Shown: piece by piece, positions 1 through 64,000 of the stretch
Numbering within the stretch: position 1 is the first letter of the stretch
Layout: each line of letters starts with the position of its first letter
Assembly: GCF_027923405.1 (NCBI RefSeq)
Contig: NZ_BQYI01000001.1
Coordinates: 1,900,501 to 1,964,500, forward strand
Origin: Paenibacillus sp. YYML68
GTDB taxonomy: Bacteria; Bacillota; Bacilli; Paenibacillales; NBRC-103111
DNA: 64,000 bases
Reading direction: 5' to 3'
Made by a program: the position numbers and the translations under genes
Notes under the pieces: model-generated
Databases searched by the model: none
What the model was told of the DNA's origin: nothing
The model's input: the letters and a program-made list of their open reading frames with translations, nothing else

Positions 1-168
1 CAGCTGGAGCGTGTCATTATTCAGAAGCAGAACCAGCTGAACGTAGAGGATAACTTCCGGGAATCGTGCCGGCTGAATAGTGAGATTGCCGATCTGGCTA
101 GTACCATTAATGAGCTTCACCTGTGGTTCCGCGTCAATCAGGATATGGATGCCCGTGCACATCATTAA
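1..168 (+). CDS. C-terminal end of a small helical protein (partial)
   Basis: An open frame enters from the left edge and ends at a TAA, leaving 55 residues and no start. It is charged, looks helical (heptad-like leucines and isoleucines around 'NSEIADLASTINEL') and ends in a His-rich tail. The helix-loop-helix look faintly recalls Spo0E-like aspartyl phosphatases, but the SQELD signature is absent, so I leave the function open. It reads in the same direction as the next gene, 66 bp downstream. Confidence 0.45.
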   Translation, partial: QLERVIIQKQNQLNVEDNFRESCRLNSEIADLASTINELHLWFRVNQDMDARAHH

Positions 169-234
169 CCGCTGGCAGCAGCTCGCTGCTCAGCGCATGA
201 TCAGCTATGGGTTGAATCGGGAGGTACGTATAGC

Positions 235-837
235 GTGACTTGGAGTGATAGCCTTGGGCGCATTGCTGCGCAGCTGTCGAATCACCGGCCCTCGCTGTAT
301 CCGACAGAAGAGCTGGATGACTTGATTGATCTGAAGATCTCGAAGCTGTCTACGGACAGCTTCGGGGAGGAGCAGCGCAGCTTCGCCATCGCCGTGAAGG
401 CGGGCTTACATGTATGGAATGAAAGCTTGGACGATTCGCATGAGCTGTCCCAGCAGCTGCACACGCGTGAGGGCAGCTACTGGCATGGCATGATGCATCG
501 GATGGAAGGCGACTATTCGAATGCAGACTACTGGTTCCGCATGGCAGGCGGGCACCCGGCCGAGACGGCTTGGGGTGCTGCTTGCGCCAAGTGGACAGCA
601 GATTACAGCTGGGATAACATCGCGAGCGTTTCGCTCCGAGAAGCGATTCGCAGCTGGGCGCAGCGCGATCGTCCCGACGCGATCGGCTTCTGTGAGCTCG
701 TCCGCCTGCAGGTGACGAAGGCGCGTGACGAGAACGCCGAGCAGCTGCTGAAGGAGCTGCAGCGTGAGGAGATCTTGACGCTGCTCCAAGCTTGCTACGC
801 GAACAGTGGAGGAGGCAGCTTGTTTGACAACCTATAG
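235..837 (+). CDS. conserved hypothetical protein, 200 aa
   Basis: The GTG start follows a GGGAGG ribosome site at normal spacing. There is no signal peptide or membrane segment, so it is probably cytoplasmic. The centre carries 'SYWHGMMHRMEGDYSNADYWF', cut here to its recognisable core: an HGMMHR stretch followed by DYSNAxYWFR. I associate this pattern with uncharacterised bacterial proteins, and its His and acidic residues could form a ligand or metal site. The 3' end overlaps the terpene synthase gene by 14 bp, so the two are probably translationally coupled. The function is unknown. Confidence 0.7.
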   Translation: MTWSDSLGRIAAQLSNHRPSLYPTEELDDLIDLKISKLSTDSFGEEQRSFAIAVKAGLHVWNESLDDSHELSQQLHTREGSYWHGMMHRMEGDYSNADYWFRMAGGHPAETAWGAACAKWTADYSWDNIASVSLREAIRSWAQRDRPDAIGFCELVRLQVTKARDENAEQLLKELQREEILTLLQACYANSGGGSLFDNL

Positions 838-1900
838 GAGTCCATTACCTGTTCCGCGCAGTCCGCTACATCTGATGACCCGCGTATACCGGTATGTACT
901 GCCGGGCGTGCGGGAGCAGCTGAAGCATTGGCGCAGCCGGGCGGAAGCGATGCCGGACCCGGAGCTGCGCACACAGGCGCTGCAGAGTATGACGACCAAG
1001 GAGTTTCATTGTATTGGCGGGTGTGTGTACGCTGCGGCACATCCATCGATGCGCCATGTGCTCATACCGCTTATTGTCGCTTTTCAGACGATCAGCGATT
1101 ATTTGGATAATCTGTGCGACCGCAGCACATCGCTCGACCCTGTTGACTTCCGCAGGCTCCATCAATCGATGCTCGATGCGGTCAATCCGGCGGCCACGCT
1201 GCACGATTATTACGAGTTCCGTGAGGAGAAGCAGGACGCGGATTACTTGAACGACTTGGTGAAGACATGCCAGGCATCGCTAAGGCTGCTCCCGTCTTAT
1301 GTCCTTGTCGCTGAGCGTGTACAGGAGCTAGTCGGTCTATATTGCGACCTGCAGGTGTACAAGCATATCCATAAGGATCACCGGGAGAAGGCACTGCTCG
1401 ATTGGTGGGCGGAGCATCAGTCGAAGTACGATACGATCGCGTGGAACGAGTTTGCGGCAGCGACAGGGTCGACGCTCGGTGTCTTCATGCTGTTCCTGGC
1501 TGCCTCAGAGGAGAAGCTGCAGCAGGAGACGATTCATTCGATTCACGAGGCTTATTTCCCATACATATGCAGTCTGCACATACTGCTGGATTACTTGATC
1601 GATCAAGAGGAAGACCGGATTGGCGGCGATTTGAATTTTTGCAGCTATTATGCCAATATGGATTCTACCGTCGAGAGGATCGAGTATATTGTCGGTGAGG
1701 CGAAGCGTCGTTCGCAATCGATTGCACACGCTGCCTTTCATCGGATGATTATAGAAGGACTGCTAGCTCTGTACTTATCTGATCCGAAGGTAAGCAGGCA
1801 GCAGCAGGTGAAGCGGGTTTCCAGGCGACTCATGAAGGGCAGTCCATGGATGCGCCTGTTTTTTCTAGTGAATAGTGTCTGGATTCGTACGATTTCGTAA
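824..1900 (+). CDS. ytpB: DUF2600 family, tetraprenyl-beta-curcumene synthase-like (YtpB)
   Basis: This resembles the all-helical DUF2600 family, whose Bacillus member YtpB cyclises heptaprenyl diphosphate to the C35 hydrocarbon tetraprenyl-beta-curcumene, a sesquarterpene precursor. The 'VYRYVLPGVREQLKHW' beginning and the 'ISDYLDNLCDR' acidic motif near residue 90 fit the family, and the length (358 aa) is normal. I chose the TTG at 824 because GGAGGAGG ends 8 bp before it. A GTG at 806 lies inside that ribosome site and would be unled. It overlaps the end of the upstream hypothetical gene. The family call is firm; the exact product is inferred from YtpB. Confidence 0.85.
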   Translation: MTTYRSPLPVPRSPLHLMTRVYRYVLPGVREQLKHWRSRAEAMPDPELRTQALQSMTTKEFHCIGGCVYAAAHPSMRHVLIPLIVAFQTISDYLDNLCDRSTSLDPVDFRRLHQSMLDAVNPAATLHDYYEFREEKQDADYLNDLVKTCQASLRLLPSYVLVAERVQELVGLYCDLQVYKHIHKDHREKALLDWWAEHQSKYDTIAWNEFAAATGSTLGVFMLFLAASEEKLQQETIHSIHEAYFPYICSLHILLDYLIDQEEDRIGGDLNFCSYYANMDSTVERIEYIVGEAKRRSQSIAHAAFHRMIIEGLLALYLSDPKVSRQQQVKRVSRRLMKGSPWMRLFFLVNSVWIRTIS

Positions 1901-1949
1901 GAGGTGCCGACTCATTGCGATCTTATTACAGACAGGCGATAACGATTAG

Positions 1950-2927
<978 letters not shown>

Positions 2928-2943
2928 GCAGCAGCGAAGCAAG

Positions 2944-2977
2944 AAGAGCGGAGTTCATCAGATCGAACTCCGCTCTT
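2944..2977. terminator. bidirectional hairpin between pfkA and peroxiredoxin
   Basis: A perfect 13-bp stem (AAGAGCGGAGTTC with its complement) and an 8-base loop sit between two convergent genes. There is no strong T-run on either side, so it may terminate both transcripts only moderately well. Confidence 0.7.
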
Positions 2978-3011
2978 ACTGATATATGCAGTCTGCGCCC
3001 CAATACAATGC

Positions 3012-3461
3012 TTACGCTCCTTGATCGCTCTTCAGCGCGGCGAGCATTCTCTCTGTTGGTGGATTGCCCTTCTGCGCGAAAATAATGCGTCCGCTTCGGC
3101 CGATCACATAGACGAACCGCTGCTGGCCGAGCAAGCCGAACAGCAGCTGGCCGACACCGTACAGCTGGCGAATCGTATCATCCTTATCGCTGATGAGCGG
3201 GAAGTCGTACATGAAGCGCGAGGCAAACCTGCTATGGGCCTCCGTGCTTGCCGGATTAATGCCTAGCACGAGTGCATCGTACGCAGCGTATTGCTCCTTC
3301 GAATCGCGTACTGCGCACAGCTGCTGTGTGCAGATGGGGGTTTCGTTCTTCGGATAGAAGACGAGAACGATCGGGCGCTTGCCAAGATGCTCCTCCAGCT
3401 TAATGGTGCCTTGGGTGCTGTCTGCCGTGAAGGCGGGTGCTGCGCTGCCTAATGGAAGCAT
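3012..3461 (-). CDS. Bcp/AhpE-type peroxiredoxin
   Basis: Thioredoxin-fold peroxidase that reduces hydroperoxides. The peroxidatic centre 'PKNETPICTQQLC' places the reactive Cys at residue 44 and a candidate resolving Cys at 49, the CxxxxC spacing of Bcp-type atypical 2-Cys enzymes. The length (149 aa) is typical. I chose the ATG giving 'MLPLGSAAPAF', where family proteins begin; upstream in-frame codons have no better ribosome site. A Fur/PerR-like box lies upstream of its predicted promoter, so control by iron or peroxide is plausible. Confidence 0.85.
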   Translation of the reverse strand: MLPLGSAAPAFTADSTQGTIKLEEHLGKRPIVLVFYPKNETPICTQQLCAVRDSKEQYAAYDALVLGINPASTEAHSRFASRFMYDFPLISDKDDTIRQLYGVGQLLFGLLGQQRFVYVIGRSGRIIFAQKGNPPTERMLAALKSDQGA

Positions 3462-3507
3462 AGGTATGAACACACCTTTCTTTTCGAAGCCATGATACCG
3501 TTTATTG

Positions 3508-3533
3508 TATAATGAGTAGTGCGTGTACAGCAA
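3508..3533. promoter_or_regulatory. divergent promoter region between peroxiredoxin and DUF3906 genes
   Basis: On the plus strand TATAAT sits at 3508-3513, reading toward the DUF3906 gene with a poor -35. On the minus strand TTGCTG (3528-3533) and a TATACAAT stretch make a plausible promoter for the peroxiredoxin. The two promoters overlap back to back. Confidence 0.5.
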
Positions 3534-3539
3534 GCTAGG

Positions 3540-3554
3540 TGATAATAATTCTCA
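3540..3554. promoter_or_regulatory. Fur/PerR-like box
   Basis: TGATAATAATTCTCA matches the Bacillus Fur 7-1-7 inverted repeat (TGATAAT-N-ATTATCA) at 14 of 15 positions counting the free centre, and fits the PerR consensus less well. It is 7 bp upstream of the minus-strand -35 of the peroxiredoxin and about 20 bp downstream of the plus-strand start. A regulator there could act on either gene. Confidence 0.5.
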
Positions 3555-3585
3555 TTAATGACGATACATCCTAGGAGGAATGCTC

Positions 3586-3792
3586 ATGTATTTGTACAGA
3601 ATGGAAGTAGAACTGCGGGACAGAAGTGTGCAGCTCGTCGTTATGGCGGAGACGGATGAGCAGGCGTTCGACAGTCTGGAGGAGCTCATCGGTCGCTTCT
3701 ATGTGAAGACACCTGATGTGCAGTCTGCAGCGATCATCGAGAAGAAGCGTGCGGTGAAGGGCTCCGGCTACGTTCTGGACCCCGGCGTATAA
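3586..3792 (+). CDS. DUF3906 family small protein
   Basis: A 68-residue cytoplasmic protein starting '[22 protein letters not shown]' in form, with '[14 protein letters not shown]' in the middle and '[13 protein letters not shown]' near the end. This is the pattern I know for DUF3906, a Bacillales protein of unknown role. Of two nearby ATGs I took the second, 7 bp after AGGAGG; the first is only one base from it. The uracil-DNA glycosylase gene follows 13 bp downstream, so the two are probably cotranscribed. Confidence 0.8.
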
Positions 3793-3805
3793 GGGGTGCG
3801 GCCTG

Positions 3806-4492
3806 ATGATGCTGGAGCCTACGCTTGACTGGGCGCGATTGCTGGAGACTGAGCTGCAGCAGCCTTATTATGAGGAGCTGCAGCTCAGGCTGGCACAGGA
3901 ATATGATCGCCATGCCGTATACCCGCGGCAGGAGCACATCTATGCAGCGCTGCATCTGACGCCATACTCGAGGGTGAAGGCGGTCATCCTCGGCCAAGAT
4001 CCATACCACGGACCAGGACAGGCGCATGGCCTGAGCTTCTCCGTCATGCCGGGAGTCGTGCTGCCACCTAGCCTGCGCAATATGTTCAAGGAGCTGGGCA
4101 GCGATCTTGGCTTGCCGATGCCGGAGCACGGCTGTCTTGTGCATTGGGCGAGCGAGGGTGTGCTGCTGCTGAACACGGTGCTCACGGTACGGGACGGGGA
4201 GCCGGGCTCGCACCAGCGACTAGGATGGGAAACATTTACAGATCGGATCATAACGCTTCTGAACGAGAGGGAGCAGCCGGTCGTGTTCGTGCTGTGGGGC
4301 GCTCATGCGCAGAAGAAGCTTCCGCTCATCGATCGCAGCCGTCACCACGTTCTGTGCTCCGCCCATCCGAGTCCGCTGTCGGCGCGCCGAGGCTTCTTCG
4401 GCAGCAAGCCGTATTCGCGGACGAACGAATATTTGCTTCGTCAAGGACTTGCTCCGATCAACTGGCAGCTGCCTGCTGATGTCACGATATAG
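3806..4492 (+). CDS. ung: uracil-DNA glycosylase
   Basis: Family 1 uracil-DNA glycosylase, which removes uracil from DNA to start base-excision repair. The water-activating loop '[17 protein letters not shown]' places the catalytic Asp at residue 65. 'LLLNTVLTV' and the DNA-intercalation loop '[13 protein letters not shown]' with its catalytic His follow in the right order. The length (228 aa) is normal. An ATG one codon downstream is an equal alternative start. It follows the DUF3906 gene closely and ends before a hairpin. Confidence 0.96.
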
Positions 4493-4501
4493 CATAACGC
4501 C

Positions 4502-4539
4502 GAACAAGCCTGCCGACGTATTCGTTCGGAGGCTTGTTC
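4502..4539. terminator. hairpin between ung and the convergent glycosidase gene
   Basis: GAACAAGCCT and AGGCTTGTTC form a 10-bp outer stem, continued by CCGA/TCGG inside. Only short T-runs flank it. Its position between converging genes suggests a shared terminator. Confidence 0.6.
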
Positions 4540-4570
4540 TGATGCGCTGACGCTACTGTGTTGCTGCTCG

Positions 4571-5761
4571 CTAGTAGTTCACGCCAGGCGTATACGTGTT
4601 GACTGCGTTCCAGAGGAGGAACTCCTCGACGCCGTTGTCGTTCAGCGCGCGAATCTGGTCCTCGACCTGCTGCTTGCCATAGCGGATGTAGCCCGGCACC
4701 CAGCTTGCGGTGAAGTCCTGGATCCAAGGTCGGACGACAGGCTTTATGTCACCTAGAGGCTCAAGCTTCTTATGCGTATCCTTCGTCGCGCCTGCGATCG
4801 TTGCATAGGGCGCTGCGTCAGGCACCTTGGAGCCGAACCAGCCCGTCGTGTAATGGCTCGGATAGATCATCGGACAGATGACGTCGACGTTTTGAGATAT
4901 TTTCTGGAAATCTTGACCAATCCCCTCCGCAGCTGGTACAGAAGCGGCATATCCGAATATATCGACGGACACGCGCACGCCGAGCGGTGCAAGCTGCTCG
5001 TGGGCGTATTTGACGAATTCGGCAACAGCCTGAATGCGTGACCGTTCATCCTTGTAATAGGACAGTATATCGGCACGCTTCTCGAACCCTTCCGGGAAGC
5101 GGACGTAGTCGAACTGAATTTCTTTGAAGCCAGCCTTGGCTGCTTCTTTGGCTACCTCAATGTTATAGTCCCACACTTCTTTTTGATACGGGTTGACGAA
5201 GCTGTCGGACGGGTTCTTGTTATTGCCCCATACGGTGCCGTCCGGATTTTGGAACGACAGCTCCGGCTTCTTCTTCGCAAGGATGGTGTCCTTGAATACG
5301 ACGACGCGGGCGATCGGATAGATGTCATGCTCCTTCAGCGTCGTCATCAGCTTGCTGATGTCGGGAATAATTTTCTTAGTCGTATCCATGGCGAGCAATG
5401 TTGGGTTGCCGGTGTTGTACGTAATGTAGCCCCAGTCATCCTTCACATCAATGACCATGGCGTTCAGCTCGGTCTCATCGAGTAGCTTCAGCAGCGTGCT
5501 CATGCGTGCGCCTGCTGCACTGTGTGCAGTGGCGTAGATGCCCTTCACCTTCGGCGCGTCCGGCTGAGGGTCGAGCTTCGTAAGCGGCAGCAGCGGATCA
5601 CCCGGATTCGACGCAGGGGTAGCAGCAACGCCTTGAGGCTGCGAGGCGGTCATATTCTTCGAATCAAGTGATGCTTGAGCGACTTGCTCAACCGTGAGGC
5701 CAGGCTGCTCGGCGTTGACTCCGCCCCAGGCCATAAGGAATGCGGCCAATATGAGTTCCAT
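4571..5761 (-). CDS. secreted putative glycoside hydrolase, DUF4015
   Basis: A 396-residue protein with a short hydrophobic N-terminus ('LILAAFLMAWGGVNA'), consistent with export. After a low-complexity linker (about residues 30-70), a TIM-barrel-like DUF4015 region begins at 'VKGIYATAHSAAG'. It contains 'MVIDVKDDWGYI', 'EIQFDYVRFP' and 'ICPMIYPSHY', strand-end motifs typical of this glycoside hydrolase-like family. The substrate is unknown; cell-wall or exopolysaccharide sugars are plausible. The ATG follows AAGGAGAG. It is transcribed alone, divergently from the next MFS gene. Confidence 0.8.
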   Translation of the reverse strand: MELILAAFLMAWGGVNAEQPGLTVEQVAQASLDSKNMTASQPQGVAATPASNPGDPLLPLTKLDPQPDAPKVKGIYATAHSAAGARMSTLLKLLDETELNAMVIDVKDDWGYITYNTGNPTLLAMDTTKKIIPDISKLMTTLKEHDIYPIARVVVFKDTILAKKKPELSFQNPDGTVWGNNKNPSDSFVNPYQKEVWDYNIEVAKEAAKAGFKEIQFDYVRFPEGFEKRADILSYYKDERSRIQAVAEFVKYAHEQLAPLGVRVSVDIFGYAASVPAAEGIGQDFQKISQNVDVICPMIYPSHYTTGWFGSKVPDAAPYATIAGATKDTHKKLEPLGDIKPVVRPWIQDFTASWVPGYIRYGKQQVEDQIRALNDNGVEEFLLWNAVNTYTPGVNY

Positions 5762-5927
5762 GATGATCGTCTCTCCTTGCCGTATAGGATTCTTTCATTA
5801 TAATAGAGTTGAGCTGAATTCGATAGATTCGGTTTGATGGAATTTGACGAAGGCTGATGCAATCACGTGAAGGCTGTCAGTTGCTGTTGAGAAATGGAGA
5901 AGTACATATTAGTGAAGGAAGGTTATG

Positions 5928-7091
5928 ATGAACAAACAGCTTTGGTCATTGCGAGGTCTCAATTTCTCGTTTTATGCGACGACAGGCGTGTTGAATCCGT
6001 TCTTGCCGATCTATCTGGAGGCTCGCGGCTACACCTCGGCGCAGATCGGTCTGCTTATGATGATCGGTCCGTTCATTACGATATTTGCCCAGCCGATGTG
6101 GGGGTATATCAGCGACAGGTATCAGGCGCTCAAGACGATCGTATTCTCGCTGTGGGCGATGACATTATTGTCAAGCTTCGGCATATTCGGCTCCACCAGC
6201 TACACCTTCTTGTTTATGTTTATGCTGCTGCTTTACTTTTTCTTACTCTCATCACAGCCGTTGTTGGACACACTCTCGATTCGCGTCGCGCAGCGTGCGG
6301 ATGCTACGTACGGCTCGATCCGGTTATGGGGCTCTATCGGCTTTATGCTGCTGTCGATGTCCACAGGCTTTTTGCTCGATGTCATAGGTGGAATTGATCA
6401 TATCGCTTACTTGTACTGGGGGATCTGGCTGCTTCCGTTCCTCTTCCTGCTCCTCGCCCGTAATGAGAAAGGGGAAGGCAACGCCGTTGTTTCCTTGAGC
6501 GCCTTCGGTCAAATGCTGAAGAATAAGCAGTTCGTCTGGTTTCTGTTCCTCGTCTTCATCCTGATGGTGCCGCACCGGATGAATGATTCCTTGCTGGCGC
6601 TCTACATGAAGGACTTGGGCGCAACCGATGTAATGGTCGGCTGGGCTTGGGCGCTAGCCGCAGGTAGTGAAATTCCGACGCTCGCCTTGCTGGCGAGATA
6701 TTTGACACGCTTTCACGAGCTGGCGCTGCTAGGTGTCGTGTCGATTCTATACACGGTGCGATGGTTTCTGTATGGGTATTTGGACGACCCGTTCATGCTC
6801 ATGATGCTTCAGGCGTCACATAGCATCACGTTCGCCGTGTTCTGGATTACCGCTGTGCAATATGTGGTGCGGCTCGTGCCTAGCCATCTCCAATCGACAG
6901 GCCAGTCGTTGCTGGCGATGATCTTCCTTGGTCTAGCAGGGATTACGGGGGGCTACGCCGGCGGGTATGTGAAGGATTGGCTCGGAGGAGATGCGATGTA
7001 CTACATCGGCGCGGTCTTCGCGGCTGTATCTGCGGTGCTGTTCCTCGGGACGCACAGCTACTTGCGCAAGCACAACGATCCCGCTGTTTAA
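5928..7091 (+). CDS. MFS transporter (LacY/nucleoside symporter-like)
   Basis: A membrane protein of about 387 residues with roughly twelve hydrophobic segments. The N-terminal half has the MFS loop 'PMWGYISDRYQALK' after the second helix and 'GSIRLWGSIGFML', a signature of the MFS_1-like branch that includes LacY, NupG-type and PucC-type carriers. Substrate cannot be read from sequence. AAGGAAGG precedes two adjacent ATGs (5925 and 5928), and spacing slightly favours the second. It is a single-gene unit ending in a strong terminator. Confidence 0.85.
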   Translation: MNKQLWSLRGLNFSFYATTGVLNPFLPIYLEARGYTSAQIGLLMMIGPFITIFAQPMWGYISDRYQALKTIVFSLWAMTLLSSFGIFGSTSYTFLFMFMLLLYFFLLSSQPLLDTLSIRVAQRADATYGSIRLWGSIGFMLLSMSTGFLLDVIGGIDHIAYLYWGIWLLPFLFLLLARNEKGEGNAVVSLSAFGQMLKNKQFVWFLFLVFILMVPHRMNDSLLALYMKDLGATDVMVGWAWALAAGSEIPTLALLARYLTRFHELALLGVVSILYTVRWFLYGYLDDPFMLMMLQASHSITFAVFWITAVQYVVRLVPSHLQSTGQSLLAMIFLGLAGITGGYAGGYVKDWLGGDAMYYIGAVFAAVSAVLFLGTHSYLRKHNDPAV

Positions 7092-7106
7092 TAGGTGAAA
7101 AAAGAA

Positions 7107-7140
7107 AAACCCATCTTCTAATGAAGATGGGTTTCTTTTT
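7107..7140 (+). terminator. rho-independent terminator of the MFS gene
   Basis: A 12-bp perfect stem (AAACCCATCTTC, loop TAAT, complement) is followed by CTTTTT. On the opposite strand a run of A/G becomes TTTTTC, so it can also stop the small minus-strand gene whose 3' end lies inside the stem. Confidence 0.9.
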
Positions 7141-7312
7141 GGTACTCGGATATACTGTACTGAATAATTTCCATGGCGTCTTGCTCCTTCAATGCGGCAA
7201 GGCCGTTGCGCAGCACAATTTCGGAATCAAGCTCGTGTTGCTTGAGGAATGGATACAATTCAGGCGTTAGCTTCATGACAATCTTCGCAAGCTTTACGGT
7301 TTCCACAAGCAT
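7118..7312 (-). CDS. small hypothetical protein, 64 aa
   Basis: A small cytoplasmic, mostly helical protein starting 'MLVETVKLAKIVMKL'. I do not recognise its family. GGAAGGG lies a few bases before the chosen ATG. A longer start at 7327 is possible, and so is a GTG two codons in. A TATAAT (minus strand, 7414-7419) about 100 bp upstream could be its promoter. Its last codons form one arm of the terminator of the converging MFS gene, an economical arrangement that supports real 3' ends on both sides. Confidence 0.5.
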   Translation of the reverse strand: MLVETVKLAKIVMKLTPELYPFLKQHELDSEIVLRNGLAALKEQDAMEIIQYSISEYQKETHLH

Positions 7313-7552
7313 CACCCTTCCCGCCATCTAATGTTGAGAGCTCAGGAGCGACTTTCGAGTAACACAGGTAAAGCTGAGGAACGTTCAGCACTATGAATTT
7401 GTAGAACATTTTCATTATAACATAGTTTGCGAAAGTTGACATTGGACTTTTGCGGAAATGGTGGAGTCCAAGCTGCAGCTCGGCGAGCTCAAAGCGTACT
7501 GTTACCGTCACCAGCATATGCGGGGAAAGTTTCATATATACGCGCGCATAAG

Positions 7553-7580
7553 AAAAAGGCCCAGCTTGATGAGCTAGGCC
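7553..7580 (-). terminator. terminator of the DUF4178-DUF4247 unit
   Basis: Read on the minus strand, GGCC-T-AGCT and its complement form a stem of about 9 bp with one mismatch, followed by TTTTT. It lies 9 bp beyond the lipoprotein stop. Confidence 0.85.
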
Positions 7581-7588
7581 GCTGCTAC

Positions 7589-8320
7589 TTAGCGTCGCTT
7601 GAAGGAGCCGGTGCGCCGCGTCGTGCTCGGTTTCGTGCTACCGCTGCCGGTCGGTGCTTTGCTGTAGTTCGGAGTGGAGCCATCGTTGCGCCGAACAGCG
7701 CCCGTCTGTCCTTCTGTCGGTGCAGGCTTCGCCGGCTGCGTGAAGCTGCCTCGACGATTGGTAGTCGCCGGTGGAGCGTCGGTCGGCTTCCTTGCAGGAG
7801 CGCCCGCAGAGCCGCCAGCAGAGCCGGAATACGGCGCCGCTTGGTATTTGCCATAATCGTCATATCTGCGGGTGGAGGTGTAGCCTCTGTAGTCGGTTCC
7901 GCGCCTGCTGCCGAGCCAGCCTCCTCCGAGGACGGACTGCAGCATGACGGCTGTCATGTATCCTTGCAGGAAGGACGAATCGTAGTGCTCCCTTACGTAG
8001 GCAATCGAATTGACTTCGACGAGCGTCGTATTGTCGTTGTTCGGATCGTCCTGGACGTGAATCATCCGGTGGTCATAGATGAGGAACATGCGTTCGTCTG
8101 ATTCCTTGCTCATCTCTTGCGGCGGCTCAGCGGCTGCAATTTCGTTAGCCACCGCCGGGACGTCCTTGCCCGAGACACTGTATATTTTAGCTGAGCTGTC
8201 GCCTTGACCCTGCACATCGATTAACGAGTAATTGTCTCGGATAAAATGGCCGGAATCGCCGCAGCCCACAAGCAGCGAGATCGTGAGCAGCAGCGCAAGC
8301 CATCTGGTCATTCGTTTCAT
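7589..8320 (-). CDS. DUF4247 lipoprotein
   Basis: Begins 'MKRMTRWLALLLTISLLVGCG', a lipoprotein signal with a lipobox (LVGC), so it should be anchored outside the membrane. The middle ('FIRDNYSLIDVQ', 'SVSGKDVPAVANEIA', 'FLIYDHRMIHV', 'YVREHYDSSFLQGYM') matches what I know of DUF4247. The C-terminal third is a Gly/Ser/Pro/Arg-rich disordered tail. GGGAGG supports this ATG; a longer reading frame upstream has no ribosome site. It is the second gene of a unit with the DUF4178 gene, 64 bp apart. The role is unknown. Confidence 0.8.
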   Translation of the reverse strand: MKRMTRWLALLLTISLLVGCGDSGHFIRDNYSLIDVQGQGDSSAKIYSVSGKDVPAVANEIAAAEPPQEMSKESDERMFLIYDHRMIHVQDDPNNDNTTLVEVNSIAYVREHYDSSFLQGYMTAVMLQSVLGGGWLGSRRGTDYRGYTSTRRYDDYGKYQAAPYSGSAGGSAGAPARKPTDAPPATTNRRGSFTQPAKPAPTEGQTGAVRRNDGSTPNYSKAPTGSGSTKPSTTRRTGSFKRR

Positions 8321-8384
8321 TAATGGAACGCCTCCCGAGTCTGCACGATTCGGCGCAAGCTTGGCCGATATATTCATTATGGCT

Positions 8385-8918
8385 CTACTCGGCCGATTTC
8401 ATGAAACGTAGCTGGCTTGCGGGCGTATGCACGCCTTCCATTGCTACATATTTACCGTCCTGCCACTGGAGGAAGAAATACCGTCCTCCTGCTCCTGCAT
8501 ACCGCCACAGCATAACGCGGTCGTTCGAACGGAAGTCAGTGCGGCCTTCTGACCTCAACGTATCCTCGCGGTAATATTCAAGGCTGTATAAGCTTCCCTC
8601 ACCAAGGTCTAGCTGTGTTGGCACATCATTGGGGTCATCCAGCGAGCCTTCGACAAACTCGCAGGCGAAGCATTCGTACTCGCGTCCCTTTTCCACAAGC
8701 AAGCATGAAATTTGTTTGCCGTTTTGCAAATAATAAGCGAAGCGATGCGGGGCATAGCCTTGATCGTAGTAGGACAGCTTGCCGGACACGACATATTCCT
8801 CGAGCTCCATGGATATAATGTCGCCGACCTGCGTATCCTCAAGTGGCTCTCTGTTCTTAACGTCTGGTAAGGGCTTCTTGCCATTGATGATCTGTTGCGC
8901 TCTCTTCCACAAAGTCAT
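8385..8918 (-). CDS. DUF4178 domain protein
   Basis: A 177-residue soluble protein, beta-rich in appearance ('VGDIISMELEEYVVSGKLSYYD', shortened here; 'RVMLWRYAGAGGRYFFLQW'). This fits DUF4178, a family of unknown function often coded beside DUF4247 and membrane proteins such as DUF350 in Bacillales. AAGGAG precedes the ATG. It is the first gene of a two-gene unit with the DUF4247 lipoprotein, which suggests a shared envelope-related job. Confidence 0.75.
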   Translation of the reverse strand: MTLWKRAQQIINGKKPLPDVKNREPLEDTQVGDIISMELEEYVVSGKLSYYDQGYAPHRFAYYLQNGKQISCLLVEKGREYECFACEFVEGSLDDPNDVPTQLDLGEGSLYSLEYYREDTLRSEGRTDFRSNDRVMLWRYAGAGGRYFFLQWQDGKYVAMEGVHTPASQLRFMKSAE

Positions 8919-8999
8919 GTGCCGTCGCTCCTTTTCGAATTCGTGTATGATGTATTAGTTACGATGTTCAAGAAGTCGAGGTTTCAAATTGAACATTTC

Positions 9000-9028
9000 T
9001 GGAATATGAGCTTCCCTTGTGTTATACT
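9000..9028 (+). promoter_or_regulatory. probable cshA promoter with long leader
   Basis: TGGAAT (9000-9005), a 17-bp spacer and TATACT (9023-9028). Transcription from here would give an untranslated leader of about 140 bases before cshA. Long leaders are common for cold-responsive RNA helicases, but I see no clear named element in it. Confidence 0.5.
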
Positions 9029-9174
9029 ACTAAAGATATTCTTAAGTACGGCCTTGACTGTTCATTTTGACACAGCTCGAAAGTGTTTCATGAAGAGAGT
9101 AATACAGAGAGATAGGAGTCGCACTTAAGGGTACAGATAATAATAGAACCCAAAGTACAAAGGAGATTGAACAA

Positions 9175-10788
9175 TTGAAAAACTTTAATGAATTCGGACT
9201 TGAGCCGAAGGTGTTGCGTGCCATTACAGAGATGGGCTTTGAGGAATCGACTCCGATCCAAGAGAAGGCTATCCCCGTTGCATTGGAAGGTCGCGACCTC
9301 ATCGGTCAGGCACAAACGGGTACTGGTAAAACCGCTGCTTTCGGCATCCCGCTCATTAATAAGATCGACATTAAGGAAGAACGGATCGTTGCGCTCATCA
9401 TGTGTCCTACGCGTGAGCTTGCCATTCAGGTTGGTGAGGAGATTGAGAAGCTTGGACGCTTCAAAGGCATTCGCTCCCTGCCGATCTACGGCGGTCAAGA
9501 TATCGTGAAGCAGATTCGCGGCCTGCGTAAGAAGCCGCAAATTATTATCGGTACGCCTGGACGCTTGCTCGATCATATCAACCGTAAGACGATCAAGCTT
9601 GACGATGTACAGACCGTCATTCTCGACGAAGCGGATGAAATGCTCGACATGGGCTTCATGGACGACATTCAGTCGATCCTCAAGCTCGTTCCAGAAAATC
9701 GCCAGACGATGCTGTTCTCGGCTACGATGCCGGTTAACATTCAGAAGCTTGCTCAGCAGTTTTTAACGAACCCGGAGCATGTTTCGGTCATTCCGAAGCA
9801 GGTAAGCGCGCCGCTGATCGAGCAAGCGTATATCGAGCTTCATGAGCGTCAAAAGTTCGAGGCGCTATGCCGACTGATCGACATGGAAGCACCGGACTTG
9901 GCTATCATCTTCGGCCGCACGAAGCGCCGCGTCGATGAGCTGTCCGAGGCGCTGCAGAAGCGTGGCTATTCGGCAGAAGGCTTGCACGGCGACTTGTCCC
10001 AAAACCAGCGTGACAACGTCATGCGCAAGTTCCGCGACGGCAGCATTGATGTGCTCGTAGCGACTGACGTAGCGGCTCGCGGTCTTGACGTGTCAGGCGT
10101 GACGCACGTTATTAACTTCGACCTTCCGCAAGATCCGGAAAGCTATGTACACCGTATTGGTCGTACAGGTCGTGCAGGTAAGGAAGGCGTTGCGTACACG
10201 TTCGTTACACCGCGTGAGATCGATCACTTGCACTTCATTGAGAAAATCACGCGTCACCGCATTGCCCGCAAGCCGATGCCTAGCCTCGCGGAAGCGATCG
10301 AGGGCAAGCAGAAGCTGACAGCTGAGCGCGTGCTCGAAGTGCTTCAGAACGATGAGCACAATGAGTTTAAGGGACTTGCGATCACGCTCCTGGAGCAGCA
10401 CGACTCTGTACACTTACTTGCTGCAGCATTGAAGATGCTCACTGGCGGTGACAAGAAGGTCGTGGACATCGAGCTTACGCCAGAGGATCCGATCCGCGCG
10501 AAGAAGCGTCGTCCAGACGTCCGTTCGAGCGGTCGCAGACCATCCGGTGGTCCTTACAGCACAGCAGGCGGTGCTCGTCGCAACGACCGTGGCGGCTACG
10601 ATCGTGACCGCGGTGGAGACCGTGGCGGCTACCGTCGTGATGGACGCCGTGAAGGCGGCGGTGGTGGCGGCTACCGTGATGGAGGCAATCGCGAGTATCG
10701 CGGCGGTCGTTCGGAGCAGGGCCGTGAGAACCGCAGCAGCGGACCATCGAACAGCTCGAGCCGTTCTAACCAAGAGACGCTTGTGTAA
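9175..10788 (+). CDS. cshA: DEAD-box ATP-dependent RNA helicase
   Basis: Unwinds RNA in mRNA turnover, ribosome assembly and cold adaptation. Helicase motifs appear in order: Q motif ('[10 protein letters not shown]'), Walker A '[10 protein letters not shown]', 'PTRELAIQV', 'TPGRLLDH', 'DEADEML', 'SAT', then in the second RecA domain '[12 protein letters not shown]' and '[13 protein letters not shown]'. After residue 400 come a dimerisation-like helical stretch and a Gly/Arg-rich RGG-type tail typical of CshA rather than the shorter CshB or the DbpA group. At 537 aa the length fits. The TTG start follows AAGGAG at good spacing. Confidence 0.93.
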
Positions 10789-10800
10789 GATAGGATTGGC

Positions 10801-10841
10801 CAACAAGCAAGCCGCTTAACGCGCGCTTGCTTGTTGTTTTT
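10801..10841 (+). terminator. cshA terminator
   Basis: A 12-bp perfect stem (CAACAAGCAAGC and its complement) followed by TTTTT. Confidence 0.9.
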
Positions 10842-10872
10842 ATATGCGCTACCTAACGAGGGCAAAATACGC

Positions 10873-10878
10873 TATAAT
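10873..10878 (+). promoter_or_regulatory. -10 box of the DUF624 gene
   Basis: TATAAT 29 bp before the TTG start, directly after the cshA terminator. The matching -35 is weak. Confidence 0.45.
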
Positions 10879-10906
10879 AAAGCACATACAGAAGGAGGCG
10901 CTGAGC

Positions 10907-11704
10907 TTGGAGTTTCGAGGAATTATGGGCGGACTATACCGCATATCCGAATGGATTATGAGGCTGTCTGTCATTAATGTGCTTTGGGTTATATGTGGCA
11001 TCCCTTTCTTTCTATTAGGGCTCGCGCTGCTAAGTCCGGCTAACGTGGATATGGTGTATCAGACATTATTTCTGATGGCGGTCGTATCGCCGTTCACCTT
11101 GTTTCCGTCGACAGCTGCGATGTTTAGTGTCGCTCGGAAGTGGCTGACAGGGGAAGAGGATGTCCCGCTCATCAAGACGTTCTTCCGCGGCTATAAGGCG
11201 AACTTCGTACAAGCGATGCTGGGCGGACTCATCTATATGGTGCTGGTCGCGGTGCTCGTTGCTAATTTTCAGTTTTATGGCAATCAAGGCGGGCTGTTCG
11301 GCATTTTGCGATTCTTGGTGATGTCGATCTCGGTGCTGCTGCTGATCTCCATGTTCCACTTCTTCTCGATCTTGACGCATCTGCATATGAAGACGCTTCA
11401 GATAGTGAAGAATGCGCTCCTCATTACAATAGGAAGCCCGATTCGCTCTATCTCCATGATCGTGTTGAATGGAGCTGTCATGTATGTTAGCTTCTTCGTG
11501 TTCACGTTTCTCATTCCGTTCTTTATGGGCAGCATGGTTGCGATCGTGTCGTTCTGGCACTTCAATCTGATCTTCGGTAAGATCCAGGAGCAGCAGCAGG
11601 CGCTCGACAAGAAAGACGATGAGGAAGAGTCGGATGAGCTGTCCGAGCCAGAGGCCGCGCTGGCCGCTGAGCCTCGTAAGAACGACACACCGGACGTTAA
11701 ATAA
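10907..11704 (+). CDS. DUF624 (YesL-like) membrane protein
   Basis: A 265-residue membrane protein with about five hydrophobic segments. It opens with 'MGGLYRISEWIMRLSVINVLW', typical of DUF624 proteins, here quoted only as its start. Bacillus YesL sits in a pectin/rhamnogalacturonan locus, but DUF624 members are found widely and their function is not settled. The TTG at 10907 is chosen because GAAGGAGG ends 8 bp before it; a frame open from 10844 overlaps the promoter and has no ribosome site. The C-terminus is a charged acidic tail of about 35 residues. It is a single-gene unit. Confidence 0.8.
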   Translation: MEFRGIMGGLYRISEWIMRLSVINVLWVICGIPFFLLGLALLSPANVDMVYQTLFLMAVVSPFTLFPSTAAMFSVARKWLTGEEDVPLIKTFFRGYKANFVQAMLGGLIYMVLVAVLVANFQFYGNQGGLFGILRFLVMSISVLLLISMFHFFSILTHLHMKTLQIVKNALLITIGSPIRSISMIVLNGAVMYVSFFVFTFLIPFFMGSMVAIVSFWHFNLIFGKIQEQQQALDKKDDEEESDELSEPEAALAAEPRKNDTPDVK

Positions 11705-11753
11705 GACTCTCTACATTTGTCACAAGTTCCATCAATGGACATGGGGCTCAAGG

Positions 11754-11782
11754 TTTACTTTCAAGCTGTCGTCGACTATAAT
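11754..11782 (+). promoter_or_regulatory. 6S RNA promoter
   Basis: TTTACT, a 17-bp spacer and TATAAT place the transcription start near 11790, where the folded RNA begins. Confidence 0.75.
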
Positions 11783-11789
11783 GTAAGTA

Positions 11790-11975
11790 CAACAAGATCC
11801 TGCGATGTTCGTTTCGGTTTAAAGTTGTTTTGAACCAATGACTGTTTCACGGGAGACCTACATCGAATCGTTGCTGACATGCCCTCGAAAAGGGACTTCA
11901 AAACCGATTCTGCGGACACCCACCTGCGAGAGCGGGTTTGAAACACTAAACCGGACGGCATATGCGGGTTTTTTG
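11790..11975 (+). ncRNA. ssrS: 6S RNA
   Basis: A transcript of about 186 bases between its own promoter and a T-run. The 5' part 'CCTGCGATGTTCG' and 3' part 'CGGCATATGCGGG' carry the GAUGUUCG and CGGCAU elements seen at the two ends of known 6S RNAs. The ends pair: AACAA with TTGTT, CCTGC with GCGGG, CGGTTT with AAACCG. GTTTTGAA and TTCAAAAC pair further in, and a small CCC/GGG hairpin caps the middle. This gives the long closing stem and open central bubble by which 6S RNA binds sigma-A RNA polymerase. The gene upstream of transaldolase is only 42 bp away, so readthrough may reach tal. Confidence 0.85.
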
Positions 11976-12016
11976 TTATGCTCGTTATTACCGATACATA
12001 GGAAGGGATGTAGGAA

Positions 12017-12673
12017 ATGAAGCTGTTTATTGACACAGCCAACGTAGAAGAGATCCGTAAAGCGCACGAGCTGGGCGTTATCGCAGGTGTAACGACGAAC
12101 CCTTCGCTGATCGCCAAGGAAGGCCGTGATTTCTTCGAAACGGTGAAGGAAATCTCGGCGATTGTCGGCAACATGCCGATTAGCGCTGAAGTGATCAGTC
12201 TTAAGGCTGATGAGATGGTGGAGCAAGGTAAGAAGCTGGCATCGCTAGGCGACGGTATCGTTGTGAAGGTGCCGATGACTGAGGACGGCCTGAAGGCGAC
12301 GAGCCAGTTTGCGAAGCTGGGCATCAAGACGAACGTTACGTTGATCTTCAGCTCCACACAGGCATTGCTGGCGGCACGTGCAGGCGCTACTTATGTATCT
12401 CCGTTCGTAGGTCGTCTGGATGATATTAATCAGATCGGAATGAACATGATTAAGGAAGTTAGCGAAATTTTCACCATTCATGACATCCAATCCGAAATTA
12501 TTACCGCAAGCGTGCGCACGACGACTCACGTCATTGAGGCAGCTCTGCAGGGCGCGCATATCGCGACTGTCCCTTATAAGGTTATTCAGCAAATGGCTCG
12601 CCATCCGCTCACGGATGCAGGGATCGAGCGTTTCCTGAAAGATTGGGAAGGCGCGAATCAATCGGTATTTTAG
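12017..12673 (+). CDS. tal: transaldolase (TalC/fructose-6-phosphate aldolase family)
   Basis: Short-form transaldolase of 218 residues in the pentose phosphate pathway, transferring dihydroxyacetone units. It starts '[13 protein letters not shown]', and the Schiff-base lysine is K84 in '[12 protein letters not shown]'. '[13 protein letters not shown]' and '[12 protein letters not shown]' are further family marks. Short forms can be transaldolases or fructose-6-phosphate aldolases; Bacillales members are annotated as transaldolase, which I follow. It lies directly downstream of the 6S RNA gene and ends before a hairpin. Confidence 0.93.
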
Positions 12674-12715
12674 AACGAATTGATTAAATAAATTTAAACG
12701 TTTCAAATATATCTC

Positions 12716-12750
12716 AGCCGTCCTTTCTTTTGAATAGGGCGGCTTTACTT
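12716..12750 (+). terminator. tal terminator
   Basis: AGCCGTCC and GGGCGGCT pair over 8 bp (one T-G) around a 13-base loop, followed by a T-rich stretch. Confidence 0.7.
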
Positions 12751-12875
12751 ATGCTATTGGCTATAATAAATTGAGTCGTCGACGGAATTCCCTCTTTCTC
12801 TTCCATCTAATCAATGGTATGATAAAGAATAGTGTGAACGCATATAGATAAGCACTTCTTATAGGAGGGAATGCC

Positions 12876-13265
12876 TTGCTTAAGCGCGCCTTGGTCGGTC
12901 TTATTCGCAGCCATGAAGCTACAGGGGATAAAGCAAAGGATCCGCAGCTGAAGACACGTTATTATAAGCTTTCAAAAGAGCAAGCGATGGATGAAGTGGT
13001 CAATATGATCAAAAAATTAAGCGGCTACAAGCTGCTTCATGAGGTTCGCAGTGTCGGGGAAATTGTTCTGGAGAAGCGCACGATTACGGGTCGTACTCAA
13101 GATATTACGATAACGCTGTTTGGCATTAATCCGGTGAAAACAGCGATCGATATATACTCTGCATCGCGAGGCTCGCTTGGAGATCTTGGATCCAATTATC
13201 GGACTATTCTGGATCTTATAAAGCATATCGATAAGCGACTTTCAGCTTATCGCATGCATGAATAG
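12876..13265 (+). CDS. DUF1499-like cytosolic protein
   Basis: A 129-residue protein without signal or membrane segment. The C-terminal half 'IDIYSASRGSLGDLGSNYR' has the SaSR..DlG.N.. pattern that defines DUF1499, with the preceding strands 'GEIVLEKRTITGR' and 'DITITLFG'. The family assignment is my inference from this pattern and the function is unknown. The TTG start lies 7 bp after AGGAGG; an ATG at 12871 is out of frame. It is a single-gene unit facing tpx. Confidence 0.65.
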   Translation: MLKRALVGLIRSHEATGDKAKDPQLKTRYYKLSKEQAMDEVVNMIKKLSGYKLLHEVRSVGEIVLEKRTITGRTQDITITLFGINPVKTAIDIYSASRGSLGDLGSNYRTILDLIKHIDKRLSAYRMHE

Positions 13266-13275
13266 CTGCGTTCAA

Positions 13276-13320
13276 CAAATAAAACCAGCGTCGATTTACG
13301 AGCGCTGGTTTTATTGTTTT
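13276..13320. terminator. bidirectional terminator between DUF1499 gene and tpx
   Basis: AAAACCAGCG and CGCTGGTTTT form a 10-bp stem with ATTGTTTT after it on the plus strand and ATTTGTTG on the minus strand. Confidence 0.85.
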
Positions 13321-13328
13321 CTGCTTAA

Positions 13329-13832
13329 TTAGACAAGCTTCTTCGCAGCTTCGATAGCCGCTTCGTAGTTCGGGTGCTCGGTCATCTCGCCGAGGTACTC
13401 AACGTATTGGATCGTGTCATTCGCATCGATGACGAAGATCGAACGCATCAAGAGGTGAAGCTCTTCGATCAGTACGCCATAAGCTTTGCCGAAGGAATGC
13501 TGCTTGTAGTCCGACAATGTTACAACCTTGTCGATGCCTGCAGCGCCGCACCAGCGGGATTGAGCGAAAGGCAGGTCCACGCTGATCGTCAATACTGCGA
13601 CGTTGTCGCCGAGGTTAGCTGCCTCTTCGTTGAAGCGACGAGTTTGTGCGTCACAAACACCTGTATCCAAGGAAGGCACAACGCTGATGAGTTTTACTTT
13701 GCCTGCGAAATCGGACAGGGATGCAGTTTCGAGCAAGTTTTTGTTAACCGTGAAGTCTGGAGCTTTGTCACCCGCTTGAAGAGTAGGACCGACTAATGTG
13801 ATCGGATTGCCTTTCAGTGTAGCTTGTGCCAT
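13329..13832 (-). CDS. tpx: thiol peroxidase
   Basis: Atypical 2-Cys peroxiredoxin that reduces hydroperoxides using thioredoxin. The peroxidatic Cys is C60 in '[14 protein letters not shown]' and the resolving Cys is C95 in 'SRWCGAAGI', the Tpx arrangement. The length (167 aa) is exact for the family. The start is the ATG giving '[13 protein letters not shown]', as in other Tpx proteins; the frame extending upstream runs through its AAGGAGG ribosome site. A good promoter lies about 60 bp upstream. This is the second peroxidase in the window. Confidence 0.95.
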
Positions 13833-13891
13833 GTGTACATGGGCCTCCTTCAATTTTTACAAATGAAATGATTGGTATTTACCCGTTTCTT

Positions 13892-13921
13892 ATTATAAAC
13901 TTTTAGAGGAGAGCTTGTCCA
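13892..13921 (-). promoter_or_regulatory. tpx promoter
   Basis: On the minus strand TGGACA (13916-13921), an 18-bp spacer and TATAAT (13892-13897). Confidence 0.65.
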
Positions 13922-13959
13922 ATTGAAGGCTGATGTTCATACAGGGGGAATAAACAGAC

Positions 13960-14865
13960 GTGGAATTTAGGCAACTGCAATATTTCGTTAAGGTGGCGCG
14001 TAAGCAGCATGTGACACAGGCGGCGGAGGAGCTTCATGTCGCACAGTCGGCTGTAAGCCGCCAAATTCATCAGCTAGAGGAAGAGCTCGGTGTGCAGCTG
14101 TTCGTGCAGAAGGGGCGTAATTTGCAGCTTACGTCTGTAGGGAAGCTTTTTCTTAGCAGGGTCGAGACGATATTGACCGATCTGGAGCGTGCGGTGAGCG
14201 AGGTGCACGAATTTATTGATCCCGAGCAGGGTGAGATTCGGATCGGTTTCCCCCACAGCCTAGGAATTTACTTACTTCCAACCGTCGTCGCTCGCTTTCG
14301 TGAAACGCACCCGCGTGTTAAGTTCAAGCTCAGACAGGGCACGTACAATAGCTTAATCCGGGATGTGATGAAGGGGGAGATCGATCTCTCCTTCATCTCT
14401 CCGTTCCCCGATAAGCATAGTCATGTTACCGGCGACCTGCTGCTGCAGGAGGAGCTGTATGCCATCGTTCCTCAAGAGCATGCTTTATCGAGATTTGAGG
14501 AAATACGTCTTGAGCAGCTGCGTGACGATTCGTTCGTCATGTTCAGCGAGGAGTATTCATTGCGCTCCATCGTGCTGGAGGCTTGTCAGCTCGCAGGCTT
14601 CACCCCTCACATTGGCTTCGAGGGCGAGGAGACCGATACGATCCGTGGACTCGTCGCAGCCGGTATGGGGGTGAGCTTGCTGCCAGAGATGGCTCTGACA
14701 GAGATCAGCCAGCTGCAGCCGGCCAAGGTTCGTGTAATTGAGCCTAGAGTGACACGCAGTGTCGGGTTAATCCAGCGGACAGGAGAGAAGCTCCCGCTCG
14801 TAGCAGAGGGCTTCCGCAAATATTTGCTCGACTTCTTCGCGGACCAGGGTAAGCTGAATGAGTAG
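13960..14865 (+). CDS. LysR-type regulator, GltC-like
   Basis: A 301-residue LysR family regulator. The winged helix-turn-helix is at residues 1-60 ('QLQYFVKVARKQHVTQAAEE', 'AQSAVSRQIHQLEEELG'), followed by a substrate-binding-like domain with 'GLVAAGMGVSLLPE'. Overall resemblance to Bacillus GltC, the activator of glutamate synthase, is close from end to end, but no gltAB is in the window. The real target is therefore unknown. The GTG start follows GGGGG. It is divergent from tpx with about 130 bp between them; LysR regulators often act on the divergent neighbour. Confidence 0.85.
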   Translation: MEFRQLQYFVKVARKQHVTQAAEELHVAQSAVSRQIHQLEEELGVQLFVQKGRNLQLTSVGKLFLSRVETILTDLERAVSEVHEFIDPEQGEIRIGFPHSLGIYLLPTVVARFRETHPRVKFKLRQGTYNSLIRDVMKGEIDLSFISPFPDKHSHVTGDLLLQEELYAIVPQEHALSRFEEIRLEQLRDDSFVMFSEEYSLRSIVLEACQLAGFTPHIGFEGEETDTIRGLVAAGMGVSLLPEMALTEISQLQPAKVRVIEPRVTRSVGLIQRTGEKLPLVAEGFRKYLLDFFADQGKLNE

Positions 14866-14891
14866 AGTTGAACGAGTGTTATAGGTATATA

Positions 14892-14945
14892 AAAGCCGCC
14901 CGGGTCTGCAGCAGCTGCAAGACTTCGGTCGGCTTTCGTCTTTAA
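14892..14945. terminator. terminator between the LysR gene and the YugP-like gene
   Basis: AAAGCCG pairs with CGGCTTT, with GTCT/AGAC and GCAGC/GCTGC continuing the stem, then CGTCTTT. Confidence 0.7.
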
Positions 14946-14959
14946 TATTGGTTTTAAGC

Positions 14960-15640
14960 TTAATCGTCGCTGCGGTTGAAGATCCAAATGTACTCAAGCA
15001 ACTGCAGCACCGAGATTAATGCCGCTGATACGTAAGTTAATGCTGCGGCATTCAGCACCTTCGATACGCCCTGCTCCTCATGGTTCCGGATGAAGCCGGA
15101 GGAGACCATCAGCTCGCGTGCTCGGGACGATGCATTGAATTCGACAGGGAGCGTGATCAGCTGGAACGCTACCGCAGCGCTGAATAGAATGATGCCGAGC
15201 AGCAGCAAGCCGGACAGCTTGAAGAAAAATCCGCCAAGCAGCAAGAACGGCGCGATGCCTGACGAGAAGTTGACGATCGGGAAGATCTTGTGGCGAGCGA
15301 CAAGCATCGGGTAGCTAACCTTGTGCTGGATCGCGTGTCCGACCTCGTGAGCAGCAACCGATACAGCGGAGATGGAACGCTCGTAATAGACTGGCTCGGA
15401 CAATCTTACAGTTCTGGCCATCGGATCGTAATGGTCGGTGAGCGAGCCGCGTACCGGCTCAACAGGTACATCATACAGTCCGTTGTCGTCCAATATACGT
15501 CTAGCAACCTCATAACCGGTCAGACCGGATTCGACAGGCACGTCTGAAAACTTATTGAAGGTTCCTTTAACACGGAAGCTAGCCCATACACTTAATCCGA
15601 ACGCCAACAAAATAAGTATGGTCCAAGGTGTGAACAACAT
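14960..15640 (-). CDS. yugP: zinc metallopeptidase, YugP family
   Basis: A 226-residue membrane-bound peptidase-like protein. 'SVAAHEVGHAIQHK' gives the HEVGH zinc motif, flanked by hydrophobic segments near residues 3-20, 130-175 and 205-220. 'LTDHYDPMARTVRLSEPVYY' and 'LPVEFNASSRARE' are hallmarks of the family (PF04298). The role is not established. A GTG four codons upstream sits on the GGAG, so I chose the ATG at 15640. It is followed on the same strand by nothing until the LysR terminator. A MerR-type regulator gene lies just upstream on the same strand. Confidence 0.9.
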   Translation of the reverse strand: MLFTPWTILILLAFGLSVWASFRVKGTFNKFSDVPVESGLTGYEVARRILDDNGLYDVPVEPVRGSLTDHYDPMARTVRLSEPVYYERSISAVSVAAHEVGHAIQHKVSYPMLVARHKIFPIVNFSSGIAPFLLLGGFFFKLSGLLLLGIILFSAAVAFQLITLPVEFNASSRARELMVSSGFIRNHEEQGVSKVLNAAALTYVSAALISVLQLLEYIWIFNRSDD

Positions 15641-15689
15641 CTTTACATGCACGCTCCATTCTGGTCATAATCATAATAAGGCTGTTATC

Positions 15690-16129
15690 TTAGGAGAGAG
15701 GACCTTTGCCCATCAGCAAGAGCAACGCTTCGATACAAGCAGCGGCTGAAGGTGTCAGCTTCTGGTGAAGGTTCTTCAGCTGCGTAGGCTTAAGACGCTC
15801 CGCGAGCGATTCGACTTCCTTGGCTTCCTTCTCCAGCTGCTGCAGCAGAAGCTGCAAGGATGTAAGTTTATGTGTCACCAGATCATCCCGACTTACTTTG
15901 CTCCACTGCATCAGGCTTTCCTTGATTTCCTCTAAGGTATACTTCTCTCTCTTCATCGTCTCAATACGTTTCAGCCGACTCAAGGTTTCATCACTGTATA
16001 ATCGGTAATTTTTATCCGAGCGTGCTTCGGGCTCCAGCAGTCCGAGCTTCGTGTAATAGTCAATGGTGCGCGGACTTACTTGTGACATGCGGGCAAGCTC
16101 GCCGATCCGATATAGCTTTATATCCCCAT
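15690..16129 (-). CDS. MerR family regulator with a probable frameshift at its start
   Basis: MerR-type DNA-binding protein: 'YRIGELARMSQVSPRTIDYYTKLGLL' (in part) is the winged helix, followed by 'KNYRLYSDETLSRLKRIE' and a coiled-coil. The open frame with the full helix has no usable start: the first in-frame ATG (16088) cuts off the first ten HTH residues. A well-placed ATG at 16129, 8 bp after GGAGG, is out of frame by one base across a GGGG run and would stop after three codons. One extra G would restore a complete protein. It may be a sequencing error, a recent mutation or phase variation. It lies 50 bp upstream of the YugP gene. Confidence 0.7.
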
Positions 16130-16206
16130 CTAATCTCCCTCCTTCTTCATCTTAATGATACCTATTCCAAACCATACAGTCAAACGTTGTGCTTTTATAA
16201 GAAATT

Positions 16207-16223
16207 TGTGAAGATGTATTGCA
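16207..16223. promoter_or_regulatory. weaker GlnR/TnrA-type box over the amt -35
   Basis: TGTGAAGATGTATTGCA fits TGTNA-N7-TNACA with one mismatch (G for A in the right half). It overlaps the -35 of the amt promoter. Confidence 0.45.
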
Positions 16224-16247
16224 AAGTATATAGAACGTCCCTATAAT
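16219..16247 (+). promoter_or_regulatory. amt promoter
   Basis: TTGCAA, exactly 17 bp, TATAAT. The expected start near 16254 lies between the two GlnR-type boxes, and upstream of the chosen GTG start. Confidence 0.8.
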
Positions 16248-16268
16248 GGCATTAATAGTATCATCTTA

Positions 16269-16285
16269 TGTTATAAAAAATAACA
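16269..16285. promoter_or_regulatory. GlnR/TnrA operator in the amt leader
   Basis: TGTTATAAAAAATAACA matches TGTNA-N7-TNACA at every fixed position and is a perfect palindrome apart from its centre. It lies about 15-30 bp downstream of the predicted start, where binding would block transcription. In Paenibacillus polymyxa GlnR is known to use an upstream and a downstream site at nif to activate and repress. Confidence 0.75.
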
Positions 16286-16305
16286 CAAGCAAGGAAGTGG
16301 TCGAT

Positions 16306-17688
16306 GTGTTGAAGAAGTTGTTGAGCTCGCTGGGGTTGTTCACACTGCTCGTACCTGCTGGGATGGCGCTAGCGGCCGAAGAGAAGACGGCTGCTGAGCT
16401 AGCAGCAGCTATTGATTCGGTGTGGGTGATGCTCGCGGCGATTCTCGTGATCTTCATGCAGGCAGGCTTCGCGCTGCTGGAAGCAGGCTCCACCCGTATG
16501 AAGAATGCCGGGCACGTAGCAGGCAAAACGATTCTTACGTTCGGCATATGCGCGATCGCGTTCTGGGCTGTCGGCTTCGGTCTTGCGTTCGGAGACGGTA
16601 ACAGCTTCATCGGAACAGGGGGATTCTTCCTCGACGGTACGGCTGAGCAGGTGAAGGATAGCATCAGTCTATTCGCTGAATCTTCCATTCCGATCGGCAT
16701 TCTGTTCTTGTTCCAGCTGGCGTTCGCTGGCGTATCACTTGCGATTGCATGGGGCGGCTTCGCGGAGCGCGGTAAGCTGGCGGTCTACTTCATCTTCGGT
16801 ATTCTATTCACAGTGGTGATCTACCCAATCGTCGCTCACTGGGTATGGGGAGGCGGCTGGCTCGGAGCGATCGGCATGCAGGACTTTGCGGGCTCAACGG
16901 TCGTTCACTTGCAGGGCGCTACTGCTGCGCTTGTAGCCACTATATTATTGAAGCCTCGTATCGGCAAATTCAATAAGGATAAGACGCCTAATCTTATTCC
17001 TGGTCATAATCAGGTACTCTCCGTGCTAGGCGTCATCATCCTGTGGGTTGGTTGGTTCGGCTTCAATGCCGGCTCGACACTGAGTGCAACAGGCGACGGC
17101 TTCTTCGGCTATGTTGCGCTGACGACGAACCTGGCCGCTGCAGCGGGTGCAGTAGCAGCACTGCTCGTGTCGTGGATCTACTTCGGAAAGGCGGACATTC
17201 CAAGTATGCTGAACGGCGTATTGGCCGCGCTCGTTGCGATTACGGCGGCTTGTGCATTCGTTACACCTCGGGATGCGGTTATAATAGGTGCGATTTCTGG
17301 CGTGCTTACGTTCTTCACAGCTCAATGGTTCGAGCGGGCAGGCATCGACGATCCGGTCTATGCGTTCTCGGTGCATGGTATCGCTGGGGTGTGGGGAACG
17401 CTCTCTACAGGTCTATTCGCAACACCGGAGCTGGCTGAGAAGGTTGGAGTCGGCAAGGCTGGTCTCCTGTATGGCGGCGGCTTCGAGCAGCTAGGCGTTC
17501 AGGCGCTTGGTGTAATCGGTGCGTTCTTGTTCGTACTCGTCCTGTCGTTCATCATCCTATATCTCATCAAGGTAACGATCGGTCTGCGTGTTACGGAGGA
17601 AGAGGAGATTATCGGTCTGGATCTATCGGAGCATGGTACGTATGGATATCCGGAGGAAATGAAGAGAACCGGTCACTCGTCGATATAA
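16306..17688 (+). CDS. amt: ammonium transporter
   Basis: Amt/Rh-family channel for ammonium uptake, 460 aa. A hydrophobic N-terminus ('LLSSLGLFTLLVPAGMALA') resembles the cleaved signal of AmtB, then eleven membrane helices follow. The pore histidines lie in 'STVVHLQGATAAL' and 'VYAFSVHGIAGVWGT', and 'IFMQAGFALLEAGSTRMKN' is the family signature. The frame is open from 16246 but that overlaps the -10. The GTG at 16306 sits 8 bp after GGAAG, so I use it. There is no glnB (PII) partner downstream; a GlnD-like protein follows 48 bp later. Confidence 0.93.
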   Translation: MLKKLLSSLGLFTLLVPAGMALAAEEKTAAELAAAIDSVWVMLAAILVIFMQAGFALLEAGSTRMKNAGHVAGKTILTFGICAIAFWAVGFGLAFGDGNSFIGTGGFFLDGTAEQVKDSISLFAESSIPIGILFLFQLAFAGVSLAIAWGGFAERGKLAVYFIFGILFTVVIYPIVAHWVWGGGWLGAIGMQDFAGSTVVHLQGATAALVATILLKPRIGKFNKDKTPNLIPGHNQVLSVLGVIILWVGWFGFNAGSTLSATGDGFFGYVALTTNLAAAAGAVAALLVSWIYFGKADIPSMLNGVLAALVAITAACAFVTPRDAVIIGAISGVLTFFTAQWFERAGIDDPVYAFSVHGIAGVWGTLSTGLFATPELAEKVGVGKAGLLYGGGFEQLGVQALGVIGAFLFVLVLSFIILYLIKVTIGLRVTEEEEIIGLDLSEHGTYGYPEEMKRTGHSSI

Positions 17689-17736
17689 GGCAGTGTTACT
17701 TGCAACGAACATGCTTCTAGAGAAAGGAGCGGGCCC

Positions 17737-18840
17737 ATGGCGGAACGTCATGCATGGGCTGACATCATTGAAGAGGTGTCTGAAGCCCAGCATATCGAGC
17801 AAATTAGAGAAATACGCGACCGGGCTCATGAACAGTTCCTCGGACAGCTGTCATCGCTAGGCACGTTCGATTGGAATGCAGGCGTGAATCAATTTCATGA
17901 TGCGATTATCCAGAGTGTGATCGCAAGGTCGGAGCTTGAAGTATGTGAGGAGCGAGGGGAAGAGGTTCCGCTTCCTTTCGCCTTCCTCTTGTTCGGAAGC
18001 GGCGGACGCAAGGAGCAGACGCTGTGGAGTGATCAGGATAATGGGATCGTCTATGAAGAGCCGGAGCATGAGGAGGAGGCGATGGCGGCGGGCGAATTTT
18101 TCTCCGCACTATCGTCGCGAATTTCGACCAATCTGGAAGCTGCAGGTTATCCGCCGTGTACCGGTGGTGTGATCTGTACGAAGGAGCAGTGGCGACAGTC
18201 AATCGAAGGCTACCGACGTATGGTGCAAGGCTGGCTGGAGGAGCCGAATTGGGAGAATGTCCGCTACTTGCTCATTGTGGCTGATCTTCGGGTCGTATAC
18301 GGTGAGGAGCAGCTAGGTCAGTCCATACTGGAGATGATCATCGCCTACATGAAGGCACATCCTCAGATGTATGAGCACATGCTGCAGAACACGCTTCATC
18401 ATAAGGTGTCCATCGGCTTGTTCGGACAACTCATCAAGGAGCGGTACGGGGAGGACGCTGGTGGAGTCGACATTAAGTATGGTGCCTACATCCCGATCGT
18501 CAACGGAATCAGGCTGCTTGCGATAGAGGTAGGTATTCAGGCCTCCTCGACGGAAGATCGTATTCGCAAGCTGCTGGCTGAAGGACATGTGCCGGAGGAT
18601 CCCGGGCATGATTGGTTGGACGCGCTGGCGATTGCATTGAAGCTGAGATCGATGACGCCCTATCAGCTGGAGAACGGAGCTTACACGACAAGAGGGAAGC
18701 TGACCGCAGATTTGCTAAATAGAGAGAGAACGACCGATTTGAAATTGTGCTTGCGCATCGGCAACGAGCTGCAAAAGTACGTCAAAAAGGCCGTACATTC
18801 GGAGATAGAGCAAAGGAAGAGGCAGGGTGAACCGAAATGA
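17737..18840 (+). CDS. DUF294 putative nucleotidyltransferase (GlnD/GlnE-like)
   Basis: A 367-residue cytoplasmic protein. An N-terminal helical region is followed by 'LLFGSGGRKEQTLWSDQDNGIVY', given here to show the GSGGRxE...SDxDxG motif of nucleotidyltransferases such as GlnD and GlnE (DUF294, PF03445), near residues 85-108. The C-terminal half matches the DUF294_C helical domain. There are no CBS or cyclic-nucleotide domains, which often precede DUF294. The target is unknown; a place directly after amt suggests nitrogen signalling. AAAGGAG precedes the ATG. It overlaps the next gene by 4 bp (ATGA), so the two are translationally coupled. Confidence 0.85.
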   Translation: MAERHAWADIIEEVSEAQHIEQIREIRDRAHEQFLGQLSSLGTFDWNAGVNQFHDAIIQSVIARSELEVCEERGEEVPLPFAFLLFGSGGRKEQTLWSDQDNGIVYEEPEHEEEAMAAGEFFSALSSRISTNLEAAGYPPCTGGVICTKEQWRQSIEGYRRMVQGWLEEPNWENVRYLLIVADLRVVYGEEQLGQSILEMIIAYMKAHPQMYEHMLQNTLHHKVSIGLFGQLIKERYGEDAGGVDIKYGAYIPIVNGIRLLAIEVGIQASSTEDRIRKLLAEGHVPEDPGHDWLDALAIALKLRSMTPYQLENGAYTTRGKLTADLLNRERTTDLKLCLRIGNELQKYVKKAVHSEIEQRKRQGEPK

Positions 18841-19574
18841 AGGACATGAGACGTCCTGGAGGCATGTGGAGCTTGTATAAAATGGGAGGCATTACACCTG
18901 CCATTACGTCGATGTTTGATATGAAAAGCGCGCAGCAAATGGCCTTCATCCGTTCCATGATCAAGGAGCAGCGAAAAAACTCGTTATACGATATTTCACT
19001 GGATACTGTTGAGCTGGTCGTTTTCGATTTGGAGACGACCGGTTTTTCTCCGTATAACGGGGATGAGATTATTTCCTTCGGCGCGGTGTCGGTGACGGGG
19101 GCGAACGTGTGCGAGGATGAAACGTACTACAGCCTGGTTAATCCGAAGCGGAGCATTCCGAACGAAATCGAGCAGCTTACAGGTATAACGAACGAGGAGG
19201 CTGCAGAGGCGCCCGACCTGCTGCATGCGTTGCGCGGGTTTCTCGAGTTCGTGCAGCAGAAGGTGCTCGTCGCGCACGGTACGGGTCATGACAAGCATTT
19301 TTTGAACGCGGCGCTATGGCGCACGTCCAAGGTGAACTTCTCGCACCGACTGCTCGATACGATGATGGTAGCCAAGTGGCTCAACCCGAAGCTGAAGGGC
19401 TACGATCTGGATACGTTACTCGATATATATGAAATCGAGGTGTCGTCTCGCCATCATGCGCTGGAGGATGCCCAGATGACAGCGAAGCTATGGTCGAAGC
19501 TCATTCCACAGGTGATGGAACGAGACGTCGAGACGCTGGGTGATTTGTACACACAGCTGAGCAAGCATGCCTAA
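18837..19574 (+). CDS. DnaQ-like 3'-5' exonuclease
   Basis: A 245-residue protein with a DEDDh exonuclease domain from about residue 58. Exo I is 'VVFDLETTGF', Exo II lies in 'VLVAHGTGHDKHFLNAAL' and Exo III is 'SSRHHALEDAQMTAKLW', with the catalytic His and Asp present. It resembles the proofreading domain of PolC and DnaQ. The first 55 residues are basic and unique. It is coupled to the DUF294 gene by a 4-bp overlap, a pairing known from other bacteria where the two are next to transporters. The substrate is not known. Confidence 0.88.
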   Translation: MKDMRRPGGMWSLYKMGGITPAITSMFDMKSAQQMAFIRSMIKEQRKNSLYDISLDTVELVVFDLETTGFSPYNGDEIISFGAVSVTGANVCEDETYYSLVNPKRSIPNEIEQLTGITNEEAAEAPDLLHALRGFLEFVQQKVLVAHGTGHDKHFLNAALWRTSKVNFSHRLLDTMMVAKWLNPKLKGYDLDTLLDIYEIEVSSRHHALEDAQMTAKLWSKLIPQVMERDVETLGDLYTQLSKHA

Positions 19575-19611
19575 ATCCGCGAGCAGCATTTGGCTGTCGC
19601 GGTTTTTTTTT
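19573..19611 (+). terminator. terminator of the amt-DUF294-exonuclease unit
   Basis: CCGCGA/TCGCGG with CAG/CTG inside, followed by nine T residues. Confidence 0.9.
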
Positions 19612-19614
19612 CGT

Positions 19615-20139
19615 TCACGGGGGGCAATGATGAATCTCAAGCTGCTCGCTGATCGTGAAGGCATCCTGGCGTCTGAAGCGATAGGCTCGAACGTCGGCGA
19701 TACCGTCTGAGGTGACGCTAACGATCCAGTGTGTGACGTAGGAGCCCCACAGGGTGCCGACATCGGCGGCAGAAGGCTCAGGCGCAGCAGAAGGGTGGGA
19801 GTGCATGATGCCGAGCAGCTGCAGCTGTGGATGCTCGTAGAGGGCGCGGATCATCTGCCCCGGCTCCATGTGAAACTGTCTGTCCGTCCGGCGCGCTGCG
19901 TTGTCCACGGGTACGAAGCGTGTGACGACAGGAGCGGGCTGATGCTCCGCGCACTCCAGGCAGCAGAGGGAGCGGTCAGTGCGATCCGAGTTGTCGAAGC
20001 GGTCTACAGTAACCAAGCCGACCGTACCGTCCAAGCAGCCGAACAGGAAGCCGCACGCTTCCTGCGGCCACTTGCTGCGTGCATAAGCCGATAGCTCCTC
20101 GAGCACGTCTGCTCGGATGAATACCTTAGCTGAAGCCAT
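19615..20139 (-). CDS. JAMM/MPN+ domain metallopeptidase (M67-like)
   Basis: A 174-residue protein with the JAMM zinc site: the catalytic Glu in 'PQEACGFLFG' near residue 27 and 'GIMHSHPSAAPEPSAADV' (HxHP-x7-SxxD) near residue 110. Bacterial members cleave isopeptide or C-terminal peptide bonds, for example in sulfur-carrier processing, but no ThiS/MoaD-like gene is adjacent. The ATG follows AAGGGA. Its stop lies only a few bases after the exonuclease terminator. Probably a single gene. Confidence 0.85.
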   Translation of the reverse strand: MASAKVFIRADVLEELSAYARSKWPQEACGFLFGCLDGTVGLVTVDRFDNSDRTDRSLCCLECAEHQPAPVVTRFVPVDNAARRTDRQFHMEPGQMIRALYEHPQLQLLGIMHSHPSAAPEPSAADVGTLWGSYVTHWIVSVTSDGIADVRAYRFRRQDAFTISEQLEIHHCPP

Positions 20140-20202
20140 GAGTCGTAATCCCTTCTACACGTATATTGCTTCTATTATACGCATAGCGGCTCGCGGCGTC
20201 AG

Positions 20203-21522
20203 CTACTGGCTCTGCAGCTGTCCCTTCGGCTTGATTAGGAAGAAGACGAGGCCGAGCGCGATGAAGGCGAGCACGGTCACCGTAATGAACACGATCTGGT
20301 GCGACATATCCATCATCCAGCCGAACAGCGGAGGGCCGAAGGCGACGCCGAGGAAGCGCAGGCTGTTGTACAGCGATGTAATGCCGCCGCGCTGGGCTCT
20401 CGGGACCGACCCGGTGATCATGGTGTTCAAGCAGGGCAGTAATAAGCCAGTACCGATACTGCTTAGCGTAAGCAGACCAATGAACAAGTACATGTTGCTG
20501 TTATAAAAAAAGATACATAGACCGAGCGATACGGTCATGATGCCCAGCCCGATATTCATCAGCCAGCGCATCAGCGTTCCGTTCTTCTTGATCAGGGCGC
20601 CTGTCGTGTATGAGGTGACGACCATGCCAAGCAGCGGGATGGCGAGAACTAATCCTTTCATGACACCGTCAATGTTGTACGGAGCCTCCTCGAGAATGTC
20701 GGACAAGTAGAACAGCACGCCGAACAGAACGAAGAGGGCGAGAGAGCCGGCGAAGAAGGCGGTGATGAGCCAGCGGCCTTTTTCCTTCAGGACGGAGAAG
20801 ATGTTATGCAAGTAAGTGCCGAGCTTCTCCGGCTCCTTCTTCCGCTTCGGCTCCTTGATTAAGAACATGACCGCGAGCAGCGATAGCAGGCAGAATAGCG
20901 GGAAGGCGAAGAAGGCGGCATACCAGACGATTAAGGCAAGCAGTGAGCCGAGTATTGGGCTGAGCACCTTGCCTGTTCCGTTCGACGCCTCGATGAGACC
21001 GAGCGCCTTGCTCTCTGTGCCGTCGTTGTACATGTCCCCGGCCAGCGCCATCGCAATCGATGATGTACCGGCTGCGCCTAGGCCTTGCAGGGCACGTGCA
21101 ATGATCAGGATCGTGTACGAATTCCAGATCGCCGCGAAGCCGGCCAGTATGCCTGCAGCTCCGTATATGATCAGCGACGGGATAATAATGCCTTTCCGAG
21201 AGAAGCGATCGGATAAGTAGCCTGATACCGGAATGACAAGTCCAGCCGTAACCGAGAACAGCGTAATGACAAGACTGCTCTGGAACTGGCTGATGGCGAG
21301 CTTCTCCTGCAGGTCAGGCAAGATCGGCACGAGCATCGAGTTGCCGAATACGAGCACGAGCGGGACGGATGCGAGCGCTATGAAGTCCAGCAGGTGTCCC
21401 TTCGTCTCGCCGCCTTGATCGCCGCTGCCTTTCTTCTTGTTCGAGCTCTCCTCCGCATGCGCATCTGGACTAATATCACTTTCAAAGATGATGGAGAGTC
21501 TTCGTTTCTTCGTCTTTTCCAT
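20203..21522 (-). CDS. MFS drug-exporter-like transporter
   Basis: A 439-residue membrane protein with 12 or more hydrophobic segments. The N-terminal 45 residues are charged and cytoplasmic. Loop 2-3 carries motif A as 'GYLSDRFSRKGIII', and 'ARALQGLGAAGTSSIAMALAGD' contains the antiporter-type helix 5 motif of drug:H+ exporters. The substrate is unknown. I start at 'MEKTKKRRLS', which follows GGAGG at 12 bp; the frame is open further up but with no ribosome site. Transcribed alone, divergently from the TlpA-like gene. Confidence 0.85.
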   Translation of the reverse strand: MEKTKKRRLSIIFESDISPDAHAEESSNKKKGSGDQGGETKGHLLDFIALASVPLVLVFGNSMLVPILPDLQEKLAISQFQSSLVITLFSVTAGLVIPVSGYLSDRFSRKGIIIPSLIIYGAAGILAGFAAIWNSYTILIIARALQGLGAAGTSSIAMALAGDMYNDGTESKALGLIEASNGTGKVLSPILGSLLALIVWYAAFFAFPLFCLLSLLAVMFLIKEPKRKKEPEKLGTYLHNIFSVLKEKGRWLITAFFAGSLALFVLFGVLFYLSDILEEAPYNIDGVMKGLVLAIPLLGMVVTSYTTGALIKKNGTLMRWLMNIGLGIMTVSLGLCIFFYNSNMYLFIGLLTLSSIGTGLLLPCLNTMITGSVPRAQRGGITSLYNSLRFLGVAFGPPLFGWMMDMSHQIVFITVTVLAFIALGLVFFLIKPKGQLQSQ

Positions 21523-21704
21523 CGTACAGAGCGACCTCCAGTGTATGCTGAATATACCGATACTGTGCCCGCGTTGGCACTCTGTCATGCTTGTACAGGT
21601 GGCGGCAACGTTTACCTGCTCATCAGCTGTAGCTCGAATGAGCGCTCCTGATGTGGTCATACTAGAGGATACAGCGTATTCATGAACAGGAGGGCAACTA
21701 GTCG

Positions 21705-22292
21705 ATGCGAAATAGAATGAAGGTAGCAGTCGGTGCAGTCGTCGTACTGTTCATCGGTGGTGTCTTGCAGTGGCAGCATGTGAAGGAGCGAAGCTCAGAG
21801 GAAGCGGCCTCGGTATGGCAGCCAGCCGCATTACAGCAGTCTGCTGTAGCGCACCAATCGGGTGGGCAGAAGCTGACTAAGGGGGCGCCTGTGTACGAGC
21901 TGGAGGGGCTGGACGGTCGATCCTATACGATTGGCGGGAAGCGGGATAAGCCGCTTATCGTTAATTTCTGGGCGTCGTGGTGCGGGCCGTGTCATGAAGA
22001 GGCGCCGGATCTGTCCTACATATATGAGAAGTACGGCGACAAGCTGGATCTGTACGCGGTCAATACGACGAAGGCGGACCAGATGAACAGCGTCTACAGC
22101 TTCGTCAGCAAGCATAAGGTGAAGTTCCCTGTATTGCTTGATCGGTCAGGGACAGCGGCAGACGGCTACCGTCTCGTCTTCGTGCCTACGAGCTTCCTCA
22201 TTGATAAGGAAGGGCGACTGCTGGAGACGATCCATGTGCTGCCACGGGCGGAGCTGGAGAGCAAGGTGCAGCGGCTGCTGAGCGAAGGGTAG
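21705..22292 (+). CDS. membrane-anchored TlpA/ResA-like thioredoxin
   Basis: A 195-residue protein with one N-terminal membrane anchor (about residues 5-22) and an extracytoplasmic thioredoxin fold. The redox site 'FWASWCGPCHEEAP' has its cysteines at 93 and 96, and the cis-proline loop is 'VFVPTSFLID'. This resembles ResA/TlpA proteins that reduce apocytochromes or other exported thiols, but no ccm/res genes are nearby. AGGAGGG precedes the ATG. Confidence 0.88.
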   Translation: MRNRMKVAVGAVVVLFIGGVLQWQHVKERSSEEAASVWQPAALQQSAVAHQSGGQKLTKGAPVYELEGLDGRSYTIGGKRDKPLIVNFWASWCGPCHEEAPDLSYIYEKYGDKLDLYAVNTTKADQMNSVYSFVSKHKVKFPVLLDRSGTAADGYRLVFVPTSFLIDKEGRLLETIHVLPRAELESKVQRLLSEG

Positions 22293-22352
22293 AGGGGATC
22301 GGGTAAGAGTAGGGCTAGCGGCTTGCCGTCTGATCGGATTGGAAAAAGAAAA

Positions 22353-22396
22353 AAGCAGCAGCCCGTCGTCATCTGAACGATGACAGGCTGCTGCTT
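22353..22396. terminator. terminator between the TlpA-like gene and cimA
   Basis: AAGCAGCAGCC and GGCTGCTGCTT with GTCATC/GATGAC inside. On the minus strand it is followed by TTTTTTCTTTTT, making a strong cimA terminator. Confidence 0.88.
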
Positions 22397-22433
22397 GTCA
22401 ATAAAGCGGCAAGGGACACCGCTCACTGTACAT

Positions 22434-24053
22434 TTAATGGTTCACGAGTCCAAGTCGTTCCTTCTGCTCTTCTGGCTTGCTGTCCGTCTTCGGCTGGTTC
22501 AGCAGCGCGTAGCGGAAGCTGTCGGCCAGCGCCTGCCAGCTCGCCTCGATAATGTTCTCGGAGACGCCGACTGTGCTCCATGTGTTATGGAAGTCGGTTG
22601 ATTCAATCAAGACGCGAACCTTCGCGGCCGTCGCATCCTTCTCGTCGAGCACGCGAACCTTATAATCGGACAGGTGCATATCCTGGATGCCTGGATAGTA
22701 GGCGACGAGACACTTGCGCAGGGCGTTGTCGAGCGCGTTGACCGGGCCTGTGCCTTCGGCGGCGTTGTAGACCGTCTCGCCGTGCACCTTGACCTTAACG
22801 ATCGCTTCGGACAGCACGGGCTGCTCCTGCGACTTCGCGACCATAATCTTGAACGATTCGAGCGTGAAGACGTCCTCCAGCTGACCGAAGGCATTGCGAA
22901 TGAGCAGCTCCAGCGTCGCATCGGCACCCTCGAACTGATAGCCCTGATGCTCCATTTCCTTGATTCTCTCAATGAGCTGCTTCGTCTCCTGGTTGCTCGT
23001 ATTGAAGTCGAGGCCCATCTCTTGCGCCTTGAAGACGAGATTGCTCTGTCCGGCGAGCTCCGATACGAGTACACGCTGCTTGTTGCCGACGAGCTCTGGT
23101 TGAATGTGCTCGTACGTGCTCGAGTCGCGCAGGATGGCTGATACGTGAATGCCGCCCTTGTGTGCGAATGCCGCAGCGCCAACGTAAGGCTGGTTAATCG
23201 GCATGTGCATGTTCGCGATCTCGCTGACATAGCGGGCGACATTCGTCAAGCTGGCGAGCTGCTCGTCGCTGATGACGTTATAGCCGAGCTTGAGCTGCAG
23301 ATTCGGGATGATGGAGACGAGGTTCGCGTTGCCGCATCGTTCGCCGTAGCCGTTGATCGTGCCTTGTACTTGCGTAGCGCCTGCCATGACAGCTGCGAGG
23401 CTGTTGGCAACGCCGAGCTCACAGTCATTATGCGCATGAATACCGATCGGGATCTGCAGCGTCTGTCTGACCGCTGTGACGATCTCTGTCACCTCGTGAG
23501 GCAGCGTACCGCCGTTCGTGTCGCACAGGACGACCCAATCCGCACCGGCCTCCTCGGCCTTGCGGATCGTCTCGAGCGCATAGTCAGCGTTGCTCTTGTA
23601 GCCATCGAAGAAGTGCTCCGCGTCGTAGATGACTTCTAGTCCGTTCTGCTTCAGGTAGCGCACAGAATCGAAGATCATCGCGAGATTCTCCTCCAGCGTC
23701 GTCTGGATGGCAGTATGTACCTGGAAGTCCCAAGACTTACCGAAGATCGTGGCGACAGGTACACCAACCTCGAGAATGCGGTTCAGGTTCGGGTCTTGCT
23801 CGGCGAGCGTCCCCTTGCGACGCGTGCTGCCGAATGCTGTGACCTTCGCTTGCTTCAGCTTCAGCTCCCCGACACGGGTGAAAAATTCGATGTCCTTATT
23901 ATTGCTGCCCGGCCAGCCGCCCTCGATATAAGTGACCCCGAGTGAATCGAGCTTCAGAGCGATTTTAAGCTTATCTTCAACAGAAAGGCTGATGCCTTCT
24001 CCTTGTGTGCCGTCGCGCAGCGTCGTGTCGAATATTTTTACGGTGCGAGTCAT
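22434..24053 (-). CDS. cimA: (R)-citramalate synthase
   Basis: Condenses pyruvate and acetyl-CoA to (R)-citramalate, the entry to the threonine-independent isoleucine route. Of 539 residues, the first 270 form an HMG-lyase-like TIM barrel ('IFDTTLRDGTQGEG', 'VVLCDTNGGTLP', 'IGIHAHNDCELGVANSLAA', 'GYGERCGNANL'). The C-terminal 120 residues form the LeuA-type allosteric dimer domain, which senses the end product. The pattern is CimA rather than 2-isopropylmalate synthase (LeuA-type enzymes start differently). The ATG follows AGGAGG by 7 bp. Confidence 0.9.
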   Translation of the reverse strand: MTRTVKIFDTTLRDGTQGEGISLSVEDKLKIALKLDSLGVTYIEGGWPGSNNKDIEFFTRVGELKLKQAKVTAFGSTRRKGTLAEQDPNLNRILEVGVPVATIFGKSWDFQVHTAIQTTLEENLAMIFDSVRYLKQNGLEVIYDAEHFFDGYKSNADYALETIRKAEEAGADWVVLCDTNGGTLPHEVTEIVTAVRQTLQIPIGIHAHNDCELGVANSLAAVMAGATQVQGTINGYGERCGNANLVSIIPNLQLKLGYNVISDEQLASLTNVARYVSEIANMHMPINQPYVGAAAFAHKGGIHVSAILRDSSTYEHIQPELVGNKQRVLVSELAGQSNLVFKAQEMGLDFNTSNQETKQLIERIKEMEHQGYQFEGADATLELLIRNAFGQLEDVFTLESFKIMVAKSQEQPVLSEAIVKVKVHGETVYNAAEGTGPVNALDNALRKCLVAYYPGIQDMHLSDYKVRVLDEKDATAAKVRVLIESTDFHNTWSTVGVSENIIEASWQALADSFRYALLNQPKTDSKPEEQKERLGLVNH

Positions 24054-24172
24054 TCGAAATCCTCCTATTTCCTTAAGCCTGACCAAGTAAATTTCATTTT
24101 ATTATAGCACAATGTTTCTTTCAAAGGATATGATTAGAGTAAAAAACTGCGCAAGTCAAGGAGGTGATCGTG

Positions 24173-25495
24173 ATGAACGATCGCGCAGAGCATACAGCCG
24201 GAATAAACAGCGCCTATCCTGTGAATGGTAGAGTGATTCTTCATATTGATATGAACGCGTTCTACTGCTCGGTGCATGAGGCGGTAGAGCCGGATAAGTA
24301 TAGAGGGAAGCCGATCGCCGTAGCTGGCAGTGTGGAGCTTCGCAAGGGCATTCTCGTAACCTGCTCGTACGCGGCGCGGGCGAAGGGGGTCAAGACGGGG
24401 ATGCTCGTTCGCGAGGCACTGAAGCTGTGTCCCGACCTCGAATTGCTGAAGCCTGACTTCCATCTGTATCGAGATTTCTCCAGACGATTCATGAAGATTG
24501 CCTACGATTATTCACCGTTGGTCGAGACGATGTCCATCGATGAATGCTTCGTTGATATTACCGGGTCCAAAATATTCGGCACGCCCCTCGAAATTGCCAG
24601 CACCATTCAGCAGCGCATACTTAAGGAGCTCGGCCTCCCGTGCTCCATCGGCATTGCGCCGAACAAGCTGCTGGCGAAGATGGCTTCGGATATGAAGAAG
24701 CCGAACGGGATGAGCGTGCTCCGCAAGCGAGATGTGCCGAAAGTGCTGTGGCCGCTGCCATGCTCGGAGCTGTACGGAATCGGCAAGAAGACAGCAGATA
24801 AGCTGAAGCTGCTCAACATTGATACGCTCGGGCAGCTGGCGCAGGCAGACGAGAGTCTGCTCATCAAGCGCTTCGGCGTCGTCGGTGCATGGCTCAAGCG
24901 TGCCGCGAATGGCGAGGACGATTCACCGGTCAACCCCGAGCAGGAGAGAAGCAAGTCGATTGGACATACGACGACGCTGCCGGTCAATTATACAGACAGA
25001 AGTGAGCTCCATCGGGTGCTGCTGAACTTGTCCGATCAGGTCGGTCGTCGTCTGCGCAGGCAAGGACTGCTCGCTGGTACGGTTCAGATTACGGTGCGCG
25101 ATCCCGATATGTCGACAATTACCCGCTCGGTCAAGCTGGATCGTCCGTCGGAGAATGCCGATGACTTCTACAAGACGGCCTGCAAGCTGTTCGATGCATA
25201 CTGGCAGCAGGGCAGTCCTGTCCGGCTCGTCGGGGTCACGCTCCAAGGCTTAACCGAAAAGAAGGAGTCGGCCGTCCAGCTCGATCTGTTCGATTACCAG
25301 CAGCAGCCTGTCAAGGAGAAGCTGACGAGGACGCTCGATGCGCTGCGCGACAAGTTCGGCGAGAATGCGGTGCTGACGGCCGGCATGCTCGGTGATGATC
25401 CGTCTACCTTAATTCGTAATTCGAAGGTTCGCGGGACGTCGCTGCAGATGGACCATCTGAAGCTGCGCGGCTTGGCTGATGATGATTCTACCTGA
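24173..25495 (+). CDS. dinB: DNA polymerase IV (Y-family)
   Basis: Translesion DNA polymerase of 440 residues. Catalytic acids are in 'ILHIDMNAFYCSVHEAV' and 'MSIDECFVDITGS'. 'CSIGIAPNKLLAKMASDMKKP' is the family palm signature, shown here because it is diagnostic. A thumb helix-hairpin-helix ('LYGIGKKTADKLKLLNI') follows. Near residue 355, 'QLDLF' is a textbook beta-clamp binding motif, set before a further C-terminal stretch of about 80 residues. I use the ATG 8 bp after AAGGAGG; GTG codons 3 and 9 bases upstream are alternatives. Confidence 0.94.
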   Translation: MNDRAEHTAGINSAYPVNGRVILHIDMNAFYCSVHEAVEPDKYRGKPIAVAGSVELRKGILVTCSYAARAKGVKTGMLVREALKLCPDLELLKPDFHLYRDFSRRFMKIAYDYSPLVETMSIDECFVDITGSKIFGTPLEIASTIQQRILKELGLPCSIGIAPNKLLAKMASDMKKPNGMSVLRKRDVPKVLWPLPCSELYGIGKKTADKLKLLNIDTLGQLAQADESLLIKRFGVVGAWLKRAANGEDDSPVNPEQERSKSIGHTTTLPVNYTDRSELHRVLLNLSDQVGRRLRRQGLLAGTVQITVRDPDMSTITRSVKLDRPSENADDFYKTACKLFDAYWQQGSPVRLVGVTLQGLTEKKESAVQLDLFDYQQQPVKEKLTRTLDALRDKFGENAVLTAGMLGDDPSTLIRNSKVRGTSLQMDHLKLRGLADDDST

Positions 25496-25599
25496 CTCTT
25501 CCAGTCGTAAGGATGTAATTTCGAAGTCGCTAAGGGTATAATAAAAGCAGTGGTCGCGATCGTTCTCAATAGGTTATCACTTTGATCAACACTTTCTAT

Positions 25600-25628
25600 T
25601 TGAACTTTCGCATCTTTTATATTATATT
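25600..25628 (+). promoter_or_regulatory. ferredoxin promoter
   Basis: TTGAAC, 17 bp, TATATT, 40 bp before the ferredoxin ATG. Confidence 0.75.
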
Positions 25629-25665
25629 TTAGGATGATGTTACACATTCGAGGGAGGAAGATTAG

Positions 25666-25905
<240 letters not shown>

Positions 25906-25923
25906 TTATTACTCGTGAGCACC

Positions 25924-25957
25924 AAGCCTATTTCCTTATCGGATTTAGGCTTTTTTT
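25924..25957 (+). terminator. fer terminator
   Basis: AAGCCTA and TAGGCTT flank an interior that pairs partly, followed by TTTTTTT. Confidence 0.85.
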
Positions 25958-26027
25958 GCATTTGTTACCCTGCAAACATAGTCCTTATGGTAAGATAGGC
26001 ACATAGACTGGGTAATGGGGGCTATTC

Positions 26028-27872
26028 ATGTTCAAGAAGGAATGGAGTAAGTCGAGCGTTGTCTTATTCGGGAATGCACTAATTATTATGATCTGCTTGC
26101 TACTGCTCGCATACGGCTCGTTACGCGTGTTGTCCAATCAGATCTATGACTGGAATCTGCAAGGCACGATGTCACAGCAGCCGCACGAGGACATCGTCGT
26201 CATCGGCATCGACGAGCGTTCGATCAAGGAGGTCGGTCCATATCCGTGGGATCGTACTGTATATGTGGATCTGATTCAGAAGCTGCAGCAGGGTGGAGCG
26301 AAGGTGATCGGCTTCGATATCGAGCTGTACACAGAGAGCTCGAAGCCAGAGAGCGACAGGCTGCTCGCTGCAGAGCTCGCGAAGCATGACAATATTATTT
26401 TGCCGTCTCACGCGCAGCTGGAGGGGCAGTTCAATCGCAGCACGACGGTGAAGGCGGGGCAGCTTATTCAGGCGCAAGGTGTACAGCAGCCGATTCCGCT
26501 CTTCAGGGAGCATGTGAAACGCGCCCACATTAATGCAGCGTTCGATATGGACGGCGTCATTCGCTCCAACTGGCTGCAGATTGAGACGCCGGAGGGCGTA
26601 TTCCCGTCCATGGGTCTTGCGATGGCGCAGCTCGCAGGGGCAGACGTCAGTCGCTTCCTAGAGCTTCCAGTCTTGAAGGATCGGCCTCGCTCGGAGCTGC
26701 TGCTGCGCTGGGATGCGAAGGAGTTCGACTTCGAGACGATTCCTTTTATCAACGTGGTGCAAGGGAAGGTGCCGGTATCGGCGTTCAAGGACAGACTTGT
26801 GCTGGTCGGCTATGTAGCTCCAGGCTCGGATGAAGGCATTACACCGGTAGAGAACCATATGCATCTGGTGTATGCGCATGCGACGATTTTGAACCAGATT
26901 CTGAAGGATCAAGTCATTACGAAGGCGCACCACCTTGTAGAGCTGGCATTAACGCTCATCGCTCTGGCGCTGGCGGCACTGCTGTCATGGCGAGTTCGTG
27001 CGACGACCGGGGCGCTGATGATGCTCGGCTTCACCGTTGCGCTGCTTGCTGGTCAATATGTGCTGTTCATGACGAGCCAGCAATATATGGATGTCGTGAA
27101 CGCCGTCGTGTGCGGCTTGCTCGCTTATCTCGGCAACCTGTCGATGAAGACGTACTTCGAGACGAAGCAGAAGCTGTACATAACGAAGCAGTTCGGTCGC
27201 TACATCTCGCCGGATCTTGTGAAGGAGATTGCGAGCAGCGAGCAGGAGATTAAGCTCGGCGGCATCAGCAAGGAGCTGACGGTGCTGTTCCTCGACGTAC
27301 GAGGCTTCACACCGCTGTCCGAGAGGCTGAAGCCGGAGGAGGTTGTCGACTTCCTCAACATGATGTTCGACTTGATTACGGAGCGGGCGCTTGCCAATCA
27401 CGGGACGATCGACAAATTTATCGGTGATGCCGCGATGATTCTGTTCAACGCTCCGCTGGACGTTCCGAATCACCCGTACTATGCCGTGAAGACGGCCTTT
27501 GAAATTCAAGCTGGCATGAAGAAGGTGCGGGAGGACGTGCTGGAGAAGTATGGAGTTACGATCAGCGTCGGTATCGGCATCAATACAGGAGACGTTGTCG
27601 TCGGCAATATCGGATCCTACTTGCGTGTCGACTACACGGCGATCGGGGATAACGTCAATACGGCGGCCCGGATCGAGTCCAACACGCAGCCGAACCAGAT
27701 TCTCGTGTCGGAAACGACGTATGAGCTGACGAAGGCGTACTTTGAATATAACTTTGCAGGTGAGAAGCTGATGAAGGGGAAGAGTGCACCGCTCAAGCTG
27801 TTTGAGGTGCTGGACGTCACGGGAGCTCCCGAAGCTGCTACGGAGAGAGTGTCTAAGGGGTTAGGTAAATAA
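26028..27872 (+). CDS. CHASE2-domain class III adenylate/guanylate cyclase
   Basis: A 614-residue membrane sensor. A first membrane helix (12-34) leads to an extracellular CHASE2 domain ('IVVIGIDERSIKEVGPYPW', 'VIGFDIELY', 'RLVLVGYVAPGSDEG'). Three membrane helices (about 302-375) and a cytoplasmic class III cyclase domain (about 410-590) follow. Metal-binding Asp residues are in 'LFLDVRGFTPLSER' and 'FIGDAAM', an adenine-type Lys precedes in 'TIDKFIGDA', and Asn/Arg transition-state residues lie in 'GDNVNTAARIES'. All catalytic residues look present. cAMP production is rare in Firmicutes. The next genes code for a FecR-like and an NHL surface protein, a pairing known for CHASE2 cyclases. Confidence 0.9.
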   Translation: MFKKEWSKSSVVLFGNALIIMICLLLLAYGSLRVLSNQIYDWNLQGTMSQQPHEDIVVIGIDERSIKEVGPYPWDRTVYVDLIQKLQQGGAKVIGFDIELYTESSKPESDRLLAAELAKHDNIILPSHAQLEGQFNRSTTVKAGQLIQAQGVQQPIPLFREHVKRAHINAAFDMDGVIRSNWLQIETPEGVFPSMGLAMAQLAGADVSRFLELPVLKDRPRSELLLRWDAKEFDFETIPFINVVQGKVPVSAFKDRLVLVGYVAPGSDEGITPVENHMHLVYAHATILNQILKDQVITKAHHLVELALTLIALALAALLSWRVRATTGALMMLGFTVALLAGQYVLFMTSQQYMDVVNAVVCGLLAYLGNLSMKTYFETKQKLYITKQFGRYISPDLVKEIASSEQEIKLGGISKELTVLFLDVRGFTPLSERLKPEEVVDFLNMMFDLITERALANHGTIDKFIGDAAMILFNAPLDVPNHPYYAVKTAFEIQAGMKKVREDVLEKYGVTISVGIGINTGDVVVGNIGSYLRVDYTAIGDNVNTAARIESNTQPNQILVSETTYELTKAYFEYNFAGEKLMKGKSAPLKLFEVLDVTGAPEAATERVSKGLGK

Positions 27873-27886
27873 TGTGAAACATCACA
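27873..27886. promoter_or_regulatory. TGTGA-N4-TCACA palindrome
   Basis: A perfect TGTGA...TCACA dyad with a 4-base centre directly after the cyclase stop. The half sites are those of the CRP/FNR superfamily, though CRP sites have a 6-base centre. It could equally be part of a weak terminator, since TTTTTT follows 11 bases later. Confidence 0.3.
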
Positions 27887-27913
27887 CATTTCGACTTTTT
27901 TCACCGATATTCA

Positions 27914-27942
27914 TTGTAAAATCTAGCTACCCCTATTAAAAT
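27914..27942 (+). promoter_or_regulatory. promoter of the FecR-NHL pair
   Basis: TTGTAA, 17 bp, TAAAAT, ending 60 bp before the FecR-domain gene. Confidence 0.6.
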
Positions 27943-28002
27943 GAAGGTACATTCAAGGCATGTCTAGTTCTTCATGCATAGAAGTCTGAGAGGAGTATGA
28001 AC

Positions 28003-30108
28003 GTGAGGAAGAAATCTCATCTACGTCGTAATCGGCGCGGTACGCTCGTCCGCTTACTCGTCACGGCAAGCTTGGTGTCTACGACGCTGTCCTCCCCAAT
28101 GGCGCTGCCTGCGCATGCGAGCTCCGTTCGTTCGGCGATCGTATCGGAGGTTACCGGAACGGTTACATATAAGAAATCTGGTGGCTCCAGATCCAATACC
28201 GTCTATCAAGACTTGACACTTAATGAGGGCGATTCGATCTCAACAGGCTCTGGTGCCTATGCTGTGCTGAAGATCGCCGATCGCGATGATCTCATTACGA
28301 TTGATCAGAACACGGAGGTATACATATCCGAGCTGGTGGAAATCGATGGCGCGAAGAAGTCGAAGCTGAAGATGTGGGCTGGCTCTCTGTGGAGCAAGGT
28401 GAAGTCACTCGTCGCAAGCTCCGATGAGGTCGAGGTGGCAACGCCGACTGCGGTCATGGGTGTTCGCGGCACGCACTTCTATACGTATGTCAATCCGTTG
28501 ACCGGCCAGGAGCTCATGCTCGTTGCCTCCGGGCGGGTACACGTCAATACGATTACAGCGACCGAGCTGATGGATACGCAAGGGGCGGTCATCTCGCCGT
28601 CGGAGTCGGGCAAATCGGTCATGGTGTACCCGGCGCAGCAAGTTACACTTGATAAAGGGCAAGAGGTACAAGATCTGAAGACGAAGGTAGAGTACGTCGA
28701 CATCAATGAGCTCGTATCTGTTGCATCGCCTGCGGTGCTAGGCAAAATTATTGAGAATGTGCCGGATATTCTGCAGGAGAACGAAAAAGTCAAGGAGCAG
28801 CTGAAGCAGAAGTTCGAGCAGGGTGCTCAGAAGCCGGATCCGAATGCGGCCTTGTTCATTCCAACTGATGAGGTGCTGAAGAAGATTCAGTCCAATATTG
28901 ATGCATTCTTGCCAAACGTGGCGAAGCAAGCGGTTGAGCAGAAAAAAGTAACGGAGCAGCAAATTCAAAATACGAATGCCAAAATTGCGGAAGCTCAAAA
29001 AAAGCTGGATCTGAACAATGTGCCAAAGCTCGATCCGAATGCAGGTAAAGATCCTGCGGCAGGGAAGCCGGTGAGCAAGCCGGCTGTCCAGGTCGGAGCG
29101 GGCAAGGAGGCCGAGGAGAACCGAAAGGCGGCTCCACAGCAAGCGATCGAGCAAGCGAAGGCGAGCACAACGAGCAAGGCCGCTGAGAATACGAAGGTAG
29201 AGACGAAGCTCGTTCAGACCGCCGAGCAGACGCTGTTGAACAGCTATACGGCATCGCAGCAGCAGCAATTCAATAAAGCGAAGACGGACAATACAGCGGC
29301 TAACCCGCAGCCTGTACAGGTGCCAAATTCCTCAGGCGGCGGAAGCAGCGGCGAGGTGCCGGCGAAGCCGGAGCTCGTCAGTACGGCGGTGACGAAGGCG
29401 CTAGTCAACCAAGAGGTCGAGCTGAAGCTGAAGGCAGCAGCAGGGACGACCGTTTCGGTCAAGAAGGCGGGCAGCACGGAGTCACCGCAGAGCGCAGCCG
29501 TTGTGGACGGAACAGCGACGATTAAGGTGAAGTTCAGCCAGCGCGGAACGTATACGTTGCACGCTTATACGACGAATAGCAACGGATCGAGCGAGTCGAT
29601 CAGCCTGCCAGCTATTCAAGTGTACGAGCCAGCGGTGAAGGCGGTGCAAGCCGGACCGAGAAGCGGCTCCGAGGTAAGGCTGCAGCTGGATATTCAAGAT
29701 ATCGTAGATGGCACCACCTTGAATGAAAAGTCGTTCTATGCAGTAGAGGTGCATTTGTTGTATGACAAGACGAAGCTGACCTACAATGGACCAAAAGCGC
29801 TGCCTGATAATGACGGCACGCTATTCGACGGAGCTAATGGTGCCGAGGTAGTGAGGCAGGATAGTGGTGCAACACAAAGCGAGCTTACCTACGCTGGGTC
29901 ACTCTTCCAGTCCTCGACTTCGAATCCAGCTAGTGAGATCAGTCTGAACGGTGCGAAGAAGACGCTTGCTTACATTCCGCTTACTGTGACGACGACGGAC
30001 CCTTCGGCGGAAGTGACTGTGGCCTATGTGAAGGTCTTAGATAAGGCAGGGGACATCCTATTTGAGTCCAGCAACAGTCAGAAGCTGACCGTCAGCTTGA
30101 CGAACTAG
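28003..30108 (+). CDS. secreted FecR-domain protein with C-terminal cohesin-like domain
   Basis: About 701 residues. A basic signal peptide ends near 'ALPAHASS'. The FecR domain follows (about 45-230: 'SEVTGTVTYKK', 'LNEGDSISTGSGAYAVLKI', 'VATPTAVMGVRGTHFYTYV'), then a long Lys/Gln/Ala-rich coiled linker (about 260-440), an Ig-like region and a cohesin-like module ('FYAVEVHLLYDKTKLTYNG' onward). It is probably a wall-associated scaffold rather than an iron regulator, as there is no sigma factor or TonB system. The GTG at 28003 lies 7 bp after AGGAG; the ATG two codons earlier is too close. It follows the CHASE2 cyclase and precedes an NHL protein 30 bp later. Confidence 0.82.
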   Translation: MRKKSHLRRNRRGTLVRLLVTASLVSTTLSSPMALPAHASSVRSAIVSEVTGTVTYKKSGGSRSNTVYQDLTLNEGDSISTGSGAYAVLKIADRDDLITIDQNTEVYISELVEIDGAKKSKLKMWAGSLWSKVKSLVASSDEVEVATPTAVMGVRGTHFYTYVNPLTGQELMLVASGRVHVNTITATELMDTQGAVISPSESGKSVMVYPAQQVTLDKGQEVQDLKTKVEYVDINELVSVASPAVLGKIIENVPDILQENEKVKEQLKQKFEQGAQKPDPNAALFIPTDEVLKKIQSNIDAFLPNVAKQAVEQKKVTEQQIQNTNAKIAEAQKKLDLNNVPKLDPNAGKDPAAGKPVSKPAVQVGAGKEAEENRKAAPQQAIEQAKASTTSKAAENTKVETKLVQTAEQTLLNSYTASQQQQFNKAKTDNTAANPQPVQVPNSSGGGSSGEVPAKPELVSTAVTKALVNQEVELKLKAAAGTTVSVKKAGSTESPQSAAVVDGTATIKVKFSQRGTYTLHAYTTNSNGSSESISLPAIQVYEPAVKAVQAGPRSGSEVRLQLDIQDIVDGTTLNEKSFYAVEVHLLYDKTKLTYNGPKALPDNDGTLFDGANGAEVVRQDSGATQSELTYAGSLFQSSTSNPASEISLNGAKKTLAYIPLTVTTTDPSAEVTVAYVKVLDKAGDILFESSNSQKLTVSLTN

Positions 30109-30138
30109 CGCATCCTGCAAGGTGAAGGAGAAACGAAT

Positions 30139-31740
30139 ATGAATAAAGTGTTACGAATCCTATTAGTCTCAGGGCTGGCAGCCGCTCTTGCTACAGGTGG
30201 CTCCGCCTCGGCGGCTTCCTTATTGGAGGGTGCGTTGCTCGGGGCGGATCAGAAGCCTCTGCTCACCGTCGATACCGCAGCTGGAACTGGACAACTCGGC
30301 AGCGCGAACGGCGCAGCCGCCTCGGCGACGTTCCGTATACCTGCCGGACTTGCGGTTAAGGCTGACGGGACTGTATATATCGCCGATTCCCGTAATCACG
30401 AGATACGCGCCATGAAGGATGGTAAGGTGGAGCTTGTCGCCGGTACGTTCTTCGATGTCGATGATAAGGGCTTCCCAGTGGGTGGTATGCTGGACGGTCA
30501 AGGGGAGCTAACCTTATTCACGAACCCTCACGGCATTTCGTTGGATAAAAATGGGAACTTGTACGTCGCTGACTCGGGTAATCATGCCATTCGCAAAATC
30601 GATGCATCCGGCAATGTGACGACGTTAGCGGGAGACGGAATTATCGGGCTCACGGATGATGTCGGCGGGAAGGCTCGCTTCTATCAGCCTCTGGATGTAG
30701 CTGTAGCCGATAATGGCACCGTCTATGTAGCGGATACGCTCAATCATGTCATTCGCCGCATTGCGACGAACGGCCAAGTGACGACGTTGAATGCGCCCTC
30801 TACTCGAGCGGTGGAAGTATCGCGTGGTCAGGCCGCTCCAGCGGGTGACTTCGCAGACGGCGAGCTGAAGAACGCGAAGTTCAACGAGCCGAGCGGTCTT
30901 GTCCTAGATGCGAAGGGCAACCTGTATGTGAGCGATTCGGGCAATCAGCGCATACGTTACATCGACCTGCAGCAGCAGACGGTAACGACGGTGGCAGGAG
31001 GCGGTCAAGCTTCCCGACTGACGGACTTGTATGTACCTGGCGAGTATGCAGACGGACCTGCTGCAGCGGCTCGCTTTCATTTTCCGATAGGGCTGGCCTT
31101 AACAGATAATGGCGGGATTGTCGTTGCGGATAGTCAGAATCACTCGATTCGTCTCATTGCGAACGGTCAAGTGACGACTGTTGCAGGTACAGCTAATCAG
31201 ACAACGATGGAGCATGACGGCGTAGACAGGCATACAGGCTTTCATCGTCCGGTAGATGTTGCCGTGCTGAAGGATGGCAGTCTGCTCGTCGCCGATGCCT
31301 TCAATAATAAGCTTCGACATGTACAGCCATTCAAGCTTCCAGCTAATCTACCACAAGATGATAGCGTGAAGGTCGTCTTGAACAACGACTGGATTACGTT
31401 CGATGCACAACCGGAAATTACGAACGGACGCACGATGGTGCCGGTTGGTGCAATCTCCGAGGCGCTAGGCTACAAGGTGACGTTCGATGATGCGACAAGA
31501 GCAATTCAGTTGATCAAGGACGATGTGACCATTGAATTGTACGTTGATCGCACGGGGATTAAGCGATTGGTTGAAGGCGAGCGTGCCGTCGAGAAGGAGA
31601 CGGACGCAGCTCCGTATATGAAGCAGGGCCGCACGTATGTGCCTGTTCGCTTCTTCGCTGAAGAGATCGGACTTGACGTGCAGTGGGATGGGAATTCCCG
31701 TACCGCTATTATTCGCACTAAGCTCCAAGACAATAATTAA
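30139..31740 (+). CDS. secreted NHL-repeat propeller with copper amine oxidase N-terminal-like domain
   Basis: A 533-residue exported protein (signal peptide ends near 'GGSASAAS'). At least five NHL-type repeats are visible from about residue 60 to 395, each with the 'G.LYVADSGNHAIRKI' pattern, forming a beta-propeller. The last 125 residues are a copper-amine-oxidase-N (PF07833) module ('VVLNNDWITFDAQPEITNGR', 'GRTYVPVRFFAEEIG'), common in Paenibacillus surface proteins and unrelated to oxidase activity. It probably binds carbohydrate or protein on the wall. It lies 30 bp after the FecR gene, so the two form an operon, closed by a strong terminator. Confidence 0.85.
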   Translation: MNKVLRILLVSGLAAALATGGSASAASLLEGALLGADQKPLLTVDTAAGTGQLGSANGAAASATFRIPAGLAVKADGTVYIADSRNHEIRAMKDGKVELVAGTFFDVDDKGFPVGGMLDGQGELTLFTNPHGISLDKNGNLYVADSGNHAIRKIDASGNVTTLAGDGIIGLTDDVGGKARFYQPLDVAVADNGTVYVADTLNHVIRRIATNGQVTTLNAPSTRAVEVSRGQAAPAGDFADGELKNAKFNEPSGLVLDAKGNLYVSDSGNQRIRYIDLQQQTVTTVAGGGQASRLTDLYVPGEYADGPAAAARFHFPIGLALTDNGGIVVADSQNHSIRLIANGQVTTVAGTANQTTMEHDGVDRHTGFHRPVDVAVLKDGSLLVADAFNNKLRHVQPFKLPANLPQDDSVKVVLNNDWITFDAQPEITNGRTMVPVGAISEALGYKVTFDDATRAIQLIKDDVTIELYVDRTGIKRLVEGERAVEKETDAAPYMKQGRTYVPVRFFAEEIGLDVQWDGNSRTAIIRTKLQDNN

Positions 31741-31758
31741 TCTCGATGTGGGCAGGAA

Positions 31759-31820
31759 AAGACTTATCCGATGGAGAAATGTATTTTAACATTCTTCATG
31801 AATCGGATCAGTCTTTTTTT
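31759..31820 (+). terminator. terminator of the FecR-NHL operon
   Basis: AAGACTTATCCGAT and ATCGGATCAGTCTT pair over 14 positions with one mismatch around a 29-base loop, then a run of T. Confidence 0.85.
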
Positions 31821-31878
31821 CGACCTAGTGCCTTGCTCGGTTCATTATATCGTTCATCGGTGGGGGGAGGGGATTATC

Positions 31879-32616
31879 ATGTCTATTGAGAACGACAAGC
31901 TGCTCGAGCGAATTGAACAGCTGGAGAAACGTAATCGAGAGCTGGAGCTGCTGCTTGCTTCTGCTTCTGTGCTGAGCCGCACGGATCTTGTTCAGGAGGA
32001 GCCGTTCTCGGTCAGTCTGATCCAATCACTCGTGCTGGCGCTTGATTCACGGGATCCGTATACGGCCGGTCATTCCTCGCGGGTAGCGCTATATTCGCTA
32101 TGGATTGCTCGCAAGCTAGGCATGTCGGAGGAAGAGTGCCGTCAGTTCCATCGAGCTGCCTTAATGCACGACATTGGCAAGATCGGGGTGCCAGACCGTG
32201 TGCTGCTGAAGGAGGAGAGCTTGACCGACGAGGAGTTCCAGGTCATGATCTCCCATACGACGATCGGCGCGCGCATCTTATCGAAGCTGGAGCCGGAGTC
32301 GAGGATGGTGCAGGCGACGGAGGTCGCGAAGTACCATCATGAGAAGATGGACGGCTCGGGCTATCCGGAAGGGCTACTGGGCGAGGCGATTCCGTTCTTC
32401 GCGCGCATCGCTGCGGTAGCGGATGCATTCGATGCGATGACGACGGATCGGCCTTATGCGAAGGGGCGAAGCTATGCGGACGGGGTGAAGGAAATCATTC
32501 GGTGCCGGGGCACGCACTTCGATCCGGTCGTGGTCGATGCGTTCGAAGCGGTGATGCGCGAACGGCTCGGGCGTGAGTTCGATCGTTATGTGATGAAGCA
32601 TGGTGATCTGGTGTAA
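31879..32616 (+). CDS. HD-GYP domain c-di-GMP phosphodiesterase
   Basis: A 245-residue cytoplasmic protein. A short coiled-coil (residues 5-28) precedes an HD-GYP domain: 'AGHSSRVALYS', 'ALMHDIGKIGVPD', 'KYHHEKMDGSGYPEGL' and 'ADAFDAMTTDRPY' carry the metal ligands and the HHExxDGxGYP motif of active enzymes, which linearise cyclic di-GMP. There is no sensor or receiver domain. The ATG at 31879 follows GGGGAGGGG; a longer frame begins inside the upstream terminator. It sits next to a cyclase block, and a diguanylate cyclase lies 30 kb away at 61.5 kb. Confidence 0.9.
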   Translation: MSIENDKLLERIEQLEKRNRELELLLASASVLSRTDLVQEEPFSVSLIQSLVLALDSRDPYTAGHSSRVALYSLWIARKLGMSEEECRQFHRAALMHDIGKIGVPDRVLLKEESLTDEEFQVMISHTTIGARILSKLEPESRMVQATEVAKYHHEKMDGSGYPEGLLGEAIPFFARIAAVADAFDAMTTDRPYAKGRSYADGVKEIIRCRGTHFDPVVVDAFEAVMRERLGREFDRYVMKHGDLV

Positions 32617-32634
32617 CAGAACCTGAGTGTACAT

Positions 32635-32672
32635 AAGGAGCGACTCCCACAGGTATGCGGAGGCCGCTCCTT
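32635..32672. terminator. terminator after the HD-GYP gene
   Basis: AAGGAGCG and CGCTCCTT pair over 8 bp around a 22-base loop. It sits between the HD-GYP gene and a converging small gene. Confidence 0.65.
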
Positions 32673-32697
32673 CTTCGTGTCTTACATGAGACTCCTC

Positions 32698-32835
32698 TTA
32701 TCCGTTGACGATCAGCAGCACCGTCATCGCGACGATGACACCACCGACTGCCGAGCCTATCCAGATGATCAGCTTTTTATTCGGCTCATCCTTCGCTTTG
32801 CGCTTTGTGTAAGGAGAAATTTTTGGCTTGGACAT
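32698..32835 (-). CDS. 45-residue single-pass membrane protein
   Basis: A short gene: 'MSKPKISPYTKRKAKDEPNK' followed by a 22-residue hydrophobic helix ('LIIWIGSAVGGVIVAMTVLLIV') and NG. The basic N-terminus and single helix predict an inner-membrane protein with the N-terminus inside. AAAGGGTGG precedes the ATG at good distance and a stop follows directly. I do not recognise the family; the compact ribosome site, helix and stop make it convincing. Confidence 0.6.
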   Translation of the reverse strand: MSKPKISPYTKRKAKDEPNKKLIIWIGSAVGGVIVAMTVLLIVNG

Positions 32836-32910
32836 TGTGATCCACCCTTTCCTTTGAGAGGTTATAAGCATATATTAACATATTGTAACCGTTTTAGTAG
32901 GAGGAAGTTG

Positions 32911-32961
32911 ATGGGCTGTCCCCTTTATTTTTCCGGCGTAAAGCGATACACTGTCATCTAG
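32911..32961 (+). CDS. possible 16-residue peptide upstream of pyrD
   Basis: AGGAGG is followed at 6 bp by an ATG that opens a short frame, 'MGCPLYFSGVKRYTVI', ending in TAG 52 bp before pyrD. The ribosome site is as good as those of real genes, yet the peptide has no family. It could be a leader peptide of pyrD, a small protein, or chance. Confidence 0.3.
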   Translation: MGCPLYFSGVKRYTVI

Positions 32962-33013
32962 AGACTTATTCGAATTAACGAACTGCAAGTACGGACGGAA
33001 GAGGGAGACACGC

Positions 33014-34114
33014 ATGTTGTATAAGAAGATTGCAAAGCCCGTGCTGTTCCGCATGGACCCGGAAAAAGCGCATCACCTGATGATTGATCTTATGTATACG
33101 CTCGGTAACGTGCCAGGCGGCCGCCAAACGCTGAAGGCGATGTGGGGCGTCGGCTCGTATCCGGAGCTGGAGACGGAGGTTGTCGGCATCCGCTTCCCGA
33201 ATCCCGTAGGACTCGCCGCTGGACTCGATAAGAACGGTAAGGCAGTGCCCGGCTTCTCAAGCATCGGCTTCGGCTTCATGGAGGTCGGGACGATCACGCC
33301 TCAGCCGCAGGAGGGTAATCCGCTGCCGCGCTTGTTCCGCCTGCCTGAAGACGGGGCGCTGATCAATCGCATGGGCTTCAATAACGTCGGAGTCGAGGGC
33401 ATGAAGCGCAACCTGCGCAGTCAAGGCAGCCGCACCATTCCACTGGCTATTAATATTGGTAAAAATAAATCGACGCCGAACGAGGAAGCCGAGAACGATT
33501 ACCGCCTCTGCATCCAGGCGCTGTACGGCTACGGCGACTTCTTCGTTGTGAATATCAGCTCGCCGAATACGCCTGATCTGCGTCAGCTGCAGCATGGAGA
33601 CGACCTGTCGAGACTGCTGGCGGCGGTCAAGGATGAGATACGCGTGCAGCATGCGCAGTTCGGCGGCAAGGAGAAGCCGGTACTCGTGAAGATCGCTCCA
33701 GACTTGACGCCGGAGGAGACCGAATATACGGTGGCGACGATCGTGCGTAGCGGCGTGTCCGGCATCATCGTCTCGAACACGACGATTGGGCGTGATGGGC
33801 TTGCGCACCCGAATCGAGGCGAAGCAGGGGGCTTGAGCGGCAGACCGCTGACGTCGAAGTCGACGGAGCTTATTCGCAGTGTGTATAAGCTGACGGAGGG
33901 CAACGTTCCGATCATCGGCTCGGGGGGCATTTTCACCGCGGAGGACGCATATGAAAAAATACGGGCCGGGGCCAGCTTGGTCGAGGTATATACGGCGCTT
34001 ATTTATGAAGGTCCCCCGCTGCTGAAGCAGATCAATCAAGGGCTGCGCAAGCTGCTGAAGAAGGACGGCTTCAAGCATATTTCGGAGGCGGTCGGCTCGG
34101 AGCATCGAGGTTAA
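33014..34114 (+). CDS. pyrD: dihydroorotate dehydrogenase (quinone), class 2
   Basis: Oxidises dihydroorotate to orotate with quinone as acceptor in pyrimidine synthesis. At 366 residues it has the class 2 N-terminal membrane-association helices ('YKKIAKPVLFRMDPEKAHHL') and the FMN barrel with 'GLAAGLDKNG', 'PLPRLFRL', 'INRMGFNN', the catalytic Ser in 'NISSPNTPDLR' and 'IIGSGGIFT'. Bacillus uses class 1B in its pyr operon; a lone class 2 enzyme outside pyr is seen in Paenibacillaceae. GAGGGAG precedes the ATG. The small alarmone synthetase gene follows 18 bp later. Confidence 0.95.
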   Translation: MLYKKIAKPVLFRMDPEKAHHLMIDLMYTLGNVPGGRQTLKAMWGVGSYPELETEVVGIRFPNPVGLAAGLDKNGKAVPGFSSIGFGFMEVGTITPQPQEGNPLPRLFRLPEDGALINRMGFNNVGVEGMKRNLRSQGSRTIPLAINIGKNKSTPNEEAENDYRLCIQALYGYGDFFVVNISSPNTPDLRQLQHGDDLSRLLAAVKDEIRVQHAQFGGKEKPVLVKIAPDLTPEETEYTVATIVRSGVSGIIVSNTTIGRDGLAHPNRGEAGGLSGRPLTSKSTELIRSVYKLTEGNVPIIGSGGIFTAEDAYEKIRAGASLVEVYTALIYEGPPLLKQINQGLRKLLKKDGFKHISEAVGSEHRG

Positions 34115-34132
34115 GTCTAGGGAGGATCGCAT

Positions 34133-34930
34133 ATGGATGGTCGTGACTGGAAGAAGTTTCTCATCCCATACGAGCAAGCGGTAGAGGAGCTGAAGGTAAA
34201 GTTCAAGACGCTCCGCTCGGAGCTGAAGACGCGGGAGCAATATTCGCCGATTGAATTCGTTACCGGACGCGTGAAGCGAATTTCCAGCATATTGGAGAAG
34301 GCGAAGCGGTTAAGCGTGCCGATGGAGCAGCTCGAAACAGGCATTGAGGATATTGCCGGCATCCGCATTATGTGCCAATTCGTGGAGGACATCGAGCGTC
34401 TGGCCGAAATTATTCGTGCGCGCGAGGATATGACCGTGCTGTACGTGAAGGATTATATTAATAATAAGAAGCCGAGCGGGTATCGCAGCTACCATATTAT
34501 CGTCGAATTCCCTGTGCAGACGGCGCTTGGCATGAAGCGGGTACTTGCGGAGATTCAGCTGCGGACGCTGGCTATGAATTTCTGGGCAACGATTGAGCAT
34601 TCATTGAATTATAAATATCGTCAGAGCTTGCCGGAAGAAGTCGTCAACCGGTTAAGCAAGGCAGCGGAGGCGGCCTATCTGCTCGATCAAGAGATGAGCA
34701 GCATTCGCCATGAGATTATGGAGGCGCAGGAGCTGTTCGAGGATATGTCGAACATCGTGAACAAGCTCATGGACGGCATTCAGCAGCTCTACTTCTACCA
34801 TCGCGTGCGCGAGGCGGCGCACTTCCAGCTTCGCTTCAACGAGCTGTGGGATTCGAACGATGTATGGCTGCTGAAGGAGCTGTCCAATCAGGTTGACGAG
34901 GCGATCAGCCGGGCGAAAAAAAGTACGTAG
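34133..34930 (+). CDS. relQ: small alarmone synthetase (RelQ/YjbM-like)
   Basis: Makes (p)ppGpp by transferring pyrophosphate from ATP to GDP or GTP. A 265-residue single-domain RelA/SpoT synthetase: 'IEDIAGIRIMCQFVEDI', 'NNKKPSGYRSYHIIVE' and 'EIQLRTLAMNFWATIEH' carry the substrate-binding residues. There is no hydrolase or TGS domain. It is longer than Bacillus YjbM (about 210 aa), the extra being C-terminal helix. GGGAGG supports the ATG. It is in the same direction as pyrD, 18 bp away, linking nucleotide synthesis with stringent control. Confidence 0.9.
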   Translation: MDGRDWKKFLIPYEQAVEELKVKFKTLRSELKTREQYSPIEFVTGRVKRISSILEKAKRLSVPMEQLETGIEDIAGIRIMCQFVEDIERLAEIIRAREDMTVLYVKDYINNKKPSGYRSYHIIVEFPVQTALGMKRVLAEIQLRTLAMNFWATIEHSLNYKYRQSLPEEVVNRLSKAAEAAYLLDQEMSSIRHEIMEAQELFEDMSNIVNKLMDGIQQLYFYHRVREAAHFQLRFNELWDSNDVWLLKELSNQVDEAISRAKKST

Positions 34931-34976
34931 TCGTGATCCGCGGCGCTAAGAGTGCGTAGAGGAAGGAGCAAACGTT

Positions 34977-35399
34977 GTGGCTTCCCAGTACGATCGGTTG
35001 TATGTGCTGTTCGTCTATTATTTCAACGTGGAGCGGGATTACTTCGAGTGTCACGAGGTGATGGAGGAGCTGTGGCTGGAGGAGGGCCGGGATACACTGT
35101 ATCAAGGCCTTCTGCAGGTCGCAGTCGGCCTCTACCATTACCGGAACGGTAATAACGGGGGAGCGGTCAAGCTGATGACGGCGGCGCTGGAGAAGCTGGA
35201 GGGGCAGCCTGACGACGTGCTGGGCATCGACCTGAAGCGCTTGCGCGAGGACAGCCGCATCTATCTGGATAAGCTGCATCGGCTTGCGGAGGAGCCGTTC
35301 GCGTTCTACGATCTCGATATTCGTATCCTAGACGCGGAGCTGTCGGCGCTTGTGGAGGAGCTGAAGCTGCATCCGCCGAGTCCGCACGAGGAGGAATAA
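34977..35399 (+). CDS. DUF309 family protein
   Basis: A 140-residue helical protein. 'DYFECHEVMEELWLEE' and 'YQGLLQVAVGLYHYRNGNNGGAVKLM' in part match the conserved heart of DUF309 (PF03745), a family of unknown function with His and Glu residues that may bind ligand. The GTG start is preceded by AAGGAG. It is the third gene of the pyrD-relQ group. Confidence 0.85.
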   Translation: MASQYDRLYVLFVYYFNVERDYFECHEVMEELWLEEGRDTLYQGLLQVAVGLYHYRNGNNGGAVKLMTAALEKLEGQPDDVLGIDLKRLREDSRIYLDKLHRLAEEPFAFYDLDIRILDAELSALVEELKLHPPSPHEEE

Positions 35400-35403
35400 G
35401 CAG

Positions 35404-35435
35404 AGCCGAGCCCCTTGATGGGACTCGGCTTGTTC
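35404..35435 (+). terminator. terminator after the DUF309 gene
   Basis: AGCCGAG/CTCGGCT stem with CCC/GGG pairs inside; the T-run is broken. Confidence 0.6.
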
Positions 35436-35480
35436 GTGTTGTGGGTTTTGAGATTGGATTATAGAGGAGGAGAGTAAGGA

Positions 35481-35984
35481 ATGAAGCGCAGTATGAACGA
35501 GCGAAAAACCGCCGTATTATTCGTCTGCCTTGGCAACATCTGCCGTTCGCCGATGGCGGAGGCGGTGTTCCGCAATGTCGTGTGTGAGGCGGGACTAGAG
35601 GACCGTATTCGGATCGATTCGGCCGGGACAGGCAACTGGCATGTCGGCAAGCCGCCTCATGAAGGGACGCGTGATATCTTGCAGCGTAACGGCATCTCGT
35701 GCGACGGACAGCGGGCGAGACAAGTGTCTGTGGACGATTTTAAGGAGTTCGATTATATCATCGCGATGGATACGCAGAACGAAGCGGATCTACGCCGCTT
35801 GCAGGGTGCAGAAGCGGGCTCGGCACAGCTGCTTCGTCTATTGGAGCTGCTGCCTGCTCGGGCATTGCGGGACGTGCCGGACCCTTATTTCACAGGCAAC
35901 TTCGAGGAAGTGTATGAGATGGTGACGGAAGGCTGTCTCGCGCTGCTAGAGCGGATACGGGACGATTGGCGGCGGGAGGGGTAA
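35481..35984 (+). CDS. low-molecular-weight protein-tyrosine phosphatase
   Basis: A 167-residue phosphatase. The P-loop 'VCLGNICRSPMAEAV' has the catalytic Cys at 16 and Arg at 22, with the general acid in 'DVPDPYF' near residue 133. The residue after GN is Ile, as in tyrosine phosphatases (YfkJ, PtpA), not the Thr that marks the arginine phosphatase YwlE. GAGGAGGAGAG precedes the ATG. Own transcription unit, before a toxin locus. Confidence 0.92.
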   Translation: MKRSMNERKTAVLFVCLGNICRSPMAEAVFRNVVCEAGLEDRIRIDSAGTGNWHVGKPPHEGTRDILQRNGISCDGQRARQVSVDDFKEFDYIIAMDTQNEADLRRLQGAEAGSAQLLRLLELLPARALRDVPDPYFTGNFEEVYEMVTEGCLALLERIRDDWRREG

Positions 35985-36057
35985 CAGGGAACTAACGTTC
36001 TATCTTTTGTTGTCAAGTTGTGGTAAACTACTAGAGTACAATTGAATCTTGGGTGGG

Positions 36058-36090
36058 CATGGTTTCCCTTCGAAAGGAGGTGAGACCATG
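36058..36090 (+). promoter_or_regulatory. RNA hairpin hiding the toxin ribosome site and start codon
   Basis: CATGGT (36058-36063) pairs with ACCATG (36085-36090), and CCCTT pairs with AAAGG inside. The stem covers AAAGGAGG and the toxin ATG itself. Such sequestration is typical of type I toxin mRNAs, which need 5' or 3' processing to be translated. Confidence 0.7.
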
Positions 36091-36183
36091 GAGTTGAAAG
36101 ATGCAATTACCATCATGATCTTATTCGCAACATTTATCCTAGCTCTTTTAACATACATCGGGAATAACTACAAGAGAAAGTAA
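36088..36183 (+). CDS. putative holin-like type I toxin, 31 aa
   Basis: A tiny membrane peptide, 'MELKDAITIMILFATFILAL' to the basic end 'NNYKRK', preceded by AAAGGAGGTGAGACC. The acidic start, single helix (about residues 8-24) and Lys/Arg-rich tail match the holin-like toxin family (PF16935; relatives TxpA and BsrG in Bacillus). These are silenced by an overlapping antisense RNA. A terminator begins directly at its stop codon. The antitoxin RNA would be on the minus strand around 36150-36270, but I found only a weak promoter (TACAAT at 36264-36269). Confidence 0.7.
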   Translation: MELKDAITIMILFATFILALLTYIGNNYKRK

Positions 36184-36225
36184 AAACCCACCCCAAGGTT
36201 TCACGGCCGAAGGTGGGTTTTATTA
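36183..36225 (+). terminator. toxin mRNA terminator
   Basis: AAAACCCACC and GGTGGGTTTT pair over 10 bp, starting at the toxin stop codon, followed by ATTACTT. Confidence 0.85.
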
Positions 36226-36270
36226 CTTCCAAAGACTTAGAAGGGAATAAACCATCCAAGCCAATTGTAT

Positions 36271-36298
36271 AACCGAGTGTTTGCGGCACTCGGTTTTT
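36271..36298 (+). terminator. second terminator hairpin in the toxin locus
   Basis: AACCGAGTG, loop TTTGCGG, CACTCGGTT, then TTTT. No gene precedes it after the toxin terminator, so it may end a readthrough or a separate small RNA. Confidence 0.75.
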
Positions 36299-36333
36299 CT
36301 TAAATTTAATAATAGCATATCTTCATAACGCTG

Positions 36334-36366
36334 AAAACCCGTAAATCGGTTGCTGACAGGTTTTTT
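36334..36366. terminator. third hairpin, before the thioredoxin-like gene
   Basis: AAAACC-C-GT pairs with AC-A-GGTTTT and is followed by a T-run on the plus strand. On the minus strand it can serve the thioredoxin-like gene. Confidence 0.55.
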
Positions 36367-36385
36367 GCTTGCTGTGGGCTAAAGA

Positions 36386-36868
36386 TTACGACTTGTGCTT
36401 CTTAATGAAGCTCTCGAGTCCGGCTTTCTCTTGGGCACCGACGAGACGCTCGACTTCCTTGCCTTCCTTGTAGTAGATGAGCGTTGGCGTGTATTGGATG
36501 CTGTAGCGGCTCCAGCCGTCCTTGAACTCCTCGAGGTTGAACTGCTTGATGTCTGCGCCAAGCTCCTGAGCGAGCGGTGTCAGGATCGGTGTCGTCACCT
36601 TGCAATGCGAGCATGTGGAGGCGAAGTAGTACAGGAAGAAGCTTTCCTTCGCGGCGAGCTTCTTGTCCAGCTCTGCAGGCAGGATGATGTTCTGGTAGTT
36701 CGGGTCGTCAAGCAGCTTGACGGTCTCGACATGCAGCTTGTCCGGCGCGATGCCGTACACGTTGTCGGCATGCTTGCCGTACTTGGCGTTGTTCGACTGC
36801 TGGTTCAACACATACAGCACGCCGAACAGAACGACGATGATGGATAAGTAGATCGCGAGCTTTTTCAA
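36386..36868 (-). CDS. membrane-anchored thioredoxin-fold protein
   Basis: A 160-residue protein with an N-terminal membrane helix (about residues 4-22) and an extracytoplasmic thioredoxin fold. The redox site is 'FASTCSHCKVTTP', cysteines 86 and 89, with SH between them instead of GP, and the cis-Pro loop is 'QYTPTLIYY'. The CSHC centre suggests a disulfide-handling partner different from the CGPC protein at 21.7 kb. I start at the TTG 8 bp after GAGGGG; an ATG at 36886 has no ribosome site. Confidence 0.8.
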   Translation of the reverse strand: MKKLAIYLSIIVVLFGVLYVLNQQSNNAKYGKHADNVYGIAPDKLHVETVKLLDDPNYQNIILPAELDKKLAAKESFFLYYFASTCSHCKVTTPILTPLAQELGADIKQFNLEEFKDGWSRYSIQYTPTLIYYKEGKEVERLVGAQEKAGLESFIKKHKS

Positions 36869-37060
36869 AATCGTCCCCTCTTTCATGATATAGATATGAT
36901 GGCCGTCAACCGTCAGCCTTTGCTTACGCAGCCAGCGGCACCTTCTACTATTTTAACGCATATCGGGTGGAATTACGAACCTTGCTGTGGTTGCGGCTTC
37001 CAGCGGTTCGCAGTACAATGTTACGAAGAGAAGGAACAGGCTGGAGGGTTGCTTGACCGA

Positions 37061-37813
37061 ATGAAGACGACATTACGATTAGACAAGCTGCTTGCGCACT
37101 CGGGCTTCGGTACGCGCAGCGAGATCAAGCTGCTCGTGAAGCGCGGGGCGATCACGGTGAATGGCAAGCCGATCAAGGACAGCGGATTGCAGGTCCATCC
37201 CGAGCGCGATGATATACAGGTAGAAGGCGAGAAGGTGCGGTACCGGGAGTTCGTCTATTTGATGCTGAACAAGCCTCAGGGCGTCGTATCCGCAACGGAG
37301 GATAACCGTGACCGGACGGTGATCGATCTGGTGGATGCGGAGTATGCGCACTTTGAGCTTTTTCCTGTTGGGAGATTGGATAAGGATACGGAAGGGCTGC
37401 TGCTGCTGACGAACGATGGCAAGCTCGCGCACAACCTACTGTCGCCGCGCAAGCACGTCCCGAAGACGTACTATGCGAAGGTGGAGGGCGCGGTCAATGA
37501 ACGAGATCAGGAGGCGTTCCGCGCTGGCGTGACGCTGGACGATGGGTACGAGACGATGCCTGCGGAGCTGCGTATCTTGCTGAAGGGGGATCCGTCGGCA
37601 GGCCTGCTATCGGAGATCGAGCTGACGATTATGGAGGGTAAGTTCCATCAGGTGAAACGGATGTTCGAGGCGGTCGGCAAGAAGGTCGTCTTCCTGAAGC
37701 GTCTGTCGATGGGACCGCTGAAGCTGGACCCGGAGCTGTCGACAGGCGAGTGCCGGGAGTTGATGGAGGAGGAGCTGCAGCAGCTGCAGGCGCATGGGAG
37801 CGGGAGCGAATAG
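37061..37813 (+). CDS. rsuA: rRNA pseudouridine synthase (RsuA/RluB family)
   Basis: A 250-residue pseudouridine synthase. An N-terminal S4 RNA-binding domain ('LRLDKLLAHSGFGTRSEIK') is followed by the catalytic domain with the active Asp in 'PVGRLDKDTEGLLLLTNDG' and 'EGKFHQVKRMFEAVG'. The length and S4 start resemble RsuA (16S position 516), so I use that symbol with some caution; RluB-type activity is the alternative. GGAGGG lies 12 bp before the ATG. It is followed closely by a HAD phosphatase. Confidence 0.87.
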   Translation: MKTTLRLDKLLAHSGFGTRSEIKLLVKRGAITVNGKPIKDSGLQVHPERDDIQVEGEKVRYREFVYLMLNKPQGVVSATEDNRDRTVIDLVDAEYAHFELFPVGRLDKDTEGLLLLTNDGKLAHNLLSPRKHVPKTYYAKVEGAVNERDQEAFRAGVTLDDGYETMPAELRILLKGDPSAGLLSEIELTIMEGKFHQVKRMFEAVGKKVVFLKRLSMGPLKLDPELSTGECRELMEEELQQLQAHGSGSE

Positions 37814-37862
37814 CGGCAGCACCTGCTGCTATACGAACATCATACGGGGAGTGGGGAAGCCG

Positions 37863-38693
37863 ATGAACTATCGTTTAATCGCATTGGATGTGGACGGCAC
37901 GCTGCTGAACGACGAGCATGAGCTGTCCGAGATGACGATCCGCACGCTGCATGCGGTTCACGCGGCTGGGCTGCGCATCGTGCTCTGTACGGGACGCGGG
38001 CCTGGGAACGCGATTCCGATCTTCGAGGAGATCGGTCTTGAGGGCGTACTGATCACGCATAACGGAGCGTCAACGGTACAGTCGCCGGGAGCTGGGGTGC
38101 TGCATGAGTATGCTTTTGCGATGCGGGAGCTGGAGGCAGTTGTTCGGTATTGCCGTGAGCGTGGCGTGCACTTCGACGTGAACACGTCCTGGAAGCTGTA
38201 TGTGGAGAAGGTGGCAGCTCCCGTCGCGCTGATGTACGAGCAGTTCCTCATCGAGCCTGTGCAGGTCGACGATGTGCTTGCGATGTCGGAGCCTGTTGTG
38301 AAGTTCACGATGTTCGGAGAGGCCGAGCAGATGGATCGAGTGGAGGCGGACCTGAGAGGCGAAGCGCTGGAGCTTCCGAATTCGTTCCATTATATACGCA
38401 GCGGCGAGCAGTTCATCGATATGATGCTGAGTACGGTGTCGAAGGGGCATGCCTTGGAGCGGCTGGCTTCCTCCTGGGGCATTGAGCGGGAGCAGATCAT
38501 CGCGATGGGCAACTATTATAATGATGTGGACATGCTGCAGTTCGCCGGACTCGGCATTGCGATGGACAACTCGCCGGAGGGCGTGAAGGCGGCCGCTGAC
38601 GAGGTGACGCTCTCGAATAATGAGCACGGCGTGCATGCCGCTCTCGTCAAGCACGTACTCGCTCCGCTTCATGCTGCGGGGCTTGGGCAGTAG
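37863..38693 (+). CDS. Cof-type HAD-IIB phosphatase
   Basis: A 276-residue sugar-phosphate-phosphatase-like protein. Motif I 'ALDVDGTLLNDEHELS' has both catalytic Asp residues, motif II Thr is in 'LCTGR', motif III Lys is in 'SKGHAL', and motif IV reads 'MGNYYNDVDML'. The usual GDxxND is GNYYND here: the first metal Asp is Asn, leaving the second, a variant I have seen in Bacillales relatives. The substrate is unknown. The ATG follows GGGGA. It forms a likely operon with the pseudouridine synthase. Confidence 0.85.
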   Translation: MNYRLIALDVDGTLLNDEHELSEMTIRTLHAVHAAGLRIVLCTGRGPGNAIPIFEEIGLEGVLITHNGASTVQSPGAGVLHEYAFAMRELEAVVRYCRERGVHFDVNTSWKLYVEKVAAPVALMYEQFLIEPVQVDDVLAMSEPVVKFTMFGEAEQMDRVEADLRGEALELPNSFHYIRSGEQFIDMMLSTVSKGHALERLASSWGIEREQIIAMGNYYNDVDMLQFAGLGIAMDNSPEGVKAAADEVTLSNNEHGVHAALVKHVLAPLHAAGLGQ

Positions 38694-38719
38694 CACTAGG
38701 CGTACATCGATACACGCAG

Positions 38720-38749
38720 GCTCGGGACGACAGATCCCGGGTCTTTTTT
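38720..38749 (+). terminator. terminator after the HAD gene
   Basis: GCTCGGGA and TCCCGGGT pair around CGACAGA, followed by CTTTTTT. Confidence 0.8.
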
Positions 38750-38884
38750 CTCTGGCTAGCCGTCGGTTCAATAGAAAATACGAGATTACGCGGAGCTCGC
38801 GCATACTTTAGCTGGAAGGAAGGACATGCTAAGAGCGCATAGGTTTATGAGCTTTACAACCATTTTCCCAAGGGAGGGACTCGA

Positions 38885-39940
38885 ATGAACAGCGTAATGT
38901 TGAGGCCGGATCTGAAGACGGCGGGCGGAGAAGTGTGTGATGTGGTGTACAAAAACCGGTTTGTAGGCACGTTGACAATGGTGTACCGGGAGTCCTCCCG
39001 CGTGGCCGGTTCTTTGCAGCTTGAGCAAGAGGTGCTGTCCAAGTCGGATAAAGAGCTCGTGTTCGAGGCGGTGCATGAGTATGTGCAGTCGTTCGTCGAT
39101 GCAATCGGGGCGAAGGACTGTGAGATTATGGTCACCTACAGCAGCTACGACCATGTGATCGCTACGGAGCAGACGAAGGCGTTCCATAATGACAGCTTCG
39201 GTGTGACGACCGGTGCGAATGAGGATTTCGAATACGATACGGATTGGGTCGATACGGATTCCCGTCTGGAGGACGAATCCCCGCTGGAGCGTGACGACTA
39301 CTCGATGGGTGATTACGAGCTTGTCGTTGCGGGAGAGGCCGAGGATGCGGTCGAATACCAGATTTATGATAAGGAAGAAAATTTGCTCGCCGAAGCGTTC
39401 CTCACGATGGAGGGCCGCGACGTATTCGGTACGGTCGATTGGCTCGTTGAGCCGAGTGACCGCGAGCTGGATGTTATCGCCGACCTGATCGTGCTAGACC
39501 TCGATGAGGACGAGATCGACACGTTCGTTATTCATATGGTGTACGATAACGATATTATCGAGACGATTGAGCTGACGCACGAGGACTTGCTCGATAACGA
39601 GGACGAGTCCGTACAGGTGTTCTCCGAGAGCGAGCTGACTAAGCACGATTACATGATCTCCATGTGCCGCGATGACGGCGATGTGCTGACGTATGAAATT
39701 TACCAAGCATCTCGTGGCAGTCTTCCAATCGGCATTGCGACGATCGATATTAGCCAGCGCCAGCTGACAGGCTTCATCGACTTCCGCGAGCCGGGCGAGG
39801 AGAGCGACCGTGAGCTGATCGCGACGCTGCTGATGGAGGAGCTGGACAAGGAGAAGGATTACGAAACCCTCAATCTGTCCATGATGCACCGCAACCGGCT
39901 GATCGAGGAAGTGCTGTTCGAGACGGAGCAGGTGCATTAG
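38885..39940 (+). CDS. acidic protein with three internal repeats
   Basis: A 351-residue, strongly acidic cytoplasmic protein that I do not recognise. Three divergent copies of about 75 residues are visible: 18-95 ('CDVVYKNRFVGTLTMVYRES' start), about 160-230 ('EYQIYDKEENLLAEAFLTME') and about 270-345 ('TYEIYQASRGSLPIGIATID'). Each begins with two strands, continues with 'G..d....SDrELi..li...l' and ends in an 'MVY/MMH......IE' strand. An acidic linker (DEDFEYDTDWVDTDS-like) joins the first and second. GGGAGGG precedes the ATG. It is a single-gene unit. Confidence 0.75.
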   Translation: MNSVMLRPDLKTAGGEVCDVVYKNRFVGTLTMVYRESSRVAGSLQLEQEVLSKSDKELVFEAVHEYVQSFVDAIGAKDCEIMVTYSSYDHVIATEQTKAFHNDSFGVTTGANEDFEYDTDWVDTDSRLEDESPLERDDYSMGDYELVVAGEAEDAVEYQIYDKEENLLAEAFLTMEGRDVFGTVDWLVEPSDRELDVIADLIVLDLDEDEIDTFVIHMVYDNDIIETIELTHEDLLDNEDESVQVFSESELTKHDYMISMCRDDGDVLTYEIYQASRGSLPIGIATIDISQRQLTGFIDFREPGEESDRELIATLLMEELDKEKDYETLNLSMMHRNRLIEEVLFETEQVH

Positions 39941-39986
39941 GTGCTTGGTGGAGTTGTGAGAAGGTAATCGTGACGAGTAAAAAGGT

Positions 39987-40030
39987 AAGCTCCCTGAACC
40001 GCTTATGGCTTATGCGGCAGGGAGCTGCTT
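39987..40030. terminator. terminator shared with the RCC1-like gene
   Basis: AGCTCCCT/AGGGAGCT with CCGC/GCGG inside. On the minus strand TACCTTTTTAC follows, so it probably ends the RCC1-like transcript. Confidence 0.7.
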
Positions 40031-40042
40031 GGCGTTGTGGAG

Positions 40043-41221
40043 CTACTGAATGGAAGGCAGATGTGCAGCGCGTACAGGAACCTCGGTGCTCTCTGTTGTG
40101 CCGTTGGCGAGCTGGTCAGACACATTGGAGCCCCATGACCAAAGCACACCGTGATGGTCAATAGCCATATTGTGGGCTGGCTGTACGCTGATGTCCATAA
40201 TATTCCGAAGCTCATCCACCTGCCGTGGCTGCATAGGGTACGATTCATCGGGGGACATGTTCGGACAGTCGTTTATTGTGCAGTACATTGTTCTTCCCCA
40301 CGTCCAGACAGTCCCGTCCTTTGTCAGAGCGAGTGTCGTACGTCCATTCGTATGAATCGTCTCTACATCTGTAATTCCTTCATACTGAACAGGCTTGATG
40401 TTGGAGAGGCTTGGCATCCCCTCGGTTCCTCTTGGGTTCTCTCCCCACGTCCACACGGTGCCGTCCTTCTTCATGGCATAGAAGACATCTGAGTCGCCTT
40501 GCGACAGCTTGACGATATCCGTTAGGCCCTTAATTTGCGTTAGCTCCCTATGCAGGGATGCTCCGTAGGATTCATGCCGTACCCATACCGTGCCATCCTC
40601 CTGAATAACGTGTAGATAGTTGTGACCAGCTGAGATGTCCACCGCTTTCCTCTCTAATGGTAGCTTCACTGGCTCGGAGGTCTTTAAATTCACTTGACCT
40701 AATTCAGGATAAAGGTAATTCCACATCCATACATTACCATCTTTATCTAGCGCCATGTTGATGAAGTGTGTGGAAGAGATTTTGGTAATATCCTTGAGTC
40801 CTGTAATCTGCAGGGCACCATAACTGAAGTAATCGGGATTCGAAGGCCAGCCTGTCATGAAATCGATCTTGGATGAGTCGTGCCTCCAGACGGTCCCGTT
40901 CTGCTTGAGCATGAGCTTATCTCCGCGGCTGTAGTGATAAGATGCCGCGTCCTTGAAGGCTGATGCGCGAACAGGCTTAACACCTGCCGGTTCTGTGCCT
41001 TTTGGTGACCAGACCCAGATCTCGCCCTTGCTGTTATAAGCGGAGCATTGGTATTCCGTTAAGCTCAGGCGATAGCTCTTATCCGGCTTCGGCTCGTCAT
41101 TTGCTTGTTGTGCAGGATTGGCGGCAAAGCTGGGAAGGCTTAAGGAGACCGCCAGCAAGGTAGTTAGGCTCGCTAGCAGCACAAGCTTTCCATGACGAGA
41201 TCGTACATTAGTCGTTTTCAT
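40043..41221 (-). CDS. secreted RCC1-repeat protein
   Basis: A 392-residue exported protein (signal 'KLVLLASLTTLLAVSLSLPSF' in part, cut after 'AA'). From about residue 60 it contains RCC1-type blades with the recurrent 'DGTVWTWG' core ('KNGTVWRHDS', 'KDGNVWMWNY', 'EDGTVWVRHE', 'KDGTVWTWGENP', 'KDGTVWTWGRTM', 'HHGVLWSWGSN'), at least six, forming a propeller. Bacterial secreted RCC1 proteins are mostly uncharacterised and may mediate adhesion. A free Cys pair occurs in 'YCTINDCPN'. It is transcribed alone. Confidence 0.82.
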   Translation of the reverse strand: MKTTNVRSRHGKLVLLASLTTLLAVSLSLPSFAANPAQQANDEPKPDKSYRLSLTEYQCSAYNSKGEIWVWSPKGTEPAGVKPVRASAFKDAASYHYSRGDKLMLKQNGTVWRHDSSKIDFMTGWPSNPDYFSYGALQITGLKDITKISSTHFINMALDKDGNVWMWNYLYPELGQVNLKTSEPVKLPLERKAVDISAGHNYLHVIQEDGTVWVRHESYGASLHRELTQIKGLTDIVKLSQGDSDVFYAMKKDGTVWTWGENPRGTEGMPSLSNIKPVQYEGITDVETIHTNGRTTLALTKDGTVWTWGRTMYCTINDCPNMSPDESYPMQPRQVDELRNIMDISVQPAHNMAIDHHGVLWSWGSNVSDQLANGTTESTEVPVRAAHLPSIQ

Positions 41222-41415
41222 CGTACACCTCTTTCATATGGATTAATTTACATTTATTAGACGGCGGTCAAAAGGAAAAGTTGTGGAAAAAAAGAAAAAT
41301 TATGCTGCAACCTTAATCGTGCTGCAAGCGTCTATATGGAGATAGATGGAGGATGGAGTTAATCTATGGATGTAATTAGAACTAGAACACTTCGTGAAAG
41401 GATGTTCGATACGAC

Positions 41416-41895
41416 ATGCGCAAATATGCGGATGGCTGGTTTATCGTATTCGCTGTATATATCGCTACCTATTTTGCATCAGGGCAACTATTCGCGATAG
41501 TGACAGGAACACCGCCTGATCGCGGAGGAGCCATGTCTTCTGTCATGATGGGAGTGTGTCAAATTATCATTCCATATGTAGCAGGCGGTTGGTACGCGCG
41601 GGAGGTGTTCCGCCGAGAAGGGCGTCCCCTAATGAGCGCCTTGATCATCAGTGTCGTGCCTGCTGTATGCGAGAGGCTGCTGCTCGTAGGCATTGGAGCA
41701 TGGCTCACGGTGTTGGGTGTGTACGGCGCAGGACAGACGAGCTTGACGATGGAGCGTGTTTTTGACTTGATTCAGACTGAGGCGCTTCCTTACTTCACTC
41801 CCGAGTACATCATCTGGGGACTTGTAGTGAGCGTCCCGGTCTGTATGGTGACAGCAGCTATGGTTAGACGGACGCAAGAGGTGACGAGCTCGTAA
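41416..41895 (+). CDS. small multi-pass membrane protein
   Basis: A 159-residue protein with about four hydrophobic segments ('WFIVFAVYIATYFASGQLFAI' in part, 'MMGVCQIIIPYVAGGWYA', 'LLLVGIGAWLTVLGVYGA', 'IIWGLVVSVPVCMVTAAMV'). I do not recognise a family. The ATG is poorly led (AAAGGA 13 bp upstream). It is followed 55 bp later by another small membrane protein gene. Confidence 0.6.
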   Translation: MRKYADGWFIVFAVYIATYFASGQLFAIVTGTPPDRGGAMSSVMMGVCQIIIPYVAGGWYAREVFRREGRPLMSALIISVVPAVCERLLLVGIGAWLTVLGVYGAGQTSLTMERVFDLIQTEALPYFTPEYIIWGLVVSVPVCMVTAAMVRRTQEVTSS

Positions 41896-41950
41896 CCGCC
41901 TCGGCAAGCTTGGATTGGAAGGTTTCGAGCGCAAGTCGGAGGACAAAGGA

Positions 41951-42139
41951 GTGGTTTTTATCACGTTTTCTTTCATTGCATTGCTCATTCAGCTCGTATA
42001 CATAGCGCTCGTTATTTTTGTCATTTACTTCATGCTGAAGGTTCTGGAGTATATGAAGGACAGACAGCGAGCTGATGACAGTATCCGCACGAAGCTGAAT
42101 CAGATCATTGACCTGCTGGAGAAGAAGGATAAGACCTGA
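41951..42139 (+). CDS. small single-pass membrane protein with coiled tail
   Basis: A 62-residue protein: a membrane helix (about residues 5-28, 'IALLIQLVYIALVIFVIYFML'-type core) then a charged helix 'KDRQRADDSIRTKLNQIIDL' ending in KKDKT. The GTG at 41951 follows GGAGG by 8 bp, which beats a TTG at 41915. Such short proteins with a helical tail are common next to membrane or phage-shock genes, but I cannot assign a role. Confidence 0.55.
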   Translation: MVFITFSFIALLIQLVYIALVIFVIYFMLKVLEYMKDRQRADDSIRTKLNQIIDLLEKKDKT

Positions 42140-42211
42140 TGCGCAACGAGGCTAGGTGCTGGAGCTGAGGCTTGTTCGAGTAAGATGCTTCTATCCGGCT
42201 GGATGTGGAAA

Positions 42212-42242
42212 AAGAGGCGTCCGCCCACGGCAGACGCCTCTT
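42212..42242. terminator. terminator of the RsmF-like gene
   Basis: AAGAGGCGTC and GACGCCTCTT form a 10-bp stem; on the minus strand TTTTTCC follows. It stands between two convergent genes. Confidence 0.85.
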
Positions 42243-42257
42243 CGACATGCACGTACC

Positions 42258-43784
42258 CTAGTGCCAGCGCAATCCCTTCGGGTAATGGTTCTTCACCTGC
42301 TGGCCAATCTGCTTGCCCCAGCCGAGCGCGAAGCCGCCGGCTGTGACGAGTACCCAGCCGCTGCCGGAGCTAGCGGCTTCGAGCGTCTCGCCGCGCAGGT
42401 AGCGCTCGGCCTGCGGCGGGTCAAGCTCGACCGCGGGCGCGAGAGCTGCCAGCGCCGCGTCCATCGCAAGCGCGAGCGCATGAGCAGGCTCCGCGCGGTC
42501 CTTCTTGAGCTCGGCCAGGTGCAGGCCCGGCCGCAGCACCTTCAGGCCGTGCAGCGAGTCGCTGCGCAGGCTGCCTTGCTCGCCCGCGGGCAGCCAGTAC
42601 AGCTGCTCGCCGAACAGCAGCGGCTCGCCGGGGCCGAGCATCGCGAAGAGCCGCTGCGTGAACGATTCGCCGCCGAGCGTGTCGGCGAATTGCGCGAACA
42701 GCTTCATCGCGTCATCCTCGGGCTTGGAGCCGCGGCGGCCTTTGGGCGCTGCGGCTCCCTTGCGCGCACGACCGCGACCCGCAGCAACGGGCGACTGCCG
42801 ATCCTCCTGCGCCGCCAGCAGATGGCGGCCTGCTGTCGCGTTCAGCGACTGCTGTACCGCGATCGTCTCGTGAGTCGCTCCAGCTTCCGCCGCATCGAGT
42901 CCCTCGCTATCCGCCTCGCCTCTCAAGCGCAGCACGGCGACGAAGTGGCCTTCCCCGCGGTGCAGGTGCGGCCATATGCGCTCCGTCCTCACCAGCTCGA
43001 GCGCCGGGTATGCCGCCAGCAGCGCCTCAACCGTTCGCTCGTTCTCCTGCTCGTTGAACGTGCATGTGGAGTAAGCGAGCGTTCCCCCTACCTTGAGCAT
43101 ATGCACAGCCGAATGCAGGATGTCGAGCTGCCTGGCTGCGCACATCTCGACGTGGGCCGGCGACCATTCGCGGATCGCGTCCGGGTCCTTACGGAACATC
43201 CCTTCGCCGGAGCACGGGGCGTCGACCATAATTTTATCGAAGAAGCGCGGGAAGCGACTCTCCAGCTGTGGCGGCGACGCGTTGACGACGACGGCGTTAG
43301 TGCCGCCCATTCGCTCGACGTTCTCGGACAGACTGCGGGCGCGAACAGGGTGAATCTCGTTCGAGATCAGCAGTCCGCGTCCGTGGAGCTTGTCGAGAAT
43401 GTGTGTCGACTTGCCGCCGGGCGCAGCCGCGAGGTCCAGCACCGTATCGCCGGGCTCCGGTGCGAGCAGCTCGACAGCTGACATGGCCGACGGCTCTTGG
43501 ATATAATAGAGTCCTGCGGCATGATACGGCTGCTTGCCGGGTCTGGCGTCCTCCCGGTAGTAGTAGCCGGACCTGCACCAAGGCACAGGCTCCAGTCCGA
43601 GCTTCTCGGTGAGCGCTGCGAGCAACTCCTCACGGGCTTCCGCTCCTAGCTCGGACAGCTTGCGTGTATGGAAGCGCAGCCCCTGCGTCCGCGGGGCGGT
43701 GTAGGCGTTCAGGAATCGCTCGGCCTCGCAGCCGAGCAGCGAGCGCATCTGCGCGGTATAGCTTTCGGGTAATACGATCGTCAC
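42258..43784 (-). CDS. rsmF: RsmF/NOL1-NOP2-Sun family rRNA cytosine methyltransferase
   Basis: A 508-residue SAM-dependent m5C methyltransferase. 'LDLAAAPGGKSTHIL' is the SAM loop, and the paired catalytic cysteines are in 'VDAPCSGEGMF' and 'YSTCTFNEQENE'. After residue 300 come a Lys/Arg-rich linker and a C-terminal PUA-like region as in RsmF/YebU. The GTG start follows AAGGAG at 12 bp. The sequence is GC-richer than its neighbours, which creates a long antisense frame. The target is probably 16S or 23S rRNA. Confidence 0.87.
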   Translation of the reverse strand: MTIVLPESYTAQMRSLLGCEAERFLNAYTAPRTQGLRFHTRKLSELGAEAREELLAALTEKLGLEPVPWCRSGYYYREDARPGKQPYHAAGLYYIQEPSAMSAVELLAPEPGDTVLDLAAAPGGKSTHILDKLHGRGLLISNEIHPVRARSLSENVERMGGTNAVVVNASPPQLESRFPRFFDKIMVDAPCSGEGMFRKDPDAIREWSPAHVEMCAARQLDILHSAVHMLKVGGTLAYSTCTFNEQENERTVEALLAAYPALELVRTERIWPHLHRGEGHFVAVLRLRGEADSEGLDAAEAGATHETIAVQQSLNATAGRHLLAAQEDRQSPVAAGRGRARKGAAAPKGRRGSKPEDDAMKLFAQFADTLGGESFTQRLFAMLGPGEPLLFGEQLYWLPAGEQGSLRSDSLHGLKVLRPGLHLAELKKDRAEPAHALALAMDAALAALAPAVELDPPQAERYLRGETLEAASSGSGWVLVTAGGFALGWGKQIGQQVKNHYPKGLRWH

Positions 43785-43913
43785 GACGCTCGGCCGCTCC
43801 TTCCTCTCTCATTTTTCATAGAATCCATTATGGAGCATCCGATGTATCCTTGCAATCTCCTAATAAGCTCAGAGCAATGGATGGTGTGCATGACGGGCTG
43901 GCACATTTTCTTA

Positions 43914-43943
43914 TTGAGAGAGTTCAAGTCTGCATGATATAAT
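43914..43943 (+). promoter_or_regulatory. promoter of the queDEC operon
   Basis: TTGAGA, 18 bp, TATAAT, giving a start about 30 bp before queD. No preQ1 riboswitch precedes it. Confidence 0.7.
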
Positions 43944-43978
43944 GGTATGATGTTCTGAGATAAAGGAGGGACGCTGAG

Positions 43979-44449
43979 GTGGAATACGATTTTCCTCGTA
44001 AAGTGCAACGGTTCGGCGAAGACATCCAGATGGAACAATTGAAATATCACGACAAGGAAGTGCTCGTATCCAAGGAGTTTACCTTCGACAGCGCCCACCA
44101 TCTGCATTGCTATGAAGGTAAATGCAAGAGCCTTCACGGGCATACGTACAAGCTGCAGGTCGTCATGCGGGGCAAGGTGGACGAGCGCGGGCTGACCATT
44201 GATTTTGCTGATATTAAACGGATCGCGAAGGAACGCGTTATCGATAAATTGGATCATCGCTACTTGAACGAGGTGCTGCCTCCGATGAATACGACGGCGG
44301 AGAACATGGTCGTCTGGATGTATGAGGAGCTGTCGGACGCGCTGCGTGCCGAAGGGCTGTACCCGGCGGTCAAGCTCGAAGAGGTGCGTCTGTGGGAGAC
44401 ACCGACGAGCTATGCAGCGGTGACGGCTGCTCTGATGGGGGAGGCGTAG
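43979..44449 (+). CDS. queD: 6-carboxy-5,6,7,8-tetrahydropterin synthase
   Basis: Second enzyme of preQ0/queuosine synthesis. It has 156 residues. Zinc histidines and the catalytic Cys lie in 'FDSAHHLHCYEGKCKSLHGH', and the C-terminal 'EVRLWETPTSYA' closes the active site. A 25-residue N-terminal extension precedes the usual start. The GTG is 8 bp after GGAGGGACG. The next gene queE begins one base after the queD stop, so they are coupled. Confidence 0.93.
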   Translation: MEYDFPRKVQRFGEDIQMEQLKYHDKEVLVSKEFTFDSAHHLHCYEGKCKSLHGHTYKLQVVMRGKVDERGLTIDFADIKRIAKERVIDKLDHRYLNEVLPPMNTTAENMVVWMYEELSDALRAEGLYPAVKLEEVRLWETPTSYAAVTAALMGEA

Positions 44450-44450
44450 C

Positions 44451-45164
44451 ATGAGCGAAGTAAGCACTCCGCTATCCGCGGAGCTGAAGCAGATCAAGCT
44501 GCCGATGGTGGAAATTTTCGAAACGGTGGAGGGAGAAGGCACACGTGCCGGCTTTCCGACCGTTTTTGTTCGTCTGTTCGGCTGCAACCTGCGCTGCACC
44601 TGGTGCGACACGACGTACAGCTATCCGCCTGCGGAGGCGGAGCTCGTGCTGACGATTGACCAGATCGTTCGGCAAGCGGGTACATACCGCTCCAGACATC
44701 TCTGTCTGACAGGCGGTGAGCCGCTGCTGTACGGGGATCGTTCGGCTGCTCTGATTGAGGCGCTGGCGGCTACGGGTCGTTATGATGATATTCATATCGA
44801 GACGAACGGTGCGATAGATCTCGCCCCATTCCTCGCTCGTATCGACGCGCCAGCCGTGCGGTATATTATGGATTACAAGCTGCCGGATTCGGGTGAGGAG
44901 GACAAGATGCTCGTCTCGAACTTGGCGCTGCTGCGCAGTCAGGATGAGCTGAAGTTCGTTATCGGCAGCGATCGTGACTTCGAGCGGGCGGTCGAGGTGC
45001 TGGAGCACCATCCGACGAAGGCGCTGCCGATGTTCAGCCCGGTATGGGAGACGATGCCTCCTGTGAAGCTCGTCGAGCGGATGCTGGAGCGGGGCTTGTC
45101 TCATGTGAAGCTGAACATGCAGCTGCATAAGATCATATGGGACCCGGCGGCGCGAGGTGTGTAA
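44451..45164 (+). CDS. queE: 7-carboxy-7-deazaguanine synthase (radical SAM)
   Basis: Converts QueD product to 7-carboxy-7-deazaguanine. The radical-SAM cluster motif is CxxxCxxC ('FGCNLRCTWCDTTYS'). 'LTGGEPLLY' and 'IHIETNGAI' bind SAM. The length (237 aa) is that of the Gram-positive type. Starts directly after queD. Third operon member queC follows 44 bp later. Confidence 0.95.
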   Translation: MSEVSTPLSAELKQIKLPMVEIFETVEGEGTRAGFPTVFVRLFGCNLRCTWCDTTYSYPPAEAELVLTIDQIVRQAGTYRSRHLCLTGGEPLLYGDRSAALIEALAATGRYDDIHIETNGAIDLAPFLARIDAPAVRYIMDYKLPDSGEEDKMLVSNLALLRSQDELKFVIGSDRDFERAVEVLEHHPTKALPMFSPVWETMPPVKLVERMLERGLSHVKLNMQLHKIIWDPAARGV

Positions 45165-45208
45165 TGAGGTGCTGTGGCTAGAGGAAAGTACGGAAGGATG
45201 AGCGTAAA

Positions 45209-45904
45209 GTGACGAAGAAGGCCGTTGTTATATTGAGCGGAGGCTTAGATAGTACGACATGTATGGGTATCGCACAGGATTGCGGGTACGAGGTGTACCC
45301 GATTACGTTCGATTACGGACAGCGTCAGCTGCGAGAGATCGAGAACGCCCGCAGCGTAGCGTCATTCTACGGTGCGGCGGACCGGCATAAGGTCATTTCG
45401 CTCGCGTTCCTGAAGGAGTTCGGCGGCAGTGCGTTGACGGACTTGTCCATCGACGTGCCGCCAGCGGGAGTTAGCGGAACCGCCTCCGATATTCCGGTGA
45501 CGTATGTGCCGGGGCGCAACCTGCTGTTCCTGTCGATTGCGACCTCGTACGCGGAGGTGATCGGCGCCGAGGCGATCTATATCGGCGTTAATGCGCTCGA
45601 CTACAGCGGCTATCCGGACTGCCGTCCGGAATTTATCCGCAAGGTCGAGGAAGTGATGGCGCTGGCGACGCGTGTCGGCGTAGAGGGCGTGCCGATTCGG
45701 ATCGAGACGCCGCTTATTCATTGGACGAAGGCGGAGATCATTCGCGAGGGCGAGCGCCTCGGCGTGCCGTACGGCTTGACGACGTCGTGCTACAACGGTC
45801 AGGACGAGGCTTGCGGCGAGTGCGATAGCTGCCGTCTGCGGCTGAAGGGCTTCGAGGCGGCTGGTCTGAGCGATCCGATCGCCTACCGTGGCGGCGAAGA
45901 GTAG
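45209..45904 (+). CDS. queC: 7-cyano-7-deazaguanine synthase
   Basis: ATP-dependent enzyme making preQ0. The PP-loop 'ILSGGLDSTTCMG' is at the N-terminus, and the zinc site 'CYNGQDEACGECDSCRLR' is near residue 190. 231 residues, normal. The GTG start is preceded by AAGG. queF, the last step to preQ1, is not in the window, so the pathway finishes elsewhere. Confidence 0.95.
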   Translation: MTKKAVVILSGGLDSTTCMGIAQDCGYEVYPITFDYGQRQLREIENARSVASFYGAADRHKVISLAFLKEFGGSALTDLSIDVPPAGVSGTASDIPVTYVPGRNLLFLSIATSYAEVIGAEAIYIGVNALDYSGYPDCRPEFIRKVEEVMALATRVGVEGVPIRIETPLIHWTKAEIIREGERLGVPYGLTTSCYNGQDEACGECDSCRLRLKGFEAAGLSDPIAYRGGEE

Positions 45905-46019
45905 CAGCTATAAGCGTGAGCTGAGCAAACCATAGGAACGTGCCGAAGTGCATCAGCCTTACGTACGGTTGATCAGTAACGATAAGCGTGCGATGAGCAG
46001 CAACGATAGCAGCAAGAAG

Positions 46020-46058
46020 AAGTCCGAGGTCAGCGGTGTGCTGTCTATCGGACTTTTT
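46020..46058 (+). terminator. terminator of the que operon
   Basis: AAGTCCGA and TCGGACTT, then TTT. It also faces the converging serine hydrolase gene. Confidence 0.75.
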
Positions 46059-46069
46059 GTGCGGAGTGG

Positions 46070-47152
46070 CTAGCGAGTCGGAATGATGCGGGCGCACGTA
46101 TGGAGCAGCTGGAGCATGAGCTGGTAGCTCGTTCCAGGTGAGGAAATCTCATTCACGGTCCCTGTAAGATAGAGGCGGTGCTCTGGGCTGTAGAAGGCGA
46201 ACGCGCCGGATAGTCCCGAATGGCCGAGCAGCTCGGGCGCAGGCTGGAACGGCGACATGAAGCGCGGCAGCTTGAAGCGGGCGAGGCCGACGCCGTATTC
46301 GAGCGGGAAGAAGATACGGTTCCACTGGTAGAGCGTCGCAAGAAGGTCCAGCGGGAACAGCTTACCCTCGAAGAACGCCCGCAGGAACACCATACATTCC
46401 TCTGCCGTCGATATGATGCTGCCGTCCGCGCCGAACGAGGTCATCGCGTGCGGGATTTGCAGCGGCTTTGCCTTGTAATGCATCGGGGCAGGCGTACGAT
46501 CCGACGGATCGGTGTACATGTAGGTGTGGGTCAGCTGTAGCGGCTCGAAGATGAGCTCGCGCATCGCTTCTCCGATGGGCTTGCCGGTCACCACTTCGAC
46601 AATGCGGCCGAGCAGCTGGAAGTTCGTGTCCGTGTAGAGCGCCTTCCCCTTCGTCCCCGGTGCAAAATGCGGCGTCATCGTCTTCGACCACGTGATCGCC
46701 TGCTCGAACGTCCAGCCTGAATCGTCCCCAGCCGTCAGTCGAGCCTGAAGCGGTCGCCCATTGGGATGACGATGCTGGAAGTAATCGGGTAAGCCGGACG
46801 TGTGCGAGAGCAGGTGAGTGATCGTCAGCTCCTGTGAGTAGTCGACGCCCTTGTACTGATGCAGCCCCTGCATCGTCTCGGCGTCTACATACACAGTGAT
46901 CCGCTCATGCAGGCCGATGCGGCCCTGTGCGCTTAATTGCAGCACCATCGCAGAGGTGTACAGCTTCGTCGTGCTGGCGATGAAGTAAGGCGAGTCCGGC
47001 TGCAGCGGCTCTGTCGCACCCGTCCAGACCCAATCGCTATCGTGCGCTTCGATGCGGATGATGGTACCTTGCTTGCGGCGGCCTGTCAGCTTGTGAAGCT
47101 GCTTGTTCAGTTTATCATTTAATTGTTCATGTCCAATGGATAGCTCGGTCAT
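46070..47152 (-). CDS. serine hydrolase, class C beta-lactamase/PBP4-like fold
   Basis: A 360-residue protein with the SxxK nucleophile motif 'IASTTKLYT' near residue 60, a Tyr motif 'YTDTNFQLLGRIVE' (YxN reads YTD) and an HSG box 'LGHSGLSGAF' in place of KTG. These define the beta-lactamase-like/esterase and D-aminopeptidase group. No signal peptide is seen, so it is probably cytoplasmic, and the substrate is unknown. The ATG follows AGGAGG. Divergent from the LysR gene. Confidence 0.85.
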   Translation of the reverse strand: MTELSIGHEQLNDKLNKQLHKLTGRRKQGTIIRIEAHDSDWVWTGATEPLQPDSPYFIASTTKLYTSAMVLQLSAQGRIGLHERITVYVDAETMQGLHQYKGVDYSQELTITHLLSHTSGLPDYFQHRHPNGRPLQARLTAGDDSGWTFEQAITWSKTMTPHFAPGTKGKALYTDTNFQLLGRIVEVVTGKPIGEAMRELIFEPLQLTHTYMYTDPSDRTPAPMHYKAKPLQIPHAMTSFGADGSIISTAEECMVFLRAFFEGKLFPLDLLATLYQWNRIFFPLEYGVGLARFKLPRFMSPFQPAPELLGHSGLSGAFAFYSPEHRLYLTGTVNEISSPGTSYQLMLQLLHTCARIIPTR

Positions 47153-47309
47153 GCTTGCACCTCCTAGTGACTCCGCGGCTGTTCGAGGGTCATGCGATTG
47201 ACATGGGAGTAGTTATGTATGATTATACGTGTGGACTGGCAAGCGGCATACATGCAGGAGCGATTTTACGAAAACTATACATAAAAGAGTCTGTACGGGA
47301 GGAACTGTG

Positions 47310-48182
47310 ATGGAGGACTTGAACTGGGTCATCTTGAAGGAGCTGTATACGCATCAGAACATGACGAAGGCCGCCGAAAGTCTGTACATCTCGCAGCCCG
47401 CACTGACGAACCGATTGCGGCAGATGGAGAAGGAATTCGGGGTGCAGATCGTACACAGAGGCCGCAGGGGCGTTCATTTCACGCCGGAGGGCGAATATTT
47501 GGCCAGATGCGCCGATGAGATGATCACCCGCATGCGTACGATCAAGGAGCAGGTGCTGAATATGAACGACCGTGTCGTCGGCACGCTGCGTCTTGCGGTG
47601 ACGAATCTGATCACGCGCAAGAAGCTCCCGAAGCTGCTGAAGCTGTTCAAGCATCAATACCCCGACGTTGAATTCAAGGTGATGACTGGCTGGAGCAAGG
47701 ATGTGTTCCATCAGGTGTACAACCAGGAGGTGCACGTCGGCATCGTACGTGGCGATTACGCATGGGCGGATCAGAAGCATCTGCTGTTCGAGGAGAAGGT
47801 GTGCATCGCCTCCAGCGAGCCGCTGGAGATGGGGGAGCTGCCGAGCCAGCCGCGTATCGACTACCAGACAGACCCGTTGTTCAAGTCGTTCATCGATCAA
47901 TGGTGGTCCGAGAACTACACGGTGCCGCCGCGCGTCGGCATGGAGGTCGACAAGGCAGAGACGTGCAAGGAGATGCTGCTGAACGGGCTCGGCTATGCGA
48001 TTCTGCCGCATACCGTCATCGAGGATGCGGAGGCGTTGTACACGGAGGTGCTTCTCGATACGTCTGGCGAGCCAATCGTACGCCGCACATGGCTGTATTA
48101 CCATGAAGAGATGCTGGAGCTGAACATCGTCCGCACGTTCGTCGAATTCGTGAAGCAGCTGGACTTGCAGGAGGGGCTGTAG
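47310..48182 (+). CDS. LysR-type transcriptional regulator
   Basis: A 290-residue LysR regulator: HTH at residues 1-60 ('NMTKAAESLYISQPALTNRL'), then a ligand-binding domain with 'TNLITRKKLPKLLKLF' and 'GYAILPHTVIED'. This branch resembles Bacillus regulators such as CitR/YwfK, but I cannot assign one. The divergent serine hydrolase and the downstream MFS gene are candidate targets. GGGAGG precedes the ATG; a GTG just before it is an alternative. Confidence 0.85.
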   Translation: MEDLNWVILKELYTHQNMTKAAESLYISQPALTNRLRQMEKEFGVQIVHRGRRGVHFTPEGEYLARCADEMITRMRTIKEQVLNMNDRVVGTLRLAVTNLITRKKLPKLLKLFKHQYPDVEFKVMTGWSKDVFHQVYNQEVHVGIVRGDYAWADQKHLLFEEKVCIASSEPLEMGELPSQPRIDYQTDPLFKSFIDQWWSENYTVPPRVGMEVDKAETCKEMLLNGLGYAILPHTVIEDAEALYTEVLLDTSGEPIVRRTWLYYHEEMLELNIVRTFVEFVKQLDLQEGL

Positions 48183-48311
48183 CGCAGCAGGAGCCATTCG
48201 CTGAGCGTATGGCTGGCCATTCATAATCGATATTTCCGCATGTGCTTCGCTCTCCGCTACAATAAGGACACAACGAGCTGCGCCCTTCGCGCAGATGGAG
48301 AGTGAGCCTTC

Positions 48312-49544
48312 ATGACGACAATTCGAGCGATCTTCCTTATTGCATTAAGCTTTCATACGATGGTGAACTTGACCAGACCGCTCATCCCACTGTATGCGAC
48401 CGAGCTTGGCGCGGGTACGATGGAGGTCGGCTTCCTGACCGCGGCGTATGCGGTGCTGCCGCTCCTGCTGGCGATCAGCGCTGGTAAGCTCGCTGACCTC
48501 GTCGGCGACCGGGTGCCGATCATCCTCGGCGCGGTTGGCCTCGCGATCGGGCTCGGGCTGCCTTACCTGTACCCTTCCATCGTGTCGCTGTATGCGTCTC
48601 AAGGCTTCGTCGGCATCTCACACATCCTCATCACCATCTCGCTGCAAAATGTGCTCGGCCACGCGGCAACGAAGGAGACGCGCGATCACGTGTTCGGGAT
48701 GTTCAGCATGTTCGTGGCGATCGGAGCGTTCCTCGGTCCGGTGCTGGGCGGATATTTGGCCGAGTATATGTCGTATCGGTTCGCCTTCCTCGTGTCGACA
48801 CTCCTAAGCGTCATGCCGCTCGCACTGGCGTTCCTCGTGCCGATGAACGTGCGCAGCAAGAGCCCTGAAGTCAATGCAGCTGCAGTAGAGGCGAAGCATA
48901 CACAGGGTCAGGCACATCCAGAACAACCGAGCTCTGATGCACCCGTAGGCAAAAGCCCGCTGCAGCTGCTCCGGCTGCCCGAGCTCCGCAAGGCGCTCGC
49001 CTCGAGCGCGCTTGTGCTATATTCCCGGGACATCTTCGTCGCCTATTTCCCACTATTCGCAGTCGGGCTCGGCATCTCCGACTCCAGCATCGGCTGGATT
49101 ATCGCGGTGCAAGGGCTCGCGATGATGCTCGTCAGACTGCTGCTCGGACGTATGACCGTCGCTTACGGGCGGGAGCGGGTGCTGCTCGCCTCGATCTGCG
49201 TAGCAGGCTTCGCGTTCCTGCTCGTGCCGATAGCAGGCCACGTGTACGCCCTCGGGCTGTTAAGCGCCCTGATGGGGCTGGGACTTGGCTGTGGTCAGCC
49301 GCTGTCGATGACGACGACGTACAACGCATCGCCGAAGTCGAGAACGGGCGAGGTGCTCGGGCTGCGGCTTGCGTGCAACCGACTGTCGCAGCTCGTCGCT
49401 CCGGTGTTCTTCGGGCTTGTCGGCAACGCGGTAGGCTTATTGTCGGTCTTCTATGTGAGTGGCGCGTTCCTGCTCGGCGGGGCGTTATTGACACGCTCCA
49501 AGCCCGAGGAGAAGTCGATGAACGGCTCACAGTACCGTATATGA
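48312..49544 (+). CDS. MFS transporter
   Basis: A 410-residue membrane carrier with about twelve hydrophobic segments. 'GKLADLVGDRVPII' is motif A after helix 2, 'GPVLGGYLAEYMSYRFAF' in part is motif C-like and suggests an exporter, and a central loop of about 45 hydrophilic residues separates the halves. The substrate is unknown. GGAG precedes the ATG. It lies downstream of the LysR gene in the same direction and faces another MFS gene. Confidence 0.85.
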   Translation: MTTIRAIFLIALSFHTMVNLTRPLIPLYATELGAGTMEVGFLTAAYAVLPLLLAISAGKLADLVGDRVPIILGAVGLAIGLGLPYLYPSIVSLYASQGFVGISHILITISLQNVLGHAATKETRDHVFGMFSMFVAIGAFLGPVLGGYLAEYMSYRFAFLVSTLLSVMPLALAFLVPMNVRSKSPEVNAAAVEAKHTQGQAHPEQPSSDAPVGKSPLQLLRLPELRKALASSALVLYSRDIFVAYFPLFAVGLGISDSSIGWIIAVQGLAMMLVRLLLGRMTVAYGRERVLLASICVAGFAFLLVPIAGHVYALGLLSALMGLGLGCGQPLSMTTTYNASPKSRTGEVLGLRLACNRLSQLVAPVFFGLVGNAVGLLSVFYVSGAFLLGGALLTRSKPEEKSMNGSQYRI

Positions 49545-49582
49545 AAAAAAGAGCGCCCGCTACAGCGATAGCGGACGCTCTT
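49544..49582. terminator. shared terminator of the two convergent MFS genes
   Basis: AAGAGCG-C-CCGCT pairs with AGCGG-A-CGCTCTT. On the minus strand a run of T follows, and the hairpin overlaps the last codons of the minus-strand carrier. Confidence 0.85.
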
Positions 49583-50834
49583 GGGTCTGTATGGCTCTAC
49601 GTTGCGGACGAATAAGCACGAAATAACATACGAGCGATCCGAGTCCGGATACCGCAATCACGAGACCGAGGGGCACTGCCGTATGCTCGCCGCCAAGCCC
49701 GACTAGCGGCGACGTGAGCGCGCCGAACAGCAGCGACAGGACGCCGAGCAGCGCGGCTGCGCTGCCTGCGGTCTTGCCCTTGCTCTGCAGCGCCAGCGAA
49801 GAGCTGGTCGGGCCGACGATGCCGACGCTCGACACGATCAGGAAGCAGGCCGCTGTAACGACGTATAGCGGTGCGTGCAGCAGCAGGGAGGCGAGCAGCA
49901 GAACACCTCCGCTCGCGGCGATGACGTAGCCGGTTACGAGCAGCTTCAGCTCGCTGAATCGACCAACGAGCCGCCCGGTCAGCTGCGAGGCCAGTATGAA
50001 GCCGATACCGTTGAAGGCGAAGATGTAGCTGTACATTTGCGCGGACACGCCGTATACGTTCTGTAGCATGAATGACGAGCCGGACAAGTAGGCGAACAGC
50101 GCAGCGGTCACGAAGCCGGAGGACAAGGCGTAGCCGATGAACTCGCGATCGCGCAGCAGCTCTCCGAACGTGCGTACGGTATGGAGAAGTCCAGCCTGCG
50201 AGCGCTTCTCAGGAGGCAGCGTCTCCTTCAGACCGAACAGCACAGCAGTCAGCATGACGATTCCAACGCCGGACAATACGTAGAATATTCCGTGCCAAGT
50301 GGTGTAGAGCAGCAGCTGGCCTCCGATAAGCGGCGCGATGATCGGGCCTGCTCCGTTAACCAGCATCAGCAGGGTGAAGAACCGTGTCAGCTCCTTACCC
50401 GAAAACAGGTCCCGCACGATTGCCCTCGCTACAACGATCCCTGCAGCGCCGGACAGCCCCTGCAGCGTTCGCAGCACGATGAGCGAGCCGATGCTGGTGC
50501 TCAGCGCGCACAGCAGCGAGCTGATCGCATAGACGGTGAGTCCGACGATGATCGGAGCGCGTCGTCCGCGCACGTCGCTGATCGGACCGGCCAGCAGCTG
50601 GCCTAGCGCGAGGCCGAGTAGGTAGAACGTCAAGCTGAGCTGGACGGCGGAGGCCGACGTCTCGAAGTCGCTCGTGATCGCAGGTAGCGCGGGCAAGTAC
50701 ATATCGACGGTGAGCGGCCCCATCATTCCGAGCGAGCCGAGAATAGCGACGAGCACTGCTTTAGCGGGCATCGCCTTCCTAGCTGCAAGAGGCTGCACGT
50801 CGCGTTCCTCTAGCAAGGTGTTCTTGATGCTCAC
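49560..50834 (-). CDS. Bcr/CflA-type multidrug efflux MFS transporter
   Basis: A 424-residue exporter with twelve hydrophobic segments. 'LTVDMYLPALPAIT' in the first helix is the hallmark of the Bcr/CflA family (bicyclomycin, chloramphenicol), with 'GPISDVRGRRAPII' as motif A and 'RTLQGLSGAAGIVVARAIVRDL' as the antiporter helix, quoted in part. The GTG start follows AAGGAGGAGC by 7 bp. It probably extrudes small toxic compounds; the exact substrate is unknown. Confidence 0.88.
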   Translation of the reverse strand: MSIKNTLLEERDVQPLAARKAMPAKAVLVAILGSLGMMGPLTVDMYLPALPAITSDFETSASAVQLSLTFYLLGLALGQLLAGPISDVRGRRAPIIVGLTVYAISSLLCALSTSIGSLIVLRTLQGLSGAAGIVVARAIVRDLFSGKELTRFFTLLMLVNGAGPIIAPLIGGQLLLYTTWHGIFYVLSGVGIVMLTAVLFGLKETLPPEKRSQAGLLHTVRTFGELLRDREFIGYALSSGFVTAALFAYLSGSSFMLQNVYGVSAQMYSYIFAFNGIGFILASQLTGRLVGRFSELKLLVTGYVIAASGGVLLLASLLLHAPLYVVTAACFLIVSSVGIVGPTSSSLALQSKGKTAGSAAALLGVLSLLFGALTSPLVGLGGEHTAVPLGLVIAVSGLGSLVCYFVLIRPQRRAIQTQERPLSL

Positions 50835-51068
50835 AGCAAGCTCCTCCTTGATTTTTCCATTTAATAGGCATGAGTCACGACTTGGAATCAACCTCCTTAT
50901 TGTAGCAGACCTGTATGACTGAGGCTACATGGTGCAAAAGTTCATCGCTCCGACACACTTTAGAGCCGCTGAGCCAAGTATAATGAAGATAGAGTAACGC
51001 TTGTACCGGATAGCTAGCAAGTGGGTCAAATAAGTTAGCAACGAATTCATTCACGATAGGAGGCGTAC

Positions 51069-51365
51069 ATGATGACGTATAAGACACCGGTAGGCAGGCT
51101 GCGCTATATTGGCCTGTATGAAGGTATTTCGTATCTCGTGCTGCTGTTCATCGCAATGCCGCTTAAGTATTGGGCTGGAATCCCCGAGGCGGTCGCTCTT
51201 GTTGGTGCGCTTCACGGCTTCCTGTTCGTGCTGTTTCTACTGGCCGTCGCCCATGTCATGCTCGCTCGCCGCTGGTCGATTGTGTGGGGAATGCTCGCGG
51301 TGATCGCTTCACTGGTGCCGTTCGGCACGTTCGTGCTGGACCGCAGGCTGCGGGATGAGAAATAA
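51069..51365 (+). CDS. DUF3817 membrane protein
   Basis: A 98-residue protein with three membrane helices ('YEGISYLVLLFIAMPLKYWA' in part, 'VALVGALHGFLFVLFLLAVA', 'WGMLAVIASLVPFGTFVLD'). The 'R.I...EG.SYL.LL..AMPLKY' and 'G..HG.LF' pattern marks DUF3817 (TIGR03954), of unknown function. AGGAGG precedes two adjacent ATGs. Confidence 0.83.
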   Translation: MMTYKTPVGRLRYIGLYEGISYLVLLFIAMPLKYWAGIPEAVALVGALHGFLFVLFLLAVAHVMLARRWSIVWGMLAVIASLVPFGTFVLDRRLRDEK

Positions 51366-51486
51366 TGGAGGGCAGCCCGCTCTAGCGCTGGCTGCAGCAA
51401 GGTACTGTGGAGCAGTCTGCTCCTGACACCACTCTTATCAACACAAACATAAAGAGCATCCAACGAAATATCGAGCATATAAAAGC

Positions 51487-51545
51487 AGAAGATCGCCCTA
51501 CCCGGCTAGCTTAGCCAGGTGGTTGGCGATCTTCTTGACGTTCTG
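51487..51545. terminator. long hairpin after the DUF3817 gene
   Basis: AGAAGATCGCC and GGCGATCTTCT pair over 11 bp, with GCT/AGC pairs inside. The stem is strong but the T-run is poor. It marks the left edge of the AT-richer stretch. Confidence 0.6.
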
Positions 51546-51600
51546 ATGCTTTCATCTATATACCATCTGGAAATTATAGTATAATGAAAGGAGGGTAACT

Positions 51601-51801
51601 ATGGATATTTGCGGGGGTATTGCTATGAAAATACGTCGATCATCAGATATTGAAAAGGCGATGAAGAATGCAGATTGTTCGTTAAAAGTCGAAGGTCTTC
51701 ATGTTACAGATGATGAGAATGAACTTATTCGTAAAAAGCTGCGCGGCGAAATTTCGCATGCTGGGTTTCTGCGTCGTGCTCTCAAGCTTGCTAAGTCATG
51801 A
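51601..51801 (+). CDS. VbhA-family antitoxin (Fic partner)
   Basis: A 66-residue protein. 'DCSLKVEGLHVTDDE' holds S27-x3-E31-G32, the (S/T)xxxE(G/N) inhibitory motif by which VbhA-type antitoxins block the ATP site of Fic proteins, and 'LIRKKLRGEISHAGFLRRAL' is the usual tail. AAAGGAGGG precedes the ATG at 51601; a second ATG is at 51625. Its stop overlaps the next ATG (ATGA), as in two-gene toxin modules. It seems intact although the toxin after it is broken. A TATAAT lies about 20 bp upstream of the ribosome site. Confidence 0.75.
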   Translation: MDICGGIAMKIRRSSDIEKAMKNADCSLKVEGLHVTDDENELIRKKLRGEISHAGFLRRALKLAKS

Positions 51802-51999
51802 GTTCCAAATATGAGTATCCTGGAACGGATGTCTTAATTAAATATCTCCCGCATTCGAGATGTGGAAGAGTTGAAACGATTTGAGCGTGTGGTTTCTAAG
51901 GAATGGTTATCAGAGTTAGAACTCCGGCCACTACCAGCAACCAGAAACGACGAAGGAAGTTTACTTTCGAGACGGTCAGTATATGGCTGGCCGCCATAG
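51798..51999 (+). pseudogene. Fic/Doc toxin remnant (frameshifted and truncated)
   Basis: Starting at the ATG overlapping the antitoxin stop, the frame reads 'MSSKYEYPGTDVLI', a Fic N-terminus, then breaks near 51840. One base over it continues 'IRDVEELKRFERVVSKEWLS' and 'ELELRPLP', the start of the Fic fold, before running into unrelated residues and TAG. The catalytic HPFREGNGR motif is absent. The toxin is dead, by an A-run shift and loss of the main domain. Confidence 0.7.
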
Positions 52000-52172
52000 G
52001 TTTTTATGAAATTGAGAAACGGCATGTACCCAATGAAATCATTCAGCTACGCCATAAGATGGTTCCGGCTACGGTCAAGAAAATTGAACCAGGGCAAGGA
52101 GAGGCTGACGATCCACATGTCGGCAGCCTTTACGTAACTAGATATTTACTGATATTTAACCTCTTAACATAG
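51903..52172 (+). pseudogene. unidentified fragment
   Basis: An open frame of up to 89 residues in the frame of the Fic ATG. Its middle ('FTFETVSIWLAAIGFYEIEK', 'NEIIQLRHKMVPATVKKIEP') looks protein-like, with plausible helix and strand patterns, but the start is inside the Fic remnant and has no ribosome site. It may be the tail of another inactivated gene. I do not recognise it. Confidence 0.25.
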
Positions 52173-52189
52173 ATAGGCAGCGCTTTATC

Positions 52190-52405
52190 TCAGGATGAGG
52201 ACTTACTTTTTTTAAGTATCCTTCTGAAGGGAATGTTGACTAGTAAAAAATATATTGGGAAAATGACGATCCCTACAGCATTTATAACGACAATTTTGAT
52301 TAACTATGAATCTTCTCTAATAGCATCAGTAGTGTTGTAACCATACAATAAATAAATAATCCAAATCATAACTAGAATGAATCCTGCTATATTTAACTTG
52401 TTCAT
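52190..52405 (-). pseudogene. small two-helix membrane protein interrupted by TAG
   Basis: From the ATG at 52405 the frame reads 'MNKLNIAGFILVMIWIIYLL' to 'AIREDS', meets TAG at 52304-52306, then continues in the same frame as 'LIKIVVINAVGIVIFPIYFL' to 'FRRILKKSKSSS' and TGA. Together this is a 71-codon, two-membrane-helix protein with a basic end. One nonsense mutation would explain it. There is no strong ribosome site (CGGAGTTCCGAA-like). Confidence 0.45.
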
Positions 52406-52467
52406 TTCGGAACTCCGTTCTTAACGTTAGAAAGGGGGGTTAATGAACCCTCTTCAACATTCAAAAA

Positions 52468-52650
52468 TTATTGAGTTTCTTCAAGTACCCAGAACAACCC
52501 GGCCCTTTCAAAATCACTTGTAGTAATTTTCGTAACAAAGATCTGGGCTTCATTAGCAAGCTGTTTCAATTCAGCTCCCGTTGAACGGCCTTCAATTTGT
52601 GTAAGCCCATTGAAATCAAAGTCCTTAAATGTAGAAATTGATTTAATCAC
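52468..52650 (-). CDS. hypothetical fragment
   Basis: A short frame of 60 residues from a GTG ('STFKDFDFNGLTQIEGRSTG', 'NEAQIFVTKITTSDFERAGL'). The frame stays open upstream without an ATG for about 25 codons ('NPCPAWTYDNDE'), suggesting the 3' end of a larger decayed gene. There is no ribosome site. I cannot identify it. Confidence 0.3.
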   Translation of the reverse strand: MIKSISTFKDFDFNGLTQIEGRSTGAELKQLANEAQIFVTKITTSDFERAGLFWVLEETQ

Positions 52651-52916
52651 TTCATCATTATCATAAGTCCAAGCAGGGCAAGGATTCAGGCTGTGATTGG
52701 CTCTGCGAAAGTTGAGCTATTATGATTTTGTAAACGGAACATCGATGAATTAAGACTCATATTGTCTGGAATTTATAGTTTCGATACTAATATCAATCTC
52801 GTAGTTCGGATACTCACTTATACGGCAGAGAATCTCCGACTTTTTGTTTTTTGCAATGTGAGCTTACTTGCTCACACTTATTCTAAAGATAATAAGTGAA
52901 TGGATGTGGTTGAGCC

Positions 52917-53195
52917 TTGAGTCCGAATAAATTACGCTCTATAGCTGGTGCAACCTTCATTGTGACGGTAGCCTTGTTTTGTATTGATGGTCTGTTTATT
53001 CATTACCGTCAATTTCTTGATGGCATAGGAATCAAGTCAACCTTCATTCTTCCACCAATAGGGCTAGTGGCAGTGTATTTCGCACAAAGAAAAGCACATA
53101 CTAAGACTGATACCACACTTATCATACTCAATATACTTGCTTTCTTGTTGCGCCCCCTATACATATTTTTCGGAACGTTAATCTTTGGTCCTTAA
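52917..53195 (+). CDS. small membrane protein, 92 aa
   Basis: Three hydrophobic segments ('GATFIVTVALFCIDGLFI', 'STFILPPIGLVAVYFA', 'LIILNILAFLLRPLYIFFGT'). The only usable start is TTG, with a weak site before it. AT-richer codons than the surrounding chromosome suggest recent arrival. A good terminator follows, so it may be expressed. The family is unknown. The 265 bp before it hold no gene I can support, only a short TGTGAGC/GCTCACA hairpin at 52856-52876. Confidence 0.5.
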   Translation: MSPNKLRSIAGATFIVTVALFCIDGLFIHYRQFLDGIGIKSTFILPPIGLVAVYFAQRKAHTKTDTTLIILNILAFLLRPLYIFFGTLIFGP

Positions 53196-53205
53196 AACTG
53201 AGTTG

Positions 53206-53242
53206 AAATGACCGAATCCTATATCAGGACTCGGTCATTTTT
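53206..53242 (+). terminator. terminator after the 92-aa membrane protein gene
   Basis: AATGACCGA and TCGGTCATT with TCC/GGA pairs inside, followed by TTT. Confidence 0.85.
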
Positions 53243-53398
53243 CTATGGAATCCATTATCGAGAAGTTCAATCCAAAACTCCAGAAATTACTATAAAATGA
53301 TTGAAGCTGTTTACAAATACGATATCGAAACAGTTCCAGGATTTTGGAGTTCATTCAGAATGATAAAGAGCAGGAAGATACCCTTATTCACCAAACTT

Positions 53399-53422
53399 AG
53401 CATCCGTCAGGATGCTTTTTTT
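53399..53422 (+). terminator. orphan terminator
   Basis: AGCATCC, loop GTCA, GGATGCT, then TTTTTT. No plus-strand gene lies between it and the previous terminator, only a decayed 150-bp stretch, so it belongs to a lost gene or a small RNA. Confidence 0.8.
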
Positions 53423-53483
53423 GCGTTTACGAGCAATGGCTATGGGACCGATAACGAGCGATCACGTATTCGCTTGCAGAGCC

Positions 53484-54365
<882 letters not shown>

Positions 54366-54402
54366 TCAAATGGCGGCGAAGCCCGGGTATTGGGCCTTAC
54401 AG

Positions 54403-54437
54403 CAAGCTTACTGCTTGGAGCCGATTTGCATTATAAT
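54403..54437. promoter_or_regulatory. promoter and dyad before the MerR gene
   Basis: CAAGC-TTACT-GCTTG (54403-54417) is a perfect dyad 14 bp upstream of TATAAT (54432-54437), lying at the -35. It is a likely operator of the divergent MerR/reductase pair. Confidence 0.5.
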
Positions 54438-54506
54438 GAGCTTACAGCCTTCGTGTTACACGAAGTCAACAGGGGCTGATCATTTTTTTCCAAGGAGGAC
54501 ATACTG

Positions 54507-54962
54507 ATGCATACAGTCAAGGAAGCCGCCCAATTAACGGGACTCACCGAGCACGCAGTGCGTTTCTATACCGATAAGGGACTCGTGCCGAGTGTACAGC
54601 GCAATGACAACAATATCCGTCTATTCGATGCTGAAGCGATCAACTGGCTATATGGTGTCAAATGTCTTAAGCAATCCGGGATGCCGATCGAGGTGATTAA
54701 GACGTATGTTGATCTCTGTCTGGAGGGGGATTCGACGATTCCGCAGCGCTGCCAAATTATGAAGGAGCAGCATGAGGCGGCGCTCGTTCAGCTCGAAGAG
54801 GCCAAGCAGCGTGTCGCGCACTTGGAGGAGAAAACGGCTCTCTACGAGGCTATCATGGAGCAACGCACGCTAGACACGACCAATCCTGCCAACTGGGAAC
54901 GAATACGGCATTACCATAGCGACGTCTTCTATTCGCCCTCTAAGCAACGCACGAACGAATAA
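54507..54962 (+). CDS. MerR-family regulator
   Basis: A 151-residue regulator: winged HTH at 1-70 ('VKEAAQLTGLTEHAVRFYTD', 'NNIRLFDAEAINWLYGVKC') and a coiled-coil dimer helix (about 80-120). No cysteine pattern for metals is seen, so it probably senses an organic compound or redox stress. GGAGGACA precedes the ATG. Divergent from the aldo/keto reductase, with which it shares a control region. Confidence 0.88.
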   Translation: MHTVKEAAQLTGLTEHAVRFYTDKGLVPSVQRNDNNIRLFDAEAINWLYGVKCLKQSGMPIEVIKTYVDLCLEGDSTIPQRCQIMKEQHEAALVQLEEAKQRVAHLEEKTALYEAIMEQRTLDTTNPANWERIRHYHSDVFYSPSKQRTNE

Positions 54963-54983
54963 CGGCGGTCTGACCGCCGTTAT
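54959..54983. terminator. bidirectional hairpin between MerR and GntR genes
   Basis: ATAACGGCGGT, loop CTG, ACCGCCGTTAT, a perfect 11-bp stem. T-runs are short. Confidence 0.65.
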
Positions 54984-55000
54984 CCCCACGCTATCGCTCC

Positions 55001-55618
55001 CTATTGCTTCAAAAAATGAAGACAAAACTCCAGGTCCGCCTTCAAATGCTCCTTCATCAATCGCTCCGCCGTGTCGCCGTCGTGCGAGCGGATCGCATCA
55101 TAGATCCCTTGATGCTCATCCAGCAGGAACGGTCTCCGGTAGATGACGACCGTCTTGCGGAACAAGTAGATGATCGATTGCATCCTGTCGATAATGTCGA
55201 TCATCTGCGGGTTGTTGCTGGACTGCACGATCAAGTTATGGAACTGCTCGTTCGCCTTCATCGTCTCCTCGTCAGGACCTTGACGAGCCAGCGTGATGCA
55301 CGTCTCCAGCTGCTCAAGTGTTGCTGCATCCATGTAAGTGGCGGCGCAGCGGGCCGAGAAGCCCTCCAGCAGGATGCGCACCTGGAACGTATTGCTGATA
55401 TCGGTCGCGGTCGGATTGATGACGCGCTTCTGCTGGATCAGACCCTCCTGCTCCAGCTTGCGGATCGACTCGCGAATCGGCGTCCGGCTGACGCCGAGCT
55501 CCTCCGCCAGCCGCTCCTCGACGAGCTTCGTCCCCCGCGGATATTCTCCATTCAATATTTTATCCCGAATGAATTCGTACGACGTTAAGTAAGCCTTCTG
55601 AAACGGCTGCTTGCTCAT
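55001..55618 (-). CDS. GntR/FadR-type (FCD domain) regulator
   Basis: A 205-residue regulator: winged HTH at about 8-75 ('LAEELGVSRTPIRESIRKLE'), and an FCD ligand-binding domain whose three His residues ('NEQFHNLI', 'LLDEHQGIYDAI', 'MKEHLKADL') fit a metal-bound organic-acid pocket. The ATG is 7 bp after AAAGGA. It is divergent from the four-gene catabolic operon and close to two inverted repeats in that promoter, so it probably represses those genes until a sugar acid binds. Confidence 0.88.
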   Translation of the reverse strand: MSKQPFQKAYLTSYEFIRDKILNGEYPRGTKLVEERLAEELGVSRTPIRESIRKLEQEGLIQQKRVINPTATDISNTFQVRILLEGFSARCAATYMDAATLEQLETCITLARQGPDEETMKANEQFHNLIVQSSNNPQMIDIIDRMQSIIYLFRKTVVIYRRPFLLDEHQGIYDAIRSHDGDTAERLMKEHLKADLEFCLHFLKQ

Positions 55619-55750
55619 GTGCATGTCCTTTCTTAACCTTTATCTAGCTCGATGGCTGAAGATTCTATTGCTTCATCATACCGTATACAGGAGCTTGATC
55701 GCAAAGGAAAGTACATAAAAACAGAGAAACTGTATTCCTATTCTAAATTT

Positions 55751-55782
55751 TTGTATACAAAATAATAATTGTTGTGTACAAT
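55751..55782. promoter_or_regulatory. GntR-type twin operators overlapping the catabolic promoter
   Basis: TTGTATACAA (55751-55760) is a perfect palindrome and TTGTGTACAA (55772-55781) a near copy, 21 bp apart, two helix turns. The predicted promoter TATACA-N17-TACAAT (55754-55782) lies across both. Binding would block RNA polymerase. Confidence 0.7.
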
Positions 55783-55799
55783 AAGCTTGCAACACATTA

Positions 55800-55813
55800 C
55801 GTAAGCGCTTTAA
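55800..55813. promoter_or_regulatory. catabolite-responsive element (cre)
   Basis: CGTAAGCGCTTTAA contains the AAGCGCTT core of the CcpA site, about 10 bp downstream of the expected start and just before AAGGAGG. CcpA there would repress the operon when glucose is present. Confidence 0.6.
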
Positions 55814-55825
55814 GGAGGAATAGTT

Positions 55826-56716
55826 ATGAACGTTGGTTTTATCGGAATAGGTATCATGGGTAAGCCCATGTCACGTAACTTAATGAAGCACGGCTTCAAG
55901 CTGACCGTCACCGATGTGAATGAGGCGGCGGTGCGCGAGCTGGTGCAGGAAGGTGCATGCGGTGCAGCATCACCAGTCGAGGTTGCGCGTGAAAGCGATA
56001 TCATCATCACGATGCTGCCGAATAACGCAATCGTGCGCAGTGTCATTCTCGGGGAGAATGGAATTGTACAGGGCGCGAAGCCGGGTACAATCGTCGTCGA
56101 CATGAGCTCGGTATCGCCGGTCGTGTCGAGGGAGGTCGCTGCGGCATTAGAGGAGCGCGGGCTTCATCTGCTCGATGCGCCGGTCAGCGGCGGTGAGCCG
56201 AAGGCGATAGACGGGACGCTGGCGATTATGGTCGGCGGCGAGGAGTCGATCTTCAAGAAGGCGGAGCCTGTGCTCGCTGCGATGGGCAAGGACATTACGC
56301 TAGTAGGCGGTAGCGGCTGCGGGTCGATTGCGAAGCTGGCGAACCAGATCATCGTCAACGTCAACATCGCGGCGATGTCCGAGGCGTTCGTGCTGGCGGC
56401 GAAGGCGGGCATCGACGTGGAGAAGATGTACCAGGCGATCCGCGGCGGCTTGGCGGGCAGCACAGTGCTGGATGCGAAGGCGCCGCTCATTCTTGCGCGC
56501 AGCTTCGAGCCGGGAGGCCGCATCGACATCAATATGAAGGATTTGACCAACGTCATGGAGACGGCCGACGACGAAGGGATGCAGCTTCCGCTGACGAGTC
56601 ATGTGCTCGGCATGTTCCGCTCGCTCGTCGAGGATGGCAAGCAAGGTCTTGATCACGGCGCACTTGTGCAATACTACGAGAAGCTGACAGACACTATTGT
56701 AGAGAAGCGTAAGTAG
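55826..56716 (+). CDS. beta-hydroxyacid dehydrogenase (L-threonate/tartronate-semialdehyde type)
   Basis: An NAD(P)-dependent enzyme of 296 residues. The Rossmann motif 'GFIGIGIMGKPMSRNL' is at the N-terminus, the substrate loop is 'LDAPVSGGEPKAIDGTLAIM', and the catalytic Lys lies in 'GSIAKLANQIIV'. Within this family GarR reduces tartronate semialdehyde and LtnD oxidises L-threonate. The DUF1537 kinase beside it favours the LtnD-like role. GGAGG precedes the ATG. It is the first gene of an operon with a GntP permease, a DUF1537 kinase and an aldolase. Confidence 0.85.
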   Translation: MNVGFIGIGIMGKPMSRNLMKHGFKLTVTDVNEAAVRELVQEGACGAASPVEVARESDIIITMLPNNAIVRSVILGENGIVQGAKPGTIVVDMSSVSPVVSREVAAALEERGLHLLDAPVSGGEPKAIDGTLAIMVGGEESIFKKAEPVLAAMGKDITLVGGSGCGSIAKLANQIIVNVNIAAMSEAFVLAAKAGIDVEKMYQAIRGGLAGSTVLDAKAPLILARSFEPGGRIDINMKDLTNVMETADDEGMQLPLTSHVLGMFRSLVEDGKQGLDHGALVQYYEKLTDTIVEKRK

Positions 56717-56772
56717 GCGAAGAGCGCAGCACAACATTTTACAGATACATCATAAAGGAGCATCGATCAGCT

Positions 56773-58119
56773 ATGGTAACAGGTCCACTATTAATTGTTA
56801 TATTCGTGCTGGCGCTTGCGGCGCTGTTCTTCCTCATTCTTAAGGTGAGAATCGAGCCGTTCTTATCCCTCATTCTCGTCGCCTTCGCGACAGCGCTCGT
56901 CATCGGCATGCCGCTGAAGGACATTCCCGGCATCGTCACGACCGGCTTCGGCAATACGCTCGCGGGCGTCGGCATCTTGATCGGTCTTGGCGTCATCTTC
57001 GGTCAGTTCCTCGCGGCCTCGGGCGCTGTGGAGAAGATCGCGCAGGCGGTGCTTAAGGCGTTCGGCCCGAAGGCCTCTCCTGCAGGTCTTGGCTTGACAG
57101 GAACGATCGTCTCGATTCCGGTGTTCTTCGATGCGGCGTTCGTCATCTTGAGCGGTCTGGTCAAAAGTCTGGCGTCGAAGACGGGCATCGCCGTCATGAC
57201 GTTCGTCACGTCGCTCGGCGTTGGCTTGATCGTCTCACACAACATGGTCGCACCGACACCGGGACCGCTCGTTGTAGCGGAGAACACGGGGGCCGACCTC
57301 GGACTGTTCATCATCTACGGGGTGCTGTGCTCCATTCCTGCGACGCTCGTCGGCGGCTTCCTGTACGGCTCCTTCATCGGCAAGCGGCTGAAGCACTCTG
57401 GCGACATTGAAGTGGTGGAGGTAGCAACGGATGCTGCCCAGCCGAGGAAGGAGATCAGCACCGCACTGTCGTTCGCGATGCTGTGCCTGCCGATTGTACT
57501 CATTCTGTTGAACACGATCTCCAAGCTGATCTGGCCAGGTACAGCGATTGCATCGTTCTTCGGCTTCGTTGGGGATAAAAATATTGCCTTGCTCATCAGT
57601 ACAATCGTCGCGATTGCAGCGCTTCGACCGTATATTTCGGAGAAATATTCGAGCCTCTACGCGGAGGCGATCAACTCGGCAGGTATCATCATCTTGATCA
57701 CTGGCGCAGGCGGTGCGTTCGGCGCAGTCATTAACAAGAGCGGCATCGGCGATTACTTGATCCAGAGCATGCAGGGGCTGAGTATTCCGATTCTGTTACT
57801 TGCCTTCGTCTTCTCGCAAATATTGCGGGCGTCACTTGGCTCGGCGACGGTCGCGCTCGTGACGACGTCGAGCATTCTCGGACCGATGATCGGCGAGCTC
57901 GGCGTATCCCCGATCTTGCTCGGTCTTGCGATCTGCGCAGGCGGTATCGGGCTGTCGCTGCCGAATGACTCCGGCTTCTGGGTCGTCAGCCGCTTCGGCA
58001 AATTAACGGTCACCCAGACGCTCCGCGCCTGGACGCTCGGCGGGTTCATCGCAGGCTTGACCGCGCTCGCCACCGTGTACGTATTCAGTCTGTTCAGTGG
58101 CATCTTGCCAGGGATCTAA
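56773..58119 (+). CDS. GntP-family sugar-acid permease
   Basis: A 448-residue membrane carrier with about twelve hydrophobic segments. 'FDAAFVILSGLVKSLA', 'SHNMVAPTPGPL' and 'GSATVALVTTSSILGP' are signatures of the gluconate:H+ symporter family (GntP). It imports the substrate of the operon, probably a tetronate or related sugar acid. AAGGAG is 13 bp before the ATG. It lies between the dehydrogenase and the kinase. Confidence 0.92.
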   Translation: MVTGPLLIVIFVLALAALFFLILKVRIEPFLSLILVAFATALVIGMPLKDIPGIVTTGFGNTLAGVGILIGLGVIFGQFLAASGAVEKIAQAVLKAFGPKASPAGLGLTGTIVSIPVFFDAAFVILSGLVKSLASKTGIAVMTFVTSLGVGLIVSHNMVAPTPGPLVVAENTGADLGLFIIYGVLCSIPATLVGGFLYGSFIGKRLKHSGDIEVVEVATDAAQPRKEISTALSFAMLCLPIVLILLNTISKLIWPGTAIASFFGFVGDKNIALLISTIVAIAALRPYISEKYSSLYAEAINSAGIIILITGAGGAFGAVINKSGIGDYLIQSMQGLSIPILLLAFVFSQILRASLGSATVALVTTSSILGPMIGELGVSPILLGLAICAGGIGLSLPNDSGFWVVSRFGKLTVTQTLRAWTLGGFIAGLTALATVYVFSLFSGILPGI

Positions 58120-58141
58120 TATAGAAGGGAAGGCGTAAGCT

Positions 58142-59605
58142 GTGAATACGGTTACGAAAAGCATGAAGGAAGTACTCGGCAGCCTGCCAGCTGTTGACCG
58201 CAGCCTCGTATATGAAGCGCTGGCGAAGGAGCTGCACGACTTCAAGTCCAAGATCGTCGTCCTCGACGACGATCCGACAGGTGTTCAGACGGTACACGGT
58301 GTATCCGTGTACACCGATTGGTCGGTCGACAGTCTCGAGCAAGGGTTCGCCGAGCCGCAGTCGATGTTCTTCATCCTGACGAACTCCCGCGGGATGATCG
58401 CCAGTGAGAGCGAGGCGGTGCATCGCACAATAGCCGAGAACTTAGCTCTCGTATCGAAGAAGCGGAGCCAGCCGTTCCTGCTCGTCAGCCGCGGTGATTC
58501 GACGCTGCGCGGCCACTATCCCCTCGAGACGGAGACGCTGAAGAGCACACTTGAGGAGCGGCTTGCGATGCGCTTCGATGGCGAGGTGATCGTTCCTTTT
58601 TTCCGAGAAGGGGGACGGTATACGATAGATAACATTCATTATGTGCAGCAGGGAGAGGAGCTCGTGCCGGCTGGCGAGACGGAATTCGCGAAGGATCGGA
58701 CGTTCGGCTATACGTCGTCGCACCTCGGTCAGTGGGTCGAGGAGAAGTCGGCGGGTCGCTACAAGGCGGCAGACGCCACCTACATTACGCTGGAGGACCT
58801 GCGGGCGCGCAATGTGGAAGGCATATCCCGTCAGCTCATGGACGTGCGCGACTTCCAGAAGGTGATCGTCAATGCAGTTGACGATACCGATGTCGCCGTA
58901 TTCACGACGGCGTTAGTTCGCGCGATGAAGCAGGGCAAGACGTTCATCTTCCGCAGCGCGGCGGCGTTCACGAAGGTGATCGGCGGCGTCAGCGACAAGC
59001 CATTGCTTACCAGAGAGGAGCTTATCCGCGAGGACAATGGCCACGGAGGCTTGATTCTCGTCGGCTCTCATGTGAAGAAGACGACCGAGCAGCTGGCGGA
59101 GCTGCAGAAGTGTACGGACATTACGTTCGTCCAGCTGGACAGCCATCTGGTCGTCGAGCCAGATCGATTCGCAGCTGAGGTCGATCGCGTCATCGCTGAG
59201 GTCGAACGCCTGATAGCAGCTGGTCGCACCGTGACGGTGTACACAAGACGGGAGCGGCTCGATCTGGGCGAGGGCAAGCAGGAGGAGGAGCTGAAGCAAT
59301 CGCTCCGAATCTCCGATTCGGTGACGAGCATCGTCGAGCGTCTGCAGGTCCGCCCGAGCTATATCGTGGCGAAGGGCGGCATTACGTCGAGCGAGATCGG
59401 GACGAAGGGGCTCTTGGTTCAGAGAGCGACCGTCGCCGGGCAGATCAAGCCGGGCATCCCGGTATGGCTGACAGGTGCGGAGAGCCGATTCCCCGGCATC
59501 GCATACATCATCTTCCCGGGCAATGTCGGTGCGACGACGACGCTGCGGGAGACGGTGGAGCTGCTGGACGGCACGAGGAAGGGAGGCGCAGCCGATGCTC
59601 TGTAA
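58142..59605 (+). CDS. otnK: DUF1537 four-carbon acid sugar kinase (OtnK-like)
   Basis: A 487-residue kinase. N-terminal DUF1537 domain with 'VVLDDDPTGVQTVHGV' and 'LVSRGDSTLRGHYPLE', and C-terminal domain with 'IVAKGGITSSEIGTKGL' and 'IIFPGNVGATTTLRETV' binding ATP. Such kinases phosphorylate 3-oxo-tetronate or D-threonate. The usual partners OtnI (isomerase) and OtnC (decarboxylase) are missing here. The start is GTG with AAGGGAAGG upstream. It overlaps the aldolase gene by 11 bp, so the two are coupled. Confidence 0.88.
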   Translation: MNTVTKSMKEVLGSLPAVDRSLVYEALAKELHDFKSKIVVLDDDPTGVQTVHGVSVYTDWSVDSLEQGFAEPQSMFFILTNSRGMIASESEAVHRTIAENLALVSKKRSQPFLLVSRGDSTLRGHYPLETETLKSTLEERLAMRFDGEVIVPFFREGGRYTIDNIHYVQQGEELVPAGETEFAKDRTFGYTSSHLGQWVEEKSAGRYKAADATYITLEDLRARNVEGISRQLMDVRDFQKVIVNAVDDTDVAVFTTALVRAMKQGKTFIFRSAAAFTKVIGGVSDKPLLTREELIREDNGHGGLILVGSHVKKTTEQLAELQKCTDITFVQLDSHLVVEPDRFAAEVDRVIAEVERLIAAGRTVTVYTRRERLDLGEGKQEEELKQSLRISDSVTSIVERLQVRPSYIVAKGGITSSEIGTKGLLVQRATVAGQIKPGIPVWLTGAESRFPGIAYIIFPGNVGATTTLRETVELLDGTRKGGAADAL

Positions 59606-60440
59606 TACGAAGCAGCTGCTCCTCGCCGCACAGCAGGAGAAGACAGCGGTAGCCGCGTTCAACGTCTACAGTCTCGAGACGGTGCAGGCGGCGGTACGTG
59701 TCGCTGAGCAGGAGGAGCGTCCGGTCATAATCGCGCTGGGCGAACGATATTTCCCAACGGTCGATGTGGAAGGGTTCGCTGCGCTCGTGCAGGCGATTGC
59801 CGCGAAGGCGAACGTGCCTGTAGCTCTGCATCTCGACCATGCCTATGAGAAGGCGTCGATCGTCCGCGCGATTCGCAGCGGCTTCACCTCGGTCATGTAC
59901 GATGGCTCGAAGTATGAGCTTGCCGAGAACATTCGCCGCACGAAGGAGCTCGTCGAGCTCGCGCATATGGCGGGTGTGTCCGTCGAGGCGGAGATCGGCT
60001 CCGTCGCTAGAGGCGACTTCTCCGACGAGGAGGAGGGAGACGGCACGTTGACAGACCCGGCGTCTGCTCAACGATTCGTCGCCGAGACGGGTGTCGATTT
60101 CCTCGCGGCGTCCATCGGTACGGTGCACGGGATGTACACAGGTGAACCGAATATTAATCTAGAGCTGCTCGGACGTATCCGTGAGGCGGTGTCTGTGCCG
60201 CTCGTGCTGCATGGCGGCTCGGGGACGCCTGATGACGTACTTACCGAGGCGATCCGTGCAGGCATCTGTAAGGTCAACGTCAATACGGAAGTATCGATGG
60301 CAGCGGTGGCGTACTTAGTGGAAGCTGCACAACAGCCTGCCTTCCACAGAGCGCATCTGTCGACGATTATGGAGAGCATGCAGCAGTCGATGGTGCCTGT
60401 TATGGCGAGGTTCGTCCGACTTCTGGCGCATAAGCGTTGA
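59595..60440 (+). CDS. class II fructose-bisphosphate/tagatose-bisphosphate-type aldolase
   Basis: Zinc-dependent aldolase of 281 residues. Zinc ligands lie in 'ALHLDHAYEKASIV', 'GTVHGMY' and 'LVLHGGSGTPDDV', with phosphate binding in 'KVNVNTE' and a Glu in 'VEAEIGSVARGD'. It resembles KbaY/GatY and Fba enzymes that split ketose bisphosphates to dihydroxyacetone phosphate. The ATG at 59595 follows GGGAGG by 7 bp and overlaps the kinase stop. With the kinase it probably cleaves a phosphorylated oxo-acid, which would be a departure from OtnC-type decarboxylation. Confidence 0.87.
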   Translation: MLCNTKQLLLAAQQEKTAVAAFNVYSLETVQAAVRVAEQEERPVIIALGERYFPTVDVEGFAALVQAIAAKANVPVALHLDHAYEKASIVRAIRSGFTSVMYDGSKYELAENIRRTKELVELAHMAGVSVEAEIGSVARGDFSDEEEGDGTLTDPASAQRFVAETGVDFLAASIGTVHGMYTGEPNINLELLGRIREAVSVPLVLHGGSGTPDDVLTEAIRAGICKVNVNTEVSMAAVAYLVEAAQQPAFHRAHLSTIMESMQQSMVPVMARFVRLLAHKR

Positions 60441-60463
60441 TTCCCCTCATTATCGTAAATGTA

Positions 60464-60506
60464 AAAAGTCCGGCACACCATCGTCATGATGGGGAGCCGG
60501 ACTTTT
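60464..60506. terminator. terminator of the catabolic operon
   Basis: AAAAGTCCGGC and GCCGGACTTTT pair over 11 bp, with CCATC/GATGG inside. It lies between the aldolase and the converging XRE gene and can serve both. Confidence 0.88.
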
Positions 60507-60564
60507 GACATTACAGCGCATCATACGGTGCGGAATGGGCGATTGCAAGCTGTGCTTGTAGGCT

Positions 60565-60993
60565 TTATTCGCCTTCTGGGCCCTTCGGCTGAGAGACTTC
60601 CGCTTCATTGCTTCGCTTATGCTTTTCGCGCCAAAACATTGCGGTCAGTACTCGCTCGATCCATTCCTTATCCAGCTCGGACAGCGCAACGCCGTCGAAG
60701 TGAAGCTCGTTCTCTTGCAACAGCCTGCGCAAATTGACACGCGGTCTGTCTGGACTGCTCGGAGCGGACGCCGCCTCCTTAGGCTCCATATACCCGGCAA
60801 TTCTCATAAGCTCGGGGTATGGTGTATTCAGTCCCTCTGATAGCTTCATCAGAACATCGGGCGAGGGTACGCCACGGTTGCCGTTCTCAATTTGCGAGAT
60901 GTACGCGGCGGAAACGCCGGACCGGTCGGCAAGCTCGCGAATCGTAAATCCTTTTAGCTTGCGCATATCCTTGAGCTGCTGATAGAACAACAT
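60565..60993 (-). CDS. XRE-family regulator, CI-like
   Basis: A 142-residue protein with a Cro/CI-type HTH (about residues 5-65: 'LKDMRKLKGFTIRELADRSG', 'AYISQIENGNRGVPSPDVLM') and a charged C-terminal region without recognisable peptidase motifs. It is common in Paenibacillus genomes, often outside phages. GTAGGTG precedes the ATG. Divergent from the smaller XRE gene; both could bind the 200 bp between them. Confidence 0.85.
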   Translation of the reverse strand: MLFYQQLKDMRKLKGFTIRELADRSGVSAAYISQIENGNRGVPSPDVLMKLSEGLNTPYPELMRIAGYMEPKEAASAPSSPDRPRVNLRRLLQENELHFDGVALSELDKEWIERVLTAMFWREKHKRSNEAEVSQPKGPEGE

Positions 60994-61133
60994 GGATCAC
61001 ACCTACTAAGTAATCAGTATAAGCATTTCTTGAAGCATGGATTGCCTGCGTTAGGTAAATCTTGGTTAATGTTTTTATATTATCAGTAAATGTGGGCAAG
61101 TACAACTATGTTAACAAGAGTGAAATAAATAGA

Positions 61134-61179
61134 TTGCAATAGTGAATGAATCTTTATATAATGGGAACAAACGATTGTT
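61134..61179 (+). promoter_or_regulatory. promoter and dyad before the small XRE gene
   Basis: TTGCAA-N17-TATAAT (61134-61162), followed at the start site by the dyad AACAA-ACGA-TTGTT (61166-61179), a candidate operator for either XRE protein. Confidence 0.7.
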
Positions 61180-61196
61180 TTGGAGGTATTTGTAAG

Positions 61197-61403
61197 ATGA
61201 AGGTGATCGCTAAGACGAACGCAGTAATGAAGGCACGTATCATTATGGGCTTGACGCAAAGAGAGCTTGCAAGGCGGACCGGCTTAAGCTTCGCCTATGT
61301 CAGCTTGCTGGAACGATCCATGAAGTCGATCGGTCCCGGAGCGGCGAAGCGGCTGTGCGAGGCGCTGGAGCAGCCGTTCGAGGAGCTGTTCGAGCTGAAG
61401 TAG
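61197..61403 (+). CDS. small XRE-family regulator, Cro-like
   Basis: A 68-residue protein that is almost all HTH ('MKARIIMGLTQRELARRTGL', 'AYVSLLERSMKSIGPGAAKR'). The ATG follows TTGGAGG; the frame is open upstream but that part overlaps the promoter. With the CI-like gene divergent on the other strand it forms a minimal CI/Cro-like pair, but no phage genes are near. A strong terminator follows, so it is monocistronic. Confidence 0.8.
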   Translation: MKVIAKTNAVMKARIIMGLTQRELARRTGLSFAYVSLLERSMKSIGPGAAKRLCEALEQPFEELFELK

Positions 61404-61429
61404 CATGACTATAGGTTACAGGTTCAAAA

Positions 61430-61464
61430 AAACCAGAGCTGCACACAGCTCTGGTTTACTTTTT
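61430..61464. terminator. terminator of the small XRE gene
   Basis: AAACCAGAGCTG, loop CACA, complement, then ACTTTTT. On the minus strand TTTTTTTGAACC follows, so it may also end the diguanylate cyclase transcript. Confidence 0.9.
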
Positions 61465-61492
61465 AATGCGAATGGCGCTTAACGGTAGTCGG

Positions 61493-62641
61493 TCAGCTCC
61501 AGCCGATGACCTTGTTCTTACCCGACGTCTTCGCCTTGTACATCGCTTCATCGGCCTGCTGGATCAGCTCCTCGGCGTGGATGCCCTTCTTGAATACACT
61601 GTAGCCCATGCTCACGGTCACAATGGTCTCCTGCTCGATGCGTGCACGTATTCGCTCGGCCAGCTCCTCGGGGAGCACGTCGGGGTCGGTCACGAGCACG
61701 ACCATCTCCTCGCCGCCGTACCGGCCGCAGGTGCCTGCTTCACCCGTTTCCTCCATGATAATTTGAGCGGCCTGACGCAGCACTTGATCGCCCATATGAT
61801 GCCCCTTCGTATCATTGAGCTTCTTGAAATTATCGATGTCGCTGAACAGAACGGATACCGGATGACGCTGCTGCAGTGCAGACCGGAGACGATTGTCGAA
61901 ATATTTACGATTATACAGCTTGGTCAAGCTGTCGGTAATTGATGACGTATAGATCGCCTGCATGATCTCAATGACCCGCTCGAAGATGAACAGGAACAGA
62001 ACCATATGCAGGGCGAATGGAGCCATTCGCTCCAGCAGCTGCAGGACAGGCTGGCTGTCGTTGAATATATACAGGTTGGCCATGTGCAGCGTCTGCTGGA
62101 TGAAGGAAACGGTCAGCATTGTCTGGTATTTGCCATTCTGGCCGATACGCGGGTTGACGATAATGAAGCTTAAGAAGATGAGGATAAACATATACAGCTC
62201 CAGCCCAAGCGGGCGAAGCAGATGAATATGGATGTCGCCGCTCTGCAGCCATTCGGGTGCGAGCCAATACGTGGACGCTACGGCGGCGGTCGCGATGACG
62301 AACAGGAGGAACAGCGTGATATCGCGCTTGCGCGTCGGGTTGTAGAGCTGGAATATGCCGACATTCAGCATGACGAAGGCGAACGCCTTGAGCAGCAGCG
62401 CTGCGAATATTTCATCCTCGGTCAGCTCTGGCGTCCAGGCTCGGGCGATCAGCAGCACATATTGAACGAGAAGCAGGGCCAGCGCGACGATCATCGAGAA
62501 GTACCCAATCTTGCGCCGGGTGAAGAGCAGGCGAATCGACACGAGCATTGTCATCGCGATCATCACAAGAAGCATGGAGTACATCCACACCGCGCCGGTA
62601 GGTTCTAGTAGTATCGAGGACAGCGTCAATGTATCATTCAA
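61493..62641 (-). CDS. membrane diguanylate cyclase (GGEEM variant)
   Basis: A 382-residue protein with about six or seven membrane helices (residues 15-215) and a C-terminal GGDEF-type domain. 'LFSDIDNFKKLNDTKGHHMGD' is the metal and guanine site (quoted in part), and the signature reads 'GRYGGEEMVVLV': GGEE is active in known cyclases, but the last residue is Met, not Phe. There is no RxxD inhibitory site before it. I start at TTG 62641, 10 bp after GGAGG; an upstream ATG has no site. Confidence 0.85.
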   Translation of the reverse strand: MNDTLTLSSILLEPTGAVWMYSMLLVMIAMTMLVSIRLLFTRRKIGYFSMIVALALLLVQYVLLIARAWTPELTEDEIFAALLLKAFAFVMLNVGIFQLYNPTRKRDITLFLLFVIATAAVASTYWLAPEWLQSGDIHIHLLRPLGLELYMFILIFLSFIIVNPRIGQNGKYQTMLTVSFIQQTLHMANLYIFNDSQPVLQLLERMAPFALHMVLFLFIFERVIEIMQAIYTSSITDSLTKLYNRKYFDNRLRSALQQRHPVSVLFSDIDNFKKLNDTKGHHMGDQVLRQAAQIIMEETGEAGTCGRYGGEEMVVLVTDPDVLPEELAERIRARIEQETIVTVSMGYSVFKKGIHAEELIQQADEAMYKAKTSGKNKVIGWS

Positions 62642-62807
62642 TGGAAACAAGCCTCCGTCATTAACCATTTCTCGACACATTATACCAAACCTATATTCGC
62701 ACAGGAAGTCTTGTCGAATGTTTATATAACTGATAGGATGATAGAGACTGTAGTAGACTGTGCCAGATGTGCGTCAACAACTATGAAAGACAGGGGACCT
62801 ACCTATT

Positions 62808-63941
62808 ATGCGAGTGCTTCAAGCGTTGTTTTTTCCACCGGAGCAGCCGGGCGGTGTATCTTCGATGGTACCGTACTTGCTGGACCGCTTCAATAAGCGT
62901 GGCTGGGAGATGGAGCTGTTCTCTCTGCCCAAGCGTATTCGGAACAAGGGCTCGGAGGACGTGAGCTTTACGACCTTCGACTGGACGCAGTACGCAGGCC
63001 AACCGATGGTTGATAAATATATCCAGACGTTCAAGGACTATACGTGGTGGACGAAGCTGCGTATTCAGAAATCGTACGATCTCATTCATGCCCATCATCC
63101 GATTGCGGCGCTCGTGATGAAGCGGGTGTTTCCCGATACGCCGGTGCTCATGACGGTGCACTCCAGCTATGAGAAGGAGCTGATCCTCAATGGGAGGATC
63201 GAGGAGAACGGTCCGGAGCATCAGTTCCTGACGTCGCTCTACGGCGAGCTGGAGGAGCATGTTGATCAGCTGATTACCGTCTCCAATTCGTTCAAAAAAT
63301 ATTTGTCCGACTACGTGCAGGAGCCGGAGCGCATTGGCGTCATCCCGAACGGCTTCGACGAGAAGCGGTTCCGTCCTGTGCAGCATGATACGAAGGTGCC
63401 GCAGCTCATCTCGGTATGCCGACTCGTGCCGGCCAAGGGGCTCGACACGCTGCTTCACGCGTGTGCGGAGCTGAAGAAGAAGGGGCACAAGTTCGTGCTG
63501 CATCTGATCGGCGACGGTCCGATCCGCACCGAGCTGGAGCAGCTGGCCGTTCAGCTCGATCTGTATGAGGAGACGATCTTCTACGGCTACATGCTTCATC
63601 CGGAGGACTTCATGCCGTTCTTCGACGTCTTCGTGCTGCCGTCGCGGGCGGAATCGTTCGGCTCCGTCTTCGCGGAAGCGGCGCTGTGCGGCCTCGCTGT
63701 CGTCGGAACGAACGTCGGAGGCATTGCCGAGCAGATCGAGCACGGCGTGAACGGGCTGCTCGTGCCTGTTGATGATGTCGGCGCCTTATCCGTCGCCTTG
63801 GAGAAGGTAATTAGCGATCCGATGTACCGCTACCAGCTGTCCCGCGTCGCCCTCGAGAAGGCGCTGAAGTCGTACTCGATGTCCCGCGTCGCGCAGCAGC
63901 TGCGCAATGTGTATCGGACGTATCGGGTGGAGCGACCGTAG
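62808..63941 (+). CDS. GT4-family glycosyltransferase
   Basis: A 377-residue retaining glycosyltransferase (GT-B fold). The N-terminal domain starts 'MRVLQALFFPPEQPGGVSS' and 'YDLIHAHHPIAAL'. The C-terminal domain has 'VCRLVPAKGLDTLLHACAEL' in part and the donor-site 'PSRAESFGSVFAEAALCGLAV' with the EX7E pair. It probably makes a glycolipid or exopolysaccharide link. AGGGGA precedes the ATG; a weak promoter TTGTCG-N17-TAGGAT is at 62711-62739. A single gene here; the window ends 59 bp after it. Confidence 0.9.
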   Translation: MRVLQALFFPPEQPGGVSSMVPYLLDRFNKRGWEMELFSLPKRIRNKGSEDVSFTTFDWTQYAGQPMVDKYIQTFKDYTWWTKLRIQKSYDLIHAHHPIAALVMKRVFPDTPVLMTVHSSYEKELILNGRIEENGPEHQFLTSLYGELEEHVDQLITVSNSFKKYLSDYVQEPERIGVIPNGFDEKRFRPVQHDTKVPQLISVCRLVPAKGLDTLLHACAELKKKGHKFVLHLIGDGPIRTELEQLAVQLDLYEETIFYGYMLHPEDFMPFFDVFVLPSRAESFGSVFAEAALCGLAVVGTNVGGIAEQIEHGVNGLLVPVDDVGALSVALEKVISDPMYRYQLSRVALEKALKSYSMSRVAQQLRNVYRTYRVERP

Positions 63942-64000
63942 ACGTTACAGGAGTTCTACCGTCAGCTTTCTAGCTCATGGTGCGTTGTAGCTAATATTCA

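Follow-up and report, generated by a model that had tools for sequence, protein, structure and literature searches.

FecR domains are normally taught as regulators of iron or of sigma factors, and cAMP signalling in Gram-positive bacteria is usually thought to be marginal. CHASE2 is a widespread sensor domain, the ligand of which was given as unknown in a 2016 paper (PMC5192318). The neighbourhood of FecR and CHASE2 has been published piecemeal, for Burkholderiales, Campylobacterota and Sinorhizobium. Burkholderia contaminans and its relatives have a biofilm-regulating operon in which a CHASE2 histidine kinase is encoded together with a LysM-FecR protein (PMC5192318). For Campylobacterota, a cluster of CHASE2 adenylate cyclase, FecR, phosphodiesterase and TPR genes was described, from which the authors infer one pathway (PMC9239204). 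In Sinorhizobium meliloti, the cyclase CyaD1 makes cAMP constitutively when CHASE2 is missing (PMC5498481), so that the ectodomain apparently keeps the enzyme in check. SMc02177, the FecR gene in its neighbourhood, is induced via the cascade and required for the same infection phenotype, and as tested it was dispensable for the perception of the plant signal (PMC5498481). No other genetic study of a CHASE2 cyclase with FecR came up in our literature search. We were not able to find FecR-CHASE2 in Bacillota, or as a general rule, in open-licence papers; novelty is not proven by this, and it is the general link between the two domains that we consider the valuable part.

The locus described here lies in a window of 64,000 nucleotides from Paenibacillus sp. 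YYML68, and coordinates refer to this stretch. Between positions 26028 and 32616 there are four ORFs, all in the same direction (+). A first-pass annotation of the sequence had listed these four genes with their domains, and the ORFs and the Pfam scan find them at this very place. The features are as follows:

26028..27872, + strand: CHASE2 and class III nucleotidyl cyclase protein, 614 aa (Pfam)
27871..27890, + strand: CRP-type palindrome AATGTGAAACATCACACATT, a possible operator between the cyclase gene and fecR (consensus match)
27914..27942, + strand: sigma-70-like promoter TTGTAA-17-TAAAAT before fecR (consensus scan, 9/12; weak evidence)
27997..30108, + strand: exported FecR-domain protein, 703 aa (Pfam FecR, 40.3 bits)
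30139..31740, + strand: exported NHL-repeat propeller with C-terminal Cu_amine_oxidN1, 533 aa (Pfam)
about 31757..31820, + strand: intrinsic-terminator hairpin and U run between the NHL and HD-GYP genes (folding energy compared with shuffles)
31879..32616, + strand: HD-GYP domain protein, a separate neighbour, 245 aa (HD_5, 133.9 bits)

We call the first three genes (cyclase, FecR and NHL) the triad. It is flanked by cimA, dinB and a ferredoxin gene upstream and by pyrD and relQ downstream, and this order is kept in most relatives. The small ferredoxin-like gene directly upstream of the cyclase gene (25669-25905) has 82-99% identity in relatives. Shortly downstream, 34133-34930 encodes a small protein with a (p)ppGpp synthetase domain of the RelA/SpoT type (PF04607), again with its order kept in relatives. 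Further away, the window contains a 6S RNA gene (11794-11974; Rfam RF00013, 94.8 bits).

The locus shares with the Campylobacterota cluster a CHASE2 cyclase that is encoded with a FecR-domain envelope protein. However, that cluster has an outer-membrane FecR, a TPR protein and a cAMP phosphodiesterase, whereas here we see an NHL-CuN protein and a cohesin-like domain, and no cAMP phosphodiesterase. A CHASE2-type receptor cyclase, a FecR gene and a CRP-family regulator are common to our genome and to the S. meliloti CyaD1-SMc02177-Clr system. There the CRP gene (Clr) is adjacent, the FecR gene is under cAMP control and no NHL protein has been reported; here the CRP gene is unlinked and the NHL protein is a member of the triad. 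The B. contaminans operon also has a CHASE2 receptor adjoining an exported FecR-domain protein, but with a histidine kinase output, a response regulator and a FecR-LysM protein instead of a cyclase and a FecR protein with Ig-like and cohesin-like domains.

The cyclase consists of a CHASE2 domain (PF05226, 162 bits, E = 2.7e-47, about residues 21-317) and a class III domain at residues 415-586 (Guanylate_cyc, 99 bits, E = 3.3e-28). There are hydrophobic segments at residues 6-37, 300-325 and 328-349, that is, one at the N-terminus and at least two further along, and together with the Pfam match they place the CHASE2 ectodomain between membrane segments. The catalytic site, which had been called intact, does contain all six of the expected residues (D423, K463, D467, T537, N544 and R548). 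In an alignment of 33 cyclases all but one retain them (32 of 33), the exception being a cyclase that is split over two frames. The Lys/Thr pair we take to be the substrate residues of the adenylate type, and judging by the site the enzyme should make cAMP. By sequence, the nearest solved structures are a bacteriophytochrome-adenylate cyclase fusion, the adenylate cyclase 2w01 and CyaB 3r5g. The genome has only one CHASE2 gene, and likewise only one FecR gene.

The FecR protein starts with a signal peptide (read by eye), followed by the FecR domain (PF04773, E = 4.4e-10, over the cut-off, about residues 79-181), a helical linker, an Ig/PKD-like domain (about 470-545) and a cohesin-like C-terminus (about 545-703). 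The cohesin-like module of the first-pass annotation has support at the level of the fold, but not from a sequence profile. With a cohesin profile the protein had no score, and one of eight relatives reached E = 0.053. On the other hand, the top 11 PDB matches of an AlphaFold2 model of residues 545-703 were all cohesins (best E = 1.7e-4; pLDDT 53, which is low). Modelling the whole protein from one sequence gave a pLDDT of 40 and was unusable. According to the model of the separate domain, the C-terminus probably has a cohesin fold.

Dockerins exist among the other proteins of the genomes, but two genomes with FecR have none and one genome without FecR has them, and because of this mismatch we do not claim a cohesin-dockerin pairing. 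In L062 (12403-14529), a locus on the same contig as the P. koleovorans record L109, the FecR and NHL genes have between them a gene for an exported protein of 708 aa with a C-terminal dockerin-like motif, DFNQDGTANAEDYKYL (Pfam E = 0.085), where the window FecR protein has a cohesin-like domain. Agarase-type or porphyranase-type proteins with both cohesin and dockerin are encoded elsewhere in the window genome (L196, C1:3635500-3645500, and L198, C1:3604500-3609500). They adjoin an SLH-cohesin protein that could act as a surface anchor, and going by their domains these genes possibly form a cellulosome-like system for red-algal polysaccharides.

An anti-sigma N-terminus was absent from the FecR protein in the Pfam scan, the signal peptide standing in its place, and there was no sigma factor among the fecR neighbours that were scanned or identified by homology (dinB, ferredoxin, cimA, pyrD and relQ). 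The FecR domain is what the locus has in common with FecI/FecR/FecA iron signalling. In contrast to that system, we see no sigma factor or TonB receptor and no cytoplasmic anti-sigma part, and the FecR domain is found in an exported protein.

The NHL protein matches Pfam NHL in 6 stretches (153 bits, E = 4.6e-46) and ends in a Cu_amine_oxidN1 domain (103.3 bits, E = 8.8e-30) that the first-pass annotation did not mention.

Next, we asked how the locus is conserved in 61 genomes: that of the window and 60 others from the same genus, family and order. The cyclase, a PF04773 FecR protein and a full-length NHL orthologue occur in an identical set of genomes: 33 have all three and 28 have none, two of the latter being from the window's own genus. 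As genomes of the same genus are not independent, the identity of the sets weighs more than any single p-value. The conserved unit is the cyclase, FecR and NHL, that is, three genes and not four. A lack of joint conservation had been named as a result that would speak against the earlier interpretation; the triad, with the same presence and absence of all three genes, withstands this check, and the interpretation is supported in part, namely for a functional tie between the intact sensor cyclase and the two exported proteins.

The arrangement of the triad varies. It is divergent in one relative (L053), in which the genes are together in differing surroundings, and NHL is ahead of FecR in another (L056). 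In G057 the cyclase is relocated while FecR and NHL are in the original place, and all three are retained. An NHL gene that appeared unlinked in G036 is so only apparently, as a contig break falls inside fecR. In one further locus (L054, in G041) a single CHASE2-cyclase and NHL gene are accompanied by three FecR-domain genes around them.

The conserved flanking order would also be seen if the triad were located in a stable stretch of the chromosome and co-inherited without joint function. We consider this highly improbable. The three genes are lost together and specifically, and not one of the 61 genomes has lost a single triad gene alone; moreover, the triad is intact in the differing surroundings of L053 and co-retained when unlinked in G057, and CHASE2 and FecR are found as a pair again in other phyla, with unrelated genes around them. 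The identical presence and absence, kept despite a change of order or a relocation of the cyclase, counts for a functional module.

We also compared evolutionary distances. With all cyclases included there was no rate co-evolution of CHASE2 and FecR (partial r = -0.05), because in P. koleovorans this slot is occupied by a displaced cyclase of 33% identity. When the two displaced cyclases are left out, the distance correlation is 0.56 after removal of the cimA/dinB background; as they were dropped after the first result had been seen, we treat this correlation as weak, and it gives the module mild extra support that depends on their omission. The cyclases that L062 and L063 have in this slot are just 31-33% identical to the others, with the similarity of cimA, dinB, FecR and NHL as expected, and by this comparison it looks as if the cyclase has been swapped in place for a distant relative.

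The HD-GYP gene does not belong to the conserved unit. Its product (HD_5, E = 6.4e-39) has the motifs HDIGK and KYHHEKMDGSGYP, in agreement with the HD and HHExxDGxGYP motifs; the start is more likely at 31879, with a ribosome-binding site there and homologues of 248-267 aa. As the four genes run in one direction, they could be an operon that joins cAMP and c-di-GMP, with HD-GYP lowering c-di-GMP on the same surface signal. However, the gene is found at this position in only 4 of the 33 triad genomes (3 of the 32 relatives), and in many other relatives the place is taken by a gene of about 480 aa, the one that was tested (L036) coding for a TPR/L,D-transpeptidase protein. In addition, the strong hairpin at 31757-31820 (-30.6 kcal/mol, z = -3.7 against shuffles) and its U run, which separate NHL from HD-GYP, would very probably end the triad transcript ahead of HD-GYP. 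Occurrence and terminator exclude HD-GYP as a core member. Of the "one block" of four genes suggested earlier, the co-conserved cyclase, FecR and NHL are what remains.

HD-GYP genes are also found close to CHASE2-cyclases in other loci of Bacillota and related genomes (L078, L086, L088, L106, L108, L110 and L156), FecR being absent from four of these (L088, L106, L108 and L110), and in L074 an HD-GYP gene adjoins the CHASE2-cyclase. This recurrence makes a c-di-GMP link possible in those lineages, but over all loci the density of HD-GYP near CHASE2 is only some 2 to 3 times that at a greater distance. In the window, it is the position of the HD-GYP gene, and nothing else, that points to such a link, and we find the four-gene operon improbable.

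The relation between FecR and CHASE2 extends beyond the Paenibacillales. Of 249 evenly sampled Bacillota genomes, 31 have CHASE2, 30 have FecR and 26 have both (Fisher p = 3.3e-26). CHASE2 is thus uncommon in this phylum, but not rare as had been assumed. FecR lies within 2 kb of CHASE2 in 17 of the 22 Bacillota loci with enough flank. A cyclase domain is present in nearly all of the Bacillota CHASE2 proteins and is not seen in one ORF, which lies close to the end of a contig. Of the four Bacillota genomes that have FecR without any CHASE2 match, three are those with the FecR-domain proteins L101, L102 and L103. A FecR gene without a sigma factor had been called unusual; no sigma factor is seen beside ours, but this appears to be the norm in Bacillota, since FecR there goes with CHASE2.

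To cover other phyla, we scanned a collection of genome contigs with a CHASE2 alignment of five sequences (one of 22 was too heterogeneous) and searched for FecR neighbours in all six frames. Of the 80 CHASE2 loci from many phyla, 47 had enough flank after leaving out repeats of the Bacillota sample, and 37 of these had FecR within 2 kb, a percentage that is no rate for bacteria, as Stenotrophomonas and other Proteobacteria make up much of the sample. Pooling Bacillota and the other phyla, we count 67 FecR matches in 371 kb near CHASE2 and 2 in 569 kb further out. Fusion proteins of FecR and CHASE2 were found in none of 110 loci. Several CHASE2 loci have no FecR, above all those with cyclases (7 of the 12 testable loci in the contig collection).

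The CHASE2 proteins that are paired with FecR differ in their output: the majority are histidine kinases, and besides class III cyclases there are GGDEF proteins (L122 and L180) and a Ser/Thr kinase (L184). As judged from these domain combinations, FecR tracks the extracellular sensor CHASE2 and not the output domain.

We propose that the triad is a three-protein envelope-sensing module of a CHASE2 cyclase, an exported FecR protein and an NHL protein, with cAMP read by CRP, a proposal to which we give even chances. It draws on the domains, the active-site residues, co-inheritance, adjacency, the output-independent pairing and CRP genes in equivalent operons. We infer that the exported FecR protein works in physical contact with the CHASE2 ectodomain of the membrane cyclase, and that in Paenibacillales the exported NHL propeller joins them as a third component. 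The state of FecR, NHL and CHASE2 outside the membrane would set cAMP synthesis inside. A CRP-family regulator encoded elsewhere in the genome would then read the cAMP, and the fecR-nhl transcript may itself be under the control of this regulator. HD-GYP would stay outside the module, as a separate neighbour.

The CRP side can be followed in several genomes. In all 11 tested Bacillota loci outside Paenibacillales, the gene after FecR is a CRP-family regulator; in one of them (L091) the CRP gene is directly 3' of the cyclase, with FecR at a distant position of the genome. A CRP homologue of the window genome (L065) is unlinked to the triad and keeps the cAMP-contact residues of E. coli CRP. The start of fecR is 124 bases past the cyclase gene. 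With at most 1 mismatch allowed, the palindrome at 27871-27890 is the sole match to AATGTGA-N6-TCACATT in the entire genome of 5.09 Mb, a reversed control giving 0; as the pattern was chosen after the site had been seen, this uniqueness is suggestive only. We did not find the site as a conserved element in 32 relatives, and hence keep the operator as a feature of the window genome only. Matches to sigma-70-like promoters in the region are no more numerous than expected by chance in a consensus scan.

The same observations can be read differently: the cyclase may sense alone, and cAMP-CRP may induce both FecR and NHL as outputs which alter the cell surface, that is, adhesion, matrix or wall. 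The CRP-type site directly ahead of fecR and the CRP genes in equivalent operons agree with this, as do the large, domain-rich C-terminal parts of FecR proteins (e.g. CBM_X2, Big_5 or cohesin-like). The S. meliloti FecR gene, induced via the cyclases and Clr and not needed to perceive the signal (PMC5498481), is the main evidence for FecR as an output and against FecR as a partner. However, FecR also accompanies CHASE2 histidine kinases, GGDEF proteins and protein kinases, where cAMP-CRP would not provide the link, and this output-independent pairing is the main evidence for the partner role. The CRP-type site is not conserved, and both roles can coexist as a feedback loop. On balance, we hold it to be rather unlikely that FecR and NHL are outputs only.

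Returning to FecR as a partner of CHASE2, we suggest, more tentatively than the module itself, that exported FecR proteins are dedicated co-receptors or regulators of CHASE2 throughout bacteria, with any output, and that NHL is a third component in Paenibacillales. The pairing, phylum-wide, across phyla and independent of output, makes FecR a concrete candidate partner for CHASE2. It would reassign most Bacillota FecR domains and points to a pathway of the cAMP-CRP type in Gram-positive bacteria. If the co-receptor reading is true, most FecR proteins of Bacillota would be parts of a cyclic-nucleotide envelope sensor, and not of iron or sigma-factor control.
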